The position numbers and the translations under genes were made by a program. Shown in pieces: positions 1 to 64,000 of a stretch of 64,000 nt of DNA. The stretch is from the NCBI RefSeq assembly GCF_003382365.1, contig NZ_QTSU01000003.1, positions 558,001 through 622,000 of the forward strand, in the 5' to 3' direction. The notes beneath the pieces were generated by a model. It was not told the DNA's origin. It made no database searches and was given only the letters and a program-made list of their open reading frames with translations. How positions within the stretch are numbered: position 1 is the stretch's first letter; each line of letters starts with the position of its first letter. This DNA comes from Lysobacter silvisoli. Lineage in GTDB: Bacteria > Pseudomonadota > Gammaproteobacteria > Xanthomonadales > Xanthomonadaceae.

Positions 1-2
1 AC

Positions 3-3000
3 GACGGCCGCATGGTGATCTTCGTCGCCGAAAGCGAGGAGGCCACCCGCGTCCACCCCATGCAGGTGTGGAACACGCCGTTCTCCAGCGACGAATACGC
101 CGCCACCAAGCCCGCCGGCAACAGCTTCATGGGCCGCATCGGCAACGCCGAGCTGGTGCGCGGCGTGTCCGACCTGCTCAGCCTGTGCCGCGAGATCGAC
201 GCCACCGAGGTCTCGGCCCAGCGCTATGCGTTGCTGAGCCAGAACACCCGCCGCCTGTTCGACATCCATCACTGGCTGGGCGACAGCCATGCCGGCGATG
301 CCGCCACGGTGCTGCGCGAGATCGCCGCCACCAGCGAGTCGGTGATCGACGAGTACGACAAGGTCGAGGGCATCCGCAGCCAATCCGACCGCGCCTTGCG
401 CGAGGCGCTGAGCCGGCACCAGGGCCTGCTCGCGACCCTGCTGCCCGATAGCTGGCAGACCGTGCAGGAACACGTGGAGGCGCTCAACGGCCTGTCCGCG
501 CTGCGCGGCCACCTGCTGACCATCCGCGACTACCGCTACATCGACGTGGCCGCCATCGACGCGATGGAGGCCGAGTTGCTGGCCGCGCACGAACGCATCG
601 GCGCGGCCACCGGCGCGTTCCTGGCCGGCGACAAGGCCCTGCTGCCCTACGGCGAGCGCCTGCAGGCGCTGGACGCGCAGGCACAGCAGGCCGCCAGCGT
701 GGCCCAGCTGGCCGAGCCGGTGGCGCAGATGCAGGCCATGTCGGCCGACCTGGACATGCTGTCGCAGCTGATGGCCACGCTGCGGGTGGACGACGCGACC
801 CAGCGCACCCGGATCGTCGAAGCGATCTCGGCGATCTACGCCCGCCTTAACCAGGCCAAGGCGCGCGCCGAGCAGCGGCGCAAGGGCCTGGGCTCGGCCG
901 AGACCGTGGCCCAGTTCGGCGCCCAGTTCACTTTGTTCGGCCAGGGCGTGGCCAGCGCCTTGGCGCTGGCGCGCGATCCGGAGCAGTGCGACGAGCAGCT
1001 CTCGCGGCTGATGGTGCAGCTGGAGGAACTGGAGAGCCAGTTCGGCGAGCACGAGGACTTCCTCAACGACATCCTGGCCAAGCGCGAGGAATTGCTCGAG
1101 GCCTTCGAGACCCACAAGCAGGCGCTGCTGGACGAGCGCCAGCGCAAGGCGCAGTCGGTGATGGACGCGGCCGCGCGCATCCTGGAAGGCCTGGGCCGGC
1201 GCACCGCGCGCTTCGCCAGCGCCGACGAACTCAACGCCTTCTTCGCCGGCGACCCGCTGATCCTCAAGCTGCGCGAATTGGCCGAACGGCTGCGCACGCT
1301 CAAGGACAGCGTCAAGGCCGACGACGTCGAGGCCCGGCTCAAGGGCGCGCGCGACCAGGCGGTGCGCGCGCTGCGCGACCGCAGCGACCTGTTCGAGGCC
1401 GGCGGCGAAGTGATCAAGCTCGGCCCGCGCCACCGCTTCAGCGTCAACACCCAGGAACTGGACCTGACCCTGTTGCCGCGCGAGGACGGCCTGAACCTGC
1501 ACCTGACCGGCACCGACTTCCTCGAGCCGCTGCGCAGCGAGGCGCTGGATGCGCTGCGCGACTACTGGCAGGTGAGCCTGGATTCGGAATCGCCCACGCT
1601 GTACCGCGGCGAGTACCTGGCCGGCCTGGTGCTGGACGCGGCCGCCGCCGGCCGCGACGGCCTGAGCATGGACGCGCTGCGCCAGCAGCTGGCCCAGCCC
1701 GAGGCGCTGGCGCGCAGCGTGCGCGATTTCGCAGCGCCGCGTTACCGCGAGGGCTACGAGAAGGGCATCCACGACCACGACGCCGCGCGCATCCTGGCCG
1801 CGTTGATCCCGCTGGCCGACAGCGCCGGCAGCCTGGCCTACGCCGCCGACGCGCGCGCCTTCGCCATCCTGTACTGGGCCCAGGCCGGCACCGGCGAGGA
1901 CGCCGTGCGCTGGCCCGACCGCGCACGCAGCGCGCGCGACATCCAGCGCCTGTTCGGCAGCGACGCCGGCCTGCTCGCGCTGCGCGCGGAAGTGGCCGCG
2001 GCCATGGCCGCTTTCGCCCAGACCCAACCGCTGGGCCTGGACCCGGCCGAGCACGCGCACGCCGCCGAATACCTGGTGGCCGAGTTGTCGGCCGAGCATC
2101 CGCAGTTCGTGTTCAGCCGCTATGCCCAGCAGCTGGTCAAGGCGCTGCGCGAACGCCTGAGCGCGGCGCACCTGTGGGACGGCTTCGAGCAGACCCTGCG
2201 CCGCCTGGGCGATCGCCTGGACGCGCGCTGGTCGTTGACGCTGAACTGGATGGACGCGCTGTGCCGCGACCCGGCCCAGGCCGCGCTCGCCGGCTACGCG
2301 CGCGAGGCCGTGGCCTTGCTATTGCTGGACGAGCGCGTGCCGCACAAGGTCAGCGAAGTCGAGCTGCGCGCGAGCGTGGACGGCTTGCTGGGCGAGCACC
2401 CGCGCATCGCCCAGCAGCGCCTGGAACTGGGCGTGGACGATTACTACGCGCGGCTGCGCGCGCACCGCGAACGCTTCCTGCCCGGCGTGCAGCGCTACCA
2501 GGCGCTGCGCCAGGAAACCCTGCAGCGCGAGCGCGACAGCCTGCGCCTGGCCGAGTTCAAGGCGCGGCCGCTGAGTTCGTTCGTGCGCAACAAGCTCATC
2601 AACGACGTCTACCTGTCGGTGATCGGCGACAACCTGGCCAAGCAGATGGGCACGGTCGGCGAGGGCAAGCGCAGCGACCTCATGGGCCTGCTGATGATGA
2701 TCTCGCCGCCGGGCTACGGCAAAACCACGCTGATGGAATACGTGGCCCACCGCCTGGGCCTGATCTTCATGAAGATCAACGGTCCGGCCCTGGGCCACGA
2801 AGTGCGCTCGCTGGATCCGGCGCGCGCGCCCGACGCCACTTCGCGCCAGGAGCTGGAGAAGCTCAACCTGGCCCTGGAGATGGGCAACAACGTGATGCTG
2901 TACGTGGACGACATCCAGCACACGCATCCGGAGTTCCTGCAGAAATTCATCTCGCTGTGCGACGGCACCCGCCGCATCGAGGGCGTGTGGAAGGGCCGCA

Positions 3001-4124
3001 CCAAGACCTACGACCTGCGCGGCAAGAAGTTCTGCGTGGTCATGGCCGGCAACCCGTACACCGAGTCCGGCGAGGTGTTCAAGATTCCGGACATGCTGGC
3101 CAACCGCGCCGACATCTACAACCTGGGCGACGTGCTCGGCGGCATGGAGGACGCGTTCAAGCTCAGCTACCTGGAAAACTCGCTGACCTCCAACCCGGTG
3201 CTGGCGCCGCTGGCCACGCGCGATCTGGCCGACCTGTACCGCTTCGTCGACAAGGCGGCCGGCCGCCCGTTCTCGGCCAACGAACTCAGCCACGCCTACG
3301 GCGCGGCCGAGGTCAACGAGATCGTCGCCACCCTGGAGCGGCTGATGCGCGTGCGCGAGGTCGTGTACCGGGTCAACCAGCAGTACATCGCCAGCGCCGC
3401 GCAGGCCGCGCAGTACCGGGTGGAGCCGGCGTTCAAGCTGCAGGGCAGCTACCGCAACATGAACAAGCTGGCCGAGAAGATCTCGCCGGTGATGAACGAG
3501 GCCGAACTGCAGCAGCTGATCGCCGACCACTACCTGGGCGAGGCGCAGCTGCTGACCGCCGGCGCCGAGGAGAACCTGCTCAAGCTGGGCGAGCTGCGCG
3601 GCACCCTGGACGCGGCGCAGACCGAACGCTGGGCGCAGATCAAGCGCGACTTCCTGCGCAACAAGGCCATGGGCGCGTCCGATGCCGACGTCGGCGGCCG
3701 CGTGGTCGCGCAGCTGGCCGACCTGGTCGAAGGCGTGCGCGCGCTGGATGCACCGCGTGAGGCGCCCGCTGAGCCGCCCGCGCCGCCGGCCGCAGCGCCG
3801 TGGCCGCAGATCCTGGCGTTGCTGGAACGCGCCGCGGCCGCGCAACGCGCGCCTGCGCCTGCGCCCGAGCGCGATCCGCAAGCCCTGCTCGACGGCCTGC
3901 GTGCGGCCTTGGAGGCCGCGCTGCAGCCGCTGATCGGGCGCCTGGGCGACGGCGCCGAACAGCAGGCGCAGTTGCAGCAACGCCTGGTCGAGGCGATCGC
4001 CCACCTGGGCGAACGCGGCGAGGTCGCGACCGTGCATGCGCAGCACGCCACCGAGCAGCAGCTGCAACTGCAGCGCGCGCTGTCGGACTTCGCCGAACGC
4101 CTCAACGAACGCACCCGCCGCTGA
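3..4124 (+). CDS. AAA+ ATPase, DUF3686 / 'DNA repair ATPase' type, 5'-truncated
   Basis: The frame is open to the window edge, so the N-terminus is missing; the first in-frame ATG (base 12) is probably internal. Counting from that Met, 1370 residues are visible. Residues 1-600 are mostly helical, Leu/Glu/Arg-rich and probably coiled coil. An AAA+ core follows: Walker A PPGYGKTT at 899-906 and Walker B VMLYVDD at 961-967, then a NADIYNLGD segment typical of the DUF3686 family. A Pro/Ala linker near 1240-1260 leads to a Gln-rich C-terminal helix. Family members are annotated as ATPases involved in DNA repair, but I know of no firm biochemical role. It ends 7 bases before the phospholipase D-like gene, so the two are likely co-transcribed. 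The family call is good; the function is inference. Confidence 0.85.
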   Translation, partial: DGRMVIFVAESEEATRVHPMQVWNTPFSSDEYAATKPAGNSFMGRIGNAELVRGVSDLLSLCREIDATEVSAQRYALLSQNTRRLFDIHHWLGDSHAGDAATVLREIAATSESVIDEYDKVEGIRSQSDRALREALSRHQGLLATLLPDSWQTVQEHVEALNGLSALRGHLLTIRDYRYIDVAAIDAMEAELLAAHERIGAATGAFLAGDKALLPYGERLQALDAQAQQAASVAQLAEPVAQMQAMSADLDMLSQLMATLRVDDATQRTRIVEAISAIYARLNQAKARAEQRRKGLGSAETVAQFGAQFTLFGQGVASALALARDPEQCDEQLSRLMVQLEELESQFGEHEDFLNDILAKREELLEAFETHKQALLDERQRKAQSVMDAAARILEGLGRRTARFASADELNAFFAGDPLILKLRELAERLRTLKDSVKADDVEARLKGARDQAVRALRDRSDLFEAGGEVIKLGPRHRFSVNTQELDLTLLPREDGLNLHLTGTDFLEPLRSEALDALRDYWQVSLDSESPTLYRGEYLAGLVLDAAAAGRDGLSMDALRQQLAQPEALARSVRDFAAPRYREGYEKGIHDHDAARILAALIPLADSAGSLAYAADARAFAILYWAQAGTGEDAVRWPDRARSARDIQRLFGSDAGLLALRAEVAAAMAAFAQTQPLGLDPAEHAHAAEYLVAELSAEHPQFVFSRYAQQLVKALRERLSAAHLWDGFEQTLRRLGDRLDARWSLTLNWMDALCRDPAQAALAGYAREAVALLLLDERVPHKVSEVELRASVDGLLGEHPRIAQQRLELGVDDYYARLRAHRERFLPGVQRYQALRQETLQRERDSLRLAEFKARPLSSFVRNKLINDVYLSVIGDNLAKQMGTVGEGKRSDLMGLLMMISPPGYGKTTLMEYVAHRLGLIFMKINGPALGHEVRSLDPARAPDATSRQELEKLNLALEMGNNVMLYVDDIQHTHPEFLQKFISLCDGTRRIEGVWKGRTKTYDLRGKKFCVVMAGNPYTESGEVFKIPDMLANRADIYNLGDVLGGMEDAFKLSYLENSLTSNPVLAPLATRDLADLYRFVDKAAGRPFSANELSHAYGAAEVNEIVATLERLMRVREVVYRVNQQYIASAAQAAQYRVEPAFKLQGSYRNMNKLAEKISPVMNEAELQQLIADHYLGEAQLLTAGAEENLLKLGELRGTLDAAQTERWAQIKRDFLRNKAMGASDADVGGRVVAQLADLVEGVRALDAPREAPAEPPAPPAAAPWPQILALLERAAAAQRAPAPAPERDPQALLDGLRAALEAALQPLIGRLGDGAEQQAQLQQRLVEAIAHLGERGEVATVHAQHATEQQLQLQRALSDFAERLNERTRR

Positions 4125-4131
4125 GGCCGCC

Positions 4132-4851
4132 ATGAGCATCGGTATCGATTACGCGCAACTCGACCGCACCCTGCGCGAAAGCGCGGCCGACCGGCGCCTG
4201 GACAACGACGAGAAGTTCGAGCTGCGCGAACTGGGCGCGCGCCTGGACCCGGACCGGGTGCGCTACCTGCGCAATCGCGCCTTCGACATGGCGCGCGAAC
4301 TGCTGGGCGAGCGCCCGGAGCAGTCGCTGGATGCGCTGCGCTGGCTGGAGCAGGTGGTCAAGACCCTGGACGTGGTCGGCGCGGTGCCGACGGTGGAATC
4401 CAGCGCCCACTTCACCCCCGGCGACGACTGCCTGCGCGCCCTGCGCGGACTGTGCGCCAGCGCCAAGCGCAGCGCCGACATCTGCGTCTACACCGTTTCC
4501 GACGACCGCCTGACCGAGGCCATCCTGGCCTGCCACCGCCGCGGCGTGGCGGTGCGCGTGCTCACCGACAACGACAAGCGCCACGACGACGGCAGCGACA
4601 TCGAGCACCTGCGCGCGCAGGGCGTGGCCGTGCGCATCGACGACAGCCCCTTCCACATGCACCACAAGTTCGCCCTGTTCGACGGCCGCATCCTGGCCAA
4701 CGGCAGCTTCAACTGGACCCGCAGCGCCAGCACCAGCAACGAAGAGAACCTGGTGATCACCGACGATCCGCGCCTGGCGCGCAGCTTTGCCGGGCAGTTC
4801 CAGGCGCTGTGGGACAAGTTCGCGCCGGGGACGCAGGTGCCGGGGTATTAG
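4132..4851 (+). CDS. Phospholipase D-like (single HKD) protein, Nuc/PLD6 type
   Basis: 239 residues from ATG 4132. The N-terminal ~75 residues are helical and charged, somewhat TerB-like. The C-terminal ~150 residues are a PLD domain with one HKD motif, H177-x-K179-x4-D184, followed by NGSFNWTRSAS, which matches the GSxNx(T) signature of Nuc-type phosphodiesterases. One HKD per chain implies a dimeric active site acting on a phosphodiester, either nucleic acid or phospholipid; the sequence does not decide which. There is no signal peptide, so it is probably cytosolic. It starts 7 bases after the AAA+ gene, which suggests a functional ATPase-nuclease pair. The upstream in-frame ATG at 4036 lies inside the ATPase gene and was not chosen. 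Confidence 0.85.
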   Translation: MSIGIDYAQLDRTLRESAADRRLDNDEKFELRELGARLDPDRVRYLRNRAFDMARELLGERPEQSLDALRWLEQVVKTLDVVGAVPTVESSAHFTPGDDCLRALRGLCASAKRSADICVYTVSDDRLTEAILACHRRGVAVRVLTDNDKRHDDGSDIEHLRAQGVAVRIDDSPFHMHHKFALFDGRILANGSFNWTRSASTSNEENLVITDDPRLARSFAGQFQALWDKFAPGTQVPGY

Positions 4852-4863
4852 GGGCTCAGGGGC

Positions 4864-5040
4864 AAGAGCATTCGCGCATTGCGCTCACCCCCTCACCCTA
4901 GCCCTCTCCCGCAAGCGGGAGAGGGAACGCATCCGACGCCGCGGGTGTTAGCCCCTCTCCCGCTCGCGGGAGAGGGAACGCATCCGACGCCGCGGGTTTA
5001 GCCCCTCTCCCGCTCGCGGGAGAGGGGTTGGGGTGAGGGC
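4864..5040 (+). repeat. REP-like GC hairpin cluster (three hairpins)
   Basis: Three copies of a CCTCTCCCG...CGGGAGAGG hairpin lie at 4902-4925, 4952-4977 and 5002-5027. The cluster is bounded by CCCTCACCC on the left and GGGTGAGGG on the right, so the whole block is also an inverted repeat. It opens with AAGAGCATTCGCGC, the same lead-in seen in the copies at 11.8, 19.8, 46.6 and (reversed) 15.8 and 55.3 kb. It fills most of the gap between the PLD gene and oleB; I see nothing else in 5041-5160. Confidence 0.9.
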
Positions 5041-5160
5041 CCGCAGGCCAACAACCTCGCGCCGCCAGCCCCAAATCCCCACACCCGCCGCAATGCGGCC
5101 GATAATGGCGCCCCCGTCCGCCCGGCCCGCGCCCCTGCGCCGGCCCCGCCCGAGCTCCCG

Positions 5161-6063
5161 ATGCCGTCGATCCGCGATCTGCCCGATTACCCGTTCCAGC
5201 CGCAGCGTTTCGAGGTCCGCCCGGGCATCTCGATGAGCTACCTCGACCAGGGCCCGCGCGACGGCGAGGTCGTGGTGATGCTGCACGGCAACCCGTCCTG
5301 GAGCTATTACTGGCGCAAGCTGGTGCTGGGCCTGCGCGACCGCTACCGCTGCATCGTGCCCGACCATGTCGGCATGGGCCTGTCGGACAAGCCCGGCGAC
5401 GATCGCTACGCCTACACCCTGCAGTCGCGCGTCGACGACGTGGAACGCCTGCTGCAATACCTGCGCATCGACGGCCCCATGACCCTGGCCGTGCACGACT
5501 GGGGCGGCGGCATCGGTTTCGGCTGGGGCCTGAAGCATTCCGAACAGATCAAGCGCCTGGTGATCACCAACACCGGCGCCTTCCCGCTGCCCTCGGCCAA
5601 GCCGCTGCCCAAGCGCCTGCGCCTGGGCCGCGATTCCCGCCTGGGCACCGGCCTGATCCGCGGCTTCAACGCCTTCGCCGGCGGCGCCGCGCGCATGGGC
5701 GTGGTCACGCCGATGCCGCGCGCGGTGCGCCGCGCCTATCTGGCGCCGTACGATTCCTGGGCCAACCGCATCGCCACCTCGCGTTTCGTCCAGGACATTC
5801 CGCTGGGCGAGGGCGACGCCGCCTGGCCGCTGGTGCAGGCCATGGGCCGCAAGCTGCCCGAGTACGCCGACCGCCCGGCCTACATCGGCTGGGGCCTGCG
5901 CGACTTCGTCTTCGATCGCCACTTCCTCCAGGGCTTCACCGACGCGCTGCCGCAGGCGCAGGTGCGCGCCTTCGAGGACGCCGGCCACTACGTGCTGGAA
6001 GACAAGGCCGACGTGCTGGTGCCTGAGATCCGCGCCTTCCTCGACGGCCACCCGATCGGCTGA
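5161..6063 (+). CDS. oleB: OleB, alpha/beta hydrolase (beta-lactone decarboxylase)
   Basis: 300 residues, haloalkane-dehalogenase-like alpha/beta hydrolase. The oxyanion segment LHGNPSWSYYWR and the nucleophile elbow AVHDWGGGIG, with Asp113 as nucleophile, are clear; the catalytic His is in DAGHYVLEDK near the C-terminus. OleB converts cis-beta-lactones to cis-olefins in long-chain olefin synthesis. It is the first gene of a tight oleB-oleC-oleD operon: 8 bases separate its stop from oleC. Sequence alone could also fit a haloalkane dehalogenase, but the context settles it. OleA, the thiolase that starts the pathway, is not in this window. Confidence 0.9.
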   Translation: MPSIRDLPDYPFQPQRFEVRPGISMSYLDQGPRDGEVVVMLHGNPSWSYYWRKLVLGLRDRYRCIVPDHVGMGLSDKPGDDRYAYTLQSRVDDVERLLQYLRIDGPMTLAVHDWGGGIGFGWGLKHSEQIKRLVITNTGAFPLPSAKPLPKRLRLGRDSRLGTGLIRGFNAFAGGAARMGVVTPMPRAVRRAYLAPYDSWANRIATSRFVQDIPLGEGDAAWPLVQAMGRKLPEYADRPAYIGWGLRDFVFDRHFLQGFTDALPQAQVRAFEDAGHYVLEDKADVLVPEIRAFLDGHPIG

Positions 6064-6071
6064 GCTCGCGC

Positions 6072-7742
6072 ATGAGTGCCGCCGCCGCCGAACCCTGCAA
6101 CATCGCCGCCGCGCTGCCGCGGCGCGCCGCGCAGGCGCCGGAGCGCGTCGCCATGCGCTGCCCCGGCAGCCGCGGGCCCGACGGCCTGCCGCGCTACGAC
6201 CAGACCCTGAGCTACGCCGAGCTGGACGCGCGCAGCGACGCCATCGCCGCGGGCCTGGCCCAGCGCGGCATCGTCCGCGGCACCCGCACCGTGGTCATGG
6301 TGCGGCCGTCGCCGGAGTTCTTCCTGCTGATGTTCGCCTTGTTCAAGGCCGGCGCGGTGCCGGTGCTGGTCGATCCCGGCATCGACAAGCGCGCGCTGCG
6401 CCAATGCCTGGACGAGGCCGCGCCGGAGGCCTTCATCGGCATCCCCTTGGCGCACATCGCGCGCGTGGTGCTGGGCTGGGCCCGATCCGCGCGCATCCGC
6501 ATCACCACCGGCGCGCGCGCCTGGCTGGCCGACGCCACCCTGGCCCAGGTCGAACGCGACGGCGCCGGTGCGGGCAGTCAGCTCGCCGACACGCGCCCGG
6601 ACGACGTGGCCGCGATCCTGTTCACCAGCGGCTCCACCGGCGTGCCCAAGGGCGTGGTCTACCGCCACCGCCATTTCGTCGCCCAGATCGCGATGATGGG
6701 CGAGGCCTTCGGCATCGCCCCCGGCGGCGTGGACCTGCCGACCTTCCCGCCGTTCGCGCTGTTCGACCCCGCGCTGGGCGTGACCTCGGTGATCCCGGAC
6801 ATGGATCCGACCCGGCCGGCGCAGGCCGATCCGCGCAAGCTGCACGACGCGATCGCGCGCTTCGGCGTGGATCAGCTGTTCGGCTCGCCCGCGCTGATGG
6901 CGGTGCTGGTGCGCCATGGCGCGCCGCTGACCGGCCTCAAGCGGGTGACCTCGGCCGGCGCGCCGGTGCCGCCGGACACCGTGGCCGCGCTGCGCGCGTT
7001 GCTGCCCGACGACGCCCAGCTGTGGACGCCCTACGGCGCCACCGAATGCCTGCCGGTGGCGGTGATCGAGGGCCGCGAACTGCAGTCCACGCGCACGGCC
7101 ACCGAATCCGGCGCGGGCACCTGCGTGGGCCGCGCGGTCGCGCCGAACGAGATCCGCATCATCGCCATCGACGACGCGCCCATCGCCGACTGGGCGCAGG
7201 CGCGCGTGCTCGCGGCCGGCGAAGTCGGCGAAATCAGCGTGGCCGGCCCCACCGCCACCGATACTTATTTCAACCGCGAAGCGGCCACGCGCGCGGCCAA
7301 GATCTGCGAGACCCTGGCCGATGGCGGGCAGCGCATCGTCCACCGCATGGGCGATCTGGGTTACTTCGACGAACAGGGCCGCCTGTGGTTCTGCGGGCGC
7401 AAGACCCACCGCGTGGAAATCGCGCAAGGCCCGCTCTACACCGAGCAGGTCGAACCGGTGTTCAACGCCCACCCGCAGGTGCGGCGCACGGCCCTGGTCG
7501 GCGTGGGTGCGCACGGCGCGCAGCGGCCGGTGCTGTGCGTGGAATTGGCGCAGGGTGTGAGCGCGCGCGAGTGGACGCGGATCGAACGCGAGCTGCGCGC
7601 GCTGGGCGCCGCGCACGCGCACACTGCGCGCATCGCCGATTTCCTGCGCCACAAGCGCTTTCCGGTGGACATCCGCCATAACGCCAAGATCGGCCGCGAG
7701 AAACTCGCGCTGTGGGCGGCCAAAGTAGGAGCGTGGGCATGA
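6072..7742 (+). CDS. oleC: OleC, beta-lactone synthetase (AMP-ligase family)
   Basis: 556 residues of the acyl-adenylate superfamily. The P-loop-like motif [11 protein letters not shown] is at residues 184-194, the A5-type motif WTPYGATE lies mid-chain and the hinge/C-lobe includes [18 protein letters not shown]. OleC uses ATP to close beta-hydroxy acids to beta-lactones, the step between OleD and OleB. Length matches the family. Its stop TGA (7740-7742) overlaps the ATG of oleD in an ATGA junction, so translation is probably coupled. Confidence 0.92.
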
Positions 7743-8728
7743 GGCTGTTGGTGACCGGCGGCGGTGGTTTTCTCGGCCAGGCCCTGTGCCGCGGCCTGGT
7801 CGAACGCGGCTACGAGGTGATCAGCTACAACCGCGGCCATTACCCGGCGCTGGACGCGCTGGGCGTGCGTCAGGTACAGGGAGACCTGGCCGACCGCGAC
7901 GCGCTGATCGCCGCCGCGCGCGGCTGCGAGGCGGTGTTCCACAACGCCGCCAAGGCCGGCGCCTGGGGCAGCTACGACAGCTACCACCAGGCCAACGTGG
8001 TCGGCACCGACCACGTGCTCGCCGCTTGCCGCAGCCACGGCATCGGCAAGCTGGTCTACACCTCCACGCCCAGCGTCACCCACCGCGCCACCCATCCGGT
8101 GGAAGGCGGCAGCGCCGACAGCGTGCCTTACGGCGAAGGCTTCAAGGCGCCGTACGCGACCACCAAGACCATCGCCGAAAAGGTGGTGCTGGCGGCGAAC
8201 TCGCCCGAGCTGGCGACCGTGGCATTGCGCCCGCGGCTGATCTGGGGCGTGGGCGACAACCAGCTGCTGCCGCGCCTGGTCGCGCGCGCCAAAGCCGGCC
8301 GCCTGCGCTTCGTCGGCGACGGCCACAACAAGGTCGACACCACCTACATCGACAACGCCGCGCAGGCGCATTTCGACGCCTTCGATCACCTCGCGCCCGG
8401 CGCGGCCTGCGCCGGGCGCGCCTACTTCATCAGCAACGGCGAGCCCAAGACCATGCGCGAGACCCTCAACGGCCTGCTCGCCGCGGTCGGCGCGCCGCTG
8501 GTGGAAAAAACCTTGCCGTTCGGCGCGGCCTACGCCATCGGCGCGGTCTGCGAAGGGCTGTGGCATGCGCTGCCGCTGAAAGGCGAGCCGCCGATGACGC
8601 GCTTTCTGGCTGAACAGCTGGTCACCGCGCATTGGTACGACATGGGCCCGGCGCGGCGCGATTTCGGCTATGTGCCCAAGGTGAGTTTTCACGAAGGTCT
8701 CACCCGGCTGAAGGCCGCCTGCACGTAA
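7739..8728 (+). CDS. oleD: OleD, NAD(P)H-dependent 2-alkyl-3-ketoalkanoic acid reductase
   Basis: 329 residues, short-chain dehydrogenase of the 3-beta-hydroxysteroid dehydrogenase type. The Rossmann loop GGGGFLG is at residues 7-13 and the catalytic pair Y139-xxx-K143 is in [12 protein letters not shown]. OleD reduces the beta-keto acid made by OleA. I chose ATG 7739 because TAGGAG lies at 7726-7731 and the start overlaps the oleC stop; an upstream in-frame start at 7712 would run deep into oleC. It is the last ole gene, and the operon appears to end here. Confidence 0.92.
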
Positions 8729-8820
8729 AACCGCATCCTCACCTCGCGGCCACCGCCCGTGGCCGAGCATCGGCGTAAGCCCACGGACCCCCGTTGCGGC
8801 GAACGCGTTAGGAGGAACCG

Positions 8821-8982
8821 ATGCTCAGCTATGCCGTGATCTTTTTCATCATCGCCATCGTCGCCGCCGTGCTCGGCTTCACCGGCATCGCCGGCGCCGC
8901 CACCAATATCGCCTGGATCCTGTTCGTCGTCTTCGTGATCCTGGCCATCATCTCGCTGCTGCGCGGCCGTCGTCCGGTCTGA
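8821..8982 (+). CDS. UPF0391/DUF1328 small membrane protein (YtjA-like)
   Basis: 53 residues: [20 protein letters not shown], a short Gly/Ala loop, then a second hydrophobic stretch [17 protein letters not shown] and a basic tail RGRRPV. Two membrane helices and this sequence pattern fit the DUF1328 family. The ribosome site AGGAGG at 8810-8815 is 5 bases from the ATG and is one of the strongest in the window. Function is unknown; family members are often stress-induced. It stands alone between oleD and ubiJ, followed by a strong GC hairpin. Confidence 0.88.
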
Positions 8983-8987
8983 CGCAA

Positions 8988-9015
8988 GCCGCCGGCCCCT
9001 TCGCGGGCCGGCGGC
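8988..9015 (+). terminator. Hairpin, terminator-like
   Basis: Perfect 11-base stem GCCGCCGGCCC / GGGCCGGCGGC with a 6-base loop, six bases after the stop of the DUF1328 gene. There is no T-run, so it may work as a weak or Rho-assisted terminator. Confidence 0.5.
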
Positions 9016-9044
9016 CGCGGCGGGCGCGGGGCTACAATGACGGC

Positions 9045-9698
9045 ATGACCCCCTCTGCCGACGCCCTGTTCCCGTTCTCGCTCAAGGTCATGGCCGGCGG
9101 CGCGCTGGAAGGCGCGCTCAACCGCGCCCTGGCCCTGGACCCCGATACCCAACAGGCCCTGCGCACGCTGGACGGGCGCCGTCTGGCCCTGCACCTGGCC
9201 GCGCCGCCGCTGGCGCTGCAGATACGGGTGGACGGCGAGCAGCTGCGGGTGGGGCCGGTGGAGCCCGGCGAGGAGCCGGACCTGTCGGTGCGCAGCACCC
9301 TGGCCGGGCTGGTCTCGCAGCTCCCGTTCCTGCGCAACGAGGACGCGCCGCCGGTAGGCAAGCTGCGCATCGAGGGCGACGCCGACCTGGCCCGGCGCCT
9401 GCAACGCCTGGCCGAGCGCTTCGATCCCGATTGGCAGCGGCCCTTCACCGGCGTGTTCGGCGACATCCTCGGCGTGCAGATCGCCAACGGCCTGGCCGGC
9501 GGCCTGCGTCACGCACGCGGTGCGGCCGGCGCCTTTGCCCAGAACGCGGCCGAATTCGTCACCGAGGAATCGCGCGACGTGGTCGCGCGAGACGAGCTCA
9601 ACGCCTTCCACGACGACGTGGATGCCTTGCGCGACGACGTCGAGCGCGCGGCCGCGCGGGTGGCGCGCCTGCGCGCGCGCGCCGGGAGCGGCGCATGA
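9045..9698 (+). CDS. ubiJ: UbiJ, ubiquinone biosynthesis accessory factor (SCP2 domain)
   Basis: 217 residues. Residues ~10-110 form an SCP2-like lipid-binding domain (start [20 protein letters not shown], then [19 protein letters not shown]). The C-terminal ~50 residues are a charged helix ([20 protein letters not shown]) typical of UbiJ. UbiJ binds polyprenyl intermediates in the soluble Ubi complex. The stop overlaps the ubiB start in an ATGA junction (9695-9698), the conserved ubiJ-ubiB arrangement, although ubiE is not next door. Confidence 0.9.
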
Positions 9699-11359
9699 AG
9701 TCGGCGCTGCGCGCCTGGCGCATCGGCCGGGTCCTGCTGCGTTATCGCTTGGACGACCTGCTCGACGACACCCCCGCCGAGCGCTGGCTGCGCCTGGCGC
9801 GGCCGTTCGTGCCGCGCGCTTCGGCCGAGATCGCCGCGCTGCCGCGCGGCGCGCGCTTGCGTCTGGCGCTGCAGGAACTGGGCCCGATCTTCGTCAAGTT
9901 CGGCCAGATCCTGTCCACCCGCCGCGACCTGGTGCCGCCGGACATCGCGGTGGAGCTGGCGTTGCTGCAGGACCGGGTGGCGCCGTTCGACGGCCAGGCC
10001 GCGCGCGCCATCGTCGAGACCGCGCTGGAGCGCAGCATCGCCGAGGCGTTCGAGACCTTCGACACCACGCCGCTGGCCTCGGCCTCGATCGCCCAGGTGC
10101 ACGCGGCCACCCTGGCCGGCGGCCGCGAGGTCGTGGTCAAGGTGCTGCGCCCGGACATCGAGCGCAAGATCGCCGGCGACATCGCCCTGCTCAAGGCCAT
10201 CGCCAGCGTGGTCGACCGCGCCCATCCCAGCGCCGACAAGATCCGCCCGCGCGAGATCGTGGCCGAGATCGAGAGCACCCTGGCCGCCGAGCTGGACCTG
10301 CAGCGCGAGGGCGCCAACGCCAGCGTGCTGCGCCGCTTCTGGAAGGACAGCGAAGACCTGTACGTGCCCGAAGTGATCTGGTCGCACACCGCCGAGCGCG
10401 CGCTGACCCTGGAGCGCGTGTACGGCATCCCGTCCGACGACATCGCCGCGCTGGACGCGGCCGGTATCGACCGCGCCGCGCTCTCGGCCAAGGGCGTGCG
10501 GGTGTTCTACACCCAGGTGTTCCGCGACAACTTCTTCCACGCCGACGCCCACGCCGGCAACATCTGGGTCGACAGCGATCCGGCGCGCAAGTCCAACCCG
10601 CGCTTCATCGCCCTGGACTTCGGCATCATGGGCCAGCTCTCCGACGAGGATCAGTACTACCTCGCCGAGAACTTCATGGCGATCTTCAACCGCGACTACC
10701 GCCGCATCGCCGAGCTGCACGTGCAGGCCGGCTGGATGCCAGCGCACATCCGCATCGACGAGCTGGAAGCGGCCACGCGTGCGGTCTGCGAGCCGTATTT
10801 CACCCGCCCGCTCAGCGAGATCTCGCTGGCCGAGGTGCTGGCCAAGCTGTTCCGCACCGCGCAGCGCTACGAGCTGACCCTGCAGCCGCAGCTGATCCTG
10901 CTGCAGAAGACCCTGCTCAACATCGAAGGCGTGGGCCGTTTGCTGGACCCCAAGCTGGACATCTGGGCGGTGGCGCGGCCGGTGCTGCAGCGCATCCTGG
11001 TGGAGCGCTACAGCCCGCAGCGCCTGGCCAGCGAGTTCCGCAAGCGCCTGCCGGAGCTGGTGACCCACGCGCCGGAAATGCCGCGGCTGCTGCATGCCTG
11101 GCTGAGCCAGCAGGTGTCGGGCGGGCACGAGCTGAAGATGCGCTCCAACGATCTGGCCGAGCTCACGCGAACGGTCAAGGACGCGCAGCGGCGCACGGTC
11201 GCGGCGATTCTGGGCACGGGGCTGCTGATCGTGGCGGCGGTGCTGTACGGTCTGGAAGCCGGAGGCCCGCGCTTCTGGTCGGTCCCGGCTTCGTCGTGGA
11301 TCGCCGGCATCGGCGGCATCTGGGCGCTCCTGGCCGCCTGGCCCCGCCGCAGCAGCTAA
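9695..11359 (+). CDS. ubiB: UbiB, ubiquinone biosynthesis atypical kinase/ATPase
   Basis: 554 residues, the usual size. The ABC1/ADCK signature VKFGQ (K68-Q71 as KxGQ), the Ala-rich loop [22 protein letters not shown] and LDFGIMGQL are all present. Two hydrophobic helices at the C-terminus ([18 protein letters not shown] and a following one) anchor it in the inner membrane. UbiB is an ATPase-like accessory protein of coenzyme Q synthesis. It is translationally coupled to ubiJ and followed by a long repeat block. Confidence 0.94.
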
Positions 11360-11373
11360 CCCGCTTTCGCTCC

Positions 11374-11535
11374 GGGGTAGGAGCGGCGTAAGCCGCGACC
11401 GCGAATCCGCACCTACGACGAAAGCTGCGCATCCCCTGTAGGAGCTGCGCAAGCTGCGACCACGAGCCCGCAATTATGACGAACGCTTCGGTCTCTGCGG
11501 GATGTGCTTTCTGTAGGAGCGGCGTAAGCCGCGAT
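11374..11535 (+). repeat. Three TAGGAGCGGCGTAAGCCGCGA-type repeat units
   Basis: Units at about 11376-11405, 11437-11464 and 11511-11535 share TAGGAGC(G/T)GCG(T/C)AAGC(C/T)GCGA, each with an internal GCGGC...GCCGC or GCTGCGCAAGCTGC dyad. The same unit recurs at 19411-19440, 19471-19501, 22720-22745, 22784-22808 (reversed) and 46797-46821. They are irregularly spaced, so this is not a CRISPR array. Confidence 0.8.
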
Positions 11536-11573
11536 CAACTCCGAACTCGCGAAGGTGTCTGGGTGTGCTGGTT

Positions 11574-12029
11574 GAAGCAACAACAACAGCTTCCGTCCGC
11601 AAGCGGCCGAGTCACTTTCTTTTGATAAGCGTCAAAAGAAAGTAACCAAAGAAAAACGCTACGCCAGAGCTCCCGTGCGAGATCGGAGCGTGCGCCGGGA
11701 TTTTTCGATGGCACATCCTGTGCCAGCGAAAACGGCGCACCTCCTGTGCGCCGCCCCCCGCCTTCGCGGGGGCAGGCTCTCCGGGTCTTCTATTGGGGCT
11801 GCGAGTTCGGTGCCCGAGCGAGGATCAAGAGCATTCGCGCGTTGCGCTCACCCCCTCACCCTAACCCTCTCCCGCAAGCGGGAGAGGGGATGCATTCGAC
11901 GCGGCTTGCTGCTTTAGCCCCTCTCCCGCTTGCGGGGTGAGGGGCAGCGTTTGCGAGCCACTGGCTCGCGCTGCACCGAACGCTCGACCGCTATGCGGTC
12001 GGGCCGGGGTGTGGGTTGGGGTGAGGGCC
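11574..12029 (+). repeat. Long mosaic intergenic repeat, copy 1
   Basis: Contains, in order: the ACTTTCTTTTGA / TCAAAAGAAAGT hairpin (~11613-11642), AAAAACGCTACGCCAGAGCTC, the TGGCACA / TGTGCCA hairpin, the GGCGCAC / GTGCGCC hairpin, AAGAGCATTCGCGCGTTGCG and a REP-like CCTCTCCCG...CGGGAGAGG pair. A further insert at 11953-12000 has two stems, GCGAGCCA/TGGCTCGC and GACCGC/GCGGTC. It fills the gap between the convergent ubiB and M16 genes. Short open frames in it are not conserved as proteins. Confidence 0.9.
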
Positions 12030-12085
12030 CACGAAACCGCAACGACCGCGCAAGCCGATTCAGCGCCGAAGCCACCCCCACCGCC

Positions 12086-14881
12086 TCACGGCCGAGCCGC
12101 CTCCGCCGAGCTCTTCGCCTTGGCCTTCGCCGCCGCATTGGCGAGATCGCCCGCGATATAGAAGCTCAGATCATCCGGCCGGAAATGCTTGCGGATCGCC
12201 GCATTGACCTCAGCGGCGGTCAAGGCCTTCAGCTTCGCATCCAGATCGGCCTGGAACTGCATGCTGCGGTCCAGGTACAGATTGCTCGACAGCAGTCCGG
12301 CGATCGCTCCGTCGCTGGCGCGGCCCTGTTCGCGCTGGGTGATCAGGCCGGCGATCGCGTCGCGCAGTTCCTGCTCGCCCACGCCGTCGCGGATCCAGCG
12401 TGCGTATTCCTCGCGCATCGCCGCTTCCACCTTGTCCAGGTTCTCCGGCGCCGCGATCGCGCTCAGGGTCAGATTGCCGGCGTCGTCGCGACCCTCGCGG
12501 CTGGCGTCGGCGTCGAGTTCGCTGAAAGCGCCGTAGCTCAGGCCGTCCTTCATGCGGATGCGGTCGAGCAGGCGCGACTGGCCGCCGCCGCCGAGGATGT
12601 GGTCGGCGACCAGCAGCGCGGGGTAGTCCGCATCGCGGTCGTTGAGCGACAGGTTGACCCGCGCCAGCACGGTGCCGTTGGCCTTGTCCGGCGTTTCGAA
12701 GCGCTCGCGCTTGGGCGCGACCGGCTGGTAATGGGTGTCGATGGGAGCGAACGCGTGCGGCGCTCGCCAGTCCACGAACAGCTGCTGCAACTGCGCCTTC
12801 AGCGCCACCGGATCGAAGTCGCCGACCACGCTGATCTCGCCGACCGAGGTGCCGTAGAAATCGCGATGGAACGCGCGCAGGTCCTCGACCTTGGCGGCCT
12901 TGACGTCGGCGATCATCTGCTCGATGCCGCGCGAACGCAGCGGGTGCCCGACCGGCCACGGGTCGAAATCGCGACCCATGGCTTGCGCGGCGACCGCGCC
13001 GGGTTGCTTGCGCATGGATTCCAGGCTGGTGACGACCTGGGTGCGGTATTGCTCGAACTCGGCCTGCGGATAGTCGGGTTTGCGCAGGATCTGCGCGGCC
13101 AGCGCCAGGGCCTCGGGCAGCTGCTCGCGGCGGCTGGTCATGCCGATGGCGGCGCCCTGCAAACCGCCGCCGATGCCGGCCTCGGTCTTGAGCGCTTCGA
13201 AACGCTGGTCGATCTGCTCGCGGCTGAGCCCCGCCGCGCCGCGCATGATCATCGAGCCGGTCGCGCCGGCGACGACGCTGCGCCCGGTCAGCGAGGCCTC
13301 GTCGCCGAAGCGGAAGCGGGCGTTGAACACCACCGTGCCGCCGCGGGTCTTCTTCGGCAGCAGCGACACGCGCAGGCCTTCGCCCAGGGTGAAGGTCTCG
13401 GTGCGTGCCTGGATATTGGACGGCGTGGCATCGAACTGCTCGCCGGCGGCGACCGCGGCCTTGCCGGTGTAGCCGTTCACCAGCGCCGAGGCCGGCGGCG
13501 CCGCGCCGATCTCGGCGCGATCGGGCTTTTCGGTCGGAATGAAGCGGCCCAGGGTACGGTTGCTGGGCTTGAGGTAGGCACGGGCGACGCGGTTGACGTC
13601 GTCCACGCTCACCTTCGCGATTGCGTCGCGACGCACGAAATACAGGCGCCAGTCGCCGGCGGCCACCGATCCCGACAGCCCCAGCGCGATCGCATTGACG
13701 TTGGTGTAGCCCAGCTCGTAGCCGTTGGCGATGCGTTGCTTGGCCGCCTCCAGCTCGGCCTGGGTGATGGGCTGCCCGCCCAGGTTTTCCAGCTGCGCCA
13801 GCAGTACGGTTTCGGCCTTGCCCAGGTCGGCGTCGCGCGGCAGGCCGACCATGGTGGTGAACAGGCCCGGGTCGCGCAGGCTGTCGCCGCTGCTGCCGGC
13901 GCCCGCGGCCAGCTTGGTTTCGACCAGCGCCTTGTGCAGGCGGCCGCTGGGCACGTGGCTGAGCACGTCGGCCAGCACCTCCAGCGGCGGGTTGTCGGGA
14001 TGGGTTTCTGCCGGTATGTGGTAGGCGCTGAACAGCAACTGCAGATCGCCGGTGCGGCGCACCACCACGCTGCGTTCGCCGTCCTGGGTCGGGTCCTGGG
14101 TATAGAAGGCGGGCAGCGGTGCGGCAGGCCGCGGCAACGGTGCGAACGAGGCGCTGATCAGCGCCAGGGTCTTGGCCGGGTCGATACGGCCGGCGACGAT
14201 CACGGTGGCGTTGTCGGGGCGGTACCAGGCCTTGTAGAACGATTGCAGCCGTTCGATCGGCACGCCTTCCACGTCGCTGCGCGCGCCGATGGTATCGCGG
14301 CCGTAGTTGTGCCAAAGGTAGGCAGTGGAGCGCACGCGTTGCGAGAGCACGGCGGTGGGGCTGTTCTCGTTCTTCTCCATCTCGTTGCGGACCACGGTCA
14401 TCTCGCTGTCCAGGTCCTTCTTGGCGATGTTGGAGCGGACCATGCGGTCGGCCTCCATGCCCAGCAGCCAACGCAGGGTGTTGTCGTTGGCGGGGAAGGA
14501 CGCGTAGTAGTTGGTGCGATCGAAGTTGGTGGTGCCGTTGAAGCCGATGCCGCGCTTCTTCATCTCGGCCGGGATGTCGGCGTGGGTGGGCGTGCCCTTG
14601 AACAGCAGGTGCTCGAGCAGGTGCGCCATGCCGGTTTCGCCGTAGTTTTCGTGCATGGAGCCGACCCGGTAGGTCACGTTGACCGTCACCGTGGGCTTGC
14701 TGGCGTCGGGGAACAGCAGCACCTGCAGGCCGTTGCCCAGGGTGTATTCGCAAATGCCCTCTACGCAGGGGCCGGCGCTCGTGCCCTTGGGCAGTGCGGT
14801 TTGTGCGGCGGCGGGTACGGCCAGGGCCAGCGCCAGCGCCAGCACGGAGTAGGACAGGGCGGACGGACGGATCGTTGGCAT
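12086..14881 (-). CDS. Periplasmic M16 (insulinase/pitrilysin family) zinc protease
   Basis: 931 residues. A signal peptide MPTIRPSALSYSVLALALAL...AAAQ precedes two M16 repeats. The inverted zinc motif HLLEH is at H87-E90-H91, with the distal Glu expected in the ERVRNE-like segment (VVRNEMEKNENSP). The second half (from ~480) is the inactive M16_C-like repeat, as in other large M16B proteins. It probably degrades peptides in the periplasm. I chose ATG 14881 because it begins with the signal peptide; the longer frame runs into the divergent truC promoter. It is divergent from truC (118 bases apart) and convergent with ubiB. Confidence 0.9.
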   Translation of the reverse strand: MPTIRPSALSYSVLALALALAVPAAAQTALPKGTSAGPCVEGICEYTLGNGLQVLLFPDASKPTVTVNVTYRVGSMHENYGETGMAHLLEHLLFKGTPTHADIPAEMKKRGIGFNGTTNFDRTNYYASFPANDNTLRWLLGMEADRMVRSNIAKKDLDSEMTVVRNEMEKNENSPTAVLSQRVRSTAYLWHNYGRDTIGARSDVEGVPIERLQSFYKAWYRPDNATVIVAGRIDPAKTLALISASFAPLPRPAAPLPAFYTQDPTQDGERSVVVRRTGDLQLLFSAYHIPAETHPDNPPLEVLADVLSHVPSGRLHKALVETKLAAGAGSSGDSLRDPGLFTTMVGLPRDADLGKAETVLLAQLENLGGQPITQAELEAAKQRIANGYELGYTNVNAIALGLSGSVAAGDWRLYFVRRDAIAKVSVDDVNRVARAYLKPSNRTLGRFIPTEKPDRAEIGAAPPASALVNGYTGKAAVAAGEQFDATPSNIQARTETFTLGEGLRVSLLPKKTRGGTVVFNARFRFGDEASLTGRSVVAGATGSMIMRGAAGLSREQIDQRFEALKTEAGIGGGLQGAAIGMTSRREQLPEALALAAQILRKPDYPQAEFEQYRTQVVTSLESMRKQPGAVAAQAMGRDFDPWPVGHPLRSRGIEQMIADVKAAKVEDLRAFHRDFYGTSVGEISVVGDFDPVALKAQLQQLFVDWRAPHAFAPIDTHYQPVAPKRERFETPDKANGTVLARVNLSLNDRDADYPALLVADHILGGGGQSRLLDRIRMKDGLSYGAFSELDADASREGRDDAGNLTLSAIAAPENLDKVEAAMREEYARWIRDGVGEQELRDAIAGLITQREQGRASDGAIAGLLSSNLYLDRSMQFQADLDAKLKALTAAEVNAAIRKHFRPDDLSFYIAGDLANAAAKAKAKSSAEAARP

Positions 14882-14999
14882 GGGCTTCCTGCGTGGGAGG
14901 GGAAAGACGTAGAGACGGGCGTGAGCCGGCGCGGTTGACGCGCCTGCGCCCTGTATAGACGAAAATAGCCGGCCATTCCCGACGCGCCAATCAGCCCGC

Positions 15000-15749
15000 A
15001 TGTCAGAAGCGTTCAGCGACGACCCCGCCGCACCCCTGTCGCCGCTGGGCGTGCTGTATGCCGACGAGCACCTGGCGGTGATCGACAAGCCGGCCGGGCT
15101 CATGGTGCACGACAGCGCACTGGCGCGCGGCGAGACCGACTTCGCCGCCGACCGCCTGCGCGCGCAGTTCGGCCGGCCGATCCATCTGGTCCATCGCCTG
15201 GACCGCGCCACCAGCGGCTGCCTGCTGCTGGCCTTCGACCGCGAGGTCGCCTCAGCGCTGGGCAAGGTGCTGATGTCGCGCGAGTTCGAGAAAGACTACC
15301 TGGCGGTGTGCCGCGGCTGGCCGGACGAGGCCTTCGTGGTCGATCACGATCTGGACGGCGGGCCTGGCAAGCCGCAGAAGAAGCAGGCGATCACCCGTTT
15401 CCGGCGCCTGGCCACCTGCGAACTCGCGCTGCCCTCGGCGGGTTTCGCGACCTCGCGCTACGCGCTGCTGCTGGCGCAGCCGGAGACCGGCCGCTTCCGC
15501 CAGATCCGCCGCCACCTCAAGCACCTCTCGCACCACCTGATCGGCGACACCAGCCACGGCGACGGCCGCCACAACCGCGCCTTCCGCATGATGGGCATCC
15601 ACCGCATGCTGCTGCACGCGCAGCGCCTGGCCTTTCTGCACCCGGTCAGCGGCGAACGCATCGCCGCGGTGGCGCCGGCGGATGCGGAGTTGGCCAAGGC
15701 CCTGGCGTTGTTCGAGGAAGCGGCCCTCACCCCAACCCCTCTCCCGTAA
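15000..15749 (+). CDS. truC: TruC-like tRNA pseudouridine synthase (RluA family)
   Basis: 249 residues. The catalytic Asp68 sits in HRLDRATSG; the opening YADEHLAVIDKPAGLMVH and the later segments GRFRQIRRHLKHLSHHLIGD and HGDGRHNR follow E. coli TruC closely, as I remember it. TruC makes pseudouridine 65 in tRNA. An RluA-type rRNA enzyme is the alternative. The last residues (ALTPTPLP) and the stop come from the intergenic repeat that begins at 15725, so the natural C-terminus has been replaced or extended by repeat DNA. Confidence 0.85.
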   Translation: MSEAFSDDPAAPLSPLGVLYADEHLAVIDKPAGLMVHDSALARGETDFAADRLRAQFGRPIHLVHRLDRATSGCLLLAFDREVASALGKVLMSREFEKDYLAVCRGWPDEAFVVDHDLDGGPGKPQKKQAITRFRRLATCELALPSAGFATSRYALLLAQPETGRFRQIRRHLKHLSHHLIGDTSHGDGRHNRAFRMMGIHRMLLHAQRLAFLHPVSGERIAAVAPADAELAKALALFEEAALTPTPLP

Positions 15750-16133
15750 ACGGGAGAGGGGCTAAAAGCAGCAGCGTCGGATGCATCCCCTCTCCCGCTA
15801 GCGGGAGAGGGTTAGGGTGAGGGGGTGAGCGCAACGCGCGAATGCTCTTGATCCTCGCTCGGGCGCCGAACTCGCCGTCCCAATAGAAGACCCGGAGGGC
15901 GGCGCACAGGAGGTGCGCCGTTTTTCGCTGGCACAGGGATGTGCCATCGAAAAATCCCCGCGCACGCACCGCTCTCGCACGGGAGCTCTGGCGAAGCGTT
16001 TTTCTTTGGTGACTTTCTTTTGACGCTTATCAAAAGAAAGTGACCCGGCCGCTTGCGGACGGAAGCTGTTGCTGTTGCTTCAACCGCAGCCCAAAGCAAA
16101 TCCCCCTCAATCCCCCTTTGTCAAAGGGGGAAG
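15725..16133 (-). repeat. Long mosaic intergenic repeat, copy 2 (reverse orientation)
   Basis: Read on the minus strand it matches copy 1: a CCCCTTTG...CAATCCCCC module (16097-16133), the ACTTTCTTTTGA hairpin, the TGGCACA and GGCGCAC hairpins, and the REP-like pair at 15738-15760 and 15787-15811. It lies between the convergent truC and DUF2059 genes and supplies the stop codon of truC. Confidence 0.9.
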
Positions 16134-16174
16134 ACAATCAAAGGCGGAAGCAAAAAGCCTGAGAGGCCAAAGTC

Positions 16175-16699
16175 TTACTTCGTCTCAGCCCCAGCGCTCT
16201 TATCCTTCACCCGCCCCTCGTGCGCCTCGGCTTCGATATCCCGCTGCAGGTCCTGCATCATCGGCACGATCAGCTTCTGCATCGCGTTCATGGTGTTCTG
16301 CATCAGCGACGGCATCTTGTCGAGCAGGTTCTGCCCGGCCGGGCTGGTGTAGAACGCGATCAGCGCGTCCATGTCCTCGCCGCTGAAGGTCTGCCGGTAG
16401 ATGTCGCGGTAGATCGGCTCCAGCTTCGGCCAGGCCAGGGTCTTGCGCAGCTGCGCGCTGGAACGGGCGATGGTGCTCTCCAGGCCCTTGCGCTCCGACG
16501 CGCTGAGCTCGCGGCCGGCCATCATCTGCGCCACCATCTGCTGCTGCGAGGCCTCGATCTGCGGCAGCATGGCCTCCACGGTCTGGCGCGCGCGCATGAC
16601 CTCCAGCAGGCGGTCCACCTGGGCGTCGCTGGGCGGCGCGGCCAGGGCGGCCAGGGGCGAGGCCAGCATCAGCAGAACGGCGAGGGCGTAGCGTTTCAT
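16175..16699 (-). CDS. DUF2059 secreted protein
   Basis: 174 residues with a signal peptide (MKRYALAVLLMLASPLAALA-A). The mature part is helical and carries the DUF2059 pattern, including YRQTFSGEDMDALIAFYTSP followed by AGQNLLDKMPSLMQNTM. The function of this family is unknown; proteins are periplasmic. Reverse-strand GGAGG lies just upstream of the ATG at 16699, supporting this start over the longer frame that runs through arfB. The tail is Lys/Glu-rich. Confidence 0.85.
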   Translation of the reverse strand: MKRYALAVLLMLASPLAALAAPPSDAQVDRLLEVMRARQTVEAMLPQIEASQQQMVAQMMAGRELSASERKGLESTIARSSAQLRKTLAWPKLEPIYRDIYRQTFSGEDMDALIAFYTSPAGQNLLDKMPSLMQNTMNAMQKLIVPMMQDLQRDIEAEAHEGRVKDKSAGAETK

Positions 16700-16789
16700 G
16701 GGTCGATCCTCCGTGATTGGGCAGGCATCGTCGGGGCTGCGGCCGGCGCCGTCAACGCCGTGGCGCCGCCGCGGACTACAATCGGCGGC

Positions 16790-17203
16790 ATGAGCCAGGC
16801 CCCCATCACTATCCCCGAGCAGGAACTGACCGAACGCTTCGTGCGCTCGACCGGGCCGGGCGGGCAGAACGTCAACAAGGTCGCGACCGCGGTGGAGCTG
16901 CGCTTCGACGTGGCGCAGTCGCCGTCGCTGCCCGAAGCCGTGCGCGAGCGCCTGCTGGCCAAGCGCGACCGGCGCATGACCAACGAGGGCGTGCTGGTGA
17001 TCAGCGCCCAGCGTTTCCGCACCCAGGAGCGCAACCGCGAGGACGCGCGCGAGCGCCTGGCCGCCTTCATCGACAGCGGGATGCGCGCGCCCAAGCCGCG
17101 CATCGCCACCCGCCCCAGCCGCGCCGCCAAGGAGCGGCGCCTGGGCGCCAAGCGCGAGCGCAGCACCATCAAGCGCACCCGCGCGCAACGCGATTGGGAC
17201 TGA
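16790..17203 (+). CDS. arfB: ArfB (YaeJ), peptidyl-tRNA hydrolase / ribosome rescue factor
   Basis: 137 residues. The release-factor GGQ motif is in RSTGPGGQNVNKVATAVE, and the basic C-terminal tail (RPSRAAKERRLGAKRERSTI, then KRTRAQR) is the ribosome-entry tail of ArfB. It frees stalled ribosomes on non-stop mRNA. Length agrees with E. coli (140). Ten bases separate it from the acyltransferase gene, which is probably in the same transcript. Confidence 0.93.
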   Translation: MSQAPITIPEQELTERFVRSTGPGGQNVNKVATAVELRFDVAQSPSLPEAVRERLLAKRDRRMTNEGVLVISAQRFRTQERNREDARERLAAFIDSGMRAPKPRIATRPSRAAKERRLGAKRERSTIKRTRAQRDWD

Positions 17204-17213
17204 CGGAGCGCCC

Positions 17214-17825
17214 ATGCCCGAGCCGGCCGACGACGACGTGGTGCTGCCCCTGCCGCCGAACGCGCCGCGGGTCCGGCCCAATCGCTTCACCCGCTGGATC
17301 GGCCGCAGCGTGCTGCGCCTGGGCGGCTGGCGCATGGTCGGACGGTTTCCGGACATCCCCAAGCTGGTGCTGATCGGCGCGCCGCATTCGTCCAACTGGG
17401 ACGGGGTCTGGGGCTTCGCCGCCAAGGCCGCGCTGGGCCTGGACATCAAGATCCTGGGCAAGGACTCGCTGTTCAAGGTGCCGCTGCTGGGCTGGGTGCT
17501 GCGGCGCATGGGGGTGATCCCGGTCGACCGCAGCGCCGCGCACGGCGTGGTCGAGCAGGCTGCGGCGATGATCCGCGGCGCCGACCAGTTCTGGTACGGG
17601 CTGGCGCCGGAGGGCACGCGCAAGCCGGTGGAGCGCTGGAAGACCGGCTTTTGGAAGATCGCCAAGGCCGCCCAGGTACCGGTGCTGCCGGCCTATTTCC
17701 ACTACCCCGACAAGGTCATCGGCATCGGCGAGCCGTTCCAGCTGGGCGACGACATGCACGCCGACATCGAACGCATCCGTGCCTGGTACCGGCCCTGGCA
17801 GGGCCGCCATCACGGCACCCCCTGA
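17214..17825 (+). CDS. Lysophospholipid acyltransferase-family protein (PlsC-like)
   Basis: 203 residues. The acyltransferase H-x4-D motif is HSSNWD, motif II/III are GVIPVDRS and APEGTRKP. The family transfers acyl groups to lyso-lipids or glycerol phosphates. It is shorter than PlsC and has the 'APEGTR' variant seen in small stand-alone acyltransferases, so the exact acceptor is unknown. No clear signal peptide; association with the inner membrane is likely. It follows arfB by 10 bases. Confidence 0.82.
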   Translation: MPEPADDDVVLPLPPNAPRVRPNRFTRWIGRSVLRLGGWRMVGRFPDIPKLVLIGAPHSSNWDGVWGFAAKAALGLDIKILGKDSLFKVPLLGWVLRRMGVIPVDRSAAHGVVEQAAAMIRGADQFWYGLAPEGTRKPVERWKTGFWKIAKAAQVPVLPAYFHYPDKVIGIGEPFQLGDDMHADIERIRAWYRPWQGRHHGTP

Positions 17826-18021
17826 CCCCTTCCGGCCGCGCTTTGCGTATGGCTACTACACAGGGGCGAAACGGTCGCAGGACGCGGCGCGTTCCCCGGT
17901 GAGGCCAAGGGGGACGGGATCGTGTCGGGGAGCAGGGAGCCACGCGGCGCGGCGCCGGCCGCCGCCGGCGTGAGGAAAGCGGGTGCGGCCACGGCCCGCA
18001 CCGCAGCGTGGAGGCCGGACC

Positions 18022-19398
18022 ATGCCAGCCCTGCCCTGGTTCGCGCTTAGCCCCAACGGGCTGCTCAGCGCCGTGGGCCTGTGGCGCGGCGCGGAAGAAA
18101 CCGTGCCCACGCCGGTCGAGGATTGGCGCCAGGCCGTGGTCGACGTGGTGATCCCGGCGCGCCGGCAGCAGCGCGATATCGCCCATTGCCTGGCCGCGCT
18201 GCTGGCGCAGACCCTGCAGCCGCGCGCGGTGGTGCTGGTAGACGACGGCGGCACCGAGCGCGACGCCACCGCCGCGATCGCGCGCGAGTTCGCCGCCGCC
18301 AACGGCCTGTCGCTGCGGGTGATCGAGCGCATGTGGTCGATCGGCCGCGCGCCCACGATCAAGCGCCAGGCGCGCGAGTCCGACGCCGACGTGGAGTTCG
18401 TGCTCGACGGCGACGTGCTGCTGCATTCGGCCGACTACATCGAGCGCTGCGTGCGCGAGCTGTACGAAGGGGTGGGCATCGCCAGCGTCTGCGGCATGCT
18501 CCAGCCCATGCGCGGCGAGCACCGTCGCGCGCTGGAGCGCTCGCCCGCGTTCCAGCGCTGGCTGCACGGCGAAACCTACCGCGACCCGCGCGCGCGCCGC
18601 GGCTGGGGCCGGCGCGCCTTGCAATGGCTGGGCGACGTCTACCGCGAAACCAGCTGCCTGCTGCAGCAGCGTTTCATCAACCGCGGCCAGATGGCGCTGT
18701 TCGGCGGCGTGGCCACGCCGCGCGGCAACGCCATCGCCTATCGCCGCCGCTACGTGAAGGACCTGTTCGACCGCTATGAGCCGGTGCACGGCGATCAGTT
18801 CGATGGCGCCGAGGATCTGTACATCGCCCTGGCGCTGGCGCACGAGGGATACCGCAACGTGCAACTGGGCCAGGTGCTGGCGCACGCCGAACAGCCGGCG
18901 CTGGACCGCCTGCCGCGACAGAGCTGGCGTCAGGCGCAGGCCTTCCTCAGCGGTTGCCGCGAGTTCAACGCCTTGCTGCTGACGCCGTTCAAGGGCTGGC
19001 GGCGCTGGCTGCGCCGGCGCACGCGCGTGCCGGTGGAGCAGCGGCGGGTGCGCGAGGCCTACCGGCAGCCGTTCGGCGAACGCATGACCCACGAATACGG
19101 GCGGCCGATCGGTTGGGCGCTGTTCCTGACGGTGGCCGAGCGTCTGGCGTTTCCCTTGTTGCTGCTGCTGTTGCTGCTGCGCGGACAGTGGGGGTGGCTG
19201 GGCGCGATCGTGGCGATGGAGGTCGTGGCTACGGCAGCGGTGCTGGCGGCGGTGGCCGAGGAGCGGCGCGCAGCCACCGTGGGCAAGGGCCTGCTGTGCG
19301 CGCCGGTGCGCTACGCGATGCTGATGGTGCAATTGGCCGCCGCCGTCGCCTTCCTGTTCGCGCCGCGCTGGCGCTGCGGCGCCGACCGCTCGCGCTAG
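18022..19398 (+). CDS. Family 2 glycosyltransferase, membrane-associated
   Basis: 458 residues. GT-A fold start VVDVVIPARRQQRDI, nucleotide-binding VVLVDDGG, the DxD-type motif VLDGDVLL and an acceptor-side motif GAEDLYIALA. C-terminal hydrophobic segments (FPLLLLLLLL, GAIVAMEVVATAAVLAAVA and AAAVAFLFA) anchor it in the membrane. The substrate cannot be told. ATG 18022 is preceded by GGAG at 18010-18013; the upstream in-frame start has no such site. It stands alone, followed by repeat DNA. Confidence 0.82.
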   Translation: MPALPWFALSPNGLLSAVGLWRGAEETVPTPVEDWRQAVVDVVIPARRQQRDIAHCLAALLAQTLQPRAVVLVDDGGTERDATAAIAREFAAANGLSLRVIERMWSIGRAPTIKRQARESDADVEFVLDGDVLLHSADYIERCVRELYEGVGIASVCGMLQPMRGEHRRALERSPAFQRWLHGETYRDPRARRGWGRRALQWLGDVYRETSCLLQQRFINRGQMALFGGVATPRGNAIAYRRRYVKDLFDRYEPVHGDQFDGAEDLYIALALAHEGYRNVQLGQVLAHAEQPALDRLPRQSWRQAQAFLSGCREFNALLLTPFKGWRRWLRRRTRVPVEQRRVREAYRQPFGERMTHEYGRPIGWALFLTVAERLAFPLLLLLLLLRGQWGWLGAIVAMEVVATAAVLAAVAEERRAATVGKGLLCAPVRYAMLMVQLAAAVAFLFAPRWRCGADRSR

Positions 19399-19410
19399 CG
19401 CCCGTCTTGG

Positions 19411-19501
19411 GGTAGGAGCGGCGTAAGCCGCGACCGCGAATCCACAACTGCGACAAACCTTTCGAGCCCCCTGTAGGAGCTGCGCAAGCTGCGACCGCGA
19501 A
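19411..19501 (+). repeat. Two TAGGAGCGGCG-type units
   Basis: Units at 19411-19440 and 19471-19501 repeat the pair and spacing style seen after ubiB, again just after a gene stop. See 11374-11535. Confidence 0.8.
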
Positions 19502-19537
19502 TCCTCATCTACGTCGGGACCCTCGTTTCCCTTGCTT

Positions 19538-19949
19538 CCGCCTTTGCTTGTCTTCCCCCTTTGTTGAGGGGGATTGAGGAGGATTTGCCTTTAGTAGCAA
19601 CAGCAACAGCTTCCGTCCGTAAACGGCCGGGTTACTTTCTTTTGATAAGCGTCAAAAGGAAGTAACCAAAGAAAAACGCTACGCCAGAGCTCCCCTGCGA
19701 GAGCGGAGCGTACGCCGGGATTTTTAGATGGCACATCCTGTGCCAGCGAAAAACGGCGCACCTCCTGTGCGCCGCCCTCCGGGTCTGCAATTCGGGCTGC
19801 GAGTTCGGGGCCCGAGCGAGGATCAAGAGCATTCGCTGCGCTCACCCCCTCACCCTAACCCTCTCCCGCAAGCGGGAGAGGGGATACATCCGACGCCGCT
19901 TGCTGCTTTAGCCCCTCTCCCGCTTGCGGGAGAGGGGTTGGGGTGAGGG
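19538..19949 (+). repeat. Long mosaic intergenic repeat, copy 3
   Basis: Same module order as copy 1, with the CCCCCTTTG...GGGGGATTGAGG module at 19553-19582, the TTACTTTCTTTTGA hairpin (here with one arm changed), the TGGCACA and GGCGCAC hairpins at 19729-19776, and the REP-like pair at 19859-19884 and 19912-19937. It lies between the convergent glycosyltransferase and LysR genes. Confidence 0.9.
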
Positions 19950-19972
19950 CAGCCGCAAACCGCGGCGGCGGC

Positions 19973-20941
19973 TCACCGATCCGACTGCCCCGTCGCGTAG
20001 TAATCCCCGCGGTAGAACAAATCCGGCTGGATCAGTTCGGTGAACGCGCGCGCCTGCGGCGACAGGTATTTGCCCTTGCGCACCACCACGCCGTAGCTGC
20101 GCGAGGGGAAGTAGTCGGCCAGCGAGCGCGCGGACAGGCGGTTGCGGTCGGCGTCGGTCAGGCAGATCGCGGTGACGATGCTGATGCCCAGGCCCATGGC
20201 CACGTACTGCTTGATCACCTCCCAGCCGCCGACCTCCAGCGCCACGGTGTAGGGCACGCGATTCTGTTGGAACACCAGGTCGACCATGCGGTAAGTGGTC
20301 AGGCGCTGCGGCGGCAGGATCAGGCCGTAGGGGCTCAGGTCCTGCAGGCTCACGCTGTCGAGCTTGGCCAGCGGGTGGTCGCGCGGGGCGATCAGCATGG
20401 GCTCGAAGCGGTAGACCGGGGCGTAGCTGAGGTCGCCGGGCACGTCGAGCATGGAGCCCACGGCCAGGTCCACGCCGTCGGAACGCAACAGGTCCAAGCC
20501 GCTGGCGCCGGTCACGTTGTGCAGGGTCAGCCGCACCTCGGGGTGGGCGGCGCGGAAGGCTTCGACGATCTTGGGCAGCAGATACAGGATGGTGGAACTG
20601 CCGGCGGCCACGTGCAGCTCGCCTGCGTCCAGGCCGCGGATGCGCTCGCGGAAGGCGCCGTCCAATCCGTCCAGGCCCTCGACCAGGGGCCGCGCCAGCT
20701 CGTACAGCTCCTGGCCCTCGCGGGTCAGGGTCAATCGGCGGCCGCTGCGCTCGAGCAGACGCACGCCCATGTCGCGCTCCAGGGCCTGCAATTGCAGGGT
20801 GACCGCCGGCTGACTGAGGTAGAGCGCCTCAGCCGCGCGTGAGACCGAGCCCAGGCGAGCGGTTTGGCAAAACGCGCGCAGCGGCTTCAGCTTGTCGCTT
20901 TTGTAAGCAAAACGCGGACTTAGCGAGCGCGTCGAGGTCAC
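19973..20941 (-). CDS. LysR-family regulator divergent from aceB
   Basis: 322 residues. The winged helix-turn-helix (residues ~18-77) reads LKPLRAFCQTARLGSVSRAA then EALYLSQPAVTLQLQALE; a LysR substrate-binding domain fills the rest, of the CysB-like type. It is transcribed away from aceB with 136 bases between the starts, the classic layout for a LysR protein controlling its neighbour. I infer control of the glyoxylate shunt genes; the effector is unknown. A possible minus-strand promoter with a perfect TTGACA lies upstream. Confidence 0.9.
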   Translation of the reverse strand: MTSTRSLSPRFAYKSDKLKPLRAFCQTARLGSVSRAAEALYLSQPAVTLQLQALERDMGVRLLERSGRRLTLTREGQELYELARPLVEGLDGLDGAFRERIRGLDAGELHVAAGSSTILYLLPKIVEAFRAAHPEVRLTLHNVTGASGLDLLRSDGVDLAVGSMLDVPGDLSYAPVYRFEPMLIAPRDHPLAKLDSVSLQDLSPYGLILPPQRLTTYRMVDLVFQQNRVPYTVALEVGGWEVIKQYVAMGLGISIVTAICLTDADRNRLSARSLADYFPSRSYGVVVRKGKYLSPQARAFTELIQPDLFYRGDYYATGQSDR

Positions 20942-20945
20942 GTGA

Positions 20946-20978
20946 ATGCCATATATAAGCTAAGCAAATGATATGCAT
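20946..20978. promoter_or_regulatory. AT-rich dyad in the LysR-aceB gap
   Basis: Imperfect inverted repeat ATGC(C)ATAT at 20946-20954 and ATATGCAT at 20971-20978, in an unusually AT-rich stretch immediately upstream of the LysR start. It could be a LysR binding site; no experimental support. Confidence 0.4.
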
Positions 20979-20998
20979 TGAAAAAACTTGATTGTCAA
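20968..20998 (-). promoter_or_regulatory. Candidate sigma-70 promoter of the LysR gene
   Basis: On the minus strand, -35 TTGACA (20993-20998) is followed after 17-19 bases by CATATC/TATCAT (20968-20975). The -35 is consensus, the -10 is weak. Confidence 0.4.
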
Positions 20999-21077
20999 AT
21001 ACAAGACGGCGCCGCATGGTCTAGACCCAAGGGGCCGGCTCATCCGCAGCGGCCCCAAGCTTTCAGGAGTCGCAACG

Positions 21078-22709
<1,632 letters not shown>

Positions 22710-22719
22710 TCGCGGCTCC

Positions 22720-22808
22720 CTGTAGGAGCGGCGCAAGCCGCGACCGCGACACCTCAGTCGCGACGCGATTGGGTTACCCCGCAGTCGCGGCGCGCGCCGC
22801 TCCTACAG
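22720..22808. repeat. Inverted pair of TAGGAGCGGCG units between aceB and aceA
   Basis: CTGTAGGAGCGGCGCAAGCC at 22720-22739 is mirrored by GCGCGCCGCTCCTACAG at 22792-22808. The two repeat units face each other and could fold into one long stem in the aceBA mRNA. Confidence 0.8.
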
Positions 22809-22869
22809 TCGGATACCCGTCTCACCTAACCACCCCACGTCGTTACGACCCCACGCAAGGAACGAAGTC

Positions 22870-24168
<1,299 letters not shown>

Positions 24169-24173
24169 TCGCG

Positions 24174-24222
24174 GCCGGCCGCGCGGCGCGGGGTTGGGGG
24201 ATTTCGCGCCGCCGCGGCCGGC
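24174..24222 (+). terminator. Large GC hairpin after aceA
   Basis: Arms at 24174-24190 and 24205-24222 pair over 17 bases with a single bulge; the loop is GGGTTGGGGGATTT. There is no T-run, so termination is likely but not certain. Confidence 0.5.
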
Positions 24223-24359
24223 CGGCTGGGCCTGGCGGGGCCCGTCCGGCCGCCGGCCGGGGCTGACCGGGCTACGCTTCCTGGCACGTTGGAGGTTGAG
24301 GTGAGGTGCTATCCTGCCTCTCCAGCCTCTGAAGGAGCCGGGGATCCGGGGGTCGTGGG

Positions 24360-25409
24360 ATGAATCGCGATGGCGCTGCGCCGACCATGAAGGGCGGCCA
24401 GTTCAATACGGATCCGATCGCGGCGCCTAACGAAGCGGCGACGGCCGCGCTTAGCCAGGCGGAATTCGAACTGTTCGCCGAGCTCGGTCGCCCGCGCGCG
24501 GTCGAAGCCGGGCAGGTGCTGTTCCGCCGCGGCGAACTGGGCACCACCATGTTCATCGTCGCCAGCGGCGCGATCGACCTGGACTTCGGCGACGACCTGG
24601 TCACCAAGCGCCTGGGCCCGCGCGAGTTCTTCGGCGAACTGGGCCTGCTGATCGGCGACCACGCCCGCAGCGCCGACGCCATCGTCGCCGGCGCCGGCCT
24701 GCTGATCGAACTGCGCCACGAGGAGTTCCAGCGCCTGGTCGACCGCAATCCGGGCCTGGTCTGCCATTTCCTGCGCCGCGCGATCATGCGTGTGGTGCTC
24801 AACGAGCAAGGCCTGATCCGGCGCCTGCGCCGGCGCAACCAGGACCTGGAGGCCGCGCTCGACAGCCTGTACGCCACCACCCACCAGCTCAACCAGACCG
24901 AAGAGCTGATCCGCACCGACGAGCTCACCGGCCTGTACAACCGCCGCGGCCTGACCCTGCGCCTGCAGGAAAGCCGCGCGATCGGCATGCCGGCCTCGCT
25001 GGGCCTGGTGCTGGTGGACTGCGACCGCTTCAAGCAGGTCAACGACGACCACGGCCACCTGGCCGGCGACCGCGTGCTGCAGGCCGTGGCCAGCATCCTG
25101 CGCTCGGTGGCCGGGCCCGAGGACGTGGCCTGCCGCCTGGGCGGCGACGAGTTCTGCCTGCTGGTGGCCTCCAGCAACGCCGGCGACGTGATGCGCTTCG
25201 CCGAGTTCATCGTCGCCACCGCGCAGAACCTGATGCTGATGCCGCAATCGCCGCCGGCCATGTGCCCGGTCAGCGTGGGCGCCTGCATGGTCGACCCGCG
25301 TGCGGACTGGAACGACTGGTATGCGCGCGCCGACGAGGCGCTGTACCAGGCCAAACGCAAGGGCGGCAACCGCGTCCACTGGCAGGACGCGGCCCTGGAA
25401 CCGGTCTGA
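24360..25409 (+). CDS. Cyclic-nucleotide-binding GGDEF protein (diguanylate cyclase)
   Basis: 349 residues. Residues ~30-150 are a CRP-like cNMP-binding domain (FRRGELGTTMFIVASGAIDL, then REFFGELGLL). A helical linker leads to a GGDEF domain with an intact LGGDEFCLL, so it should make cyclic di-GMP. The inhibitory RxxD site is lost: the four residues at that place are GPED. The next gene, 34 bases away, has a class III nucleotide cyclase-like domain. From memory, the Xanthomonas campestris pair XC_0249/XC_0250 has this architecture and forms a cGMP to cyclic-di-GMP relay; this gene resembles XC_0249. An in-frame ATG at 24387 is an alternative start. Confidence 0.88.
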   Translation: MNRDGAAPTMKGGQFNTDPIAAPNEAATAALSQAEFELFAELGRPRAVEAGQVLFRRGELGTTMFIVASGAIDLDFGDDLVTKRLGPREFFGELGLLIGDHARSADAIVAGAGLLIELRHEEFQRLVDRNPGLVCHFLRRAIMRVVLNEQGLIRRLRRRNQDLEAALDSLYATTHQLNQTEELIRTDELTGLYNRRGLTLRLQESRAIGMPASLGLVLVDCDRFKQVNDDHGHLAGDRVLQAVASILRSVAGPEDVACRLGGDEFCLLVASSNAGDVMRFAEFIVATAQNLMLMPQSPPAMCPVSVGACMVDPRADWNDWYARADEALYQAKRKGGNRVHWQDAALEPV

Positions 25410-25443
25410 GCCGGCGCGCGAAGAACAAGGACGACAGCTCGCG

Positions 25444-28080
25444 ATGAACGATGCACACCGCCCCCATCCGGAAGCGCCGCAGCTGCGCACGCTGTTGCTG
25501 ACGGACCTGTGCGACTCCACCACCCTGGTCGAGCGCATCGGCGACGCCGCGGCGGCCGAGCTGTTCCGCGAACACGACCGCCTGGTGCTGCGCCTGCAGC
25601 AGCAATGGCGCGGCCGCCTGATCGACCGTTCCGACGGCCTGCTGCTGTTGTTCGAACGCCCGATCGACGGCCTGGGTTTCGCCCTGGATTACGAACGCGG
25701 CCTGCGTGAGCTGGGCCGCGAGCGCAAGCAGACCCTGCTGGCGCGCGCCGGCCTGCACGTGGGCGAAGTGCTGACCTGGCGCAACAGCGACGAAGCCGTG
25801 CAGGTGGGCGCCAAGCCGCTGGAAGTCGAAGGCCTGGCCAAGCCCATGGCCGGCCGGCTGATGGCGATGGCGCGCCCCGGCCAGATCCTGCTCTCGGCCG
25901 TGGCCGAGCCGCTGGCGCACCGCGCCGCGCGCGAGCTGGGCGAGCGTGGCCAGCAATTGCTGTGGAAGTCCTACGGCCGCTGGCGCTTCAAGGGTGTGCC
26001 CGACCCGCAGGAAATCTACGAAGTCGGCGAGCCCGGCATCGCGCCGCTGCGTGCGCCGCCGAACTCGCCCAAGGCCTGGCGCGACGTGCCGCTGTGGCGG
26101 CGCCCGGCGGCGCTGGCGGCCGAGGTCGCGGTGCTGGCGGTGGTGGGCGTGGGCGTGTGGTTCGTGACCAAGCCGCAGCCGGCCATCGCCTTCAACGAGC
26201 GCGACTGGGTGGTGGTGGGCGACCTGCGCAACCTCACCGGCCAGAGCGTGCTCGACGATTCGCTGGAACAGGCTTTCCGCATCAGCCTGGAGCAGTCGCG
26301 CTACGTCAACGTGCTGTCCGACCTGAAGGCGCGCGACACCCTGGCGCGCATGCAGCGCAAGCCCGACACCTTCCTGGACCGCGCGGTGGCCTCGGAAATC
26401 GCGCTGCGCGACGGCGCGCGCGCGGTGATCCTGCCGACCGTGGCCGAAGTGGGCGGGCGCGTGCGCGTCAGCGCCGAGGTCATCGACCCGCACACCCAGA
26501 CCACGGTCTACGCCGAATCCGTCGACGGCGTGGGCGCCGGCTCGGCGCTGTCGTCCATCGACCAGGTCACCGCCAGCCTGCGCAACAAGCTGGGCGAGGC
26601 GCTGAAGTCGATCGACAACGACTCCGCGCCGCTGCCGCAGGTGACCACCAAGAACCTGGACGCGTTGCGCGCCTATGCGCTGGGCACCAAGGCCTACGCC
26701 AAGCGCCAGTTCCCCGAGGCGCTGCAGTACTTCCAGCGCGCGCTCGAACTGGACCCGAATTTCGCCCTGGCCCATATGGGCGTGATGCGCGTGTACGTGA
26801 GCAACGCCGACAACGCCGCCGCGCGCCCCTCGCTGCTCAAGGCGGTGGCGCTGCGCGACCACCTGCCGCCGCGCGACGCGTTGTACCTGGACGCGTGGGC
26901 CGCCGAATTCGGTCCGCAGCCTTCGCGCCGTGCCGCGCCGAAGTGGAAGCTGCTGGCCGGCCTGTACCCGGACTACTACGCCGGCCAGAGCCGCCTGGCC
27001 TGGTTCGAGTTCACCTCCGGCCGCTACGACGCCGCCCTGCGCGGCGCGCAGGCGTTCTCGGCGCCGCAGAACGCGCTGCGCGACATCGCCATGGAGCTCA
27101 AGGGCCGCGTCTACCTGGCCCAGCAGAAGCCGGCGCAGGCGCTGGAAAGTTTCAAACAGGCCGAAGTCGCCGGTCAGTACTCGCCCACCCGCCGCCACGC
27201 CGCGGCCCTGGCCACCCTGCAGCGTTATCCCGAGGCCGAGAAAGTGCTCGCCGCGCTGCCGGCCAACGACCGCAGCCTGGGCGCGCTGGTCAACGAATTC
27301 GAGCGCATCTCCATCCCGCTGGATCAAGGGCGTTTGGGCGAGGCCCAGCGCGTGGCCGATCGCGCCTCGGCCGCCGCGCGCGAGGCCAACCCGCTGCTGC
27401 GCCACCCGTTCCAGATCGCCGACTACTGGACCGACCTGCTGCGCGATCCGGCGTCGGTGCCGGCGGCCAAGATCGGCGCCCTGGCCGATGCGATCCTGGC
27501 CGATGCCGCCGCGCCTTCGGCCGATGCCGACCGCGACGATCTGCTGGTGATGGCGCTGGCCGCGGTGCGCCTGGGCCAGCGCGCCGGCGACGTCCGCATC
27601 GGCGAGCGTCTGCTGCCCAAGCTCGGCGAACTGGTGCAGCAGTCCGGCCATATCGGCGCGGGCAAGCTGCTGACCGTGGTCAAGGCCGACCAACTGCGCC
27701 TGTCGGGCCAGCCGACCCAGGCCGCGACGCTGCTCGCGCGCGAGGTCGACGGCAGCGAACCCTTCCAATTGCACGTCGCCTTGCGCGACGCGCTGCGCGA
27801 TGCCGGCAAGGCGGACGAAGCCTTGCAACAGGACCGCTGGCTGGCCGAACACCGCGGCCTGGCCTACATCGAACCGCTGGGCGGTCAGGCCCTGCAGGCC
27901 ATGAGCGTGGCCGACGCCAGCCTGGCGCGGCTGAGCGCGGCCGAACGCCTGGCTGCGCTCGGGCGCCCGGACGAAGCGCGACGGGAAGCCGAGGCCTTCC
28001 GTCGCGCCTGGGCGGCCGAACCGCTGCCGCCTTACTTACTGCGCAGGCTGGATGCGACGCTGCCCGCTTCGAAGCAGTGA
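25444..28080 (+). CDS. Class III cyclase-like / TM / TolB-like / TPR protein ('peptide modification system cyclase' type)
   Basis: 878 residues. Residues ~14-195 are a class III nucleotide cyclase domain with both metal Asp residues, D21 (LLLTDLCDST) and D64 (RSDGLLLLFE), and R138, but Ile60 at the purine-specifying position and Pro134 where the transition-state Asn is expected. One membrane helix (AEVAVLAVVGVGVWFV, ~225-240) follows, then a TolB/FlgO-like segment and TPR repeats (LGTKAYAKRQFPEALQYFQR) to the end. From memory, such proteins are recorded as cyclases of a putative peptide modification system next to NHLP-type peptides. The XC_0250 guanylate cyclase is the best functional comparison. 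Its last 49 bases overlap the precursor gene on the other strand. Confidence 0.82.
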   Translation: MNDAHRPHPEAPQLRTLLLTDLCDSTTLVERIGDAAAAELFREHDRLVLRLQQQWRGRLIDRSDGLLLLFERPIDGLGFALDYERGLRELGRERKQTLLARAGLHVGEVLTWRNSDEAVQVGAKPLEVEGLAKPMAGRLMAMARPGQILLSAVAEPLAHRAARELGERGQQLLWKSYGRWRFKGVPDPQEIYEVGEPGIAPLRAPPNSPKAWRDVPLWRRPAALAAEVAVLAVVGVGVWFVTKPQPAIAFNERDWVVVGDLRNLTGQSVLDDSLEQAFRISLEQSRYVNVLSDLKARDTLARMQRKPDTFLDRAVASEIALRDGARAVILPTVAEVGGRVRVSAEVIDPHTQTTVYAESVDGVGAGSALSSIDQVTASLRNKLGEALKSIDNDSAPLPQVTTKNLDALRAYALGTKAYAKRQFPEALQYFQRALELDPNFALAHMGVMRVYVSNADNAAARPSLLKAVALRDHLPPRDALYLDAWAAEFGPQPSRRAAPKWKLLAGLYPDYYAGQSRLAWFEFTSGRYDAALRGAQAFSAPQNALRDIAMELKGRVYLAQQKPAQALESFKQAEVAGQYSPTRRHAAALATLQRYPEAEKVLAALPANDRSLGALVNEFERISIPLDQGRLGEAQRVADRASAAAREANPLLRHPFQIADYWTDLLRDPASVPAAKIGALADAILADAAAPSADADRDDLLVMALAAVRLGQRAGDVRIGERLLPKLGELVQQSGHIGAGKLLTVVKADQLRLSGQPTQAATLLAREVDGSEPFQLHVALRDALRDAGKADEALQQDRWLAEHRGLAYIEPLGGQALQAMSVADASLARLSAAERLAALGRPDEARREAEAFRRAWAAEPLPPYLLRRLDATLPASKQ

Positions 28081-28358
28081 ACGACCGTGTGCGTGTCGGT
28101 CGAGGTCAGGTAGGTCCGCAGTTCGCTGAGCGAGGCCTGGATCTCCTCCTTCGGCGCGATGTTGGTCACCATCATGCAGCTGGTGTCCGACAGCGCGGCC
28201 TTGGTCTGGGCCGGTGCCAGGCCCAATCCGCCCAATGCAGCGGCCGGATCCTGAACGAACAGGTCGCGGAAATGGTCGTCGTTGCCGAGCTTGTGCAGCA
28301 GCTTGTCGGCGACCTTCGGATCCAGGGGCGGATGCCCCTTGGCGTTGTCGTTGCCCAT
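28032..28358 (-). CDS. NHLP-type RiPP precursor peptide (putative modified peptide)
   Basis: 108 residues. The leader PLDPKVADKLLHKLGNDD (11-28) is followed by FRDLFVQDPAAALGGLGL (30-47), the nitrile-hydratase-like leader signature (F..L..DP..AL...G). The remaining ~60 residues are rich in Ser and Thr and hold two Cys, C61 and C95. Leader plus neighbours suggest a ribosomally made, modified peptide. The ATG at 28358 is preceded on its strand by GGGGGAG. The gene is convergent with, and overlaps, the cyclase-like gene and is divergent from the SagB-like gene. No protease/ABC exporter is beside it, so export is unresolved. Confidence 0.82.
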   Translation of the reverse strand: MGNDNAKGHPPLDPKVADKLLHKLGNDDHFRDLFVQDPAAALGGLGLAPAQTKAALSDTSCMMVTNIAPKEEIQASLSELRTYLTSTDTHTVVHCFEAGSVASSLRSK

Positions 28359-28403
28359 CGATACTCCCCCTAGCAGAGCCGGTTGTGGCCCCGATCGGCT
28401 GGA

Positions 28404-28432
28404 AATCTATCCTTGTCCCATTGGCGGGACAA
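28404..28432 (-). promoter_or_regulatory. Candidate promoter of the precursor peptide gene
   Basis: Minus-strand -35 TTGTCC (28427-28432), 17-base spacer, -10 TAGATT (28404-28409). The -35 is half of the palindrome at 28413-28432. Confidence 0.45.
28413..28432. promoter_or_regulatory. Perfect palindrome TTGTCCC-N6-GGGACAA, operator-like
   Basis: Arms at 28413-28419 and 28426-28432 are perfect complements, placed between the two divergent starts and covering the -35 boxes of both candidate promoters. It fits a binding site for a dimeric regulator controlling peptide and dehydrogenase together. Confidence 0.55.
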
Positions 28433-28448
28433 CCTCAAAACCATAAAA
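28421..28448 (+). promoter_or_regulatory. Candidate promoter of the SagB-like gene
   Basis: -35 TTGGCG (28421-28426) and -10 ATAAAA (28443-28448) with a 16-base spacer, 22 bases before the ATG. Weak match. Confidence 0.3.
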
Positions 28449-28470
28449 AACTGCTGCACGGGAGTGGAAT

Positions 28471-29643
28471 ATGCAGGTGAGGCGATGTGCGGTGGTGTAC
28501 TTGGAGCCGCGCGAGGAAATCAGCTTCGATCTGCCCTCCTTGCTGCAAGGCGGCGCCGGCCTGCGCCGGCAGCGGCGGTGGCTGGCGTTGGCGCCTCATT
28601 TGGATGGCGAAATCGAGATCGACGCCGACGAGCGCGAACTGCTGGGCCGGCTCAGCCCGGGGCAGTGGAGCCCGCTCGAATCCCTGAGCGACGCGCCCGC
28701 GGCGGCCCTGCGGCGCCTGCTCGACACCGGCCTGCTGATCGGCGACGCCGAGAGCGACGCCGCCCACCGCGAGCGCGACCAGGCCCTGCGCGACGGCCAC
28801 TGGTGGCCGCCGGCCGCGCTCGCGCACCGGCTGGCGCGCTGGCAGGGCGTGGACGGCGTGGCCGACATGGAGGCCAAGGACCTGACCACGGTGTCCGGCC
28901 TGCGCGACAAGCTGGGCGCACCGCCGCCGCCGGTGCGCGAGCGCGTGCCGGCCGCGCAGCGCATCGCCCTGCCCGAGATCGAGCCCGCCGACCTCGACGC
29001 CCTGCTCGCGCGCCGCGCCACCTGCCGCAACTTCGACCGCGAACGCGCGCTGCCCTACCGGCTGTTCGCGCAGATGCTGCAGCGTACCTTCGCCGCCCAG
29101 GCGCAGCTGCGCGTGGACGAGGATGCGGTGTTCCTGAAGAAGCACTCGCCCTCGGCCGGCGGCCTGCACCCCACCGAGGCCTATTTGATCGTGCAGCGGG
29201 TGGAGGGCCTGGCCCCGGGCCTGTACCACTACCACCCGATCGAGCACGCGCTGGAACCGCTGCCGCCGCCGCCGGGCGAACTGGCCGATTTCGTCCTGCG
29301 CGCCCTGGCCGGCCAGCACTGGTTCGCCGACGCTCCGGCGCTGGCGGTGCTGGCGCCGCGTTACGCGCGCTGCTTCTGGAAGTACCGCCACCACGCCAAG
29401 GCCTACCGCGCCCTGGTCCTGGACAGCGGCCACCTGTCGCAGACCCTGTACCTGAGCGCCACCGACCTGGGCCTGGGCGCCTTCGTCACCTGCGCCGTCA
29501 ACGAGGTCGACCTGGAGCGGGCCTTCGGCCTGGACCCGCTGAGCGAAGGCCCACTGGCGGTGTGCGGGTTCGGCTGGCGCGCGCAGCAACAGCGCACCGC
29601 CGAGTTCGACCCGGCCGGCGAGGTCTGGGCGCCGGCGCGCTGA
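28471..29643 (+). CDS. SagB-like flavin dehydrogenase (putative peptide maturation dehydrogenase)
   Basis: 390 residues. The first ~150 residues are an ill-defined, mostly helical domain. The C-terminal half is a nitroreductase-fold flavin domain of the SagB/ThcOx type: RRATCRNFD, then the signature SPSAGGLHPTEAYLI, LYHYHPIEHALE and TDLGLGAFVTCAVNE. SagB enzymes oxidise azoline rings or similar groups in RiPPs with FMN. No YcaO cyclodehydratase is next door, so the substrate bond may be different. From memory, a family of putative peptide maturation dehydrogenases pairs with this type of precursor. GGGAG lies just before the ATG; it is divergent from the precursor gene. Confidence 0.85.
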   Translation: MQVRRCAVVYLEPREEISFDLPSLLQGGAGLRRQRRWLALAPHLDGEIEIDADERELLGRLSPGQWSPLESLSDAPAAALRRLLDTGLLIGDAESDAAHRERDQALRDGHWWPPAALAHRLARWQGVDGVADMEAKDLTTVSGLRDKLGAPPPPVRERVPAAQRIALPEIEPADLDALLARRATCRNFDRERALPYRLFAQMLQRTFAAQAQLRVDEDAVFLKKHSPSAGGLHPTEAYLIVQRVEGLAPGLYHYHPIEHALEPLPPPPGELADFVLRALAGQHWFADAPALAVLAPRYARCFWKYRHHAKAYRALVLDSGHLSQTLYLSATDLGLGAFVTCAVNEVDLERAFGLDPLSEGPLAVCGFGWRAQQQRTAEFDPAGEVWAPAR

Positions 29644-29780
29644 GCCGGACCGGCCACGGCCAGGCGCAGCGCGGGCACGGCCGGCCGCATCCCTGCCGGC
29701 GCCGCCGCCGCGTCCGGCCCGGCCGGGATCGCGCTGAACCCCGATTGCGCTGCGCCCGCGCCCCGGAGCCCGCTCCAGGC

Positions 29781-29810
29781 TTGTCCTGATCGGCCCCGTT
29801 TTGCTTAAAA
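29781..29810 (+). promoter_or_regulatory. Candidate promoter before the four-paralog cluster
   Basis: TTGTCC (29781-29786) and TTAAAA (29805-29810), 18-base spacer, about 70 bases before the first gene. The surrounding 238-base gap is otherwise GC-rich and shows no gene. Confidence 0.3.
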
Positions 29811-29881
29811 AGGCGGGTTGAAGGTCACACTTAGGCGGCGTAACTTCCATGCTCCGCAATCGCGATCGAGGAGTTGCCCCC

Positions 29882-30334
29882 ATGAAGTTGCGTGTTTGGG
29901 CCCTGAGCCTGTTGCTGGTGGCCCCGTTGTCCTACGCCTCGGTCGACCGCGGCGTATTGCAGTTCGAATCGATTCGTTCGCAGCAGTCCGAAATCCGTGC
30001 CGCGGTCAAGGCCGCCAACGGGCGCTACAAGGAAATGCCGCAGAACACCCGCGGCGAGTTGTTGGCCAAGCAGGACCAGCTGTTCCATCTGATGGACGGC
30101 AAGCAGTCCACCCAGGACCTCAACGAAGACCAGAAGACCGAGGTATTCAACACCTTGGAGTGGATCGAAGCGGCGATCAACAGCGCCGACGACGAACGCA
30201 TGGTCTGCGAGCGCCGCCCGGTGCTGGGCAGCAACCGCAAGGAGCGCGTGTGCCGCACCGCCGGCCAGATCCGCGCCGAGCGCGAATCCGCGCGCGAACG
30301 CATCGAAAGCGGCGAAGTCCGCAGCAGCCAGTAA
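29882..30334 (+). CDS. Small secreted protein, C-x14-C family, paralog 1
   Basis: 150 residues: signal peptide MKLRVWALSLLLVAPLSYA, then a helical charged domain with QQSEIRAAVKAANGRYKEM, LMDGKQSTQDL and FNTLEWIEAAIN. Two Cys spaced C-x14-C lie in VCERRPVLGSNRKERVC. I do not recognise a named family. It is very close to paralog 3 and more distant from 2 and 4. ATG 29882 has GAGGAG 8 bases upstream; the earlier start at 29849 lacks one. Likely periplasmic, with a possible disulfide. Confidence 0.75.
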   Translation: MKLRVWALSLLLVAPLSYASVDRGVLQFESIRSQQSEIRAAVKAANGRYKEMPQNTRGELLAKQDQLFHLMDGKQSTQDLNEDQKTEVFNTLEWIEAAINSADDERMVCERRPVLGSNRKERVCRTAGQIRAERESARERIESGEVRSSQ

Positions 30335-30402
30335 ACGGCGCCGCCGCGTACGGGCGCCGTCGCGCGCACCGTACGCGGCGCGTCAAAACCAGGGGAAACG
30401 TC

Positions 30403-30879
30403 ATGAAGCGAAGCATCGTGCTGTTCGCCGTACTGTCGTGCGCCGCGTTCGCGGCCGTGGCCAACGTCGGTCGCCTAGGCCAGATCCTGCAAGAGCAGCG
30501 CGAGATCCGCGCCGAGACCGAACGTCCCACCGGCGCCTACGCGCGCTTCGACCGCAACCAGATCGACAAGATGCAGCGCGCGCAGGACCGCATCTTCCGA
30601 CTGCTCGATGGCGTCGACCAGGTCGAACAACTGGACCGCGAAAAGCAGGTCGAGCTGTTCAACTCGCTGGAGGAGGTGAAGGCGGTGCTGGCGGCCAACG
30701 AGAACGACCGCCAGATCTGCCGCCGCGAACGCAAGACCGGCACCACCCTGCGCGAAGTGCGCTGCGCCACCGTCGGCGAACGCACCAAGCTCACCAACGA
30801 AGCGCGCGATTGGAAGGGCGATTCCGGCGTGTGCGCGCCCGAGTCGGGTAGCACCTCCTGCGGATCGGCCCGGCCCTGA
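30403..30879 (+). CDS. Small secreted protein, C-x14-C family, paralog 2
   Basis: 158 residues: signal peptide MKRSIVLFAVLSCAAFAAVA, then QILQEQREIRAETERPTGAY, LLDGVDQVEQL and FNSLEEVKAVLAANE, the same plan as paralog 1. The conserved Cys pair is in CRRERKTGTTLREVRC, and a second Cys pair sits in the C-terminal tail (GVCAPESGSTSCG). AGGGGA lies before the ATG. No known function. Confidence 0.72.
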   Translation: MKRSIVLFAVLSCAAFAAVANVGRLGQILQEQREIRAETERPTGAYARFDRNQIDKMQRAQDRIFRLLDGVDQVEQLDREKQVELFNSLEEVKAVLAANENDRQICRRERKTGTTLREVRCATVGERTKLTNEARDWKGDSGVCAPESGSTSCGSARP

Positions 30880-30904
30880 GCCGCCGCACCCGCATCGATT
30901 CCCT

Positions 30905-30991
30905 CCTTTGTTGAGGGGGGCCAAGGGGGCTGTTGCTGTTGTTGTGGCTTCAAGCCAAGAGCAAATCCCCCTCAGTCCCCCTCAACAAAGG
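30905..30991. repeat. Inverted repeat of the CCTTTGTTGAGGGGG module
   Basis: CCTTTGTTGAGGGGG (30905-30919) is mirrored perfectly at 30977-30991, with TTGCTGTTGTTG-rich DNA between. It is the same module found at the edges of the long repeats at 16.1, 19.55 and 55.6 kb, here without the hairpin part, between paralogs 2 and 3. Confidence 0.8.
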
Positions 30992-31123
30992 GGGAGGCGA
31001 AACGCCGGAGCGCCAGCCTTCGGCACCTTTTGGGTGCCCACCCGCCACATAGGCCGAAAGCTCAGTCGACAGCCGCCCCGACGGCCACGTATGGTCGCGG
31101 TCCCCATCCACGGACCGAAGTCG

Positions 31124-31585
31124 ATGAAGAAGTTTGTACTGGCCGCCTTGATCCTGGGCGCGCTGACCGCGCCGCAGGCGTTCGCGGCCGACTACGCCGC
31201 GCAGGAAGCCCAGGCCATCCGCAACCAGCAGGCCGAAATCCGCGCCGGCGTGGAAGCGCGCAGCGGCCGCTACAAGGACATGTCCGGCGAAACCCGCGCC
31301 ACCTTGCTGACCAAGCAGAGCGAAGTGCTGCGCACCCTGGAGGGCAAGCAGTCCACCGCCGAGCTGACCGAACAGCAGAAGATCGACGTGTTCAACTCGC
31401 TGGAGTGGATCGAAGCGGCGATCAACAACGCCGACGACGAGCGCCTGGTCTGCGAGCGCCGCGCGGTGCTGGGCAGCAACCGCAAAGAGCGTGTGTGCCG
31501 CACCGCCAGCCAGATGCGCGCAGAGCGCGAGCTGGCACGCCGGCAGATCGAGCAGCAGAAGGGCGGCGACTTCGGCCGCGATTGA
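31124..31585 (+). CDS. Small secreted protein, C-x14-C family, paralog 3
   Basis: 153 residues: signal peptide MKKFVLAALILGALTAPQAF-AA, then QQAEIRAGVEARSGRYKDM, LEGKQSTAEL, FNSLEWIEAAINNADDERLV and the Cys pair in CERRAVLGSNRKERVC. It is the closest relative of paralog 1, differing by few residues in the second half, so the duplication is recent or under conversion. ATG 31124 opens the signal peptide; an upstream in-frame ATG at 31091 would add residues before it. A strong terminator follows. Confidence 0.73.
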   Translation: MKKFVLAALILGALTAPQAFAADYAAQEAQAIRNQQAEIRAGVEARSGRYKDMSGETRATLLTKQSEVLRTLEGKQSTAELTEQQKIDVFNSLEWIEAAINNADDERLVCERRAVLGSNRKERVCRTASQMRAERELARRQIEQQKGGDFGRD

Positions 31586-31606
31586 CGCAGCGCAGGTCGT
31601 GCGTGC

Positions 31607-31638
31607 GAAGGGCGGCGCAGTGCCGCCCTTCTTCGTTT
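31607..31638 (+). terminator. Rho-independent terminator after paralog 3
   Basis: Perfect 10-base stem GAAGGGCGGC / GCCGCCCTTC (31607-31616, 31622-31631), loop GCAGT, followed by TTCGTTT. Confidence 0.75.
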
Positions 31639-31785
31639 GGCGCGCATGCCGCGGCCACGGCGGTCCGCCGTCGCGGTGTTTCGGACGGACGGCGCTCCCG
31701 GCCGTTGTAGCCGCCAAGGCAGGGCGCGTAGTGTCTGGGTCGAGCCGTAGCCCCGATCCCGGTCCGCCTACGAGGAGCCATCGCC

Positions 31786-32277
31786 ATGAAGCGTTTGCTG
31801 CCGTGTCTGCTTTTGCTGTGGACGCTGGGCCCGGCATGGGCCGACGAACCGGTGCAAGCCGGTGGCGCGCAAGACGACGGCCGCGACCGCCTGCAAGTGG
31901 TGCTGGAACAGCAGCGCGCGATCCGGGCCGACCTGGACGACGGCGGCATCGACGGCCTGAGCCCGCGCCAGGCCAGCGCGATCCGCAAGGCGCAGAAGGA
32001 GGTCTTCGCCGCCGCCGAAGGCAAGCAGCGACTGGACCAGCTGTCGATGGACGACAAGATCCGCCTGGACAACGCCCTGGAGCGCATCCAGGCCGAGCTC
32101 GGCGACAGCCGTACGGCGCGCGACGGCCAGGATGTGTGCTGGCGCGAGCGCGTCAGCGGCACCAGCATGAAGAAGACCCGCTGCGGCACCGAAGCCCAGC
32201 GCCGCGAAGCGCGCGAAGGCGCGCGCGACTATCTGGAGCGCCCGCGTACCTGCGGGCGCAATTGCGGCGGCTTGTAG
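31786..32277 (+). CDS. Small secreted protein, C-x14-C family, paralog 4
   Basis: 163 residues: signal peptide MKRLLPCLLLLWTLGPAWA, then LQVVLEQQRAIRADLDDGG, AAEGKQRLDQL and NALERIQAEL. The Cys pair is in CWRERVSGTSMKKTRC and a second pair is in the tail (RTCGRNCGGL), as in paralog 2. It is the most diverged copy. It lies beyond the terminator after paralog 3 and so may have its own promoter. No known function. Confidence 0.7.
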   Translation: MKRLLPCLLLLWTLGPAWADEPVQAGGAQDDGRDRLQVVLEQQRAIRADLDDGGIDGLSPRQASAIRKAQKEVFAAAEGKQRLDQLSMDDKIRLDNALERIQAELGDSRTARDGQDVCWRERVSGTSMKKTRCGTEAQRREAREGARDYLERPRTCGRNCGGL

Positions 32278-32461
32278 ACCGCCACGCGCGCCGGGCCGGA
32301 CTGGCCCGTAACCGCACGCGCCGCCTCGTCACGCGGCCGCCAGACGCTCCATGCCAGCATGCGCATGCGACGCAGGCACCGCAGCGCATGAGACCGTTCG
32401 ACAGGGCGCATGCAGCAGCGACGCGTGGCCGCGATCGGCCCGATCTCACGAGTCTTCATTC

Positions 32462-33316
32462 ATGCCCGAACGATTAACGATAGAAGGCATTGACCTTGCG
32501 GTCCGACTGGCTGGCGAGCGCTCCGCGCCCGCGCTGCTGTTGATCCACGGCTTTCCCAGTTCATCGGCCACGTTTCGCAATGTGATCGCTCCGCTCGCGC
32601 AGCGCTGCTACGTGGTCGCACCCGATCTGCCCGGCTACGGCCAGTCCGACCCGATCGAGCAGCCCTCGTTCTCGCGCTACGCCGACATCATCGAAGGCCT
32701 GCTGACGCAGCTAGGCATCGATCGCTTCCACCTGTATCTGCACGACTATGGCGCCGCGGTGGGGCTGCATTTGGCTACGCGCGCGCCCGAACGTATCCGC
32801 GGCCTGATCGTGCAAAACGCCAACGCCCATGCCAGCGGCATCGGCCCGCAGTGGGCGGCGACGCAGGCGTACTGGGACGATCCCACCCCGGAACGCGAAG
32901 CCGAAGCCACCGCCCACCTGAGCTACGAGGGCACGCGCTACCAATACGTGGGCGACATCCCGCGCGACATCGCCGGGCGCATCGACCCGCAGCAATGGGA
33001 GGAGGACTGGCGGGTCATGTCGCAGACCGGTCGCCTGGAGCTGCAGCGCGCGCTGGTCTACGACTACCGCAACCACGTCGCGCGCTTCGGCGACATCGCC
33101 GACTACCTGCGTCGCCATCAGCCGCCGGCGTTGATGCTGTGGGGGCGGCACGATGCGTTCTTCAGCATCGACGAAACCCTGGATTGGATCAAGGATCTGC
33201 CGCGCATGCAGGCGCACGTGCTGGACGGCCCGCATTTGCTGCTGGAAACCCACGCGGCCGAATGCGCGAGGTTGATGGGAGATTTCATCGCGCGCGTGGA
33301 GGCTGGGCACGCCTAG
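32462..33316 (+). CDS. Alpha/beta hydrolase (epoxide hydrolase / haloalkane dehalogenase-like)
   Basis: 284 residues. The oxyanion segment LLLIHGFPSSSATF, nucleophile elbow LYLHDYGAAVG with an Asp nucleophile, the acid in LWGRHDAFFSID and the catalytic His in GPHLLLETH form a complete triad. An Asp nucleophile means an ester-intermediate enzyme such as an epoxide hydrolase or dehalogenase; the substrate is unknown. ATG 32462 opens the domain directly. It is convergent with yifB and stands alone. Confidence 0.83.
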   Translation: MPERLTIEGIDLAVRLAGERSAPALLLIHGFPSSSATFRNVIAPLAQRCYVVAPDLPGYGQSDPIEQPSFSRYADIIEGLLTQLGIDRFHLYLHDYGAAVGLHLATRAPERIRGLIVQNANAHASGIGPQWAATQAYWDDPTPEREAEATAHLSYEGTRYQYVGDIPRDIAGRIDPQQWEEDWRVMSQTGRLELQRALVYDYRNHVARFGDIADYLRRHQPPALMLWGRHDAFFSIDETLDWIKDLPRMQAHVLDGPHLLLETHAAECARLMGDFIARVEAGHA

Positions 33317-33369
33317 GCATCGGGCTCGCTTCTGTCGTGCCGGATCGGGAAACGCCGGCCGAGCGACCG

Positions 33370-34884
33370 CTACGCGGCCTGCGCCGTCGCGCCGCGATCC
33401 GCACGCCGATAGCCGATGGCCTCGGTCAAATGCGTAGTCAGGATGCGTTCGCTGCCGGCCAGGTCGGCGATGGTGCGGGCCACACGCAGGATGCGGTGGG
33501 TGGAGCGCGCCGACAGTTGCAGCGTGTCGACCGCGCGTTCCAGCAGCGCCTGATCGCGTTCCTCCAGGCGACAGTGCGCGGTGGTGTCGGCCTGGCTCAG
33601 CTGCGCGTTGACCCGGCCTGCGCGGGCGCGCTGGACCGCGCGCGCCTGCAGCACGCGCTCGCGCACGGCGGCGCTGGGTTCGCCGGTGGGCGCGTCGGCG
33701 CGCAGTTCGGTCGGCGCCAGCCGCGGCACTTCGATATGCAGGTCGATGCGGTCCAGCATCGGCCCGGACACGCGTGCGCGGTAGCGGCGGATGGCCTCGA
33801 TGCCGCAGTGGCAGCGGCCGCTGCGGTCGCCGGCCCAGCCGCAGGGGCAGGGGTTCATGGCCGCGACCAGTTGGAAGCGCGCGGGAAATTCGGCGCTGCG
33901 CGCCGCGCGCGCCACGGTGACCACGCCGGACTCCAGCGGTTCGCGCAGCACTTCCAGCGCGCGCCGGTCCCATTCGGGCAGCTCGTCCAGGAACAGCACG
34001 CCGTGGTGGGCGAGCGAGATTTCGCCGGGCCGCGGGTCGGCGCCGCCGCCGACCAGGGACACCGCGCTGGCGGTGTGGTGCGGGCTGCGGAAGGGGCGTT
34101 CGCGCCAGCGCGCGGGGTCCAGGCCGCGGCCGCTGACCGAGGCGATGGCGGCGGTCTCCAGGGCCTCGCCTTCGTCGGCCTCCGGCAACAGGCCGGGCAG
34201 GCGCGCGGCCAGCAGGGTCTTGCCGCAGCCGGGCGGTCCGATCAGCAGCAGGTGGTGGCCGCCGGCGGCGGCGATCTCCAGCGCGCGCCGCGCCTGCGCC
34301 TGGCCGCGCACGTCGGCCAGGTCGGGCCCGACCTGGCGCTGCATCGGCACGGCCTGCGCCGCCGGCAGGGTCTTGCGCTGGCTGAGCATGGCGCAGACCT
34401 CGAGCAGGGTGCGCGCGGTCATGGCTTCGACCCGGCTGGCCAGCGCCGCTTCGGCGCCGTTGCCGGCCGCCACCACCAGCTTGCGCCCGGCGTCGGCCGC
34501 GGCCAATGCGGCCGGCAGCACGCCGTCGATGGCGCGCAGCTCGCCGGTCAGGGCCAGCTCGCCCAGGAACTCGTAATCGCCCAAACCGTCCAGCGGAATC
34601 TGGCCGCTCGCGGCCAGGATCCCCAAGGCGATGGCCAGGTCGTAGCGGCCGCCGTCCTTGGGCAGGTCTGCCGGTGCCAGGTTGACGGTGATGCGGCGCG
34701 ACGGGAATTCGAACTGCGCGCATTGGATGGCCGCGCGCACGCGGTCCTTGGCCTCGCGCACCGCCGCTTCGGGCAGGCCGACGATGGACATGGAGGGCAG
34801 GCCGCCGGCCAGATGCACCTCCACCCGTACTGCGGGCGCACGAACGCCCGTTCGCGCACGGCTGTGCACGAGTGCCAGATTCAT
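33370..34884 (-). CDS. comM: YifB/ComM-family AAA+ Mg-chelatase-like protein
   Basis: 504 residues. The N-terminal Lon-like domain (MNLALVHSRARTGVRAPAVR) is followed by an AAA+ core with Walker A GPPGCGKTLLA and Walker B VLFLDELPEW, a CPCGW...CHC cluster and a helical C-terminal domain with STHRILRVARTIADLAG. ComM helps branch migration of incoming DNA during natural transformation. It follows ubiK by 10 bases in a two-gene operon, a conserved pairing. Confidence 0.92.
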   Translation of the reverse strand: MNLALVHSRARTGVRAPAVRVEVHLAGGLPSMSIVGLPEAAVREAKDRVRAAIQCAQFEFPSRRITVNLAPADLPKDGGRYDLAIALGILAASGQIPLDGLGDYEFLGELALTGELRAIDGVLPAALAAADAGRKLVVAAGNGAEAALASRVEAMTARTLLEVCAMLSQRKTLPAAQAVPMQRQVGPDLADVRGQAQARRALEIAAAGGHHLLLIGPPGCGKTLLAARLPGLLPEADEGEALETAAIASVSGRGLDPARWRERPFRSPHHTASAVSLVGGGADPRPGEISLAHHGVLFLDELPEWDRRALEVLREPLESGVVTVARAARSAEFPARFQLVAAMNPCPCGWAGDRSGRCHCGIEAIRRYRARVSGPMLDRIDLHIEVPRLAPTELRADAPTGEPSAAVRERVLQARAVQRARAGRVNAQLSQADTTAHCRLEERDQALLERAVDTLQLSARSTHRILRVARTIADLAGSERILTTHLTEAIGYRRADRGATAQAA

Positions 34885-34894
34885 GCTGGCGCGC

Positions 34895-35161
34895 TCAGTG
34901 CTGGGGCGGGGCGTTGTGGCCGAGCTGGGCTTCCAGTTCGGCGACGGTGCGCTGCAACTCGTCCAGCTTCTCGCGCGTGCGCAGCAGCACCGCGCGCTGG
35001 ACTTCGAATTCCTCGCGGGTGACCAGGTCGAGCTTGGCCAGACCGCTCTGCAGCACGGCCTTGAAGTTCTGCTGGATCTCGTCGCGCCCCTCGCGCAGGC
35101 CCGGCGGCAGCAGGGTGCTGAGGCGGCGGGCGAGGTCGTCGATATGGTTCAGGTCGATCAT
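34895..35161 (-). CDS. ubiK: UbiK (YqiC/BMFP), ubiquinone biosynthesis accessory factor
   Basis: 88 residues: MIDLNHIDDLARRLSTLLPP, then a helical region with REEFEVQRAVLLRTREKLDE, a C-terminal coiled coil. UbiK trimerises and partners UbiJ, whose gene is 26 kb away in this window. It lies upstream of comM in one operon and is divergent from the P-II gene. Confidence 0.9.
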   Translation of the reverse strand: MIDLNHIDDLARRLSTLLPPGLREGRDEIQQNFKAVLQSGLAKLDLVTREEFEVQRAVLLRTREKLDELQRTVAELEAQLGHNAPPQH

Positions 35162-35342
35162 GGGTGGGGCGCTCTATCCGGGGACGTGGCCAGCTTGGCC
35201 TCGTGGCCGGGGCGGCGCCGTCGGTGCGGGCCGCGCCGCGCTGTCGGAAAAATCCTATAGCGCGGCACCGCCATTACACCACGGCCGCACCGGTGCGGCG
35301 AGGCGTCCCATCCTTGGCCGGAGCCGGGCGAAGGCGGCGTGA

Positions 35343-35765
<423 letters not shown>

Positions 35766-35925
35766 GCGCCGCGTCGCGCCGGCTCGGGTCGGCGGCGCCT
35801 GAGGCCGGGCCCGCACGCTACGGTCTTCGAAGTGGCGGTACGCGGCAAGGCTGTGTTGGCGTTGCATCCTTGATGACGCACGGCGCGGCCGGCGTGCGGT
35901 CTCGCAAGCAGGGCCAAAGGGCCGC

Positions 35926-36831
35926 TCAGTCGGGTTTGCGCCGCCGCGGCTGCGTATCCAGGGCCAGGAACGCGCGCAACGCCGGCGCGCGCGGGCGGTT
36001 GCGCAACTCCAGGCGATACAGCGGCCGGCTTGCGGCGCGCGCCTGGCCCGGCGGCGCGACCGTGCGCAGCCGGCCCATCGCCAGCAGGTCGGCGACCACC
36101 GTATCGGGCAGCAGGGCCAGCCCCGCGCCGGCCGCGACCGCCCGGGCGATGGCCTCGTTGCTGCCGATCTCGATCACGCGTGCGGGCGTGAGCGCCTGCG
36201 CCTGCAGCCAGGCCTGCGCGGCCTGGCGCGTGCCCGAGCCGGGTTCGCGCAGCAGCCAGGTGGCCTGAGCCAGCGTGGCCGCACTCATGCGCGCGGCGGC
36301 GCCGGCGGCGGCGACCAGGCGCAGGGGCTCGGTGCGCCACAGCGTGGCGGCGATGCGCGCGTCGCTGACTTCGCCTTCGACGTAGCCCAGATCGATCCGG
36401 CAGTCGACCAGCTCGCGGCTGATCTCGTCGGTGTTGCCGACGATCAGCCCGACCTGCAGGGCCGGATGTCGGCGCGAGAACTCGGCCAGCATGTCCGGCA
36501 GCCAATACGCGGCGACCGTGGTGCTGGCGCCCAGGCGCAGATGGCCCTGGCGCAGCTCGACCCGGTCGCGCACGTCTTCGCTCGCCGCGCGCGCCAGGGC
36601 GAAGATCGCGCGCGCATGTTCGAACACGGCGCGGCCGTGCTCGGTCAGGGCGATGCCGCGCAGCGACTTGCCGTCGGCGTCGCGCTCCAGCAGCGGCAGA
36701 TCCAGCTGATGCTCCAGCTCGCGCACCGCCTTGGTCACCGCCGACTGGCTCACGAACAGCGCCTGCGCCGCGCGCGAGTAGCTCTGGGTCTCCACCACGG
36801 TCAGGAAACTGCGCAGCAGGTGCAGGTTCAT
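35926..36831 (-). CDS. LysR-family regulator divergent from yeiH
   Basis: 301 residues. HTH region: LHLLRSFLTVVETQSYSRAA then QALFVSQSAVTKAVRELEHQ; LysR substrate-binding domain after ~90. It is transcribed away from the YeiH gene with about 110 bases of AT-richer DNA between them, so YeiH is the likely target, as in other YeiE/YeiH-like pairs. I chose ATG 36831; an in-frame TTG at 36846 would add five residues. It ends with a basic tail (QPRRRKPD). Confidence 0.88.
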   Translation of the reverse strand: MNLHLLRSFLTVVETQSYSRAAQALFVSQSAVTKAVRELEHQLDLPLLERDADGKSLRGIALTEHGRAVFEHARAIFALARAASEDVRDRVELRQGHLRLGASTTVAAYWLPDMLAEFSRRHPALQVGLIVGNTDEISRELVDCRIDLGYVEGEVSDARIAATLWRTEPLRLVAAAGAAARMSAATLAQATWLLREPGSGTRQAAQAWLQAQALTPARVIEIGSNEAIARAVAAGAGLALLPDTVVADLLAMGRLRTVAPPGQARAASRPLYRLELRNRPRAPALRAFLALDTQPRRRKPD

Positions 36832-36939
36832 GGGATATGAGTTCAATTCATCAAATCGGGAATTATATGTATTGGACGACCCGACGGGCCGCGCCTACCG
36901 TGGCGCCCATCGCGCCGCCGCTCGGCGCCGGAGTCGCCC

Positions 36940-38001
36940 ATGTCGTTGGCCGTTCCCCGCCGTTCTCCCGCCGCCGCGCTGACGCAGGCCGGCGCCATGC
37001 ATGCACCCGGCCTGGCTTTGGCCGCCGCGCTCGCCGCCGCATCCTGGGCCTTGAGCGCATGGGCGCCGCTGCGGGCTTTGGGCCTGAGCGCGCTGACCCT
37101 GGCCATGGTGCTGGGCATCGCGCTGGGCAATACCGGATTCGCCCGGATCGCGGCGGCCGCCGGCCCCGGCGTGGACCTTTGCCGCGGCCGCCTGTTGCGG
37201 CTGGGCATCGTGCTGTACGGCTTCCGGGTGAGCTTCCACGATTTGGCCGCGGTGGGCTGGGCCGGATGGGCGGTGGACGCGGTGGTGGTGGCCACGGTGT
37301 TCGCCACCGCCGCCTGGGTCGGCACGCGCTGGTTGAAGCTGGAACGCGAGACCGCGCTGCTGATCGGCGCCGGCAGCGCGATCTGCGGCGCGGCGGCGGT
37401 GATGGCGACCGAACCGGTACTGCGCGCGCGCGCCGAGCAGGTGTCGGTGGCGGTGGCCACGGTGGTGGTGTTCGGCAGCATCGCCATGTTCCTGTATCCG
37501 GCGCTGTACCCGCTGCTGGGCCTGAGCGAGCGCGCCTACGGCCTGTACGTGGGCTCGACCGTGCACGAGGTGGCGCAGGTGGTGGTGGCCGGGCGGGCCG
37601 TGGGCGATGTCGCCGCATCCACCGCGGTGATCGAGAAGATGCTGCGGGTGATGCTGCTGGCGCCGTTCCTGTTGTTGTTGTCGTTGCGCGCGAGCGGGCG
37701 CGGCGGCGGGCCGGCACGGAGCCGGCTCCGTCTGCCTTGGTTCGCGCTGGCGTTCGTGGCGGTCAGCGCCCTGCATCCGTTGCTGGGCTTGCCGCCGTCG
37801 TGGAGCGAGGCGATCGCCCAACTGGATACGGCGGTGCTGGCCATGGCGATGGCGGCACTGGGTCTGCGCACCCAACTGGGCGCGATCCGTCAGGCCGGTG
37901 CGCGGCCGTTGCTGCTGGCCGCGCTGCTGTTCGTGCTGCTGACGGTGGGTGGCTACGCGCTCAACTTGGCGGCGATGCGCTGGTCCGGTGTCGGCGCGTG
38001 A
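36940..38001 (+). CDS. YeiH/UPF0324 family inner-membrane protein (putative sulfate exporter family)
   Basis: 353 residues with about ten hydrophobic helices. Family landmarks are LRLGIVLYGFRVSFHDLAAV, LIGAGSAICGAAAVMAT and YVGSTVHEVAQVVVAG. The family is called the putative sulfate exporter family, but the substrate is not firmly known. It is divergent from a LysR gene, which probably regulates it. An in-frame ATG at 36997 is an alternative start. Confidence 0.85.
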   Translation: MSLAVPRRSPAAALTQAGAMHAPGLALAAALAAASWALSAWAPLRALGLSALTLAMVLGIALGNTGFARIAAAAGPGVDLCRGRLLRLGIVLYGFRVSFHDLAAVGWAGWAVDAVVVATVFATAAWVGTRWLKLERETALLIGAGSAICGAAAVMATEPVLRARAEQVSVAVATVVVFGSIAMFLYPALYPLLGLSERAYGLYVGSTVHEVAQVVVAGRAVGDVAASTAVIEKMLRVMLLAPFLLLLSLRASGRGGGPARSRLRLPWFALAFVAVSALHPLLGLPPSWSEAIAQLDTAVLAMAMAALGLRTQLGAIRQAGARPLLLAALLFVLLTVGGYALNLAAMRWSGVGA

Positions 38002-38093
38002 GCGCGGTGTAGTACCGTGCCCGCAGCCGGCGCATGGGGACGTTGGCGCCGGATCGGGCTGGCCGTACCGGCCGTGACGCAGGGGCAGGGATC

Positions 38094-38786
38094 ATGAAAG
38101 CGATCGTGGTGTGGGCGGCCGGTCTGGTCGCGGCGACGGCGTTCGCCGCCGAGGGCGATCAGGAGCGGACCGTCAACGGTTTGAACCGCACGCATCTGGC
38201 CGACACGGCCGTCTGCCTGGGGCGCAGCACCATGTTCGTCGGCTATTCCATCTTGGCCGGGGGCGACAAGGACGGCGATCGCGCCGGTCTGAAAGAAAAA
38301 GCCTTGGCCGCCAACGCGGCCCTGCCGGAACGGCTGCGCGACCCGCCCGAGACGGTGCGTGCCGACGTCGAAGCGCTGTACGCAAATCCCCCGACCTCGC
38401 TGCCGGGCTTGGGTGCGCGGCGCATGGAGCAGTGCGTGCAGCGGCAGGCGATTCCGCTCGAGCCCAGCCGGGTGGGCCGCTGCTACGAATTGGTCGGTTT
38501 CCTCAACGCCATGCGCGCCACCATGGGCAAGAACCAGACCGCGGAGTCGTTCGCGGAACTGTGGGGCAAGCAGATCGCGCGCTCGCCGCAGGAGCTGGAG
38601 AAGCTGCGGCCGCTGCTGATCGAGCAATACGGCAAGGGCGCGATGGCGCCGCGCGAAGAACTGATCGCCTATCTGGGTTGCGCGATGAAGCGACCGGCCG
38701 ATGCCGGCGCCGAACGGCCGGCCGACGAAGCGGCCGATGGCAAACCCGAGCCCGCGAATCGGTGGCTGGAGCGGTGGAAACAGTGA
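38094..38786 (+). CDS. Secreted protein of unknown function
   Basis: 230 residues. Signal peptide MKAIVVWAAGLVAATAFA-AEG. The mature part is mostly helical with Cys at VCLG, QCVQR, GRCYE and GCAMK, which could form two disulfides. Its Pro/Glu/Ala-rich tail ends in NRWLERWKQ. I recognise no domain. ATG 38094 opens the signal peptide; the in-frame start at 38034 is less likely. It follows the YeiH gene by 92 bases. Confidence 0.65.
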   Translation: MKAIVVWAAGLVAATAFAAEGDQERTVNGLNRTHLADTAVCLGRSTMFVGYSILAGGDKDGDRAGLKEKALAANAALPERLRDPPETVRADVEALYANPPTSLPGLGARRMEQCVQRQAIPLEPSRVGRCYELVGFLNAMRATMGKNQTAESFAELWGKQIARSPQELEKLRPLLIEQYGKGAMAPREELIAYLGCAMKRPADAGAERPADEAADGKPEPANRWLERWKQ

Positions 38787-39107
38787 GGGCTGCTGGCCTG
38801 GGCGGGCATTGACGCAGAGCGAGTGTGCGCAGCTGCGGCGCGCATTTCCCATCCGTAGTTGCGGGTCCATGCACAAGCGGCATGGCCGAAGCGCGAATCT
38901 GTGATTAGCGGCGTCTTTCGGACCGAAAACGCGCTTGCCGCGACCTGCTGCGGCCGTTCGCCGCATGCCTAACTCAAGCCCGTTCGCGACGCTCAGGTCG
39001 CGCAGCGGCCCCAGCGCACGCGGCGATCGGCGACACGGCCACGAACAAGCCGGGCGGCGTAGCCGCCTTCACTTCTATTCGCTGCAGCGCTCTAAGGAGA
39101 GAACCAT
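38787..39107. other. 321-base gap, no gene seen
   Basis: No convincing open frame, hairpin terminator or repeat unit. AAGGAGAG at 39092-39099 is the ribosome site of the protease gene, so the rest is probably its promoter region. Confidence 0.5.
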
Positions 39108-40397
39108 ATGCGAAAGCACCTCTTGGCAGTGTCCATCGCCGGCCTGATCGCCGCCACCGTCAGCGCCGCGGGCGCGCAATCGGCGTCGGTGCCGGAATTG
39201 TTCCAGGCGCAGTCCTCACGCGTAGCGGCCGCTGCCGTGGCCGCCACGCCCGCCCACATCAACGGCATGCTGCGCGACAAGAGCGCGCATTGGGCCGCCG
39301 CGGTATCGGTCGACCGCAAGGCGCTGACCGGCGGGCAGCGCGAACTGATGCTGAGCATGCCCGAAGGCGCGCGCCTGCACATGCGCCTGGCCAAAGCCTA
39401 CCGCAGCGCCAACGGCGACGTGATCTGGTCCGGCGCCGACCAGCTGCTGCCCAACGGCCAGCTCAAGCTCGGCGATCAGGCGCCGTCCACGGCGCTGTTC
39501 GTGGTGCGCGGCGAGCGCGTCACCGGCCAGATCGCCACCGGTTCGGGCGAAGTCTTCGAGCTGTTGACCTCGGAAGACGGCAAGCAGCAGTACCTGATCA
39601 AGCGCGATCCGGCCAGCCTGGAAGGCGGCGACGACACGCCGGCGCATAGCGATCTGCCGCCGCAGCCCGACCGCGGCACCGGCGCGCGGCCGCTGGCCAA
39701 TGCGCTGCTGGCCAACACCATCATCCGCGTGCTCCAGGTCTACACGCCCGAGGCGGTGACCGAGCTGGGCGGGCAGAACTCGGCCAACGATCGCGCCGCT
39801 TTCTTCATCGCCCAGTCCAATACCGCCTTCACCAACAACGCGCTGGCCGTGCGCTTCGAGAGCGCCGGCGTGCGGTTCGCGACCCAGGGTCAGGCGACCA
39901 ACGATTCGGGCACCCTGCTGTCGCGCATCCGCAACACCAACGACGGTTGGTACGACGCCTATTCGACCACCGACCGCAACAACACGGCCGCCGATCTGGT
40001 GACCCTGGTGGTGCGCGACGGCTTGGTGAGCAGCGGTTCGCTGCTGTGCGGCCAGGCCTATTCGATCGGCGCGACCGCGGCCAACGGCTTCTTCGTGCAG
40101 AACCACAGCTGCAGCACCTTCACCTTCGTGCACGAAGCGGCGCACCTGTTCGGCGCGCGCCACGACAACGATCCGACCACCACGCCGTTCTCGTACGGCC
40201 ACGGCTACGTCAACAGCGCCGGCAACTTCCGCACGATCATGGCGGTGAACTCGAACCCGCAGCCGCGCATCGGCTACTTCTCCACCACCGACCAGAACTA
40301 CGTGTCGGGCGGCGTGAGCCGGCCGCTGGGCACCAGCACCCGCAACAACGAGCGGGTGATGCGCGAGCGCGCGGCGGCGATGGCGGCGTTCCGCTAA
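39108..40397 (+). CDS. Secreted metzincin-type zinc metalloprotease (reprolysin-like)
   Basis: 429 residues. Signal peptide MRKHLLAVSIAGLIAATVSA-AGA; an N-terminal propeptide-like region to ~195; catalytic domain with the extended zinc motif H342-E-A-A-H346-L-F-G-A-R-H352-D and a Met-turn around IMAV. The HExxHxxGxxHD motif is that of reprolysin/adamalysin-like enzymes. It probably degrades extracellular proteins of prey or environment. A strong GC hairpin separates it from the convergent speE. Confidence 0.87.
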   Translation: MRKHLLAVSIAGLIAATVSAAGAQSASVPELFQAQSSRVAAAAVAATPAHINGMLRDKSAHWAAAVSVDRKALTGGQRELMLSMPEGARLHMRLAKAYRSANGDVIWSGADQLLPNGQLKLGDQAPSTALFVVRGERVTGQIATGSGEVFELLTSEDGKQQYLIKRDPASLEGGDDTPAHSDLPPQPDRGTGARPLANALLANTIIRVLQVYTPEAVTELGGQNSANDRAAFFIAQSNTAFTNNALAVRFESAGVRFATQGQATNDSGTLLSRIRNTNDGWYDAYSTTDRNNTAADLVTLVVRDGLVSSGSLLCGQAYSIGATAANGFFVQNHSCSTFTFVHEAAHLFGARHDNDPTTTPFSYGHGYVNSAGNFRTIMAVNSNPQPRIGYFSTTDQNYVSGGVSRPLGTSTRNNERVMRERAAAMAAFR

Positions 40398-40418
40398 GCG
40401 CGGGGATCGGCAACGAAA

Positions 40419-40446
40419 ACGGCCGCGGAGTTCGCTCCGCGGCCGT
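40419..40446 (-). terminator. Terminator between the protease and speE
   Basis: Perfect 12-base stem ACGGCCGCGGAG / CTCCGCGGCCGT with a TTCG loop. On the minus strand it is followed by TTTTCG, so it suits speE best but can act both ways. Confidence 0.7.
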
Positions 40447-40491
40447 TGGTGCATCGCTTGGGGCCGGGTGAGAATCCGGCCCTTTCGGTTT

Positions 40492-41340
40492 TCAGCCCAG
40501 CGCCGCGGCCACGAACGGCGGCAGGGTCTGCGCGCCGCGGTGGATGTCGGCGCTGTAGTACAGGGTGTCGAAGCCCTTGCCGCGCGCATCGTTCTCGCGG
40601 AAATCGAAACCTCCGGACTTGCGCGCCAGGGTCGCGCTCCACCAGCCGGTGGGATAGCACGGCTGCGGGAACGGCAGGGTCTGGAAGCTGGCGAAGCCGG
40701 CCTTGCCCATCTCGCCGCGCATTTCCTTGATCAGGTCCAGCAGCACCAGCGGCGACTCGGACTGCTGCACCAGGATGCCGTCGTCCTTCAGCGCACGGAA
40801 GCAGCTGTCGTAGAAGGCCTTGTTGAACAGGCCTTCGGCCGGGCCGACCGGATCGGTGGAGTCCACGATCACGATGTCGACGCTGCCCGGGGCGCAGTTG
40901 GCCATGTAGGCGATGCCGTCGTCGAACAGCAGCTCGGCGCGCGCGTCGCCGTTGCGTTCGCACAGCTCGGGGAACCACTTTTCGGCCATGCGCGTGACCT
41001 GCTCGTCGATGTCGCACTGCACGGCCTTTTCCACGCCCGGGTGCTTGAGCACTTCGCGCAGGGTGCCGCAGTCGCCGCCGCCGATGATGACCACGTTCTT
41101 GGGCGCGGCATGGGTGAACAGCGCCGGGTGCGACATCATCTCGTGATAGAGGAAGTTGTCGCGCGTGGTCAGCATCATCGCGCCGTCGATCAGCATCAGG
41201 TTGCCCCAGTCGGTGCTCTCGAAGATCTCGATCTTCTGGAACGGCGACTGGACCTCGTCGAGCTTGCGGACGATGCGGTAGCCGATGGCCGAGCCGGCGC
41301 GCTCGAAGTTTTCGTAATGCCAGGTGCTGTCGGTGCTCAT
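40492..41340 (-). CDS. speE: Spermidine synthase (polyamine aminopropyltransferase)
   Basis: 282 residues, normal length. Motifs: LMLIDGAMMLTTRDNFLYHE, VVIIGGGDCGTLREVLKHPG and VDIVIVDSTDPVGPAEGLF. It transfers aminopropyl from decarboxylated SAM to putrescine. ATG 41340 gives MSTDSTWHYENF; the frame extends 12 residues more but without a better start. It is divergent from the M48 peptidase; speA lies 2.2 kb beyond, so polyamine genes are clustered but not in one operon. Confidence 0.94.
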   Translation of the reverse strand: MSTDSTWHYENFERAGSAIGYRIVRKLDEVQSPFQKIEIFESTDWGNLMLIDGAMMLTTRDNFLYHEMMSHPALFTHAAPKNVVIIGGGDCGTLREVLKHPGVEKAVQCDIDEQVTRMAEKWFPELCERNGDARAELLFDDGIAYMANCAPGSVDIVIVDSTDPVGPAEGLFNKAFYDSCFRALKDDGILVQQSESPLVLLDLIKEMRGEMGKAGFASFQTLPFPQPCYPTGWWSATLARKSGGFDFRENDARGKGFDTLYYSADIHRGAQTLPPFVAAALG

Positions 41341-41511
41341 GCGGGTGGTTCCGGAATGGTGGGTCGCGCCTTCCAAACTAGCCGCGGTCGATGACGGCTG
41401 CGCTGCGCCCGGGCGTGTGGGTGATGCGCCAGGACGGGGGCGGCATTGTAGCGGACCGGGCGTGAGGCGCCGGGGCCCGTTCTAGAATGGCGGCAAAACA
41501 GGGGGTCAGGG

Positions 41512-43377
41512 ATGGCAACGGTCGCAAGGTACCAGGCACTGGTCGCGCGCCTGGAGCGCGAGGCGCAGCAGGCGCCTGGGCGTTACAAATTCAAGTTGGC
41601 CCTGCTGGCGGGGCTGGGGTTCGCGGTCCTGGGCGGCACGGTGCTGCTGGCGCTGGGCATGTCGGTGGGCTTGGTCGCGGTGCTGTTCGCGATCAGCCCG
41701 ATCCTGCTGGCCAAGCTGCTCAAGGTGGTGTGGATCCCGGTGGCCTTCGGCGGCTTCGTGCTCAAGGCGCTGTGGGTGAAGTTCGAGCCGCCCGAGGGCC
41801 ATGTGCTGGGGCCGGACGAGGCGCCGGAACTGCGCGCCGAGATCGAGCGCCTGCGCGCGCAGACCGGCGCGCCGCCGCTGCGGCAGATCGTGATCGACCC
41901 CGACCTCAACGCCAGCGCGGCCAGCGTGCCGCGCATGCTGGGGCTGCTGGGGCACACCCATTACCTGGTGCTGGGCCTGCCGCTGATGCAGCTGCTCAGT
42001 CGCGAGCAGTTCGCGGCGGTGGTGGCGCACGAGTTCGGCCATTTCGGCGGCGGCCACAGCCGTTTCGCCGGCTGGATCTACCGGGTGCGGGTGAGCTGGT
42101 ACCGGTTGCTGCACGAACTGGCGCAGCGCGGTTCGATCATGGGCGCGCTGTTCGCGCGCTTCTTCAATTGGTATGCGCCCTATTTCGATGCCTACAGTTT
42201 CGTGCTGGCGCGCGCGCAGGAATACGACGCCGACGCCACCGCCGCGCGGGTGACCGGCGCACCGGCGATGGCGCAGGCGCTGCAGCGGGTGGGCCTGGGC
42301 GGCGAACGGCTGGGGCGCGAGTTCTGGCCGGCGCTGGAGGAGCGCATCCGCCAGCAGGCCGAGCCGCCCGCAGCCTTGCTCACCGAACTCAGCGGCAGCC
42401 TGACGGCGCCGGCCGAGGACGAAGCCGCGCGCCTGCAGCAACTGCTGGAGGCCGAGGCGCATCCCGGCGACACCCATCCGACCCTGAAGCAGCGCCTGCA
42501 GGCCCTGGCCCAGGAGCCGCAGGCGCCGGCCCCCGCGCAGCCCAGCGCGGCCGAGGCCCTGCTGGGGCCGCTGGCGGCGCAGTTGCAGGCACGCTTCAAC
42601 GCGCAATGGCTGGAGCGCAACGGCGCGAACTGGCGCGACCAGCACCGCCAGCATGTGCAATCCAATGCGCGGCTGGAGGAGCTGGACGCGCGCGCGGACG
42701 GCCTGGTCGGCGCCGAGGCGGCCGAGTACGCGCAGCTGGCCCTGGCCCTGCGGCCCGACTTCGACCCCGAGCCCTGGTACCGCAAGGCGCTGGCGACCGA
42801 GCCGCTCGACGCGCTGACCCGCGCGCGCCTGGGGGCGTTGCTGCTGGAGCGCGAGGACGCGCGTTCGGCGGAAGGCGCGGTGGAACTGGAGCGCGCGATC
42901 GAGCTCGATCGCACCCTGCTCGGGCGTGGCCTGCACCTGCTGGAGCATCACTACCGCGAGAGCGGCAACGCCGCGGCGCATGCGGCCACGTTGACCCGGA
43001 TCAAGGCCTGGCAGAAGCGCTGCGAGGCCGGCGAGACCGCGCGCAACACCCTGGACGACGATATCAAGCTGCAGCCGCACGGCCTGGAGCCGGAGGTGCT
43101 GGAGGCTGCGCTGGCGACTTTCCGCAGTATTCCCAAGCTCATCCACGTCTGGATCGCGCGCAAGCCGATCGACGACGACAGCGGCGTGCCGCATTACGTG
43201 GTGCTGGTGGACATGACCGGCGTGGCCCTGACCGCCGAGGGCCCGCTGAAGAAGGTGCGCGATCCGCTGGAGCTGCCGGGCAGCTTCACCGTGTTCTTCG
43301 CCATGCAGCAGCGCCAGGTGGCCAAGCGGGTCAAGGCGGTGCCGGGCTCGCAGGTGTACCTGCGCGACGGCAAGTAA
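41512..43377 (+). CDS. M48-family membrane metalloprotease with C-terminal repeat-like region
   Basis: 621 residues. Two N-terminal helices (KLALLAGLGFAVLGGTVLLA and LVAVLFAISPILLAKLLKV) precede an M48 domain with H173-E-F-G-H177 (VVAHEFGHFGGGH) and downstream Glu in AQEYDADATAARVTG. The C-terminal ~250 residues contain TPR-like helices and a final domain (LIHVWIARKPIDDDSGV...). The size and long tail distinguish it from HtpX. Membrane protein quality control is the usual role. It lies between divergent speE and speA. Confidence 0.87.
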   Translation: MATVARYQALVARLEREAQQAPGRYKFKLALLAGLGFAVLGGTVLLALGMSVGLVAVLFAISPILLAKLLKVVWIPVAFGGFVLKALWVKFEPPEGHVLGPDEAPELRAEIERLRAQTGAPPLRQIVIDPDLNASAASVPRMLGLLGHTHYLVLGLPLMQLLSREQFAAVVAHEFGHFGGGHSRFAGWIYRVRVSWYRLLHELAQRGSIMGALFARFFNWYAPYFDAYSFVLARAQEYDADATAARVTGAPAMAQALQRVGLGGERLGREFWPALEERIRQQAEPPAALLTELSGSLTAPAEDEAARLQQLLEAEAHPGDTHPTLKQRLQALAQEPQAPAPAQPSAAEALLGPLAAQLQARFNAQWLERNGANWRDQHRQHVQSNARLEELDARADGLVGAEAAEYAQLALALRPDFDPEPWYRKALATEPLDALTRARLGALLLEREDARSAEGAVELERAIELDRTLLGRGLHLLEHHYRESGNAAAHAATLTRIKAWQKRCEAGETARNTLDDDIKLQPHGLEPEVLEAALATFRSIPKLIHVWIARKPIDDDSGVPHYVVLVDMTGVALTAEGPLKKVRDPLELPGSFTVFFAMQQRQVAKRVKAVPGSQVYLRDGK

Positions 43378-43508
43378 GGCCGGCCCCAATTGAGGAGAGC
43401 CCTGGCGCGCCCGCCGGCCGCCGGGGCCGTTCAGGTAAGGGAAGGCCGGTAACGCCATGCGGGGGCGGTAGAATGCGCGTCCCTTTCGCCCCCGCTGGTG
43501 CCACGCCG

Positions 43509-45398
43509 ATGTCCGACTGGTCGCTCGATCAGGCTCGCAAGACCTACTCGATCCCGCATTGGTCCGAAGGTTACTTCGACGTCGACGCGGCCGGGCGGAT
43601 CTCCGTGCGCCCGCACGGCGAGCGCGGACCGGCCATCGCCCTGCCGGACGTGGTCGACGCGGCGCGCGCCAACGGCGCCAAGCTGCCGCTGCTGGTGCGC
43701 TTCCCCGACATCCTCGGCGACCGCCTGGGCAAGCTGCAGGCGGCCTTCGCCCAGGCCCAGGCCGAGTGGGACTACCCCGGCGGCTACACCGCGGTCTATC
43801 CGATCAAGGTCAACCAGCACCAGGGCGTGGCCGGCACGCTGGCCTCGCACCACGGCGAAGGCTTCGGCCTGGAAGCGGGCAGCAAGCCCGAGCTGATGGC
43901 GGTGCTGGCGCTCAGCCGCCCCGGCGGCCTGATCGTGTGCAACGGCTACAAGGACCGCGAGTACATCCGCCTGGCGCTGATCGGCCGCAAGCTGGGCATG
44001 GAAGTCTTCATCGTGGTGGAGAAGCCGTCCGAGCTGGCGCTGGTCATCGAGGAAGCGCAGGCATTGGGCGTGAAGCCCGGCCTGGGCGTGCGCATGCGCC
44101 TGGCCTCGCTGGGCGCGGGCAAGTGGCAGAACAGCGGCGGCGACAAGGCCAAGTTCGGCCTGTCGCCGCGCCAGGTGCTGGACCTGTGGAAGAAGCTGCG
44201 CGACGCCGGCATGACCGACGCGCTGCAGCTGCTGCACTTCCACATGGGCTCGCAGATTTCCAACGTGCGCGACATCGCCAACGGCATGCGCGAGGCCACG
44301 CGCTATTTCGTCGAGCTGTCCAAGCTGGGCGCGCAGGTGCGCTACATGGACGTGGGCGGCGGCCTGGGCATCGATTACGAAGGCACGCGCTCGCGCGGCT
44401 ACTGCTCGATCAACTACGGCATCGGCCAGTACGCCAACAGCATCGTCCAGCCGCTGGCCGAGGCCTGCGCCGAGCACGGCCTGGCGCCGCCGCGCGTGGT
44501 CACCGAGTGCGGCCGCGCAATGACCGCGCACCACGCGGTGCTGGTGGCCAACGTGTCGGAAGTGGAGGAGGCGCCGGAAGGCCGCATTCCGCCCGCGCAC
44601 GACGACGAGCCGGCGGTGGTGCGCCACCTGCGCGAGGTCTACGAGGAACTGGGCCGGCGCCCGGCACCGGAGCTGTTCCACGAGGCCCAGCACCACCACA
44701 GCGAAGGCCTGTCGCTGTACGCGCTGGGCCAGATCGACCTGATCCACCGCGCGCGCATCGACGATCTGTTCTACGCCATCGCCCACGCGGTGCGGCAGCG
44801 CCTGAACTACGACGAGAAGAGCCACCGCGAGCTGCTGGACGAACTCAACGACCGCCTGGTCGACAAGTACTTCGTCAATTTCAGCGTGTTCGAGTCGATC
44901 CCGGACGTGTGGGCGATCGACCAGGTGTTTCCGATCGTGCCGATCGAGCGCCTGGACGAGGCGCCGCAGCGCCGCGGCATCCTGGCCGACATGACCTGCG
45001 ACTCCGACGGCACGGTCAAGACCTACGTCGAGAACGAAGGCCTGGACAGCTCGCTGCCGCTGCACCGGCTCAAGCACGGCGAAAGCTACCGCCTGGGCTT
45101 CTTCCTGGTCGGCGCCTATCAGGAGATCCTGGGCGACATCCACAACCTGTTCGGCGACACCGACGCGGTCGAAGTGCGCGTGGACGGCCAGGGCTACCGC
45201 ATCGCCCAGCAGCGCCGCGGCGACACCACCGACGTGATGCTGGACTACGTGGGCTACCGCCTGGACGCGCTGCGCCAGACCTACCGCGACAAGGTCGCGG
45301 CGGCCGGCCTGCCCGAGGCGGAAGCGGCGAGCTTGAACGAGGCGCTGGAGGCCGGGCTGACCGGCTACACCTATCTCAGCGACGCGCCGCTGGCGTGA
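43509..45398 (+). CDS. speA: Biosynthetic arginine decarboxylase
   Basis: 629 residues, the standard SpeA length. The PLP lysine is K100 in YPIKVNQHQ; further family segments are FGLEAGSKPELMAVLAL, LHFHMGSQISN, YMDVGGGLGIDYEG and the C-terminal ITCDSDG-like motif DMTCDSDGTVK. It makes agmatine, the first step of putrescine synthesis from arginine. I chose ATG 43509; ATG 43473 in frame is possible. The much longer frame reaching back to 41487 only overlaps the M48 gene. The YciI-like gene follows by 20 bases. Confidence 0.95.
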   Translation: MSDWSLDQARKTYSIPHWSEGYFDVDAAGRISVRPHGERGPAIALPDVVDAARANGAKLPLLVRFPDILGDRLGKLQAAFAQAQAEWDYPGGYTAVYPIKVNQHQGVAGTLASHHGEGFGLEAGSKPELMAVLALSRPGGLIVCNGYKDREYIRLALIGRKLGMEVFIVVEKPSELALVIEEAQALGVKPGLGVRMRLASLGAGKWQNSGGDKAKFGLSPRQVLDLWKKLRDAGMTDALQLLHFHMGSQISNVRDIANGMREATRYFVELSKLGAQVRYMDVGGGLGIDYEGTRSRGYCSINYGIGQYANSIVQPLAEACAEHGLAPPRVVTECGRAMTAHHAVLVANVSEVEEAPEGRIPPAHDDEPAVVRHLREVYEELGRRPAPELFHEAQHHHSEGLSLYALGQIDLIHRARIDDLFYAIAHAVRQRLNYDEKSHRELLDELNDRLVDKYFVNFSVFESIPDVWAIDQVFPIVPIERLDEAPQRRGILADMTCDSDGTVKTYVENEGLDSSLPLHRLKHGESYRLGFFLVGAYQEILGDIHNLFGDTDAVEVRVDGQGYRIAQQRRGDTTDVMLDYVGYRLDALRQTYRDKVAAAGLPEAEAASLNEALEAGLTGYTYLSDAPLA

Positions 45399-45418
45399 GC
45401 GCATCCGGAGACGCGGCG

Positions 45419-45670
45419 ATGAAGCAGTACCTGGTGCTGGCGATGCGCGAGCCGGCGTTCGACGCCGCCGTGGTCGAGCCGCACCGCGTGTTCCTGGCCG
45501 ACTTGCGCGAGCAAGGCCGGCTGGAACGGTCGGGTGCGTTCTCCGACAAGAGCGGCGGCGCCTACGTGCTGCTGGCGCCGGATCTGGATGCGGCCACGGC
45601 GCTGGCGCAGCGCGATCCGCTGCACCTGACCGGCGCGTCGCGGCTGACGGTATACGAGTGGCAGGTCTGA
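45419..45670 (+). CDS. YciI-like protein
   Basis: 83 residues of the dimeric alpha/beta-barrel (YCII) type: MKQYLVLAMREPAFD, HRVFLADLREQGRLERSGAF, GGAYVLLAPDLDAATALAQR DP and a final beta strand YEWQV. Family members are small enzymes or binding proteins of unknown substrate. It is 20 bases after speA, so probably in its operon. The ATG is at 45419. Confidence 0.82.
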   Translation: MKQYLVLAMREPAFDAAVVEPHRVFLADLREQGRLERSGAFSDKSGGAYVLLAPDLDAATALAQRDPLHLTGASRLTVYEWQV

Positions 45671-45711
45671 AACACCCAGGGGCATCCCCCATCTAGGCAG
45701 GGAAGGTTGAA

Positions 45712-46563
45712 ATGAAAGTCGGATTCATCGGCCTGGGCGCGATGGGCGCGCCGATGGCGCGCTACGTGCACGGCAAGGGTTTGCTGACCGCGGTGGGCAA
45801 CCGCACCCAGGCCAAGGCCGACGCGCTGGCGGCGGAGCTGGAAGTGCGCGCGGCGCGTTCGGCGGCGAACTTCGCCGACTGCGACGTGGTCGCGCTGTGC
45901 GTGTCGCTGGACGCGGACGTGCTGGAGAACGTGGCCGCGCTGGCCGACGTGCTCAAGGCCGGCGCGGTGGTGGTCGACCATTCGACGGTGGCGGTGGAAA
46001 CCGCGCGCCGCTGCGCGGCGATGCTGGCCACGCACAACATCGGCTTCCTCGACGCGCCGGTGTCCGGCGGCGTGGAGGGCGCGCGCAACGGCAAGCTGTC
46101 GGTGATGGTCGGCGGCGAAGCCGAGAACCTGGAGCGCGCGCGCGCGGCGATCGAGGCCTACGCGGCCCGCATCAGCCACATGGGCGGCACCGGCGCCGGC
46201 CAGGCGACCAAGGCGGTCAACCAGGTGCTGGTGGCCGGCATTAACGAAGCGGTGTGCGAAGGCTTGGCGCTGGGCGAGAAGCTGGGCTTGGACCCGGAGC
46301 GCCTGCTGCCGACGCTGATGGCCGGCGCGGCCAACAACTGGTTCCTGGACAAGCGCGGCGCGACCATGCTGCGCGACGAGTTCGCGCCGGGCTTCAAGTG
46401 CGCGCACATGCTCAAGGACCTGCGCATCGTGCAGGCGATCGCGCGCGACACCGGCATCCGCACCGCCACCATCGACCAGGCCTTGGCCGACTACGCCGAA
46501 CTGATCGAGCGCGGCATGGGCGAGTCGGACACCTCGGCGCTGATTTCGATCAAGCGGGGTTGA
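45712..46563 (+). CDS. NAD(P)-dependent beta-hydroxyacid dehydrogenase
   Basis: 283 residues. Rossmann start MKVGFIGLGAMGAPMARYV, the substrate motif LDAPVSGGVEGARNGKLSVM and the catalytic Lys in GAGQATKAVNQ define the 3-hydroxyisobutyrate / tartronate semialdehyde reductase family. The exact substrate cannot be told. AAGG lies before the ATG, which starts 41 bases after the YciI-like gene; the two may be co-transcribed with speA. Followed by REP-like hairpins. Confidence 0.88.
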   Translation: MKVGFIGLGAMGAPMARYVHGKGLLTAVGNRTQAKADALAAELEVRAARSAANFADCDVVALCVSLDADVLENVAALADVLKAGAVVVDHSTVAVETARRCAAMLATHNIGFLDAPVSGGVEGARNGKLSVMVGGEAENLERARAAIEAYAARISHMGGTGAGQATKAVNQVLVAGINEAVCEGLALGEKLGLDPERLLPTLMAGAANNWFLDKRGATMLRDEFAPGFKCAHMLKDLRIVQAIARDTGIRTATIDQALADYAELIERGMGESDTSALISIKRG

Positions 46564-46586
46564 GCGGGGCTGCCGCTTTTGAATGG

Positions 46587-46757
46587 CGCGAAGAGCATTC
46601 GCGCTTTGCGCTCATCCCCTCACCCTAGCCCTCTCCCGTAAACGGGAGAGGGAACACATGCGTTTTAGCCCCTCCCGTAAACGGGAGAGGGAGCACAGGC
46701 GACGCCACTGCTTTTAGCCCCTCTCCCGTTTACGGGAGAGGGGTTGGGGTGAGGGCC
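46587..46757 (+). repeat. REP-like GC hairpin cluster (three hairpins)
   Basis: Lead-in AAGAGCATTCGCGC, then three CCTCCCG-TAAA-CGGGAGAGG type hairpins ending in GGGTGAGGG, the same layout as 4864-5040. Loops are here TAAA/TTTA rather than CAAG. It lies between convergent genes. One TAGGAGCGGCG-like unit follows at 46797-46821. Confidence 0.9.
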
Positions 46758-46826
46758 GGCGCACCCAAGTGTTTGAGCGAAGGCGGCATTGCGCTCCTTA
46801 CAGGAGCGGCGTTAGCCGCGACTGGA

Positions 46827-47252
46827 TCAGGCCGAAGCCGTGTTCCCGCCGCGCGGCCAACGTGCGGCCAGGAACTGCCCCAGGCTCGCGCCCAGCCAGG
46901 CCGCCAGCAGGGTCAACACGATCGCCATGCCGTTGTACTTGAGCATGGCCGGCAGCGAGGCCAGCGGCGGCGGGCTGTCGGGCGAAATCATCGCCACCAG
47001 CACGGTCAGGATCGCCAGCCAGACGATGGTCACCATCAGCACGGCGACGGCGCGGAACTTGCGCCGCGCCACCGCGCCGCCGACGGTCATGGCCAGCAGC
47101 ACCATCAGCACGTCGCCCATCGGCACCCGGCCCAAGGGGGTGTGCACGATCTGCGAGGCGCTGCCGGAGGCGCCGGCCAGTTGCGCGGCCATGCCGCCGA
47201 ACAGCAGCACGGACAGTGCGGCGATGCAGCCCAGTAGTACGCGTTTGTCCAT
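46827..47252 (-). CDS. Small inner-membrane protein of unknown function
   Basis: 141 residues with four hydrophobic stretches: VLLGCIAALSVLLFGGMAAQ, MGDVLMVLLAMTVGGAVA, AVAVLMVTIVWLAILTVLVA and AIVLTLLAAWLGASLGQFLA. No motif that I recognise. The ribosome site is weak. It may be a stand-alone gene. Confidence 0.65.
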   Translation of the reverse strand: MDKRVLLGCIAALSVLLFGGMAAQLAGASGSASQIVHTPLGRVPMGDVLMVLLAMTVGGAVARRKFRAVAVLMVTIVWLAILTVLVAMISPDSPPPLASLPAMLKYNGMAIVLTLLAAWLGASLGQFLAARWPRGGNTASA

Positions 47253-47412
47253 GCTTCACCCTGCTGCGAACGGGGCGAGTCTACCGCGCGGCCATGGCCG
47301 TCGCGGCGGCGGCGTGCGTGGGCTGTGATCGTGCTCGCGCTTGGGGCGCCCGCACCAGCGGGCTGAGGCTGGCGCAGTGCGGAGCGCCTAGCTGGCGATC
47401 GCGCTGTTGCTC

Positions 47413-47568
47413 GTCATCCCCGCGTAGGCGAGGGCGAAGCGCCGCTGCTTGCGAGCCATTGGCTCGCGCGGCGCTGAGCGCCATCGGGCTATGCCCGATG
47501 GCCGGAAGGAGAGACTTCAGCGCCAGGCTCCCATTTGGGCCCTAGCCCCCCGCCTGCGCGGGGATGAC
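47413..47568. repeat. 156-base element with imperfect terminal inverted repeats and inner hairpins
   Basis: GTCATCCCCGCGTAGGCG at 47413-47430 is mirrored at 47551-47568 with one mismatch. Inside are GCGAGCCA/TGGCTCGC (47451-47467) and GCCATCGGGC-TAT-GCCCGATGGC (47480-47502). The first inner hairpin is the same as in the inserts at 11953 and 55204. It resembles a small non-autonomous mobile element. Confidence 0.7.
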
Positions 47569-47607
47569 GGGTCGGGGTGTCCTCGCTTCCTGGCGCGCTT
47601 TGAGCCG

Positions 47608-47633
47608 CGCGCCCCGAATAGGCCCGGGGCGCG
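47608..47633 (-). terminator. Hairpin after the SPOR gene
   Basis: Perfect 9-base stem CGCGCCCCG / CGGGGCGCG, 21 bases past the stop of the SPOR gene; no T-run. Confidence 0.4.
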
Positions 47634-47653
47634 GGTCGGCAGACGAACCCGGT

Positions 47654-48484
47654 TTACTTGACCTTGATCGCCATGCCCGGCAGCCCGCCGCTGGCGAGCT
47701 TGCGCTTGGCTTCGGCCAGGTCGCTGGCGGTGCCGTAGGGGCCCATGCGCACGCGGTAGACGGTCTTGCCGCCGATCTGCGCCGATTCCACCCGCGCGCC
47801 CAGACCCAGCATCGCGATCTTGGCCTTCATTTCCTCGGCCTGGCCGGAGGCCTGGAAGGCGCCGGCTTGCAGCAGGTAGCGGGTGTTGTCGTCGGCAGCC
47901 GCGGCGGTCGCCGCGGCCGCGGTGGCCGTGCTGGCAGGCGTGGTCGAGGCGGCGGCTGCCGGCGTGGCGGCGCTGGCCGTGGCCGTGGGCGTGGCGCTGG
48001 CGGTTTCGATCGGCTTGGGCAGGGCGGCGTCGGGATTGGCGGCTGCCGGCGTCTGCGCCGTGGCGGCGGCCGGCGTGGCCGCGGCCTGCGCCTTCTGCTG
48101 CTGGGCCAGGCGTTGGGCTTCGGCGCGCTCGGTGGCGGCCAGCTCGGCGTCGCTCAGCGGCACTTCCTTGCCGGGCAGCAGGGTGTAGAAGTCGTATTCG
48201 GTGTCCTTGGGCGCGTCGGCCTTGTCCGGCTTGGGCGCGCTGCGGCCGTCGCCGGTGTCGGGGGCGACGGTCTCGTCCTCGGCCACGGCCACCGGCGCCG
48301 GCTGGGCGTCGGGGTTGGGCTTGGGGCGGAAGAAGCCGTCGCCGTCGGACTTGAGGAACTTCGGCGCGCCCAGGATCAGGACCACGCCGAGCAGGACGCC
48401 GATGACGCCCCAGGCCCAGCCGGGCAGGCCGCCGCTGTTGCCTTGATTGCGCTTGGCTTGCGATTTGCCGCGTCGTGCTGCCAC
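47654..48484 (-). CDS. SPOR-domain protein (FtsN-like)
   Basis: 276 residues. A short basic cytoplasmic N-terminus, one membrane helix (WAWGVIGVLLGVVLILG, ~23-40), a long Pro/Ala/Thr-rich linker and a C-terminal SPOR domain (YLLQAGAFQASGQAEEMKAK, then VYRVRMGPY) that binds denuded septal glycan. This plan is that of FtsN-like division proteins. It starts with GTG directly after the argS stop, with no gap, so translation is coupled to argS. Confidence 0.87.
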   Translation of the reverse strand: MAARRGKSQAKRNQGNSGGLPGWAWGVIGVLLGVVLILGAPKFLKSDGDGFFRPKPNPDAQPAPVAVAEDETVAPDTGDGRSAPKPDKADAPKDTEYDFYTLLPGKEVPLSDAELAATERAEAQRLAQQQKAQAAATPAAATAQTPAAANPDAALPKPIETASATPTATASAATPAAAASTTPASTATAAAATAAAADDNTRYLLQAGAFQASGQAEEMKAKIAMLGLGARVESAQIGGKTVYRVRMGPYGTASDLAEAKRKLASGGLPGMAIKVK

Positions 48485-50173
48485 TTACATCACCTCGGGG
48501 GCGTTGACGCCCAACAAACCCAGACCGTTCGCCAGCACCTGCCGCGTCGCCGTCGCCAGCGCCAGGCGCGCATTGCGCACGGCCGCGTCGTCGACCAGGA
48601 ACTGGTGGTCGTTGTAATACGTCTGGAAGGCTTGCGCCAATTCCAGCAGATAGGCGGCGATCTGGTGCGGTTCCAGGTCGCGTCCGGCCAGCTCCACCAC
48701 GTCGGGGTAGCGCAGCAGGGTGGCCACCAGCTCGCGCTCGGCCTCGTCGCCCAGGTCCAGCGGCTGGGCCAGGCCCTGCTCCAGGTCCACGCTCAGGCCG
48801 CGCTCCTTGAGCTGGCGCATCAGGCCGCACATGCGCGCGTGCGAGACCTGCACGTAGTAGACCGGGTTGTCCATCGACTGCGAACGCGCCAGGTCGATGT
48901 CGAAGGTCAGCTGCGAATCGGGCTTGCGCGCGACCAGGAACCAGCGCACCGCGTCGCGGCCCGCTTCGTCGATGAGGTCGCGCAGGGTCAGGTAGCTGCC
49001 GGCGCGCTTGGACAGCTTCACTTCCTCGCCGCCGCGCATCACCGTGACCATCTGGTGCAGCACGTATTCCGGCCAGTCTTGCGGAATGCCGGCGTCCAGC
49101 GCCTGCAGGCCGGCACGCACGCGCGCCAGCGAGCCGTGGTGGTCGGCGCCCAGCTCGGTGATCGCGCGCAGGTAGCCGCGCTGCCACTTGCTCAGGTGAT
49201 AGGCCACGTCCGGCACGAAGTAGGTGTAGCTGCCGTCGGACTTGCGCATGACGCGGTCTTTGTCGTCGCCGAAGTCGGTGCTGCGCAGCCACAGCGCGCC
49301 GCCCTCTTCGTAGGTGTGGCCGTGCGCGATCAGCTCGCGCACGGTCTCCTCGACCTTGTCCTGCTCGTACAGCGAGCTTTCCAGGAAGTACACGTCGAAA
49401 CCCACGCCGAACGCGTCCAGGTCCTGGTTTTGCTCGCGGCGCAGGTAGGCCACGGCGAACTGGCGGATCGCGTCGAGGTCGTCGATGTCGCCCTTGCCGG
49501 TGACGGCGTGGTTCTCGAACTCGACCGTGGCGCCGTCCAGGTAGGCGCGCGCCACGTCGGCGATGTAGTCGCCGTTGTAGGCGTTGTCCGGCCAGCCCTC
49601 GTCGCCGGGCTTGAGCCCGCGCGCGCGCAGCTGGGTGGAGATCGCCAGGTTGTTGATCTGCACGCCGGCGTCGTTGTAGTAGAACTCGCGCGCCACGTCC
49701 CAGCCGTTGGCGGCCAGCACGCGCGCGATGCAGTCGCCGATCACGCCGGCGCGGCCGTGGCCCACGTGCAGCGGGCCGGTGGGATTGGCGGACACGAATT
49801 CCACGCCGGCGCGGCGGCCGGCGCCGCTGGCGTTGCGGCCGTAAGCCTCGCCCGCGGCCAGCGCCTGGCCCAGCTGGCGGCGCCAGGCGGACTCGTCGAT
49901 GTGGAAGTTGATGAAGCCCGGGCCGGCGATCTCGACGTTGGCGATGTCGGTATTGGCCGGCAGCGCGTCGACCAGCTTCTGCGCGATCTCGCGCGGATTG
50001 GCGCGCGCGGGCTTGGCCAGCAGCATCGCGGCGTTGGTGGAGTAGTCGCCCTGGGCGCGGGTCTTGGGGCGTTCGATGACGAAATCGGGCGTGGCCAGGT
50101 CGGCCGGCACGGTGCCGGCGGCGCGCAACGCATCGATGGCCTGCGCGACCTGCGCGCGGAGTTGGTTTTTCAC
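48485..50173 (-). CDS. argS: Arginyl-tRNA synthetase
   Basis: 562 residues, class I synthetase. The HIGH-type motif is in [12 protein letters not shown], the KMSK-type motif is KLSKRAG, and the C-terminal anticodon domain is present ([14 protein letters not shown]). An N-terminal add-1 domain opens with MKNQLRAQ. The start codon is GTG at 50173. The SPOR gene follows it without a gap. Confidence 0.95.
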
Positions 50174-50254
50174 GGAATTGAACGGGGTGATGCGGACCGG
50201 CCATTGTACGCGAGCGCGGCCCCCGCAGCGGGGCCGCTCCGCGCCGCCGCAGCC

Positions 50255-50929
50255 TCAAAACAGGCCGCGCGCGGCCATCGACACCGGCGGGCCGTCGCCG
50301 ATCACGAAGTGGTCGATCAGGCGCACGTCCACCAGGTCCAAGGCCCGGCGCAGGCGCACCGTCACCGACTGGTCGGCGGTGCTGGGCTCGGGATTGCCGC
50401 TGGGGTGGTTGTGGCCGACGATCACCGCCACCGCGTTGTGGTGCAGCGCGCGCCGCACCAGCTCGCGCGGGTGCACCTCGGCGCCGTCGACGGTGCCGCG
50501 GAACAGTTCCTCGAACGCCAGGGCGCGGTGGGCGGCATCCAGGAACAGGGCGGCGAAGATCTCGTGCGGCTGCCCGCGCAGGCGCTGGGCGAAGTAGCGG
50601 CCGGCCGCCGGCGGGTCGGCGATGGCCTCGCCGCGCTCCAGCTGTGCCGACAGGTGCCGGCTGGCCAGTTCCAGCGCGGCCGCCAGCCTGCAGGCGCGCG
50701 CCGGACCCAGGCCGGGCAGGTCGCGCAGCTGCGCCGGCGGCCGTTCCAGCAGCGCGCGCAGCGGGCCGTGCGTGCTCAGCAGGCTGCGCGCGGTGGCGAC
50801 CGCGTCGTGCCCGCGCAGGCCCGAGCCGATGAAGATCGCCAGCAGCTCGGCGTCGGAGAGGGCGCCGGCGCCGCGCGCCAGCAGTTTTTCGCGCGGCCGT
50901 TCCGCGCTGGGCCAGTCGTGTATACGCAT
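50255..50929 (-). CDS. radC: RadC-family JAMM protein
   Basis: 224 residues, usual length. N-terminal helix-hairpin-helix ([20 protein letters not shown]) and a JAMM/MPN+ domain with [16 protein letters not shown] and a downstream Asp. RadC is linked to DNA repair by history only; the true function is unclear. MRIHDWP at 50929 is the natural start; the longer frame runs into the coaC promoter. Divergent from coaC. Confidence 0.92.
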
Positions 50930-51074
50930 GGCACCAGCCTGCGCCGGCGGCCGCGCCGCCTGCATCGGGGGCTGCGGAGGCATCGGGTAAGCTAGGGCCC
51001 CGCTGCGGGGTAGGGAATTTCCGAACGGAGGTCCCGGCGCCGCGCGCCCCACCGTGCAGGATCCGAAGCTGAAC

Positions 51075-51638
51075 ATGGCCCCAGACGCGCCCTCACCCCT
51101 GCAAGGCCAGCACGTGCTGCTTTGCGTCTGCGGCGGCATCGCCGCCTACAAGGCGGCCGAACTGGTCCGCCGCCTGCGCGACGCCGGCGCCGAGGTGCGC
51201 GTGGCGATGACCGAGAACGCCACCCGCTTCGTCGGCACCGCCACCTTCCAGGCCCTGTCGGGGCACACCGTGCGCACTTCGCTGTGGGACGCCGACGCCG
51301 AGGCCGCGATGGGCCACATCCAGCTCGCGCGCTGGGCCCAGCGCATCGTGATCGCGCCGGCCACCGCCGACATGATCGCCAAGCTCGCCCACGGCTTCGC
51401 CGACGACCTGATCGCCACGCTGTGCCTGGCCAGCGACGCGCCGGTGACCCTGGCCCCGGCGATGAACCACCGCATGTGGGCGCACCCGGCCACCCAGGCC
51501 AACGTGGCCGTGCTGCGCGAACGCGGCGTGCGCCTGCTGGGGCCGATGGACGGGCCCATGGCCGAGCCCGAATCCGGCCCCGGCCGGCTGATGGAGCCCG
51601 ACGACATCGTCGCCGCGCTGGCGCAGGTGCCGGCATGA
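51075..51638 (+). CDS. coaC: CoaC, phosphopantothenoylcysteine decarboxylase (separate gene)
   Basis: 187 residues, only the flavoprotein half of the usual CoaBC. Family motifs are [20 protein letters not shown] and PAMNHRMW. In the active-site flap the residue aligned with E. coli Cys158 is Glu164 ([13 protein letters not shown] against ACGDIGPGRM, from memory). It stops at TGA 51636-51638, overlapping the coaB start. It is the first gene of a coaC-coaB-dut-algC row. An upstream GTG at 51054 is a less likely start. Confidence 0.88.
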
Positions 51639-52294
51639 GCGCTGCCGATCTGCAGGGCCTGCGCCTGCTGGTGAGCGCGGGCCCGACCTATGAAGACATC
51701 GACCCGGTGCGTTTCATCGGCAACCGCAGCAGCGGCAAGATGGGCTTCGCCATCGCCGAGGCCGCCGCGCGCCGCGGCGCGCAGGTGCAGCTGGTCGCCG
51801 GCCCGGTGTCGCTGCCCACGCCCGCCGGCGTGCAGCGCCGCGACGTGCGCTCGGCCGCGCAGATGCGCGAGGCGGTGCTGGCCGGTCTGCCCGCCGACGC
51901 CTACATCGGCGCGGCCGCGGTGGCCGACTACACCCCGGTGCAGGTGGCGCCGGGCAAGATCAAGAAGAGCGAGGCGCACTTCGCTTTGGAACTGGTGCGC
52001 ACGCCCGACATCCTGGCCGAAGTCGCGGTCAGCGTGCAGCGCCCGCGCCTGGTGGTGGGCTTCGCCGCCGAAACCAACGACGTGGAGCACTACGCGCGCG
52101 GCAAGCTGGAAAAGAAGAAGCTGGACCTGATCGCCGCCAACCGCGTCGGCCAGCCCGGCAGCGGTTTCGAGAGCGACGACAACGCGCTCACCGTGTATTG
52201 GGCCGACGGCGAACGCGCGCTGGGCCCGGCCCCGAAGACGCAGCTCGCCGACGAGTTGCTGGACCTGATCGCACAGCGGCTGCGCAACGCATGA
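51635..52294 (+). CDS. coaB: CoaB, phosphopantothenate-cysteine ligase (separate gene)
   Basis: 219 residues. [53 protein letters not shown] and [20 protein letters not shown] match the CoaB half of CoaBC. It couples phosphopantothenate and cysteine in coenzyme A synthesis. The split from coaC lies exactly at the normal domain linker, with an ATGA overlap (51635-51638). The stop overlaps the dut start in another ATGA (52291-52294). Confidence 0.9.
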
Positions 52295-52749
52295 ACCACA
52301 CCCTGGAACTGAAGATCCTCGACTCGCGCTTCGGCCAGGAATGGCCGCTGCCGCAATACGCCACGGCCGCCAGCGCCGGCCTGGACCTGCGCGCGGCGCT
52401 GGATCAGTCGCTGGTGCTGCACCCCGGCGACACCGCGCTGGTGCCCTCGGGCCTGGCCATCCACCTCGGCGATCCCGGACTGTGCGCGGTGATCCTGCCC
52501 AGATCGGGACTGGGTCACAAAAACGGCATCGTGCTGGGCAACGGCACCGGCCTGATCGACGCAGACTACCAAGGCCCCTTGCTGATCAGCGTGTGGAATC
52601 GCGGCCGCGAGGCTTTTACGATGCAGCCGGGGGATCGCATCGCGCAGTTGGTCGTGTTGCCTATCGTGCGCGCGACGCTGCAGGTGGTGGACGAATTCGA
52701 AACCAGCGCGCGCGGGGCCGGCGGCTTCGGCCACACCGGCGTGCGCTGA
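52291..52749 (+). CDS. dut: dUTP diphosphatase
   Basis: 152 residues, trimeric dUTPase. The five motifs are present: [43 protein letters not shown] and the C-terminal GFGHTGVR (variant of RGxxGFGxTG). It hydrolyses dUTP to dUMP. It overlaps coaB by 4 bases and is followed by algC after 16 bases, the same order known in Pseudomonas. Confidence 0.95.
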
Positions 52750-52765
52750 GCATAAGGACGGAACG

Positions 52766-55081
52766 ATGGTGGATTTGAAGATAGAGCGGCCGAAGCTGTC
52801 GGCCGACCAACTCAAGCCCTTGCGCCCGGTCGCGATCGCGGTGCTGGCGCTGTTGGCGGCGTGGTTCGCCTGGAGCGGCTGGCAGCAGCAGCGCGACAAC
52901 GCGCGCCGCGGCGGCATCGAGCGCGCGCGCGACGCCGCGGTGGAAGCCGCCAAGGGCGGCCTGGCCGCCGAACTCAAGCGCCTGGACGAGCGCCTGGCCT
53001 CGGCGCCGGTGCAGACCGCGCTGGGCGCGGCCGACCTGGCCGGCGCGGCGCGCGAGCTGAGCAAGGACTGGCCCGGCGCCAGCGACGCGGCGGTGCTCGC
53101 ACCCGACCTGGCCAGCGAATATGCGGCTCTGCCCAAGGGCGGTTACGGCCGCCTGGCGGCGATGGAAGCGGCGATCGCCAACGACAAGGCCGTGGCCTGG
53201 GTCGCGCGCGACGGCGCCCAGCCCTCGCTGGCGCTGGCCGCGCCGGCGCGCGTGGGCAAGCAGACCGTGGGCGTGGCGTTCCTGCGCCTGCCGCTGCAGC
53301 GCGTGAGCCAGGGCGTGGAAGGCGCAGCGGTATCCGGCGACAGCTACCTGGCCCTGCGCCAGGGCGGCTACAGCGTGGTCGAGCGCGGCGATGCCACCTT
53401 GTCCAACGGCGCCGAAGCGTTGGCGGCGAAGATTCCCGACAGCGACCTGCGCGTGGCCGCGGCCGTGCCCGACGTGGCCGGCGGCCCGCTGGGCCTGGGC
53501 GCGATCGGTTGCTTCGGCGTGGCCGCGGTCATGGCCCTGCTGGCCCTGCTGGCCTGGCGCGCGCCCAAGCTGCGCCGCGGCGCGGCGGTGGCGACCGAAG
53601 AAGAAGGGCCGTCGCAGACCCTGTCCGAAGCGCTGCAGCAGCAGCCGGCGCCCGAGCCGGTGGAACTGCCGGTGGACGTCAAGTCGCCGCTGCCGGCCAA
53701 GGCCGTGGCGATCGACCGCAGCATCTTCCGCGCCTACGACGTGCGCGGCGTGGTCGGCCAGACCCTGGACGCCGGCGTGGCCGAACTGATCGGTCAGGCG
53801 GTGGGTTCGCTGATGCACGAGCAGGGCCTGACCGACATCGTGGTCGGCCGCGACGGCCGCCTGTCCGGCCCGGCCATGGTCGAAGGCCTGATCGCCGGCC
53901 TGCGCAAGGCCGGCCGCAACGTCATCGACATCGGCATGGCGCCCACGCCGGTGATCTATTTCGGCGCCTACCACCTGCGCGCGGGCTCCTGCGTGTCGGT
54001 CACCGGCAGCCACAACCCGCCGGACTACAACGGCTTCAAGATCGTGGTCGGCGGCACCACCCTGTCGGGCGACGCCATCACCGACCTGTACGCGCGCATC
54101 GCCGACGACCGCCTGCACCTGGGCGACCTGGGCTCGCTGCAGGAGCGCGACATCGGCGAGGACTACGTGCAGCGCATCGCCTCGGACGTGCAGATCGACC
54201 GCCCGCTCAAGGTGGTGGTGGACGCGGGCAACGGCGTGGCCGGCGACATCGGCCCGCGCGTGCTCAGCGCGATCGGCGCCGAAGTCACGCCGCTGTACTG
54301 CGACATCGACGGCCACTTCCCCAACCACCACCCGGACCCGAGCGAGCCGCACAACCTCGCCGACCTGATCAAGATGGTGCAGCGCCTGGACGCCGACCTG
54401 GGCGTGGCCTTCGACGGCGACGGCGACCGCCTGGGCGTGGTCACCCGCGACGGCCACAACATCTTCCCCGACCGCCTGCTGATGCTGTTCGCCGCCGACG
54501 TGCTGGAACGCAACCCCGGCGCGATGATCATCTACGACGTGAAGTGCACCGGCCGCCTGCCTGGCCACATCCTGCGCCACGGCGGCAGCCCGCTGATGTG
54601 GAAGACCGGGCATTCGCTGATCAAGGCCAAGATGCGCGAGACCGACGCCGAACTGGCCGGCGAGATGAGCGGCCACTTCTTCTTCAAGGAGCGCTGGTTC
54701 GGTTTCGACGACGGCATCTACGCCGCCGCCCGCCTGCTGGAAATCCTGGCCGGCCGCCCGCAGACGCCCAGCGAAACCCTGGACGCGCTGCCCGACGGCG
54801 TGGCCACGGCCGAGATCAAGGTCGAAGCGCCCGAAGGCGACCCGCACAGCTTCGTCGAGCGCTTCCGCGCCCAGGCCCAGTTCGAGGGCGCGCGCCTGTC
54901 CACCATCGACGGCCTGCGCGTGGACTACGCCGACGGCTGGGGCCTGGTGCGCGCGTCCAACACCACGCCGATCCTGGTGCTGCGCTTCGACGCGGATTCG
55001 CGCGACGCGATGGGCCGCATCCAGGCGGTGTTCCGCCAGCAGCTGCTGGCGGTGGACCCGGATCTCAACTTGCCGTTCTGA
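52766..55081 (+). CDS. algC: AlgC-type phosphomannomutase/phosphoglucomutase with N-terminal membrane domain
   Basis: 771 residues. The first ~300 residues hold two hydrophobic helices (VAIAVLALLAAWFAWSGW near the start, and AIGCFGVAAVMALLALLAW at ~250) with a sensor-like periplasmic stretch between. The remaining ~460 residues are the mutase: phosphoserine S415 in SVTGSHNPPDYNG and metal site D550GDGDR555 (FDGDGDRLG). It makes mannose-1-P/glucose-1-P for surface sugars. XanA in Xanthomonas is only the mutase part; the extension resembles the long form annotated in several pseudomonads and xanthomonads. It is the last gene of the coaC-coaB-dut row. Confidence 0.9.
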   Translation: MVDLKIERPKLSADQLKPLRPVAIAVLALLAAWFAWSGWQQQRDNARRGGIERARDAAVEAAKGGLAAELKRLDERLASAPVQTALGAADLAGAARELSKDWPGASDAAVLAPDLASEYAALPKGGYGRLAAMEAAIANDKAVAWVARDGAQPSLALAAPARVGKQTVGVAFLRLPLQRVSQGVEGAAVSGDSYLALRQGGYSVVERGDATLSNGAEALAAKIPDSDLRVAAAVPDVAGGPLGLGAIGCFGVAAVMALLALLAWRAPKLRRGAAVATEEEGPSQTLSEALQQQPAPEPVELPVDVKSPLPAKAVAIDRSIFRAYDVRGVVGQTLDAGVAELIGQAVGSLMHEQGLTDIVVGRDGRLSGPAMVEGLIAGLRKAGRNVIDIGMAPTPVIYFGAYHLRAGSCVSVTGSHNPPDYNGFKIVVGGTTLSGDAITDLYARIADDRLHLGDLGSLQERDIGEDYVQRIASDVQIDRPLKVVVDAGNGVAGDIGPRVLSAIGAEVTPLYCDIDGHFPNHHPDPSEPHNLADLIKMVQRLDADLGVAFDGDGDRLGVVTRDGHNIFPDRLLMLFAADVLERNPGAMIIYDVKCTGRLPGHILRHGGSPLMWKTGHSLIKAKMRETDAELAGEMSGHFFFKERWFGFDDGIYAAARLLEILAGRPQTPSETLDALPDGVATAEIKVEAPEGDPHSFVERFRAQAQFEGARLSTIDGLRVDYADGWGLVRASNTTPILVLRFDADSRDAMGRIQAVFRQQLLAVDPDLNLPF

Positions 55082-55144
55082 AATCCGCCGTTTGAAGCGA
55101 CGCCGGCCTGGCCTGGGATGCGACGCGAGTTTGCGGGCCCGCGT

Positions 55145-55636
55145 GCCCTCACCCCAACCCGCACCCCGGCCCGCCCGCATAGCGGTCGGGCGTTCAGTGC
55201 AGCGCGAGCCAATGGCTCGCAAGCGCTGCCCTTCACCCCGTAAGCGGGAGAGGGGCTAAAAGCGACAGCGTCGGATCAGTCCCCTCTCCCGTTTACGGGA
55301 GAGGGCTAGGGTGAGGGGGTGAGCGCAAAGCGCGAATGCTCTTGACCCTCGCTCGGGCCCCGAACTCGCAGCCGCAAATGAAGACCCGGAGGGCGGCGCA
55401 CAGGATGTGCGCCGTTTTTCGCTGGCACAGGGATGTGCCATCGAAAAATCCCCGCGCCCACTCCGCTCTCGCACGGGAGCTCTGGCGAAGCGTTTTTCTT
55501 TGGTTACTTTCTTTTGACGCTTATCAAAAGAAAGTGACCCGGCCGCTTGCGGACGGAAGCTGTTGCTGTTGCTCCTAAGCAAGAGCAACAACAAAGGCAA
55601 ATCCCCCTCAATCCCCCTTTTCCAAAGGGGGAAGAA
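55145..55636 (-). repeat. Long mosaic intergenic repeat, copy 4 (reverse orientation)
   Basis: Reverse-strand copy with the CCCCTTT...module (55599-55632), the ACTTTCTTTTGA hairpin (~55505-55537), the TGGCACA and GGCGCAC hairpins, the REP-like pair and the GCGAGCCA/TGGCTCGC insert at 55204-55220. It fills the gap between the convergent algC and DUF4124 genes; no gene is seen in 55082-55743. Confidence 0.9.
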
Positions 55637-55693
55637 AGCAAAGGGGAAGTGGGGGAGGCGCAGGGCGCACGGCCCGTACGGGCCTGCGCCAAC

Positions 55694-55717
55694 AAAAAGG
55701 CCGGCATTCGCCGGCCT
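55694..55717 (-). terminator. Rho-independent terminator of the DUF4124 gene
   Basis: Minus strand: stem AGGCCGGC / GCCGGCCT (55698-55705, 55710-55717), 4-base loop, followed by TTTTTGTT. It lies 27 bases past the stop. Confidence 0.8.
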
Positions 55718-55743
55718 CCTGCGTACTGGAACCAGCGTGCCGC

Positions 55744-56400
55744 TCACCCGCCCGCGTTCCGCGCCGCCTCCGCCGCCTTCATCGCGTTGTAGCGCTCCAG
55801 CGCCGCGGCCAGGTCTTCGTCGATGGCCGCGCGTTCGATTTTCTGCTGGGCCAGGATGTTCTGCTGGCGCAGCAGTTCGGCGTGCTGGTTGCGGATGTTG
55901 TCGGACAGCCCGCTGCCCACGGGCTTGCCGTTGAGTTCGTTTTCGCCGGCCTTGCGCAGCAGGCTGATCAGGCTCTGGCGGCGGCCTTCCACGCCCAGCT
56001 GCGAGGCCTTGACGGTTTCATCCAGCACCGCGATGCGTTCCTGGAACGCGCGGCGCAGGTCGGACTCGGTGGCGTAGGACTGGGCCATGGCGATGTCGCG
56101 GCGCGCCTTGGCCTCGGCGGCCATCGCCGCCAGGCGGTCGGTCTCGGCCTGGGTCGCGGCGGCGGCGCGCTCCTCGGCGGTCAGCGCGCGGTCGACCCGG
56201 GCGGTGGCCATGCCGCTCTTGGCGCTGAATTCGGTGCGCGCGCTGTTCACGGCGCTGGCGGGCAGGGCGTCGCCGCAGACCTTGCGGCCGTTTTCCTGCC
56301 AGCAGTACAGCTTCTTCTTGGCCGTGTCCTGGGCCGGCGCGGCGCCGGCCACCAGCGCCATCAGCGCGGCGCCGGTGAGGATGGTGAGGGTCTGGTTCAT
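55744..56400 (-). CDS. DUF4124-like secreted protein with coiled coil
   Basis: 218 residues. Signal peptide MNQTLTILTGAALMALVAGA-APA. The following KKKLYCWQENGRKVCGDALP has the W-x(4)-G...CG pattern of the short DUF4124 domain. A long helical region (AEERAAAATQAETDRLAAMA and QQNILAQQKIERAAIDEDLA) forms a likely coiled coil. Unknown function, periplasmic. ATG 56400 opens the signal peptide and has AGGGAG upstream. Confidence 0.78.
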   Translation of the reverse strand: MNQTLTILTGAALMALVAGAAPAQDTAKKKLYCWQENGRKVCGDALPASAVNSARTEFSAKSGMATARVDRALTAEERAAAATQAETDRLAAMAAEAKARRDIAMAQSYATESDLRRAFQERIAVLDETVKASQLGVEGRRQSLISLLRKAGENELNGKPVGSGLSDNIRNQHAELLRQQNILAQQKIERAAIDEDLAAALERYNAMKAAEAARNAGG

Positions 56401-56553
56401 CTCGGCTCCCTGCCTGTGCATGGCCAGGCGTCTCTGGGCAAAGCGTATCTGAGCAAAACCCACGCAAGAGTCGCGCCATCCCAGCCCCCGGCGCGTGCAA
56501 CCGGCGTCACGATTCCGACAACGCGGCCGCAGGGCCGCGCCCGGCCATCGCGC

Positions 56554-57228
56554 TCAGTCTTGCGCCTGGCTGCCGTAGCGCGCGCGGTAGTCGAGCAAAC
56601 GCGAGCGCTGCGCGGCCCATTCGGGGTCGTCCGTGGCCGCCGCGCCGGTGTAGTCGAGCAGGTCGGCCAGGGTCGCCACCGCGATCACCGGCAGGCCCTG
56701 TTCGATTGCGACAGTTTCTGCCGCCGAGCGTCGGGTAGTGGCCGGGTCCACCGCCTCCTGGCGGTCCAGCGCGATCACGATGCCGACCGCGCGGCCGCCG
56801 GCGCCGGCGATGATGGCCAGCGCCTCGCGGATCGCGGTGCCGGCGGTGATCACGTCGTCCACGATCAGCACCCGGCGGCCGTCCAGCGGCGCGCCGATCA
56901 GGCTGCCGCCTTCGCCGTGGGTCTTGGCTTCCTTGCGGTTGAACGCCAGCGGCAGGTCGCGGCCGCGGCGCGCGTATTCGCAGGCCAGGGCGCTGGCCAG
57001 CGGGATGCCCTTGTAGGCCGGCCCGAACAGCAGGTCGAAGTCCAGGCCGTGGGCGTCGATGGCGTCGGCGTAGCAGCCGGCCAGCTCGGCCAGGGCCGCG
57101 CCGGAGTCGAAGCGGCCGGCGTTGAAGAAGTAGGGGCTGCTGCGGCCGGACTTCAGGGTGAAGTCGCCGAAGCGCAGGGCGTCGGCGCGCAGGGCCAGTT
57201 GCAGGAAGCGGGAGCGGTGGTCGGTCAT
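56554..57228 (-). CDS. pyrE: Orotate phosphoribosyltransferase
   Basis: 224 residues. The PRPP-binding motif VLIVDDVITAGTAIREAL and the substrate segment KSGRSSPYFFNAGRFDSGAA are complete. It makes orotidine 5'-phosphate in pyrimidine synthesis. It lies 7 bases after the GNAT gene, so both are in one minus-strand transcript, ahead of an unrelated gap of 153 bases. Confidence 0.95.
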   Translation of the reverse strand: MTDHRSRFLQLALRADALRFGDFTLKSGRSSPYFFNAGRFDSGAALAELAGCYADAIDAHGLDFDLLFGPAYKGIPLASALACEYARRGRDLPLAFNRKEAKTHGEGGSLIGAPLDGRRVLIVDDVITAGTAIREALAIIAGAGGRAVGIVIALDRQEAVDPATTRRSAAETVAIEQGLPVIAVATLADLLDYTGAAATDDPEWAAQRSRLLDYRARYGSQAQD

Positions 57229-57235
57229 GGGGGGC

Positions 57236-57757
57236 TCAGTCGGTGGAGGGCGGCTGCAGCCGGCGCAGCATCAGGTGCTGCGGGCCGGCCTGGCCGCCCA
57301 GGTAGAGTTCGCCGGTGTCGGCGAAGCCCGAGCGCCGATAGGCGGCGATCGCGGCGTGATTGCGGCAGTTCACCGTCAGCGCCAGCAGTCGCAGCTGCGG
57401 GTGGCGGCGTTGCAGGTCTTCGGCGCAGGCGTCCATCGCGGCCGCGCCGTAGCCGCGGCCCTGCTCGCGGCGGTCGATGACCACCGCGCGCAGGCCCACG
57501 CTGGGCTCGTCGAAGGCGCGCCCGCCCACCGCTTCGGCACGGAAGTCCAGGCGGTAGAAGCCGATCACCCGCTCGCCGGCCAGCACCGCCATCGCCTCGC
57601 TGTGCGGGTCGCGGCGGGTGTCGTCCAGGTTGAAGGCGGTGTCGCCCACGTACTGGATCTGCTCGGGCGCCACTTCCAGCGCGCGCACCGCGGCGGCCAG
57701 CGCGTCGTCGACGGGGACGACGCGGACGGCGGCGGGCGCGGCAGGGTCGGTGGGCAT
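57236..57757 (-). CDS. GNAT-family N-acetyltransferase
   Basis: 173 residues. The acetyl-CoA loop is QGRGYGAAAM (Q/RxxGxG/A form), followed by VNCRNHAAIAAYRRSGFADT. Substrate unknown. It is upstream of and 7 bases from pyrE. Divergent from xth. Confidence 0.85.
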   Translation of the reverse strand: MPTDPAAPAAVRVVPVDDALAAAVRALEVAPEQIQYVGDTAFNLDDTRRDPHSEAMAVLAGERVIGFYRLDFRAEAVGGRAFDEPSVGLRAVVIDRREQGRGYGAAAMDACAEDLQRRHPQLRLLALTVNCRNHAAIAAYRRSGFADTGELYLGGQAGPQHLMLRRLQPPSTD

Positions 57758-57826
57758 GCCGCCATGATACGGCCACCGGCGCCCGGGCCATTGCTATGAT
57801 CGCCCGCACCACGCCCCGGAGTGCGC

Positions 57827-58600
57827 ATGCGCATCATCAGCTTCAACGCCAATGGCCTGCGCTCGGCGGCCAGCAAAGGCTTCTTCGACTGGTTCCGCAC
57901 CCAGAACGCCGACGTGCTGTGCGTGCAGGAAACCAAGGCCCAGGAGCACCAGCTCGCCGGCCCCGAATTCCTGCCCGAGGGCTACCGCGCCTACTTCCGC
58001 GACGCCATCACCAAGAAGGGCTACAGCGGCGTGGCCATCTACACCAAGCGCGAGCCCGACGAGGTGCGCACGGCCATGGGCTGGGCGCCGTTCGACGACG
58101 AGGGCCGCTACATCGAGGCGCGCTACGGCGACCTCAGCGTGGTCTCGTTCTACATCCCCTCCGGTTCCTCCGGCGAGCTGCGCCAGGGCTTCAAGTTCGA
58201 GGTCATGGACTGGCTCAAGCCCAAGCTCGACGAGTGGCTGCGCAGCGGCCGCCAGTACGTGCTGTGCGGCGACTGGAACATCGTGCGCAGCCGCCTGGAC
58301 ATCAAGAACTGGGCCAGCAACCAGAAGAACTCCGGCTGCCTGCCGCCCGAGCGCGACTGGCTCAACGGCCTGTGCGCCGACGAAGGCGGCTGGGTCGACG
58401 CCTACCGTTCGCTCAAGGCCGAGGGCCAGGACTACACCTGGTGGAGCAACCGCGGCGGCGCGCGCGGCAACGACGTGGGTTGGCGCATCGACTACCAGAT
58501 CGTGACCCCGAACCTGCGCGATCGCTTGCGCGCCTGCGCGATCCAGAAGGAGCCACGCTACTCCGACCACGCGCCTTTCATCGTCGACTATGAGCTCTGA
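57827..58600 (+). CDS. xth: Exodeoxyribonuclease III (AP endonuclease)
   Basis: 257 residues of the ExoIII/APE1 family. Catalytic segments: FNANGLRSA, LCVQETKAQ, CGDWNIV and the C-terminal SDHAPF. It cuts DNA at abasic sites. ATG 57827 has GGAG at 57818-57821; a GTG six bases earlier is in the same frame. It overlaps the start of the AmpG-like gene by 11 bases. Confidence 0.93.
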   Translation: MRIISFNANGLRSAASKGFFDWFRTQNADVLCVQETKAQEHQLAGPEFLPEGYRAYFRDAITKKGYSGVAIYTKREPDEVRTAMGWAPFDDEGRYIEARYGDLSVVSFYIPSGSSGELRQGFKFEVMDWLKPKLDEWLRSGRQYVLCGDWNIVRSRLDIKNWASNQKNSGCLPPERDWLNGLCADEGGWVDAYRSLKAEGQDYTWWSNRGGARGNDVGWRIDYQIVTPNLRDRLRACAIQKEPRYSDHAPFIVDYEL

Positions 58601-60203
58601 GGCCGCGGCCAAGCCCAAGACCGGCTGGCGGCTGGTCCTGAGCAGCCTGCGCCAGCCCAAGGTGCTGGTGATGCTGATGCTGGGCTTCAGCTCCGGCATC
58701 CCGATCTACCTGGTCGGCAACACCCTGGGCTACTGGATGCGCGAGAACGCGATCGAGCTGTCCACGATCGGGTTCCTGTCCTGGGTGGGCCTGGCCTACT
58801 CGTTGAAATTCCTGTGGGCGCCGCTGGTCGACAAGACCGACGCGCCGCTGTTCGGCCGCTGGCTGGGGCGCCGGCGCGGCTGGATGCTGCTGACCCAGTT
58901 GGTCGCCGCCGCGGCCCTGCTCGGCATGGCCCTGCTGGAACCGCGCCACGGCGGCCTGCACCTGGGCGGCGTGCAGGTGAACCAGCTGCTGGTGTTCGGC
59001 GCCATGGCGCTGGTGGTGGCGCTGGCCTCGGCCACCCAGGACATCGTGATCGACGCCTGGCGCATCGAGTCGGCGCAGAGCAACGAGGAACAGGGCCTGC
59101 TGACCGCGAGTTCGGCGCTGGGCTACCGCGCCGCGCTGCTGGTCACCGATTCGCTGATCCTGATCCTGGCCGCGCGCGTGGGCTGGGTGGTGTCCTACGA
59201 AATCATGGCCGCGTTGTTGGGCGTGGGCATGATCGCGGTGTTCTTCGCCCGCGAGACCCGCGCCGCGAAGGCCGAGCCGGCGGTGGACATCGCCGACGAC
59301 GGCCAGCCGCTGGGCGTATCCGACGCCATGGTGCTGCGCTGGCTGGCGGCGCTGGTGCTGGGCGTGGCGGCGGTGGTCTACGAGCTGGTCGCGCACAACC
59401 TGTGGAATGTCGATTGGAGCCTGCGCGACCTGGTCTTCGCCGTCGGCGTGCCGCTGATGCTGTGGCTGCTGTTGCGGCGCGAGGAAGCAGGCCGGCCGGT
59501 GTCCGAAGCGACGTGGTCGCGGCCGCTGGTACGCCCCCTGTTGCGTTTCTTCGACGCGGTGGTCGGCCCGCTGCTGGTGTTCCTGCGCACGCACGGCAAA
59601 TGGGCGCTGCTGATGCTGCTGGCGATCAGCCTGTACCGCCTGCCCGACTTCGTGCTCGGGCCCATGGCCAATCCGTTCTACGCCGACCTGGGCATGGATA
59701 AGGGAGCCGTGGGCGTGGTGCGTGGTTCGATCGGCATGGTGGCGACCATCGTCGGCATCGCCGCGGCCGGCCTGAGCGCGGTGCGCTTCGGTTTCGTGCC
59801 CACCCTGCTGCTGGGCGCGGTGCTGGGCCCGGGGTCCAACCTGGCCTTCGCCTACCTGGCCGTGCACGGCAACGACCCGGGCGTGTTCGCCGCGGTCATG
59901 GCCATCGACAACTTCAGCAACGGCTTCGCCGGCGTGGCCCTGATCGGCTACATGTCCAGCCTGACCAGCGTGGGCTACACCGCCACCCAATACGCGCTGC
60001 TGAGCTCGTTCTATGCCATGCCCGGCAAGTTCCTCAAGGGCCTGTCGGGCGTGGCGGTGGAGCAACTGGAAACCGGCCGCAGCCTGCTCGAGGCCTATTC
60101 GCTGTTCTTCATCGGCACCGCCCTGATCGGCATTCCAGCCTTGCTGCTGTGCCTGGTGCTGGTCATGCGCAGGCCGGTGGCCGCGCCTGCGGCGGCCGCC
60201 TGA
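58590..60203 (+). CDS. AmpG-like muropeptide permease (MFS)
   Basis: 537 residues, about 14 hydrophobic helices. Opens with QPKVLVMLMLGFSSGIPIYL, typical of AmpG, then GYWMRENAIELSTIGFLSWV and LKFLWAPLVDKTDAP. It should import anhydro-muropeptides for recycling. It overlaps xth by 11 bases. AnmK, which phosphorylates imported anhydro-MurNAc, is coded 0.5 kb downstream on the other strand. Confidence 0.86.
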   Translation: MSSEAAAKPKTGWRLVLSSLRQPKVLVMLMLGFSSGIPIYLVGNTLGYWMRENAIELSTIGFLSWVGLAYSLKFLWAPLVDKTDAPLFGRWLGRRRGWMLLTQLVAAAALLGMALLEPRHGGLHLGGVQVNQLLVFGAMALVVALASATQDIVIDAWRIESAQSNEEQGLLTASSALGYRAALLVTDSLILILAARVGWVVSYEIMAALLGVGMIAVFFARETRAAKAEPAVDIADDGQPLGVSDAMVLRWLAALVLGVAAVVYELVAHNLWNVDWSLRDLVFAVGVPLMLWLLLRREEAGRPVSEATWSRPLVRPLLRFFDAVVGPLLVFLRTHGKWALLMLLAISLYRLPDFVLGPMANPFYADLGMDKGAVGVVRGSIGMVATIVGIAAAGLSAVRFGFVPTLLLGAVLGPGSNLAFAYLAVHGNDPGVFAAVMAIDNFSNGFAGVALIGYMSSLTSVGYTATQYALLSSFYAMPGKFLKGLSGVAVEQLETGRSLLEAYSLFFIGTALIGIPALLLCLVLVMRRPVAAPAAAA

Positions 60204-60277
60204 ACGCGCGCGACGTCATTCACGATTCGCCGACGTTCATGCACAAATCCCGCGCTTTGCTGAGGTAAAGTGCGGCA

Positions 60278-60631
60278 ATGACCGACATTGTCCTGCACGA
60301 TATCGACCCGGTACTGGCCGAGCGCATCCGCCGCGTCGCCCAGCTCCGCGGCTGGAGCCTGCAAGACGCGCTGATGCATTTGCTCGAGCACGGCCTGTTC
60401 GCCTGCGAGGCGGAAATCGCCGCGCGCTTCAACGACACCGACTCGCAGGCCCTGCAGGCCGCGATCGCGGCGATGGAAGGCATTCCCAGCGACCCCGGCT
60501 ATTCCCTGATCGGCCGCGCGGCGCGCCCGGTGGACGAGGGCGAATGGGGCTACCAGGGCGACAGCCAGATCGACGCCGATCTGCAGAAGCTCATCGACCA
60601 GGTGCCGGCCGGCCGCAACCAGCCGGGCTGA
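60278..60631 (+). CDS. Ribbon-helix-helix-like small protein
   Basis: 117 residues. The N-terminal half MTDIVLHDIDPVLAERIRRV then AQLRGWSLQDALMHLLEHGL looks like an RHH fold of the Arc/FitA type. The C-terminal half is acidic and unlike any toxin. No toxin gene is beside it, so it may be a lone regulator. I recognise no named family. Confidence 0.6.
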   Translation: MTDIVLHDIDPVLAERIRRVAQLRGWSLQDALMHLLEHGLFACEAEIAARFNDTDSQALQAAIAAMEGIPSDPGYSLIGRAARPVDEGEWGYQGDSQIDADLQKLIDQVPAGRNQPG

Positions 60632-60703
60632 AGCACGGCTACCGGCTCCATCGGTTCGCCTCCGCTCAGTTCCTCCCTTTGAATAAGGAGGGAAGCGCAA
60701 TGC

Positions 60704-61846
60704 TCAACCCGGGTAAATCGCCCCCAACACCCGCGGCCCGCGCGCACCCGTCACGCTCGGCAAATTCCCTGGCAATCCTGCCAGGGTCTGCCGCGCCAGC
60801 CAGGCGAAGGCCATGGCTTCGACGAAATCCGGGTCCAGGCCGTAGTCCGCGGTGGACTCCACCACCGCCTCGGGCAGCTGCGCGGCGATCGCCTGCAGCA
60901 GCCGCGCATTGCGCACGCCGCCGCCGCAGGCCAGCACCCGCCGGGTGCCCGGTTGCTGCGTGCGCAGCGCGTCGGCCACGGTGATCGCGCTGAGCTCCAG
61001 CAAGGTCGCCTGCACGTCCTGCGGCCGCTCGCCGCCGGCCAGGCGCTGGCGCACCCAGTCCAGGTGGAACTGCTCGCGGCCGGTGCTCTTGGGCGGCGGC
61101 AGCGCGAACCAGGGCTCTTCCAGCAGCCGCGCCAGCAGCTCCGGATCGATCTCGCCCTGGGCCGCGTAGGCGCCGTCGGCATCGTAGGCGCCGCCGCGCT
61201 GCAGCTGGTGCCAAGCGTCGAGCAGGCAGTTGGCCGGCCCGGTGTCGAAACCGCGCACCCGGCCCTGGGCCGGCAGCAGGGTGTAGTTGGCGATCCCGCC
61301 CAGGTTCAACACCGCGCGGTCTTCGGCGTCCGAATGCAGCAGGGCCGCATGGAAGGCCGGCACCAGCGGCGCGCCATGGCCGCCGGCGGCCACGTCGCGG
61401 CGGCGGAAGTCGGCCACGGTGTCGATGCCGCAGCGCTCGGCGATTCGGTGGCCGTCGCCGAGCTGCCAGGTGAAGGGGTGGCGGCCGTCGTACAGCGCGC
61501 CTTCGGGCCGGTGGCGCACGGTCTGGCCGTGCGAGCCGATCGCCAGCACCTGCCCGGGCGCCACGGCGGCCTCGTCCAGCAGCGCCAGCGTCGCCTCGGC
61601 GAAGGCATCGGCGATCTGCACGTCCAGGGTGCCCAGCTCTTCCAGCGACTGCGCGTCGCCGCCCTGGCCCAGGGCCACCAGGCGGGCGCGGATGGGTCCG
61701 TCCCAGGCGTAGGTGCGGCCCAGGACGAGCTCGCAGCCCTTGTCGGCGTCGAAACGCACCAGCGCGGCATCGATGCCGTCGGCGCTGGTGCCGGAGATCA
61801 GTCCTACGAACAGCCCCGCGGCGGGGGCCTGCGCGGCTGCCGGCAC
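60704..61846 (-). CDS. anmK: Anhydro-N-acetylmuramic acid kinase
   Basis: 380 residues. The ATP motif [26 protein letters not shown] and [10 protein letters not shown] with [14 protein letters not shown] match AnmK. It turns recycled anhydro-MurNAc into MurNAc-6-P. The start codon is GTG (61846), one base after the stop of the M23 gene upstream, so the two are translationally linked. Confidence 0.94.
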
Positions 61847-61847
61847 T

Positions 61848-63284
61848 TCAGGCCTTGGACTTCTTCTTGGGCGCGAGCGCGCGCGACAGCGGGCTGGGGC
61901 CCGGCGCGGCGTCGGCGTAGATCACGTTCTCGACCTGGCGGATGCGCGCCAGCGCCACGCCCGTCTGCGAGCGGAACTGGGCCAGGGCCGCGCCGCTGAG
62001 CGGCTCCGGCGGCGGCATGGTCACCGACAGCGGATTGCGGTGCACGCCGTTGATGCGGAATTCGTAATGCAGGTGCGGGCCGGTCGACATGCCGGTGCTG
62101 CCGACGTAGCCGATCACCGTGCCCTGGCCGATGCGCTGTCCGGCGCGGATCTTGGCGATGCGCGACATGTGGCCGTACAGGGTGGTGTAGCCGCGGCCGT
62201 GGTCCAGCACCACCGCGTTGCCGTAGCCGCCCATCCAGCCGGCGGATTTCACCCGCGCGTCGCCGGCGGCCATGATCGGCGTGCCGGTGCCGGCGGCGTA
62301 GTCCACGCCCTTGTGCATGCGCATGCGGCCCAGCACCGGATGGCGGCGCGCGCCAAAGCCCGAGCTCAGGCGCGCATAGGGAATCGGCATGCGGATGAAG
62401 CTCTTCTTCAGCGGGCGGCCGTCGCCGGTGAAGTACTCGGCCTTGCCGTCGCGCTGAAAGCGGAAACCGGTGTGCAGCTTGCCGCCGCTGGTGAAGGTGG
62501 CCGCCAGCACCGGACCGGTGCGGACCAGCTCGCCTTCGCGCCAGATCTGTTCGACCACCACGCTGAAGCGGTCGTTGGCGCCGACGTCTTCGTTGAAGTC
62601 GATGTCGTACTTGAAGATGTCGTCGGTCAGGGTGTTGATGTTGGCCGGGGTCAGGCCGACCTTGCGCGCCGAGCGGAACAGCGAGGAGCCGACCTTGCCG
62701 CTGAGCACCACGGTGCGGGTCACGCTGGGGCGCTCGACCACCTTCTGGAAGGCCTTGCCGCCGGCGAAGCTGATCTCGACGCGATGGTCTTCGTCGCGGT
62801 CGTAGCGGAAGCTGCGCAGCTCGCCGTTGACCGGCATGTCGAAGCCCAGCTCGGTGCCGGGCTTCATCTTGGTCAGTGCCTGGCGCGCGCCGGGCTGGTC
62901 CAGCACCTGCTGCAGGGTCGCGGCCGGGATGTCCATCTTGGCGAACACCGAGCCCAGGGTCTGGCCGCGGTCCACGCGCACCAGCTGCCAGCTGTCGCCG
63001 CTGTGGCCCTGCGCGCGCGACAACGGCAGCGGCGGCAGCGCGAGTGCCAGCGACTGGCGCGCGGCGTGCACGGGCTTGGCATTGGACGTGCCGAAGCCCG
63101 GCACGATCGCCAGCACCAGCATGCCCATGGTGGCGAACAGGCTCGCCTGCACCCACTGACGGCGCGACCAGCGGCCGTTGAATCCATCGGACAGATGACG
63201 CGCCAACACCGGTCGGTGCAGAGCGGCTTCGCGCAGGGCTTTCAGGCGTTCGCGCCGATCCGGACCGGAGACGGGAGCAGTCAT
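61848..63284 (-). CDS. M23 peptidase (MepM-like), OapA/LysM-type N-terminus
   Basis: 478 residues. A cytoplasmic start, one membrane helix ([19 protein letters not shown]), an OapA/LysM-like region ([20 protein letters not shown]) and a C-terminal M23 domain with [19 protein letters not shown] and the metal motif [13 protein letters not shown]. It cleaves peptidoglycan cross-bridges outside the inner membrane. The tyrS-(M23)-anmK order is known in pseudomonads. ATG 63284 has AGGGGA upstream. Confidence 0.9.
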
Positions 63285-63330
63285 CGATGGAATCCCCTGC
63301 GCAAAGGTGTGAAGGCCGTGTAGCGGCGTT

Positions 63331-63359
63331 ACCATAGTGTTGCGAGCAACGTGCGTCAA
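63331..63359 (-). promoter_or_regulatory. Candidate sigma-70 promoter of the M23-anmK operon
   Basis: Minus strand: -35 TTGACG (63354-63359), 17-base spacer, -10 TATGGT (63331-63336), about 40 bases before the ATG. The best promoter match in the window. Confidence 0.6.
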
Positions 63360-63479
63360 ACCCTTGACCTGAATAGGGTTTTTGTCCGCGTCCCAATGCG
63401 GTAACTTTTAACCCTCTGTTAACTCCATTCATTGATTCCGGTCGCAGTTCCGGGCCGGGTCCGCCACGCGAGCCTCCCC

Positions 63480-64000
63480 TTGTCCGCTTCCAGCCCCGCC
63501 TCCGTCCAAGACGCCCTAGCCCTGATCCGCCGCGGCGCCGATGAGATCCTCAAGCTCGACGAGCTCGAGGCCCGTCTGAAGCTTGGCCGCCCCCTGCGCA
63601 TCAAGGCCGGCTTCGACCCCACCGCGCCGGACCTGCACCTGGGCCACACCGTGCTGCTGAACAAGATGCGCCAGTTCCAGGACCTCGGGCACCAGGTGAT
63701 CTTCCTGATCGGCGACTTCACCGGAATGATCGGCGACCCCACCGGCAAGAACGTCACCCGCAAGCCGCTGACCCGCGAGGACGTGCTGGCCAATGCCCAG
63801 ACCTACGCCGACCAGGTGTTCAAGGTGCTGGACAAGGACCGCACCGAGGTGCGCTTCAATTCCGAGTGGTTCGGCAAGATGGGCGCGGCCGACATGATCA
63901 AGCTCGCGGCCCAGCACACCGTGGCGCGCATGCTCGAACGCGACGATTTCGCCAAGCGCTACGCCGCCCAGCAGCCCATCGCCATCCACGAGTTCCTCTA
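63480..64000 (+). CDS. tyrS: Tyrosyl-tRNA synthetase, 3'-truncated
   Basis: 173 residues visible before the window ends. The HIGH-type motif HLGHTVLL is preceded by [12 protein letters not shown], and [19 protein letters not shown] follows, all typical of TyrS. The frame has no ATG before the conserved region, so I place the start at TTG 63480; another non-ATG start is possible. It is divergent from the M23 gene. Confidence 0.85.

Follow-up and report, generated by a model that had tools for sequence, protein, structure and literature searches.

Why should the genes for a ribosomal peptide precursor and its likely modifying enzyme lie against a pair of genes for cyclic nucleotide signalling? 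The question is raised by a locus of Lysobacter silvisoli (assembly GCF_003382365.1, contig NZ_QTSU01000003.1, positions 558,001-622,000), analysed here as a window of 64,000 nt within which all coordinates are counted. All four genes were confirmed between 24360 and 29643. The forward strand encodes a cNMP-binding GGDEF protein of the XC_0249 type (349 aa, 24360..25409; Pfam GGDEF 130.8 bits, cNMP_binding 61.6 bits), a TPR-containing membrane nucleotidyl cyclase of the XC_0250 type (878 aa, 25444..28080; TIGR04510, 1170 bits against a cut-off of 400) and a SagB-like FMN-type dehydrogenase (390 aa, 28471..29643; TIGR04511, 589 bits against 240), and the reverse strand an NHLP-related, RiPP-type precursor of 108 aa (28032..28358; TIGR04509, 90.8 bits against 34). 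According to the gene coordinates, the GGDEF and cyclase genes are separated by 34 nt, the cyclase and peptide genes are convergent and overlap by 49 nt, and the peptide and dehydrogenase genes diverge from an interval of 112 nt that holds a perfect 7-bp inverted repeat, TTGTCCC-n6-GGGACAA (28413..28432, no strand), a candidate operator or hairpin. Coordinates and profile scores thus bear out the four adjacent, tightly spaced genes of the original prediction, as well as the "putative peptide modification" set that it described as recorded by annotators: the NCBIfam names (NHLP-related RiPP peptide for TIGR04509, putative peptide modification system cyclase for TIGR04510 and putative peptide maturation dehydrogenase for TIGR04511) link three proteins that are encoded together here, each over its curated cut-off. 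A full-text literature search for these family names returned a single paper, with an unrelated use of one phrase.

The association extends well beyond this genome. A profile search of 100 relatives for cyclase, precursor and dehydrogenase detected the precursor over cut-off in 55 genomes belonging to 34 of 67 genus groups, accompanied by the cyclase in 54 and the dehydrogenase in 53 of them, the exceptions being a cyclase in pieces (G030) and two partial dehydrogenases (G026, G042); in the other 45 none of the three genes reached its cut-off. The trio being joint in 55 of the 100 relatives, the gene linkage that had been proposed, along with a search for its conservation, is strongly supported. 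A peptide or dehydrogenase gene without the cyclase, a pattern that in most genomes would have reduced the link to a local one, was seen over cut-off in none of the 100, the G030 cyclase being in pieces. A relative of the cNMP-GGDEF protein (E 1e-40) was present in 52 of the 55 cassette genomes, and not found in the other three, as against 1 of the 45 others; its gene adjoins 48 of 56 cyclase loci, and around the eight cyclases without this neighbour no other output protein was recognised by eye among the listed frames. All but one of 80 named loci have the complete set of four genes, the 79 including three (L183, L200, L219) with a short dehydrogenase match only; since these loci overlap with 58 fetched ones, the 137 cyclases gathered amount to 119 distinct ones. 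Two genomes (G051, G054) carry two cyclases each, one of them at 394.8 bits for a cut-off of 400, and every copy adjoins a peptide and a dehydrogenase gene, one G051 peptide being recognised by a custom profile only. G058 has a degenerate cyclase domain and no GGDEF protein was detected there, with five precursors and the dehydrogenase kept. Beyond the order the dehydrogenase alone was searched: of 398 genomes from the phylum, 8 had a TIGR04511 score exceeding the cut-off, and each of these belongs to the order of the window. The peptide, its likely modifying enzyme and a cyclic GMP-type membrane enzyme are one inherited unit in Xanthomonas-like bacteria.

The signalling half of this unit has a published counterpart, as the original prediction had pointed out. 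In Xanthomonas campestris XC_0250 makes cyclic GMP, which controls XC_0249 (PMC3770947, with structure 4KG1), and the two window genes share with that pair both the architecture, a class III cyclase domain plus TPR, and the adjoining cNMP-GGDEF gene; the PDB relative found in this comparison was 5h5o. The cyclic GMP contacts F73, E90, H98, N145 and E146 of XC_0249 fall on F76, E93, H101, N148 and E149 of the window protein (N148/E149 at 24801-24806, forward strand), as mapped by a constant offset of 3 with XC_0249 itself unaligned, and each of the six XC_0250 residues that were tested has an identical counterpart (D34, D64, L66, A143, L150, A154) at a constant offset of 7, XC_0250 itself being likewise unaligned. 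By these offsets the cyclase key residues and the cyclic GMP contacts of an XC_0250/XC_0249-type pair are all in place, and the proposal that cyclase output tunes the GGDEF protein draws on the published pair and on the matching residues.

In the AlphaFold2 model the cyclase consists of a cytosolic class III domain (residues ~13-182, 25480..25989, forward strand as for all its parts), the conserved part of the locus, a predicted single transmembrane helix (221-242, 26104..26169) also backed by the alignment, a predicted periplasmic alpha/beta domain (254-382, 26203..26589) with a weak, below-cut-off FlgO-like match, and a TPR sensor domain (~403-872, 26650..28059). Foldseek ranks class III cyclases first and large helical-repeat proteins next, and the Asp pair D21/D64 is kept in every one of the 136 aligned rows that have letters at these positions. 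The N side of the helix is the more positive one in 137 of 138 cyclases, and on the basis of this bias and the single helix the TPR domain is predicted to lie in the periplasm. TIGR04510 has a nucleotidyl cyclase fold here, and a receptor role is more likely for it than the peptide-modification role implied by the family name.

As to the peptide, the claim of an NHLP-type precursor holds in its broader form, NHLP-related, the generic NHLP leader model TIGR03793 giving 18.1 bits where 50.9 are required. Its leader is long and conserved, and by eye the precursor bears no signal peptide or double-glycine site; the C-terminal tail (residues 86-108, 28035..28103, reverse strand), variable in comparisons across loci, is the candidate core or ligand. 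The C39 peptidase is the usual export route of NHLP peptides; it was dropped as universal export partner because 21 of the 55 cassette genomes gave no match to its profile in the search of 100 relatives, and no exporter was found within the cassette. The dehydrogenase combines a nitroreductase fold with a Lys-Tyr pair (K304-Y305, 29380-29385, forward strand) as in FMN-dependent azoline oxidases, where the role of this pair is treated in PMC11055893, and its N-terminal domain may resemble the ThcOx/BmdC clamp, as judged from whole-length alignments to BmdC and ThcOx that barely test residues before 164. In contrast to what is expected of azoline oxidases such as McbC, ThcOx and BmdC, the locus has no YcaO cyclodehydratase, and 41 of the 55 cassette genomes gave no hit to the YcaO profile. 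An azole RiPP (TOMM) identity was rejected on this count, and it gains no support from the tails either, 115 of 164 precursors lacking Cys among their last 25 residues; azole chemistry at this locus is unlikely. The L. silvisoli genome does contain two YcaO matches, on another contig.

If the peptide is sensed by its neighbour, tail and sensor might be expected to vary together, and they do. Of 93 non-redundant loci in which each of the four genes occurs exactly once, 82 made up the covariation set; the other 11 had no aceA within the stretch fetched and were excluded. The window locus was compared in a separate cyclase alignment, and multi-peptide loci entered a paralog test only. Given aceA and GGDEF, the rank partial correlation with tail distance was 0.46 for the TPR domain, 0.06 for the middle domain and 0.00 for the catalytic domain. 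Within the cyclase protein, rate-matched columns (TPR 0.21-0.45, middle domain 0.07-0.14, cyclase domain 0.06-0.16) agree with sliding windows; faster regions tend to correlate more highly, and slow GGDEF columns reach 0.32 (range 0.09-0.32), as high as slow TPR columns (0.21-0.29). Rate-matched dehydrogenase columns gave 0.23-0.49, and this protein correlated with the tail at 0.31-0.35 (windows 0.24-0.48), falling to 0.07-0.08 once TPR was removed. Of 200 row permutations none was as high for TPR or for dehydrogenase, 17 were for the middle domain and 93 for the cyclase domain, although the rows are related, their distances non-independent and the counts therefore no clean probability. No same-class pair whose TPR difference was below 0.3 had tails differing by more than 0.5, and tails less than 0.25 apart were seen in 6 of 3242 different-class pairs. 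Within loci encoding several precursors, which reach nine over cut-off in G040, the tails of paralogs resemble one another more than the leaders would predict in 11 of 13 cases and differ more than expected in L133 and L174; loci were averaged here, as 43 of 58 pairs came from a single locus, and L136 and L137 are near relatives. Since the TPR and peptide genes are neighbours, block recombination alone could yield part of the correlation.

Such blocks are directly visible between close relatives. In eight close species pairs, flanks of 86-96% identity enclose an island of 52-59% identity that contains the TPR half of the cyclase and peptide sequence, and in six pairs also much or all of the dehydrogenase gene; Xanthomonas dyei and Xanthomonas sp. 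Leaf148, for instance, are 96% identical upstream, 52% within the island and 95% downstream. The minimal islands, L166/L164 (segmented on a shorter range, the longer one picking a downstream indel) and L193/L206, run from late in the middle domain through the TPR domain and take in the C-terminal portion of the peptide, with the beginning of the leader and the dehydrogenase left outside. Island starts fall at the helix (residues 224 and 225) in two of three segmented Xanthomonas pairs and near residue 267 in the third. Edges vary elsewhere: the left one lies within the cyclase domain in L208/L190 (residue ~89), unlike in the other pairs, the right one within the dehydrogenase gene in L170/L163, and identity does not recover downstream in L159/L175, L191 ending too early to show it. 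Among 211 pairs with a backbone (aceA, GGDEF and cyclase domain) difference below 8%, TPR differences are bimodal, with 24, 19, 35, 0, 12, 42, 57 and 22 pairs per 0.1 step. The tails of the two minimal swaps differ by 0.44 and 0.23, against 0.47 and 0.49 for TPR, and their last residues stay rather alike; sensor change with little tail change thus occurs. In these comparisons between species, with one genome for each, putative modifier, peptide and candidate receptor adjoin, the sensor part is polymorphic with the peptide and the output part is conserved. The locus is therefore polymorphic in the manner of a pherotype locus, its peptide and sensing half having been repeatedly exchanged together between close relatives, which is new.

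The best reading of these sequence comparisons makes the peptide core the ligand of the membrane guanylyl cyclase. We favour, with somewhat better than even confidence, a polymorphic peptide-signalling cassette in which a dehydrogenase-matured tail would be read by the TPR guanylyl cyclase to set cyclic GMP and hence cyclic di-GMP, a scheme whose modification, export, binding and direction of response we infer. The conserved leader of the TIGR04509 precursor would be held by the N-terminal domain of the SagB/McbC-type FMN dehydrogenase TIGR04511 while the enzyme oxidises the short, variable C-terminal tail; the matured tail would get into the periplasm, where the TPR domain of the single-pass cyclase TIGR04510 could recognise it, and binding would set cytosolic cyclic GMP, which in turn would activate the cNMP-GGDEF protein and raise cyclic di-GMP. 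Sensor domain and peptide core would then have to match, and so be passed on and exchanged together; the convergent order makes neighbours of the matching gene ends, which a single recombination event can therefore swap at once. The original interpretation is upheld in part: the gene link stands and the idea of the peptide as a signal, or as something sensed, gains genetic support from the joint swapping of peptide and TPR sensor, its secretion, modification and binding being what we infer.

The same evidence can be read in other ways. The peptide could be private to the producing cell, staying inside or at most entering the periplasm, and serve as a ligand or subunit by which that cell's own cyclase is adjusted, with the polymorphism reflecting subunit co-evolution. 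The cassette without an exporter, the cassette genomes without a C39 match, the missing signal peptide and the long conserved leader would all suit such a peptide; subunit co-evolution is usually gradual, however, whereas the TPR distances are bimodal and the islands sharp-edged, and alleles have repeatedly been replaced by distant ones, which suggests that being different is selected for, so that we regard this explanation as unlikely, if a serious one. Bacteriocin loci also have NHLP-related leaders and SagB-like enzymes, and the resemblance, together with a polymorphic peptide and partner and the several precursors at some loci, invites a scenario of antagonism or kin recognition, in which the peptide would be a bacteriocin-like toxin, the TPR cyclase its matched sensor or immunity partner and rare-type advantage the driver of the swaps. 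That partner is nevertheless an enzyme-linked sensor with an invariant Asp pair, inspection of the cassette revealed neither an exporter nor a separate immunity gene, and the cyclase mutants described in PMC3770947 are reduced in virulence and biofilm; antagonism appears improbable.

Selection might instead act on the sensor alone: a phage, predator or toxin attacking the periplasmic TPR domain would diversify it and drive the swaps, with peptide and dehydrogenase hitch-hiking. Of the large parts TPR is indeed the one that diverges most (mean difference 0.66), and it lies in all eight segmented islands, yet hitch-hiking leaves unexplained the likeness of paralogous tails and sits poorly with the strict three-gene co-occurrence, and we hold this account to be very improbable. 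That peptide and cyclic GMP genes are functionally unlinked, sharing merely an inherited order beside aceBA, is hardly credible: aceA does accompany 40 of the 58 fetched and 72 of the 80 named loci, a place passed on by descent, but the set is also intact where the fetched stretch contains no aceA, and likewise in other families of the order, and the trio is present or jointly absent as described above.

Returning to the signalling cassette, cyclic GMP is a published messenger of Xanthomonas (PMC3770947); the available portions of that article name no input signal for it and describe no allele exchange, its main text is free of the words peptide, dehydrogenase and polymorphi-, and the genetics presented here points to the neighbouring peptide. 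If true, this would give a reason for retaining a RiPP-type precursor and a dehydrogenase in half of the genus groups searched, mostly in YcaO-free genomes. More tentatively, and with somewhat less than even confidence, we propose that Gram-negative bacteria may possess peptide-hormone receptors built as membrane guanylyl cyclases, in which a modified ribosomal peptide of several communication types would bind a periplasmic TPR domain and set biofilm through cyclic GMP and then cyclic di-GMP, with a swappable sensor/core module across the Xanthomonas/Lysobacter order.

TPR domains reading short, often hydrophobic peptides are familiar from the RRNPP receptors (Rap, PlcR and others), which are cytosolic and act on re-imported peptides, whereas the TPR domain of the window is predicted to lie outside the inner membrane and is fused to a cyclase. 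There is also a likeness to ComQXPA of Bacillus, where, according to PMC4008528, modifying enzyme, precursor and membrane receptor also adjoin, the extracytoplasmic part of the receptor is variable and its cytosolic part conserved, and discrete communication types occur. The locus is not ComQXPA proper, since a class III cyclase and a cNMP-GGDEF protein stand in the place of ComP/ComA: where Bacillus employs a histidine kinase, a response regulator and an isoprenyl transferase, the locus has a cyclase of guanylyl type, a cNMP-GGDEF target and an FMN-type dehydrogenase. If our reading is true, it would supply pherotype systems with a Gram-negative counterpart and provide a case of a bacterial guanylyl cyclase whose ligand is a peptide.

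The four genes that the original prediction had set side by side are all present at their predicted positions: a cNMP-binding GGDEF protein (24360-25409, + strand), a cyclase with a TPR domain (25444-28080, +), a peptide precursor on the opposite strand (28032-28358, -) and a dehydrogenase (28471-29643, +), the last three scoring above the NCBIfam cut-offs of TIGR04510, TIGR04509 and TIGR04511, respectively. Upstream of this cassette lies aceA (isocitrate lyase), preceded by a long frame (20988-22709) which we take to resemble malate synthase. Between peptide and dehydrogenase genes there is a perfect inverted repeat, TTGTCCC-n6-GGGACAA (28413-28432), whose core matches once in the window against 0.02 expected; it is shared by the near relatives L097, L098 and L102 (and L151-L153), absent from L099 and in no fetched locus beyond the near-relative group. 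The region 3' of the dehydrogenase (29849-32277, +) holds roughly four small genes in a row with related products, whose N-termini resemble signal peptides and which have motifs in common, e.g. 'FNSLEWIEAAIN' and 'GSNRKERVCRTA'. The two genes scanned (at 29849 and 31786) gave no NCBIfam match, the 29849 product no Pfam match either, and the DNA is 53-85% identical to that of seven other Lysobacter loci.

Among 100 relatives, cyclase, dehydrogenase and precursor exceeded their cut-offs in 54, 53 and 55 genomes, and genome-by-genome comparison reduced these to one common set of 55: the cyclase is fragmented in G030, and the dehydrogenase matches of G026 and G042 are partial and under the cut-off. 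None of the three has an over-cut-off match in the remaining 45 genomes, where weaker part-profile matches occur. A relative of the cNMP-GGDEF protein (E <= 1e-40, at most 20 candidates scored per genome) was found in 52 of the 55 cassette genomes versus 1 of the 45 others, and adjoins 48 of 56 cyclase loci (G030 included); it is located elsewhere in G040, G071 and G080, and this search did not find it in G051, G054 and G058. The cyclase domain of G058 (row L146) is degenerate, and G051 and G054 carry two cassettes apiece, in which every cyclase is accompanied by a peptide and a dehydrogenase of its own. When the best 80 of 430 relatives from named genomes were taken (Lysobacter, Xanthomonas, Pseudoxanthomonas, Stenotrophomonas, Luteimonas, Thermomonas and a few other genera, those closest to the window being Lysobacter), all four genes were present in 79, and the remaining locus was a 3.6-kb contig; L183, L200 and L219, three of the 79, have a short dehydrogenase match. 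L183 (Xanthomonas vasicola NCPPB 2417) has peptide, cyclase and GGDEF frames, its dehydrogenase being only a short frame (about 9462-10151) of 54 bits versus at least 449 bits for copies not truncated at a stretch end. L187, filed as Bacillus subtilis SK7B5, has a full cassette of the Xanthomonas/Lysobacter order and is therefore probably a mislabelled or contaminated record. Phylum-wide, the dehydrogenase exceeded its cut-off in 8 of 398 genomes, every one from the cassette's own order. Both fetches together yielded 137 cyclases (119 distinct), 134 of them with a precursor gene in convergent orientation on the stretch, at most 300 nt away in 130 and overlapping in 79.

The structural model of the cyclase protein (mean pLDDT 88, pTM 0.66; top fold matches, the Rv1900c and Ma1120 cyclases) predicts a cyclase domain, a single helix (221-242), an alpha/beta domain and a long helical repeat. 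A hydrophobic stretch scoring at least 1.6 occurs in 134 of 138 aligned rows and its N side is the more positive in 137, so that the TPR part is predicted to be periplasmic. D21 and D64 are present in all 136 rows with letters there, R138 in 135 and Pro134 in 134; we take D21 and D64 to be the usual metal-binding Asp pair and R138 the transition-state Arg, Pro134 presumably replacing the usual class III Asn. Of the XC_0250 residues D41, D71, L73, A150, L157 and A161, in the Xanthomonas campestris homologue, the published assignment uses D41, L157 and A161 (PMC3770947). A constant offset pairs the six with D34, D64, L66, A143, L150 and A154 of the window, and the published assignment appears shifted relative to the usual class III motifs. 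In the GGDEF protein E93, H101 and E149 are invariant across 129 rows, of which 117 carry Asn at position 148, 11 Ser and one Gly; together with N148 they correspond to E90, H98, E146 and N145, published for XC_0249 as cyclic GMP-binding residues (PMC3770947).

The dehydrogenase model (pLDDT 95) is nearest to McbC, ThcOx and BmdC, and its Lys-Tyr pair is invariant in 44 rows. AlbAB, for which alpha-beta dehydrogenation has been proposed (PMC11055893), is also among the fold matches; a similar reaction may be catalysed here, which would fit tails lacking a conserved Cys. The precursors start with a leader related to NHLP and continue with a helix that carries the LASKEE motif, both conserved, before ending in a variable tail of roughly 10-25 residues; inspection by eye revealed no double-glycine site, and Cys is absent from the last 25 residues in 115 of 164 and from the last 75 in 14. 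YcaO and C39 matches are missing from 41 and 21 of the 55 cassette genomes, respectively. Locus L142 (G040) encodes nine precursors over the cut-off, several dehydrogenases, and two cyclases, one complete and one a fragment; many of its tails have a common 'VP' or 'IP' pattern despite differing leaders.

Across 82 non-redundant loci with aceA and a single copy of each of the four genes, rank correlation of distances, with aceA and GGDEF distances taken out, linked the precursor tail to the TPR domain of the cyclase at 0.46, to the middle domain at 0.06 and to the cyclase domain at 0.00. The tail also correlated with the N-terminal (0.35) and catalytic (0.31) parts of the dehydrogenase, values that dropped to 0.07-0.08 once the TPR was taken out; the tail-TPR value was still 0.36 after removal of the cyclase domain and the dehydrogenase. 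Leader distance gave 0.40 and 0.38 with the two dehydrogenase parts versus 0.28 with the TPR. In sliding windows along the cyclase (given aceA) the tail correlation was 0.07-0.17 up to residue ~390, 0.23 at 372-432 and 0.33-0.49 from residue 412 on; the GGDEF protein gave 0.11-0.29 and the dehydrogenase 0.24-0.48. A comparison of paralogs covered 13 multi-precursor loci with leader differences of at least 0.25; their tails differed by 0.61 on average versus 0.79 expected from other loci at equal leader difference, falling below expectation in 11 (Wilcoxon p 0.003, optimistic because some of these loci are related).

TPR differences were bimodal in the 211 pairs with a backbone (aceA, GGDEF and cyclase domain) difference below 8%: none fell at 0.3-0.4, and 127 exceeded 0.45, 19 of them having no locus in common. 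A threshold of 0.35 gave 14 multi-member classes, and 36 loci stood alone. Tails were never more than 0.5 apart in same-class pairs with a TPR difference below 0.3; among the 3242 different-class pairs, 6 had tails less than 0.25 apart. On the backbone tree, Xanthomonas classes 0 and 2 are intermixed, X. dyei (class 0) and Leaf148 (class 2) being sisters (98/95); a single clade was rejected for class 2 (AU p 0.0002) and class 0 (2e-6), in tests whose classes were set by TPR distances with the tree already known. For the TPR-plus-dehydrogenase tree, a grouping of dyei with Leaf148 was rejected (p 3e-59).

These two strains are 96% identical in DNA upstream (2.9 kb), 95% downstream and 52% within an island from cyclase residue ~224 to slightly beyond the dehydrogenase gene. 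Comparable islands with the same right edge start at cyclase residues 267 (L185/L159), 275 (L217/L224), 225 (L223/L178) and 89 (L208/L190), and that of L170/L163 runs from residue 354 into the dehydrogenase gene. Three same-class pairs (L218/L196, L214/L171, L204/L182) showed no island, L204/L182 being uneven (66-96%). Smaller islands extend from cyclase residue ~365 to the C-terminal ~60 peptide residues in L193/L206 (94% identity outside, 58% inside) and from ~337 to the C-terminal ~73 in L166/L164 (96% and 59%). Within each of these pairs the leader start is identical, dehydrogenase-region DNA identity is 76-98% and the two dehydrogenase proteins are 0.05 and 0.01 apart. The window itself drops in identity at ~26.6-29.0 kb against five other-class Lysobacter loci and not against two same-class loci. 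Given the convergent gene order, a single exchange could swap both matching ends, TPR domain and peptide core.

The simplest mechanism would have the peptide core and the TPR domain as putative ligand and receptor. The words peptide, dehydrogenase, nitroreductase, periplasm, XC_0251 and XC_0248 never occur in the main text of PMC3770947, and titles and abstracts among the matches listed for open-licence PubMed Central papers hold no description of a link between the peptide or dehydrogenase and the cyclic GMP pair. ComQXPA (PMC4008528) has a conserved cytosolic output, an extracytoplasmic sensor that is variable, and a peptide matched to it; the cassette resembles it in all three respects, the sensor here being predicted to lie outside the cytoplasm.
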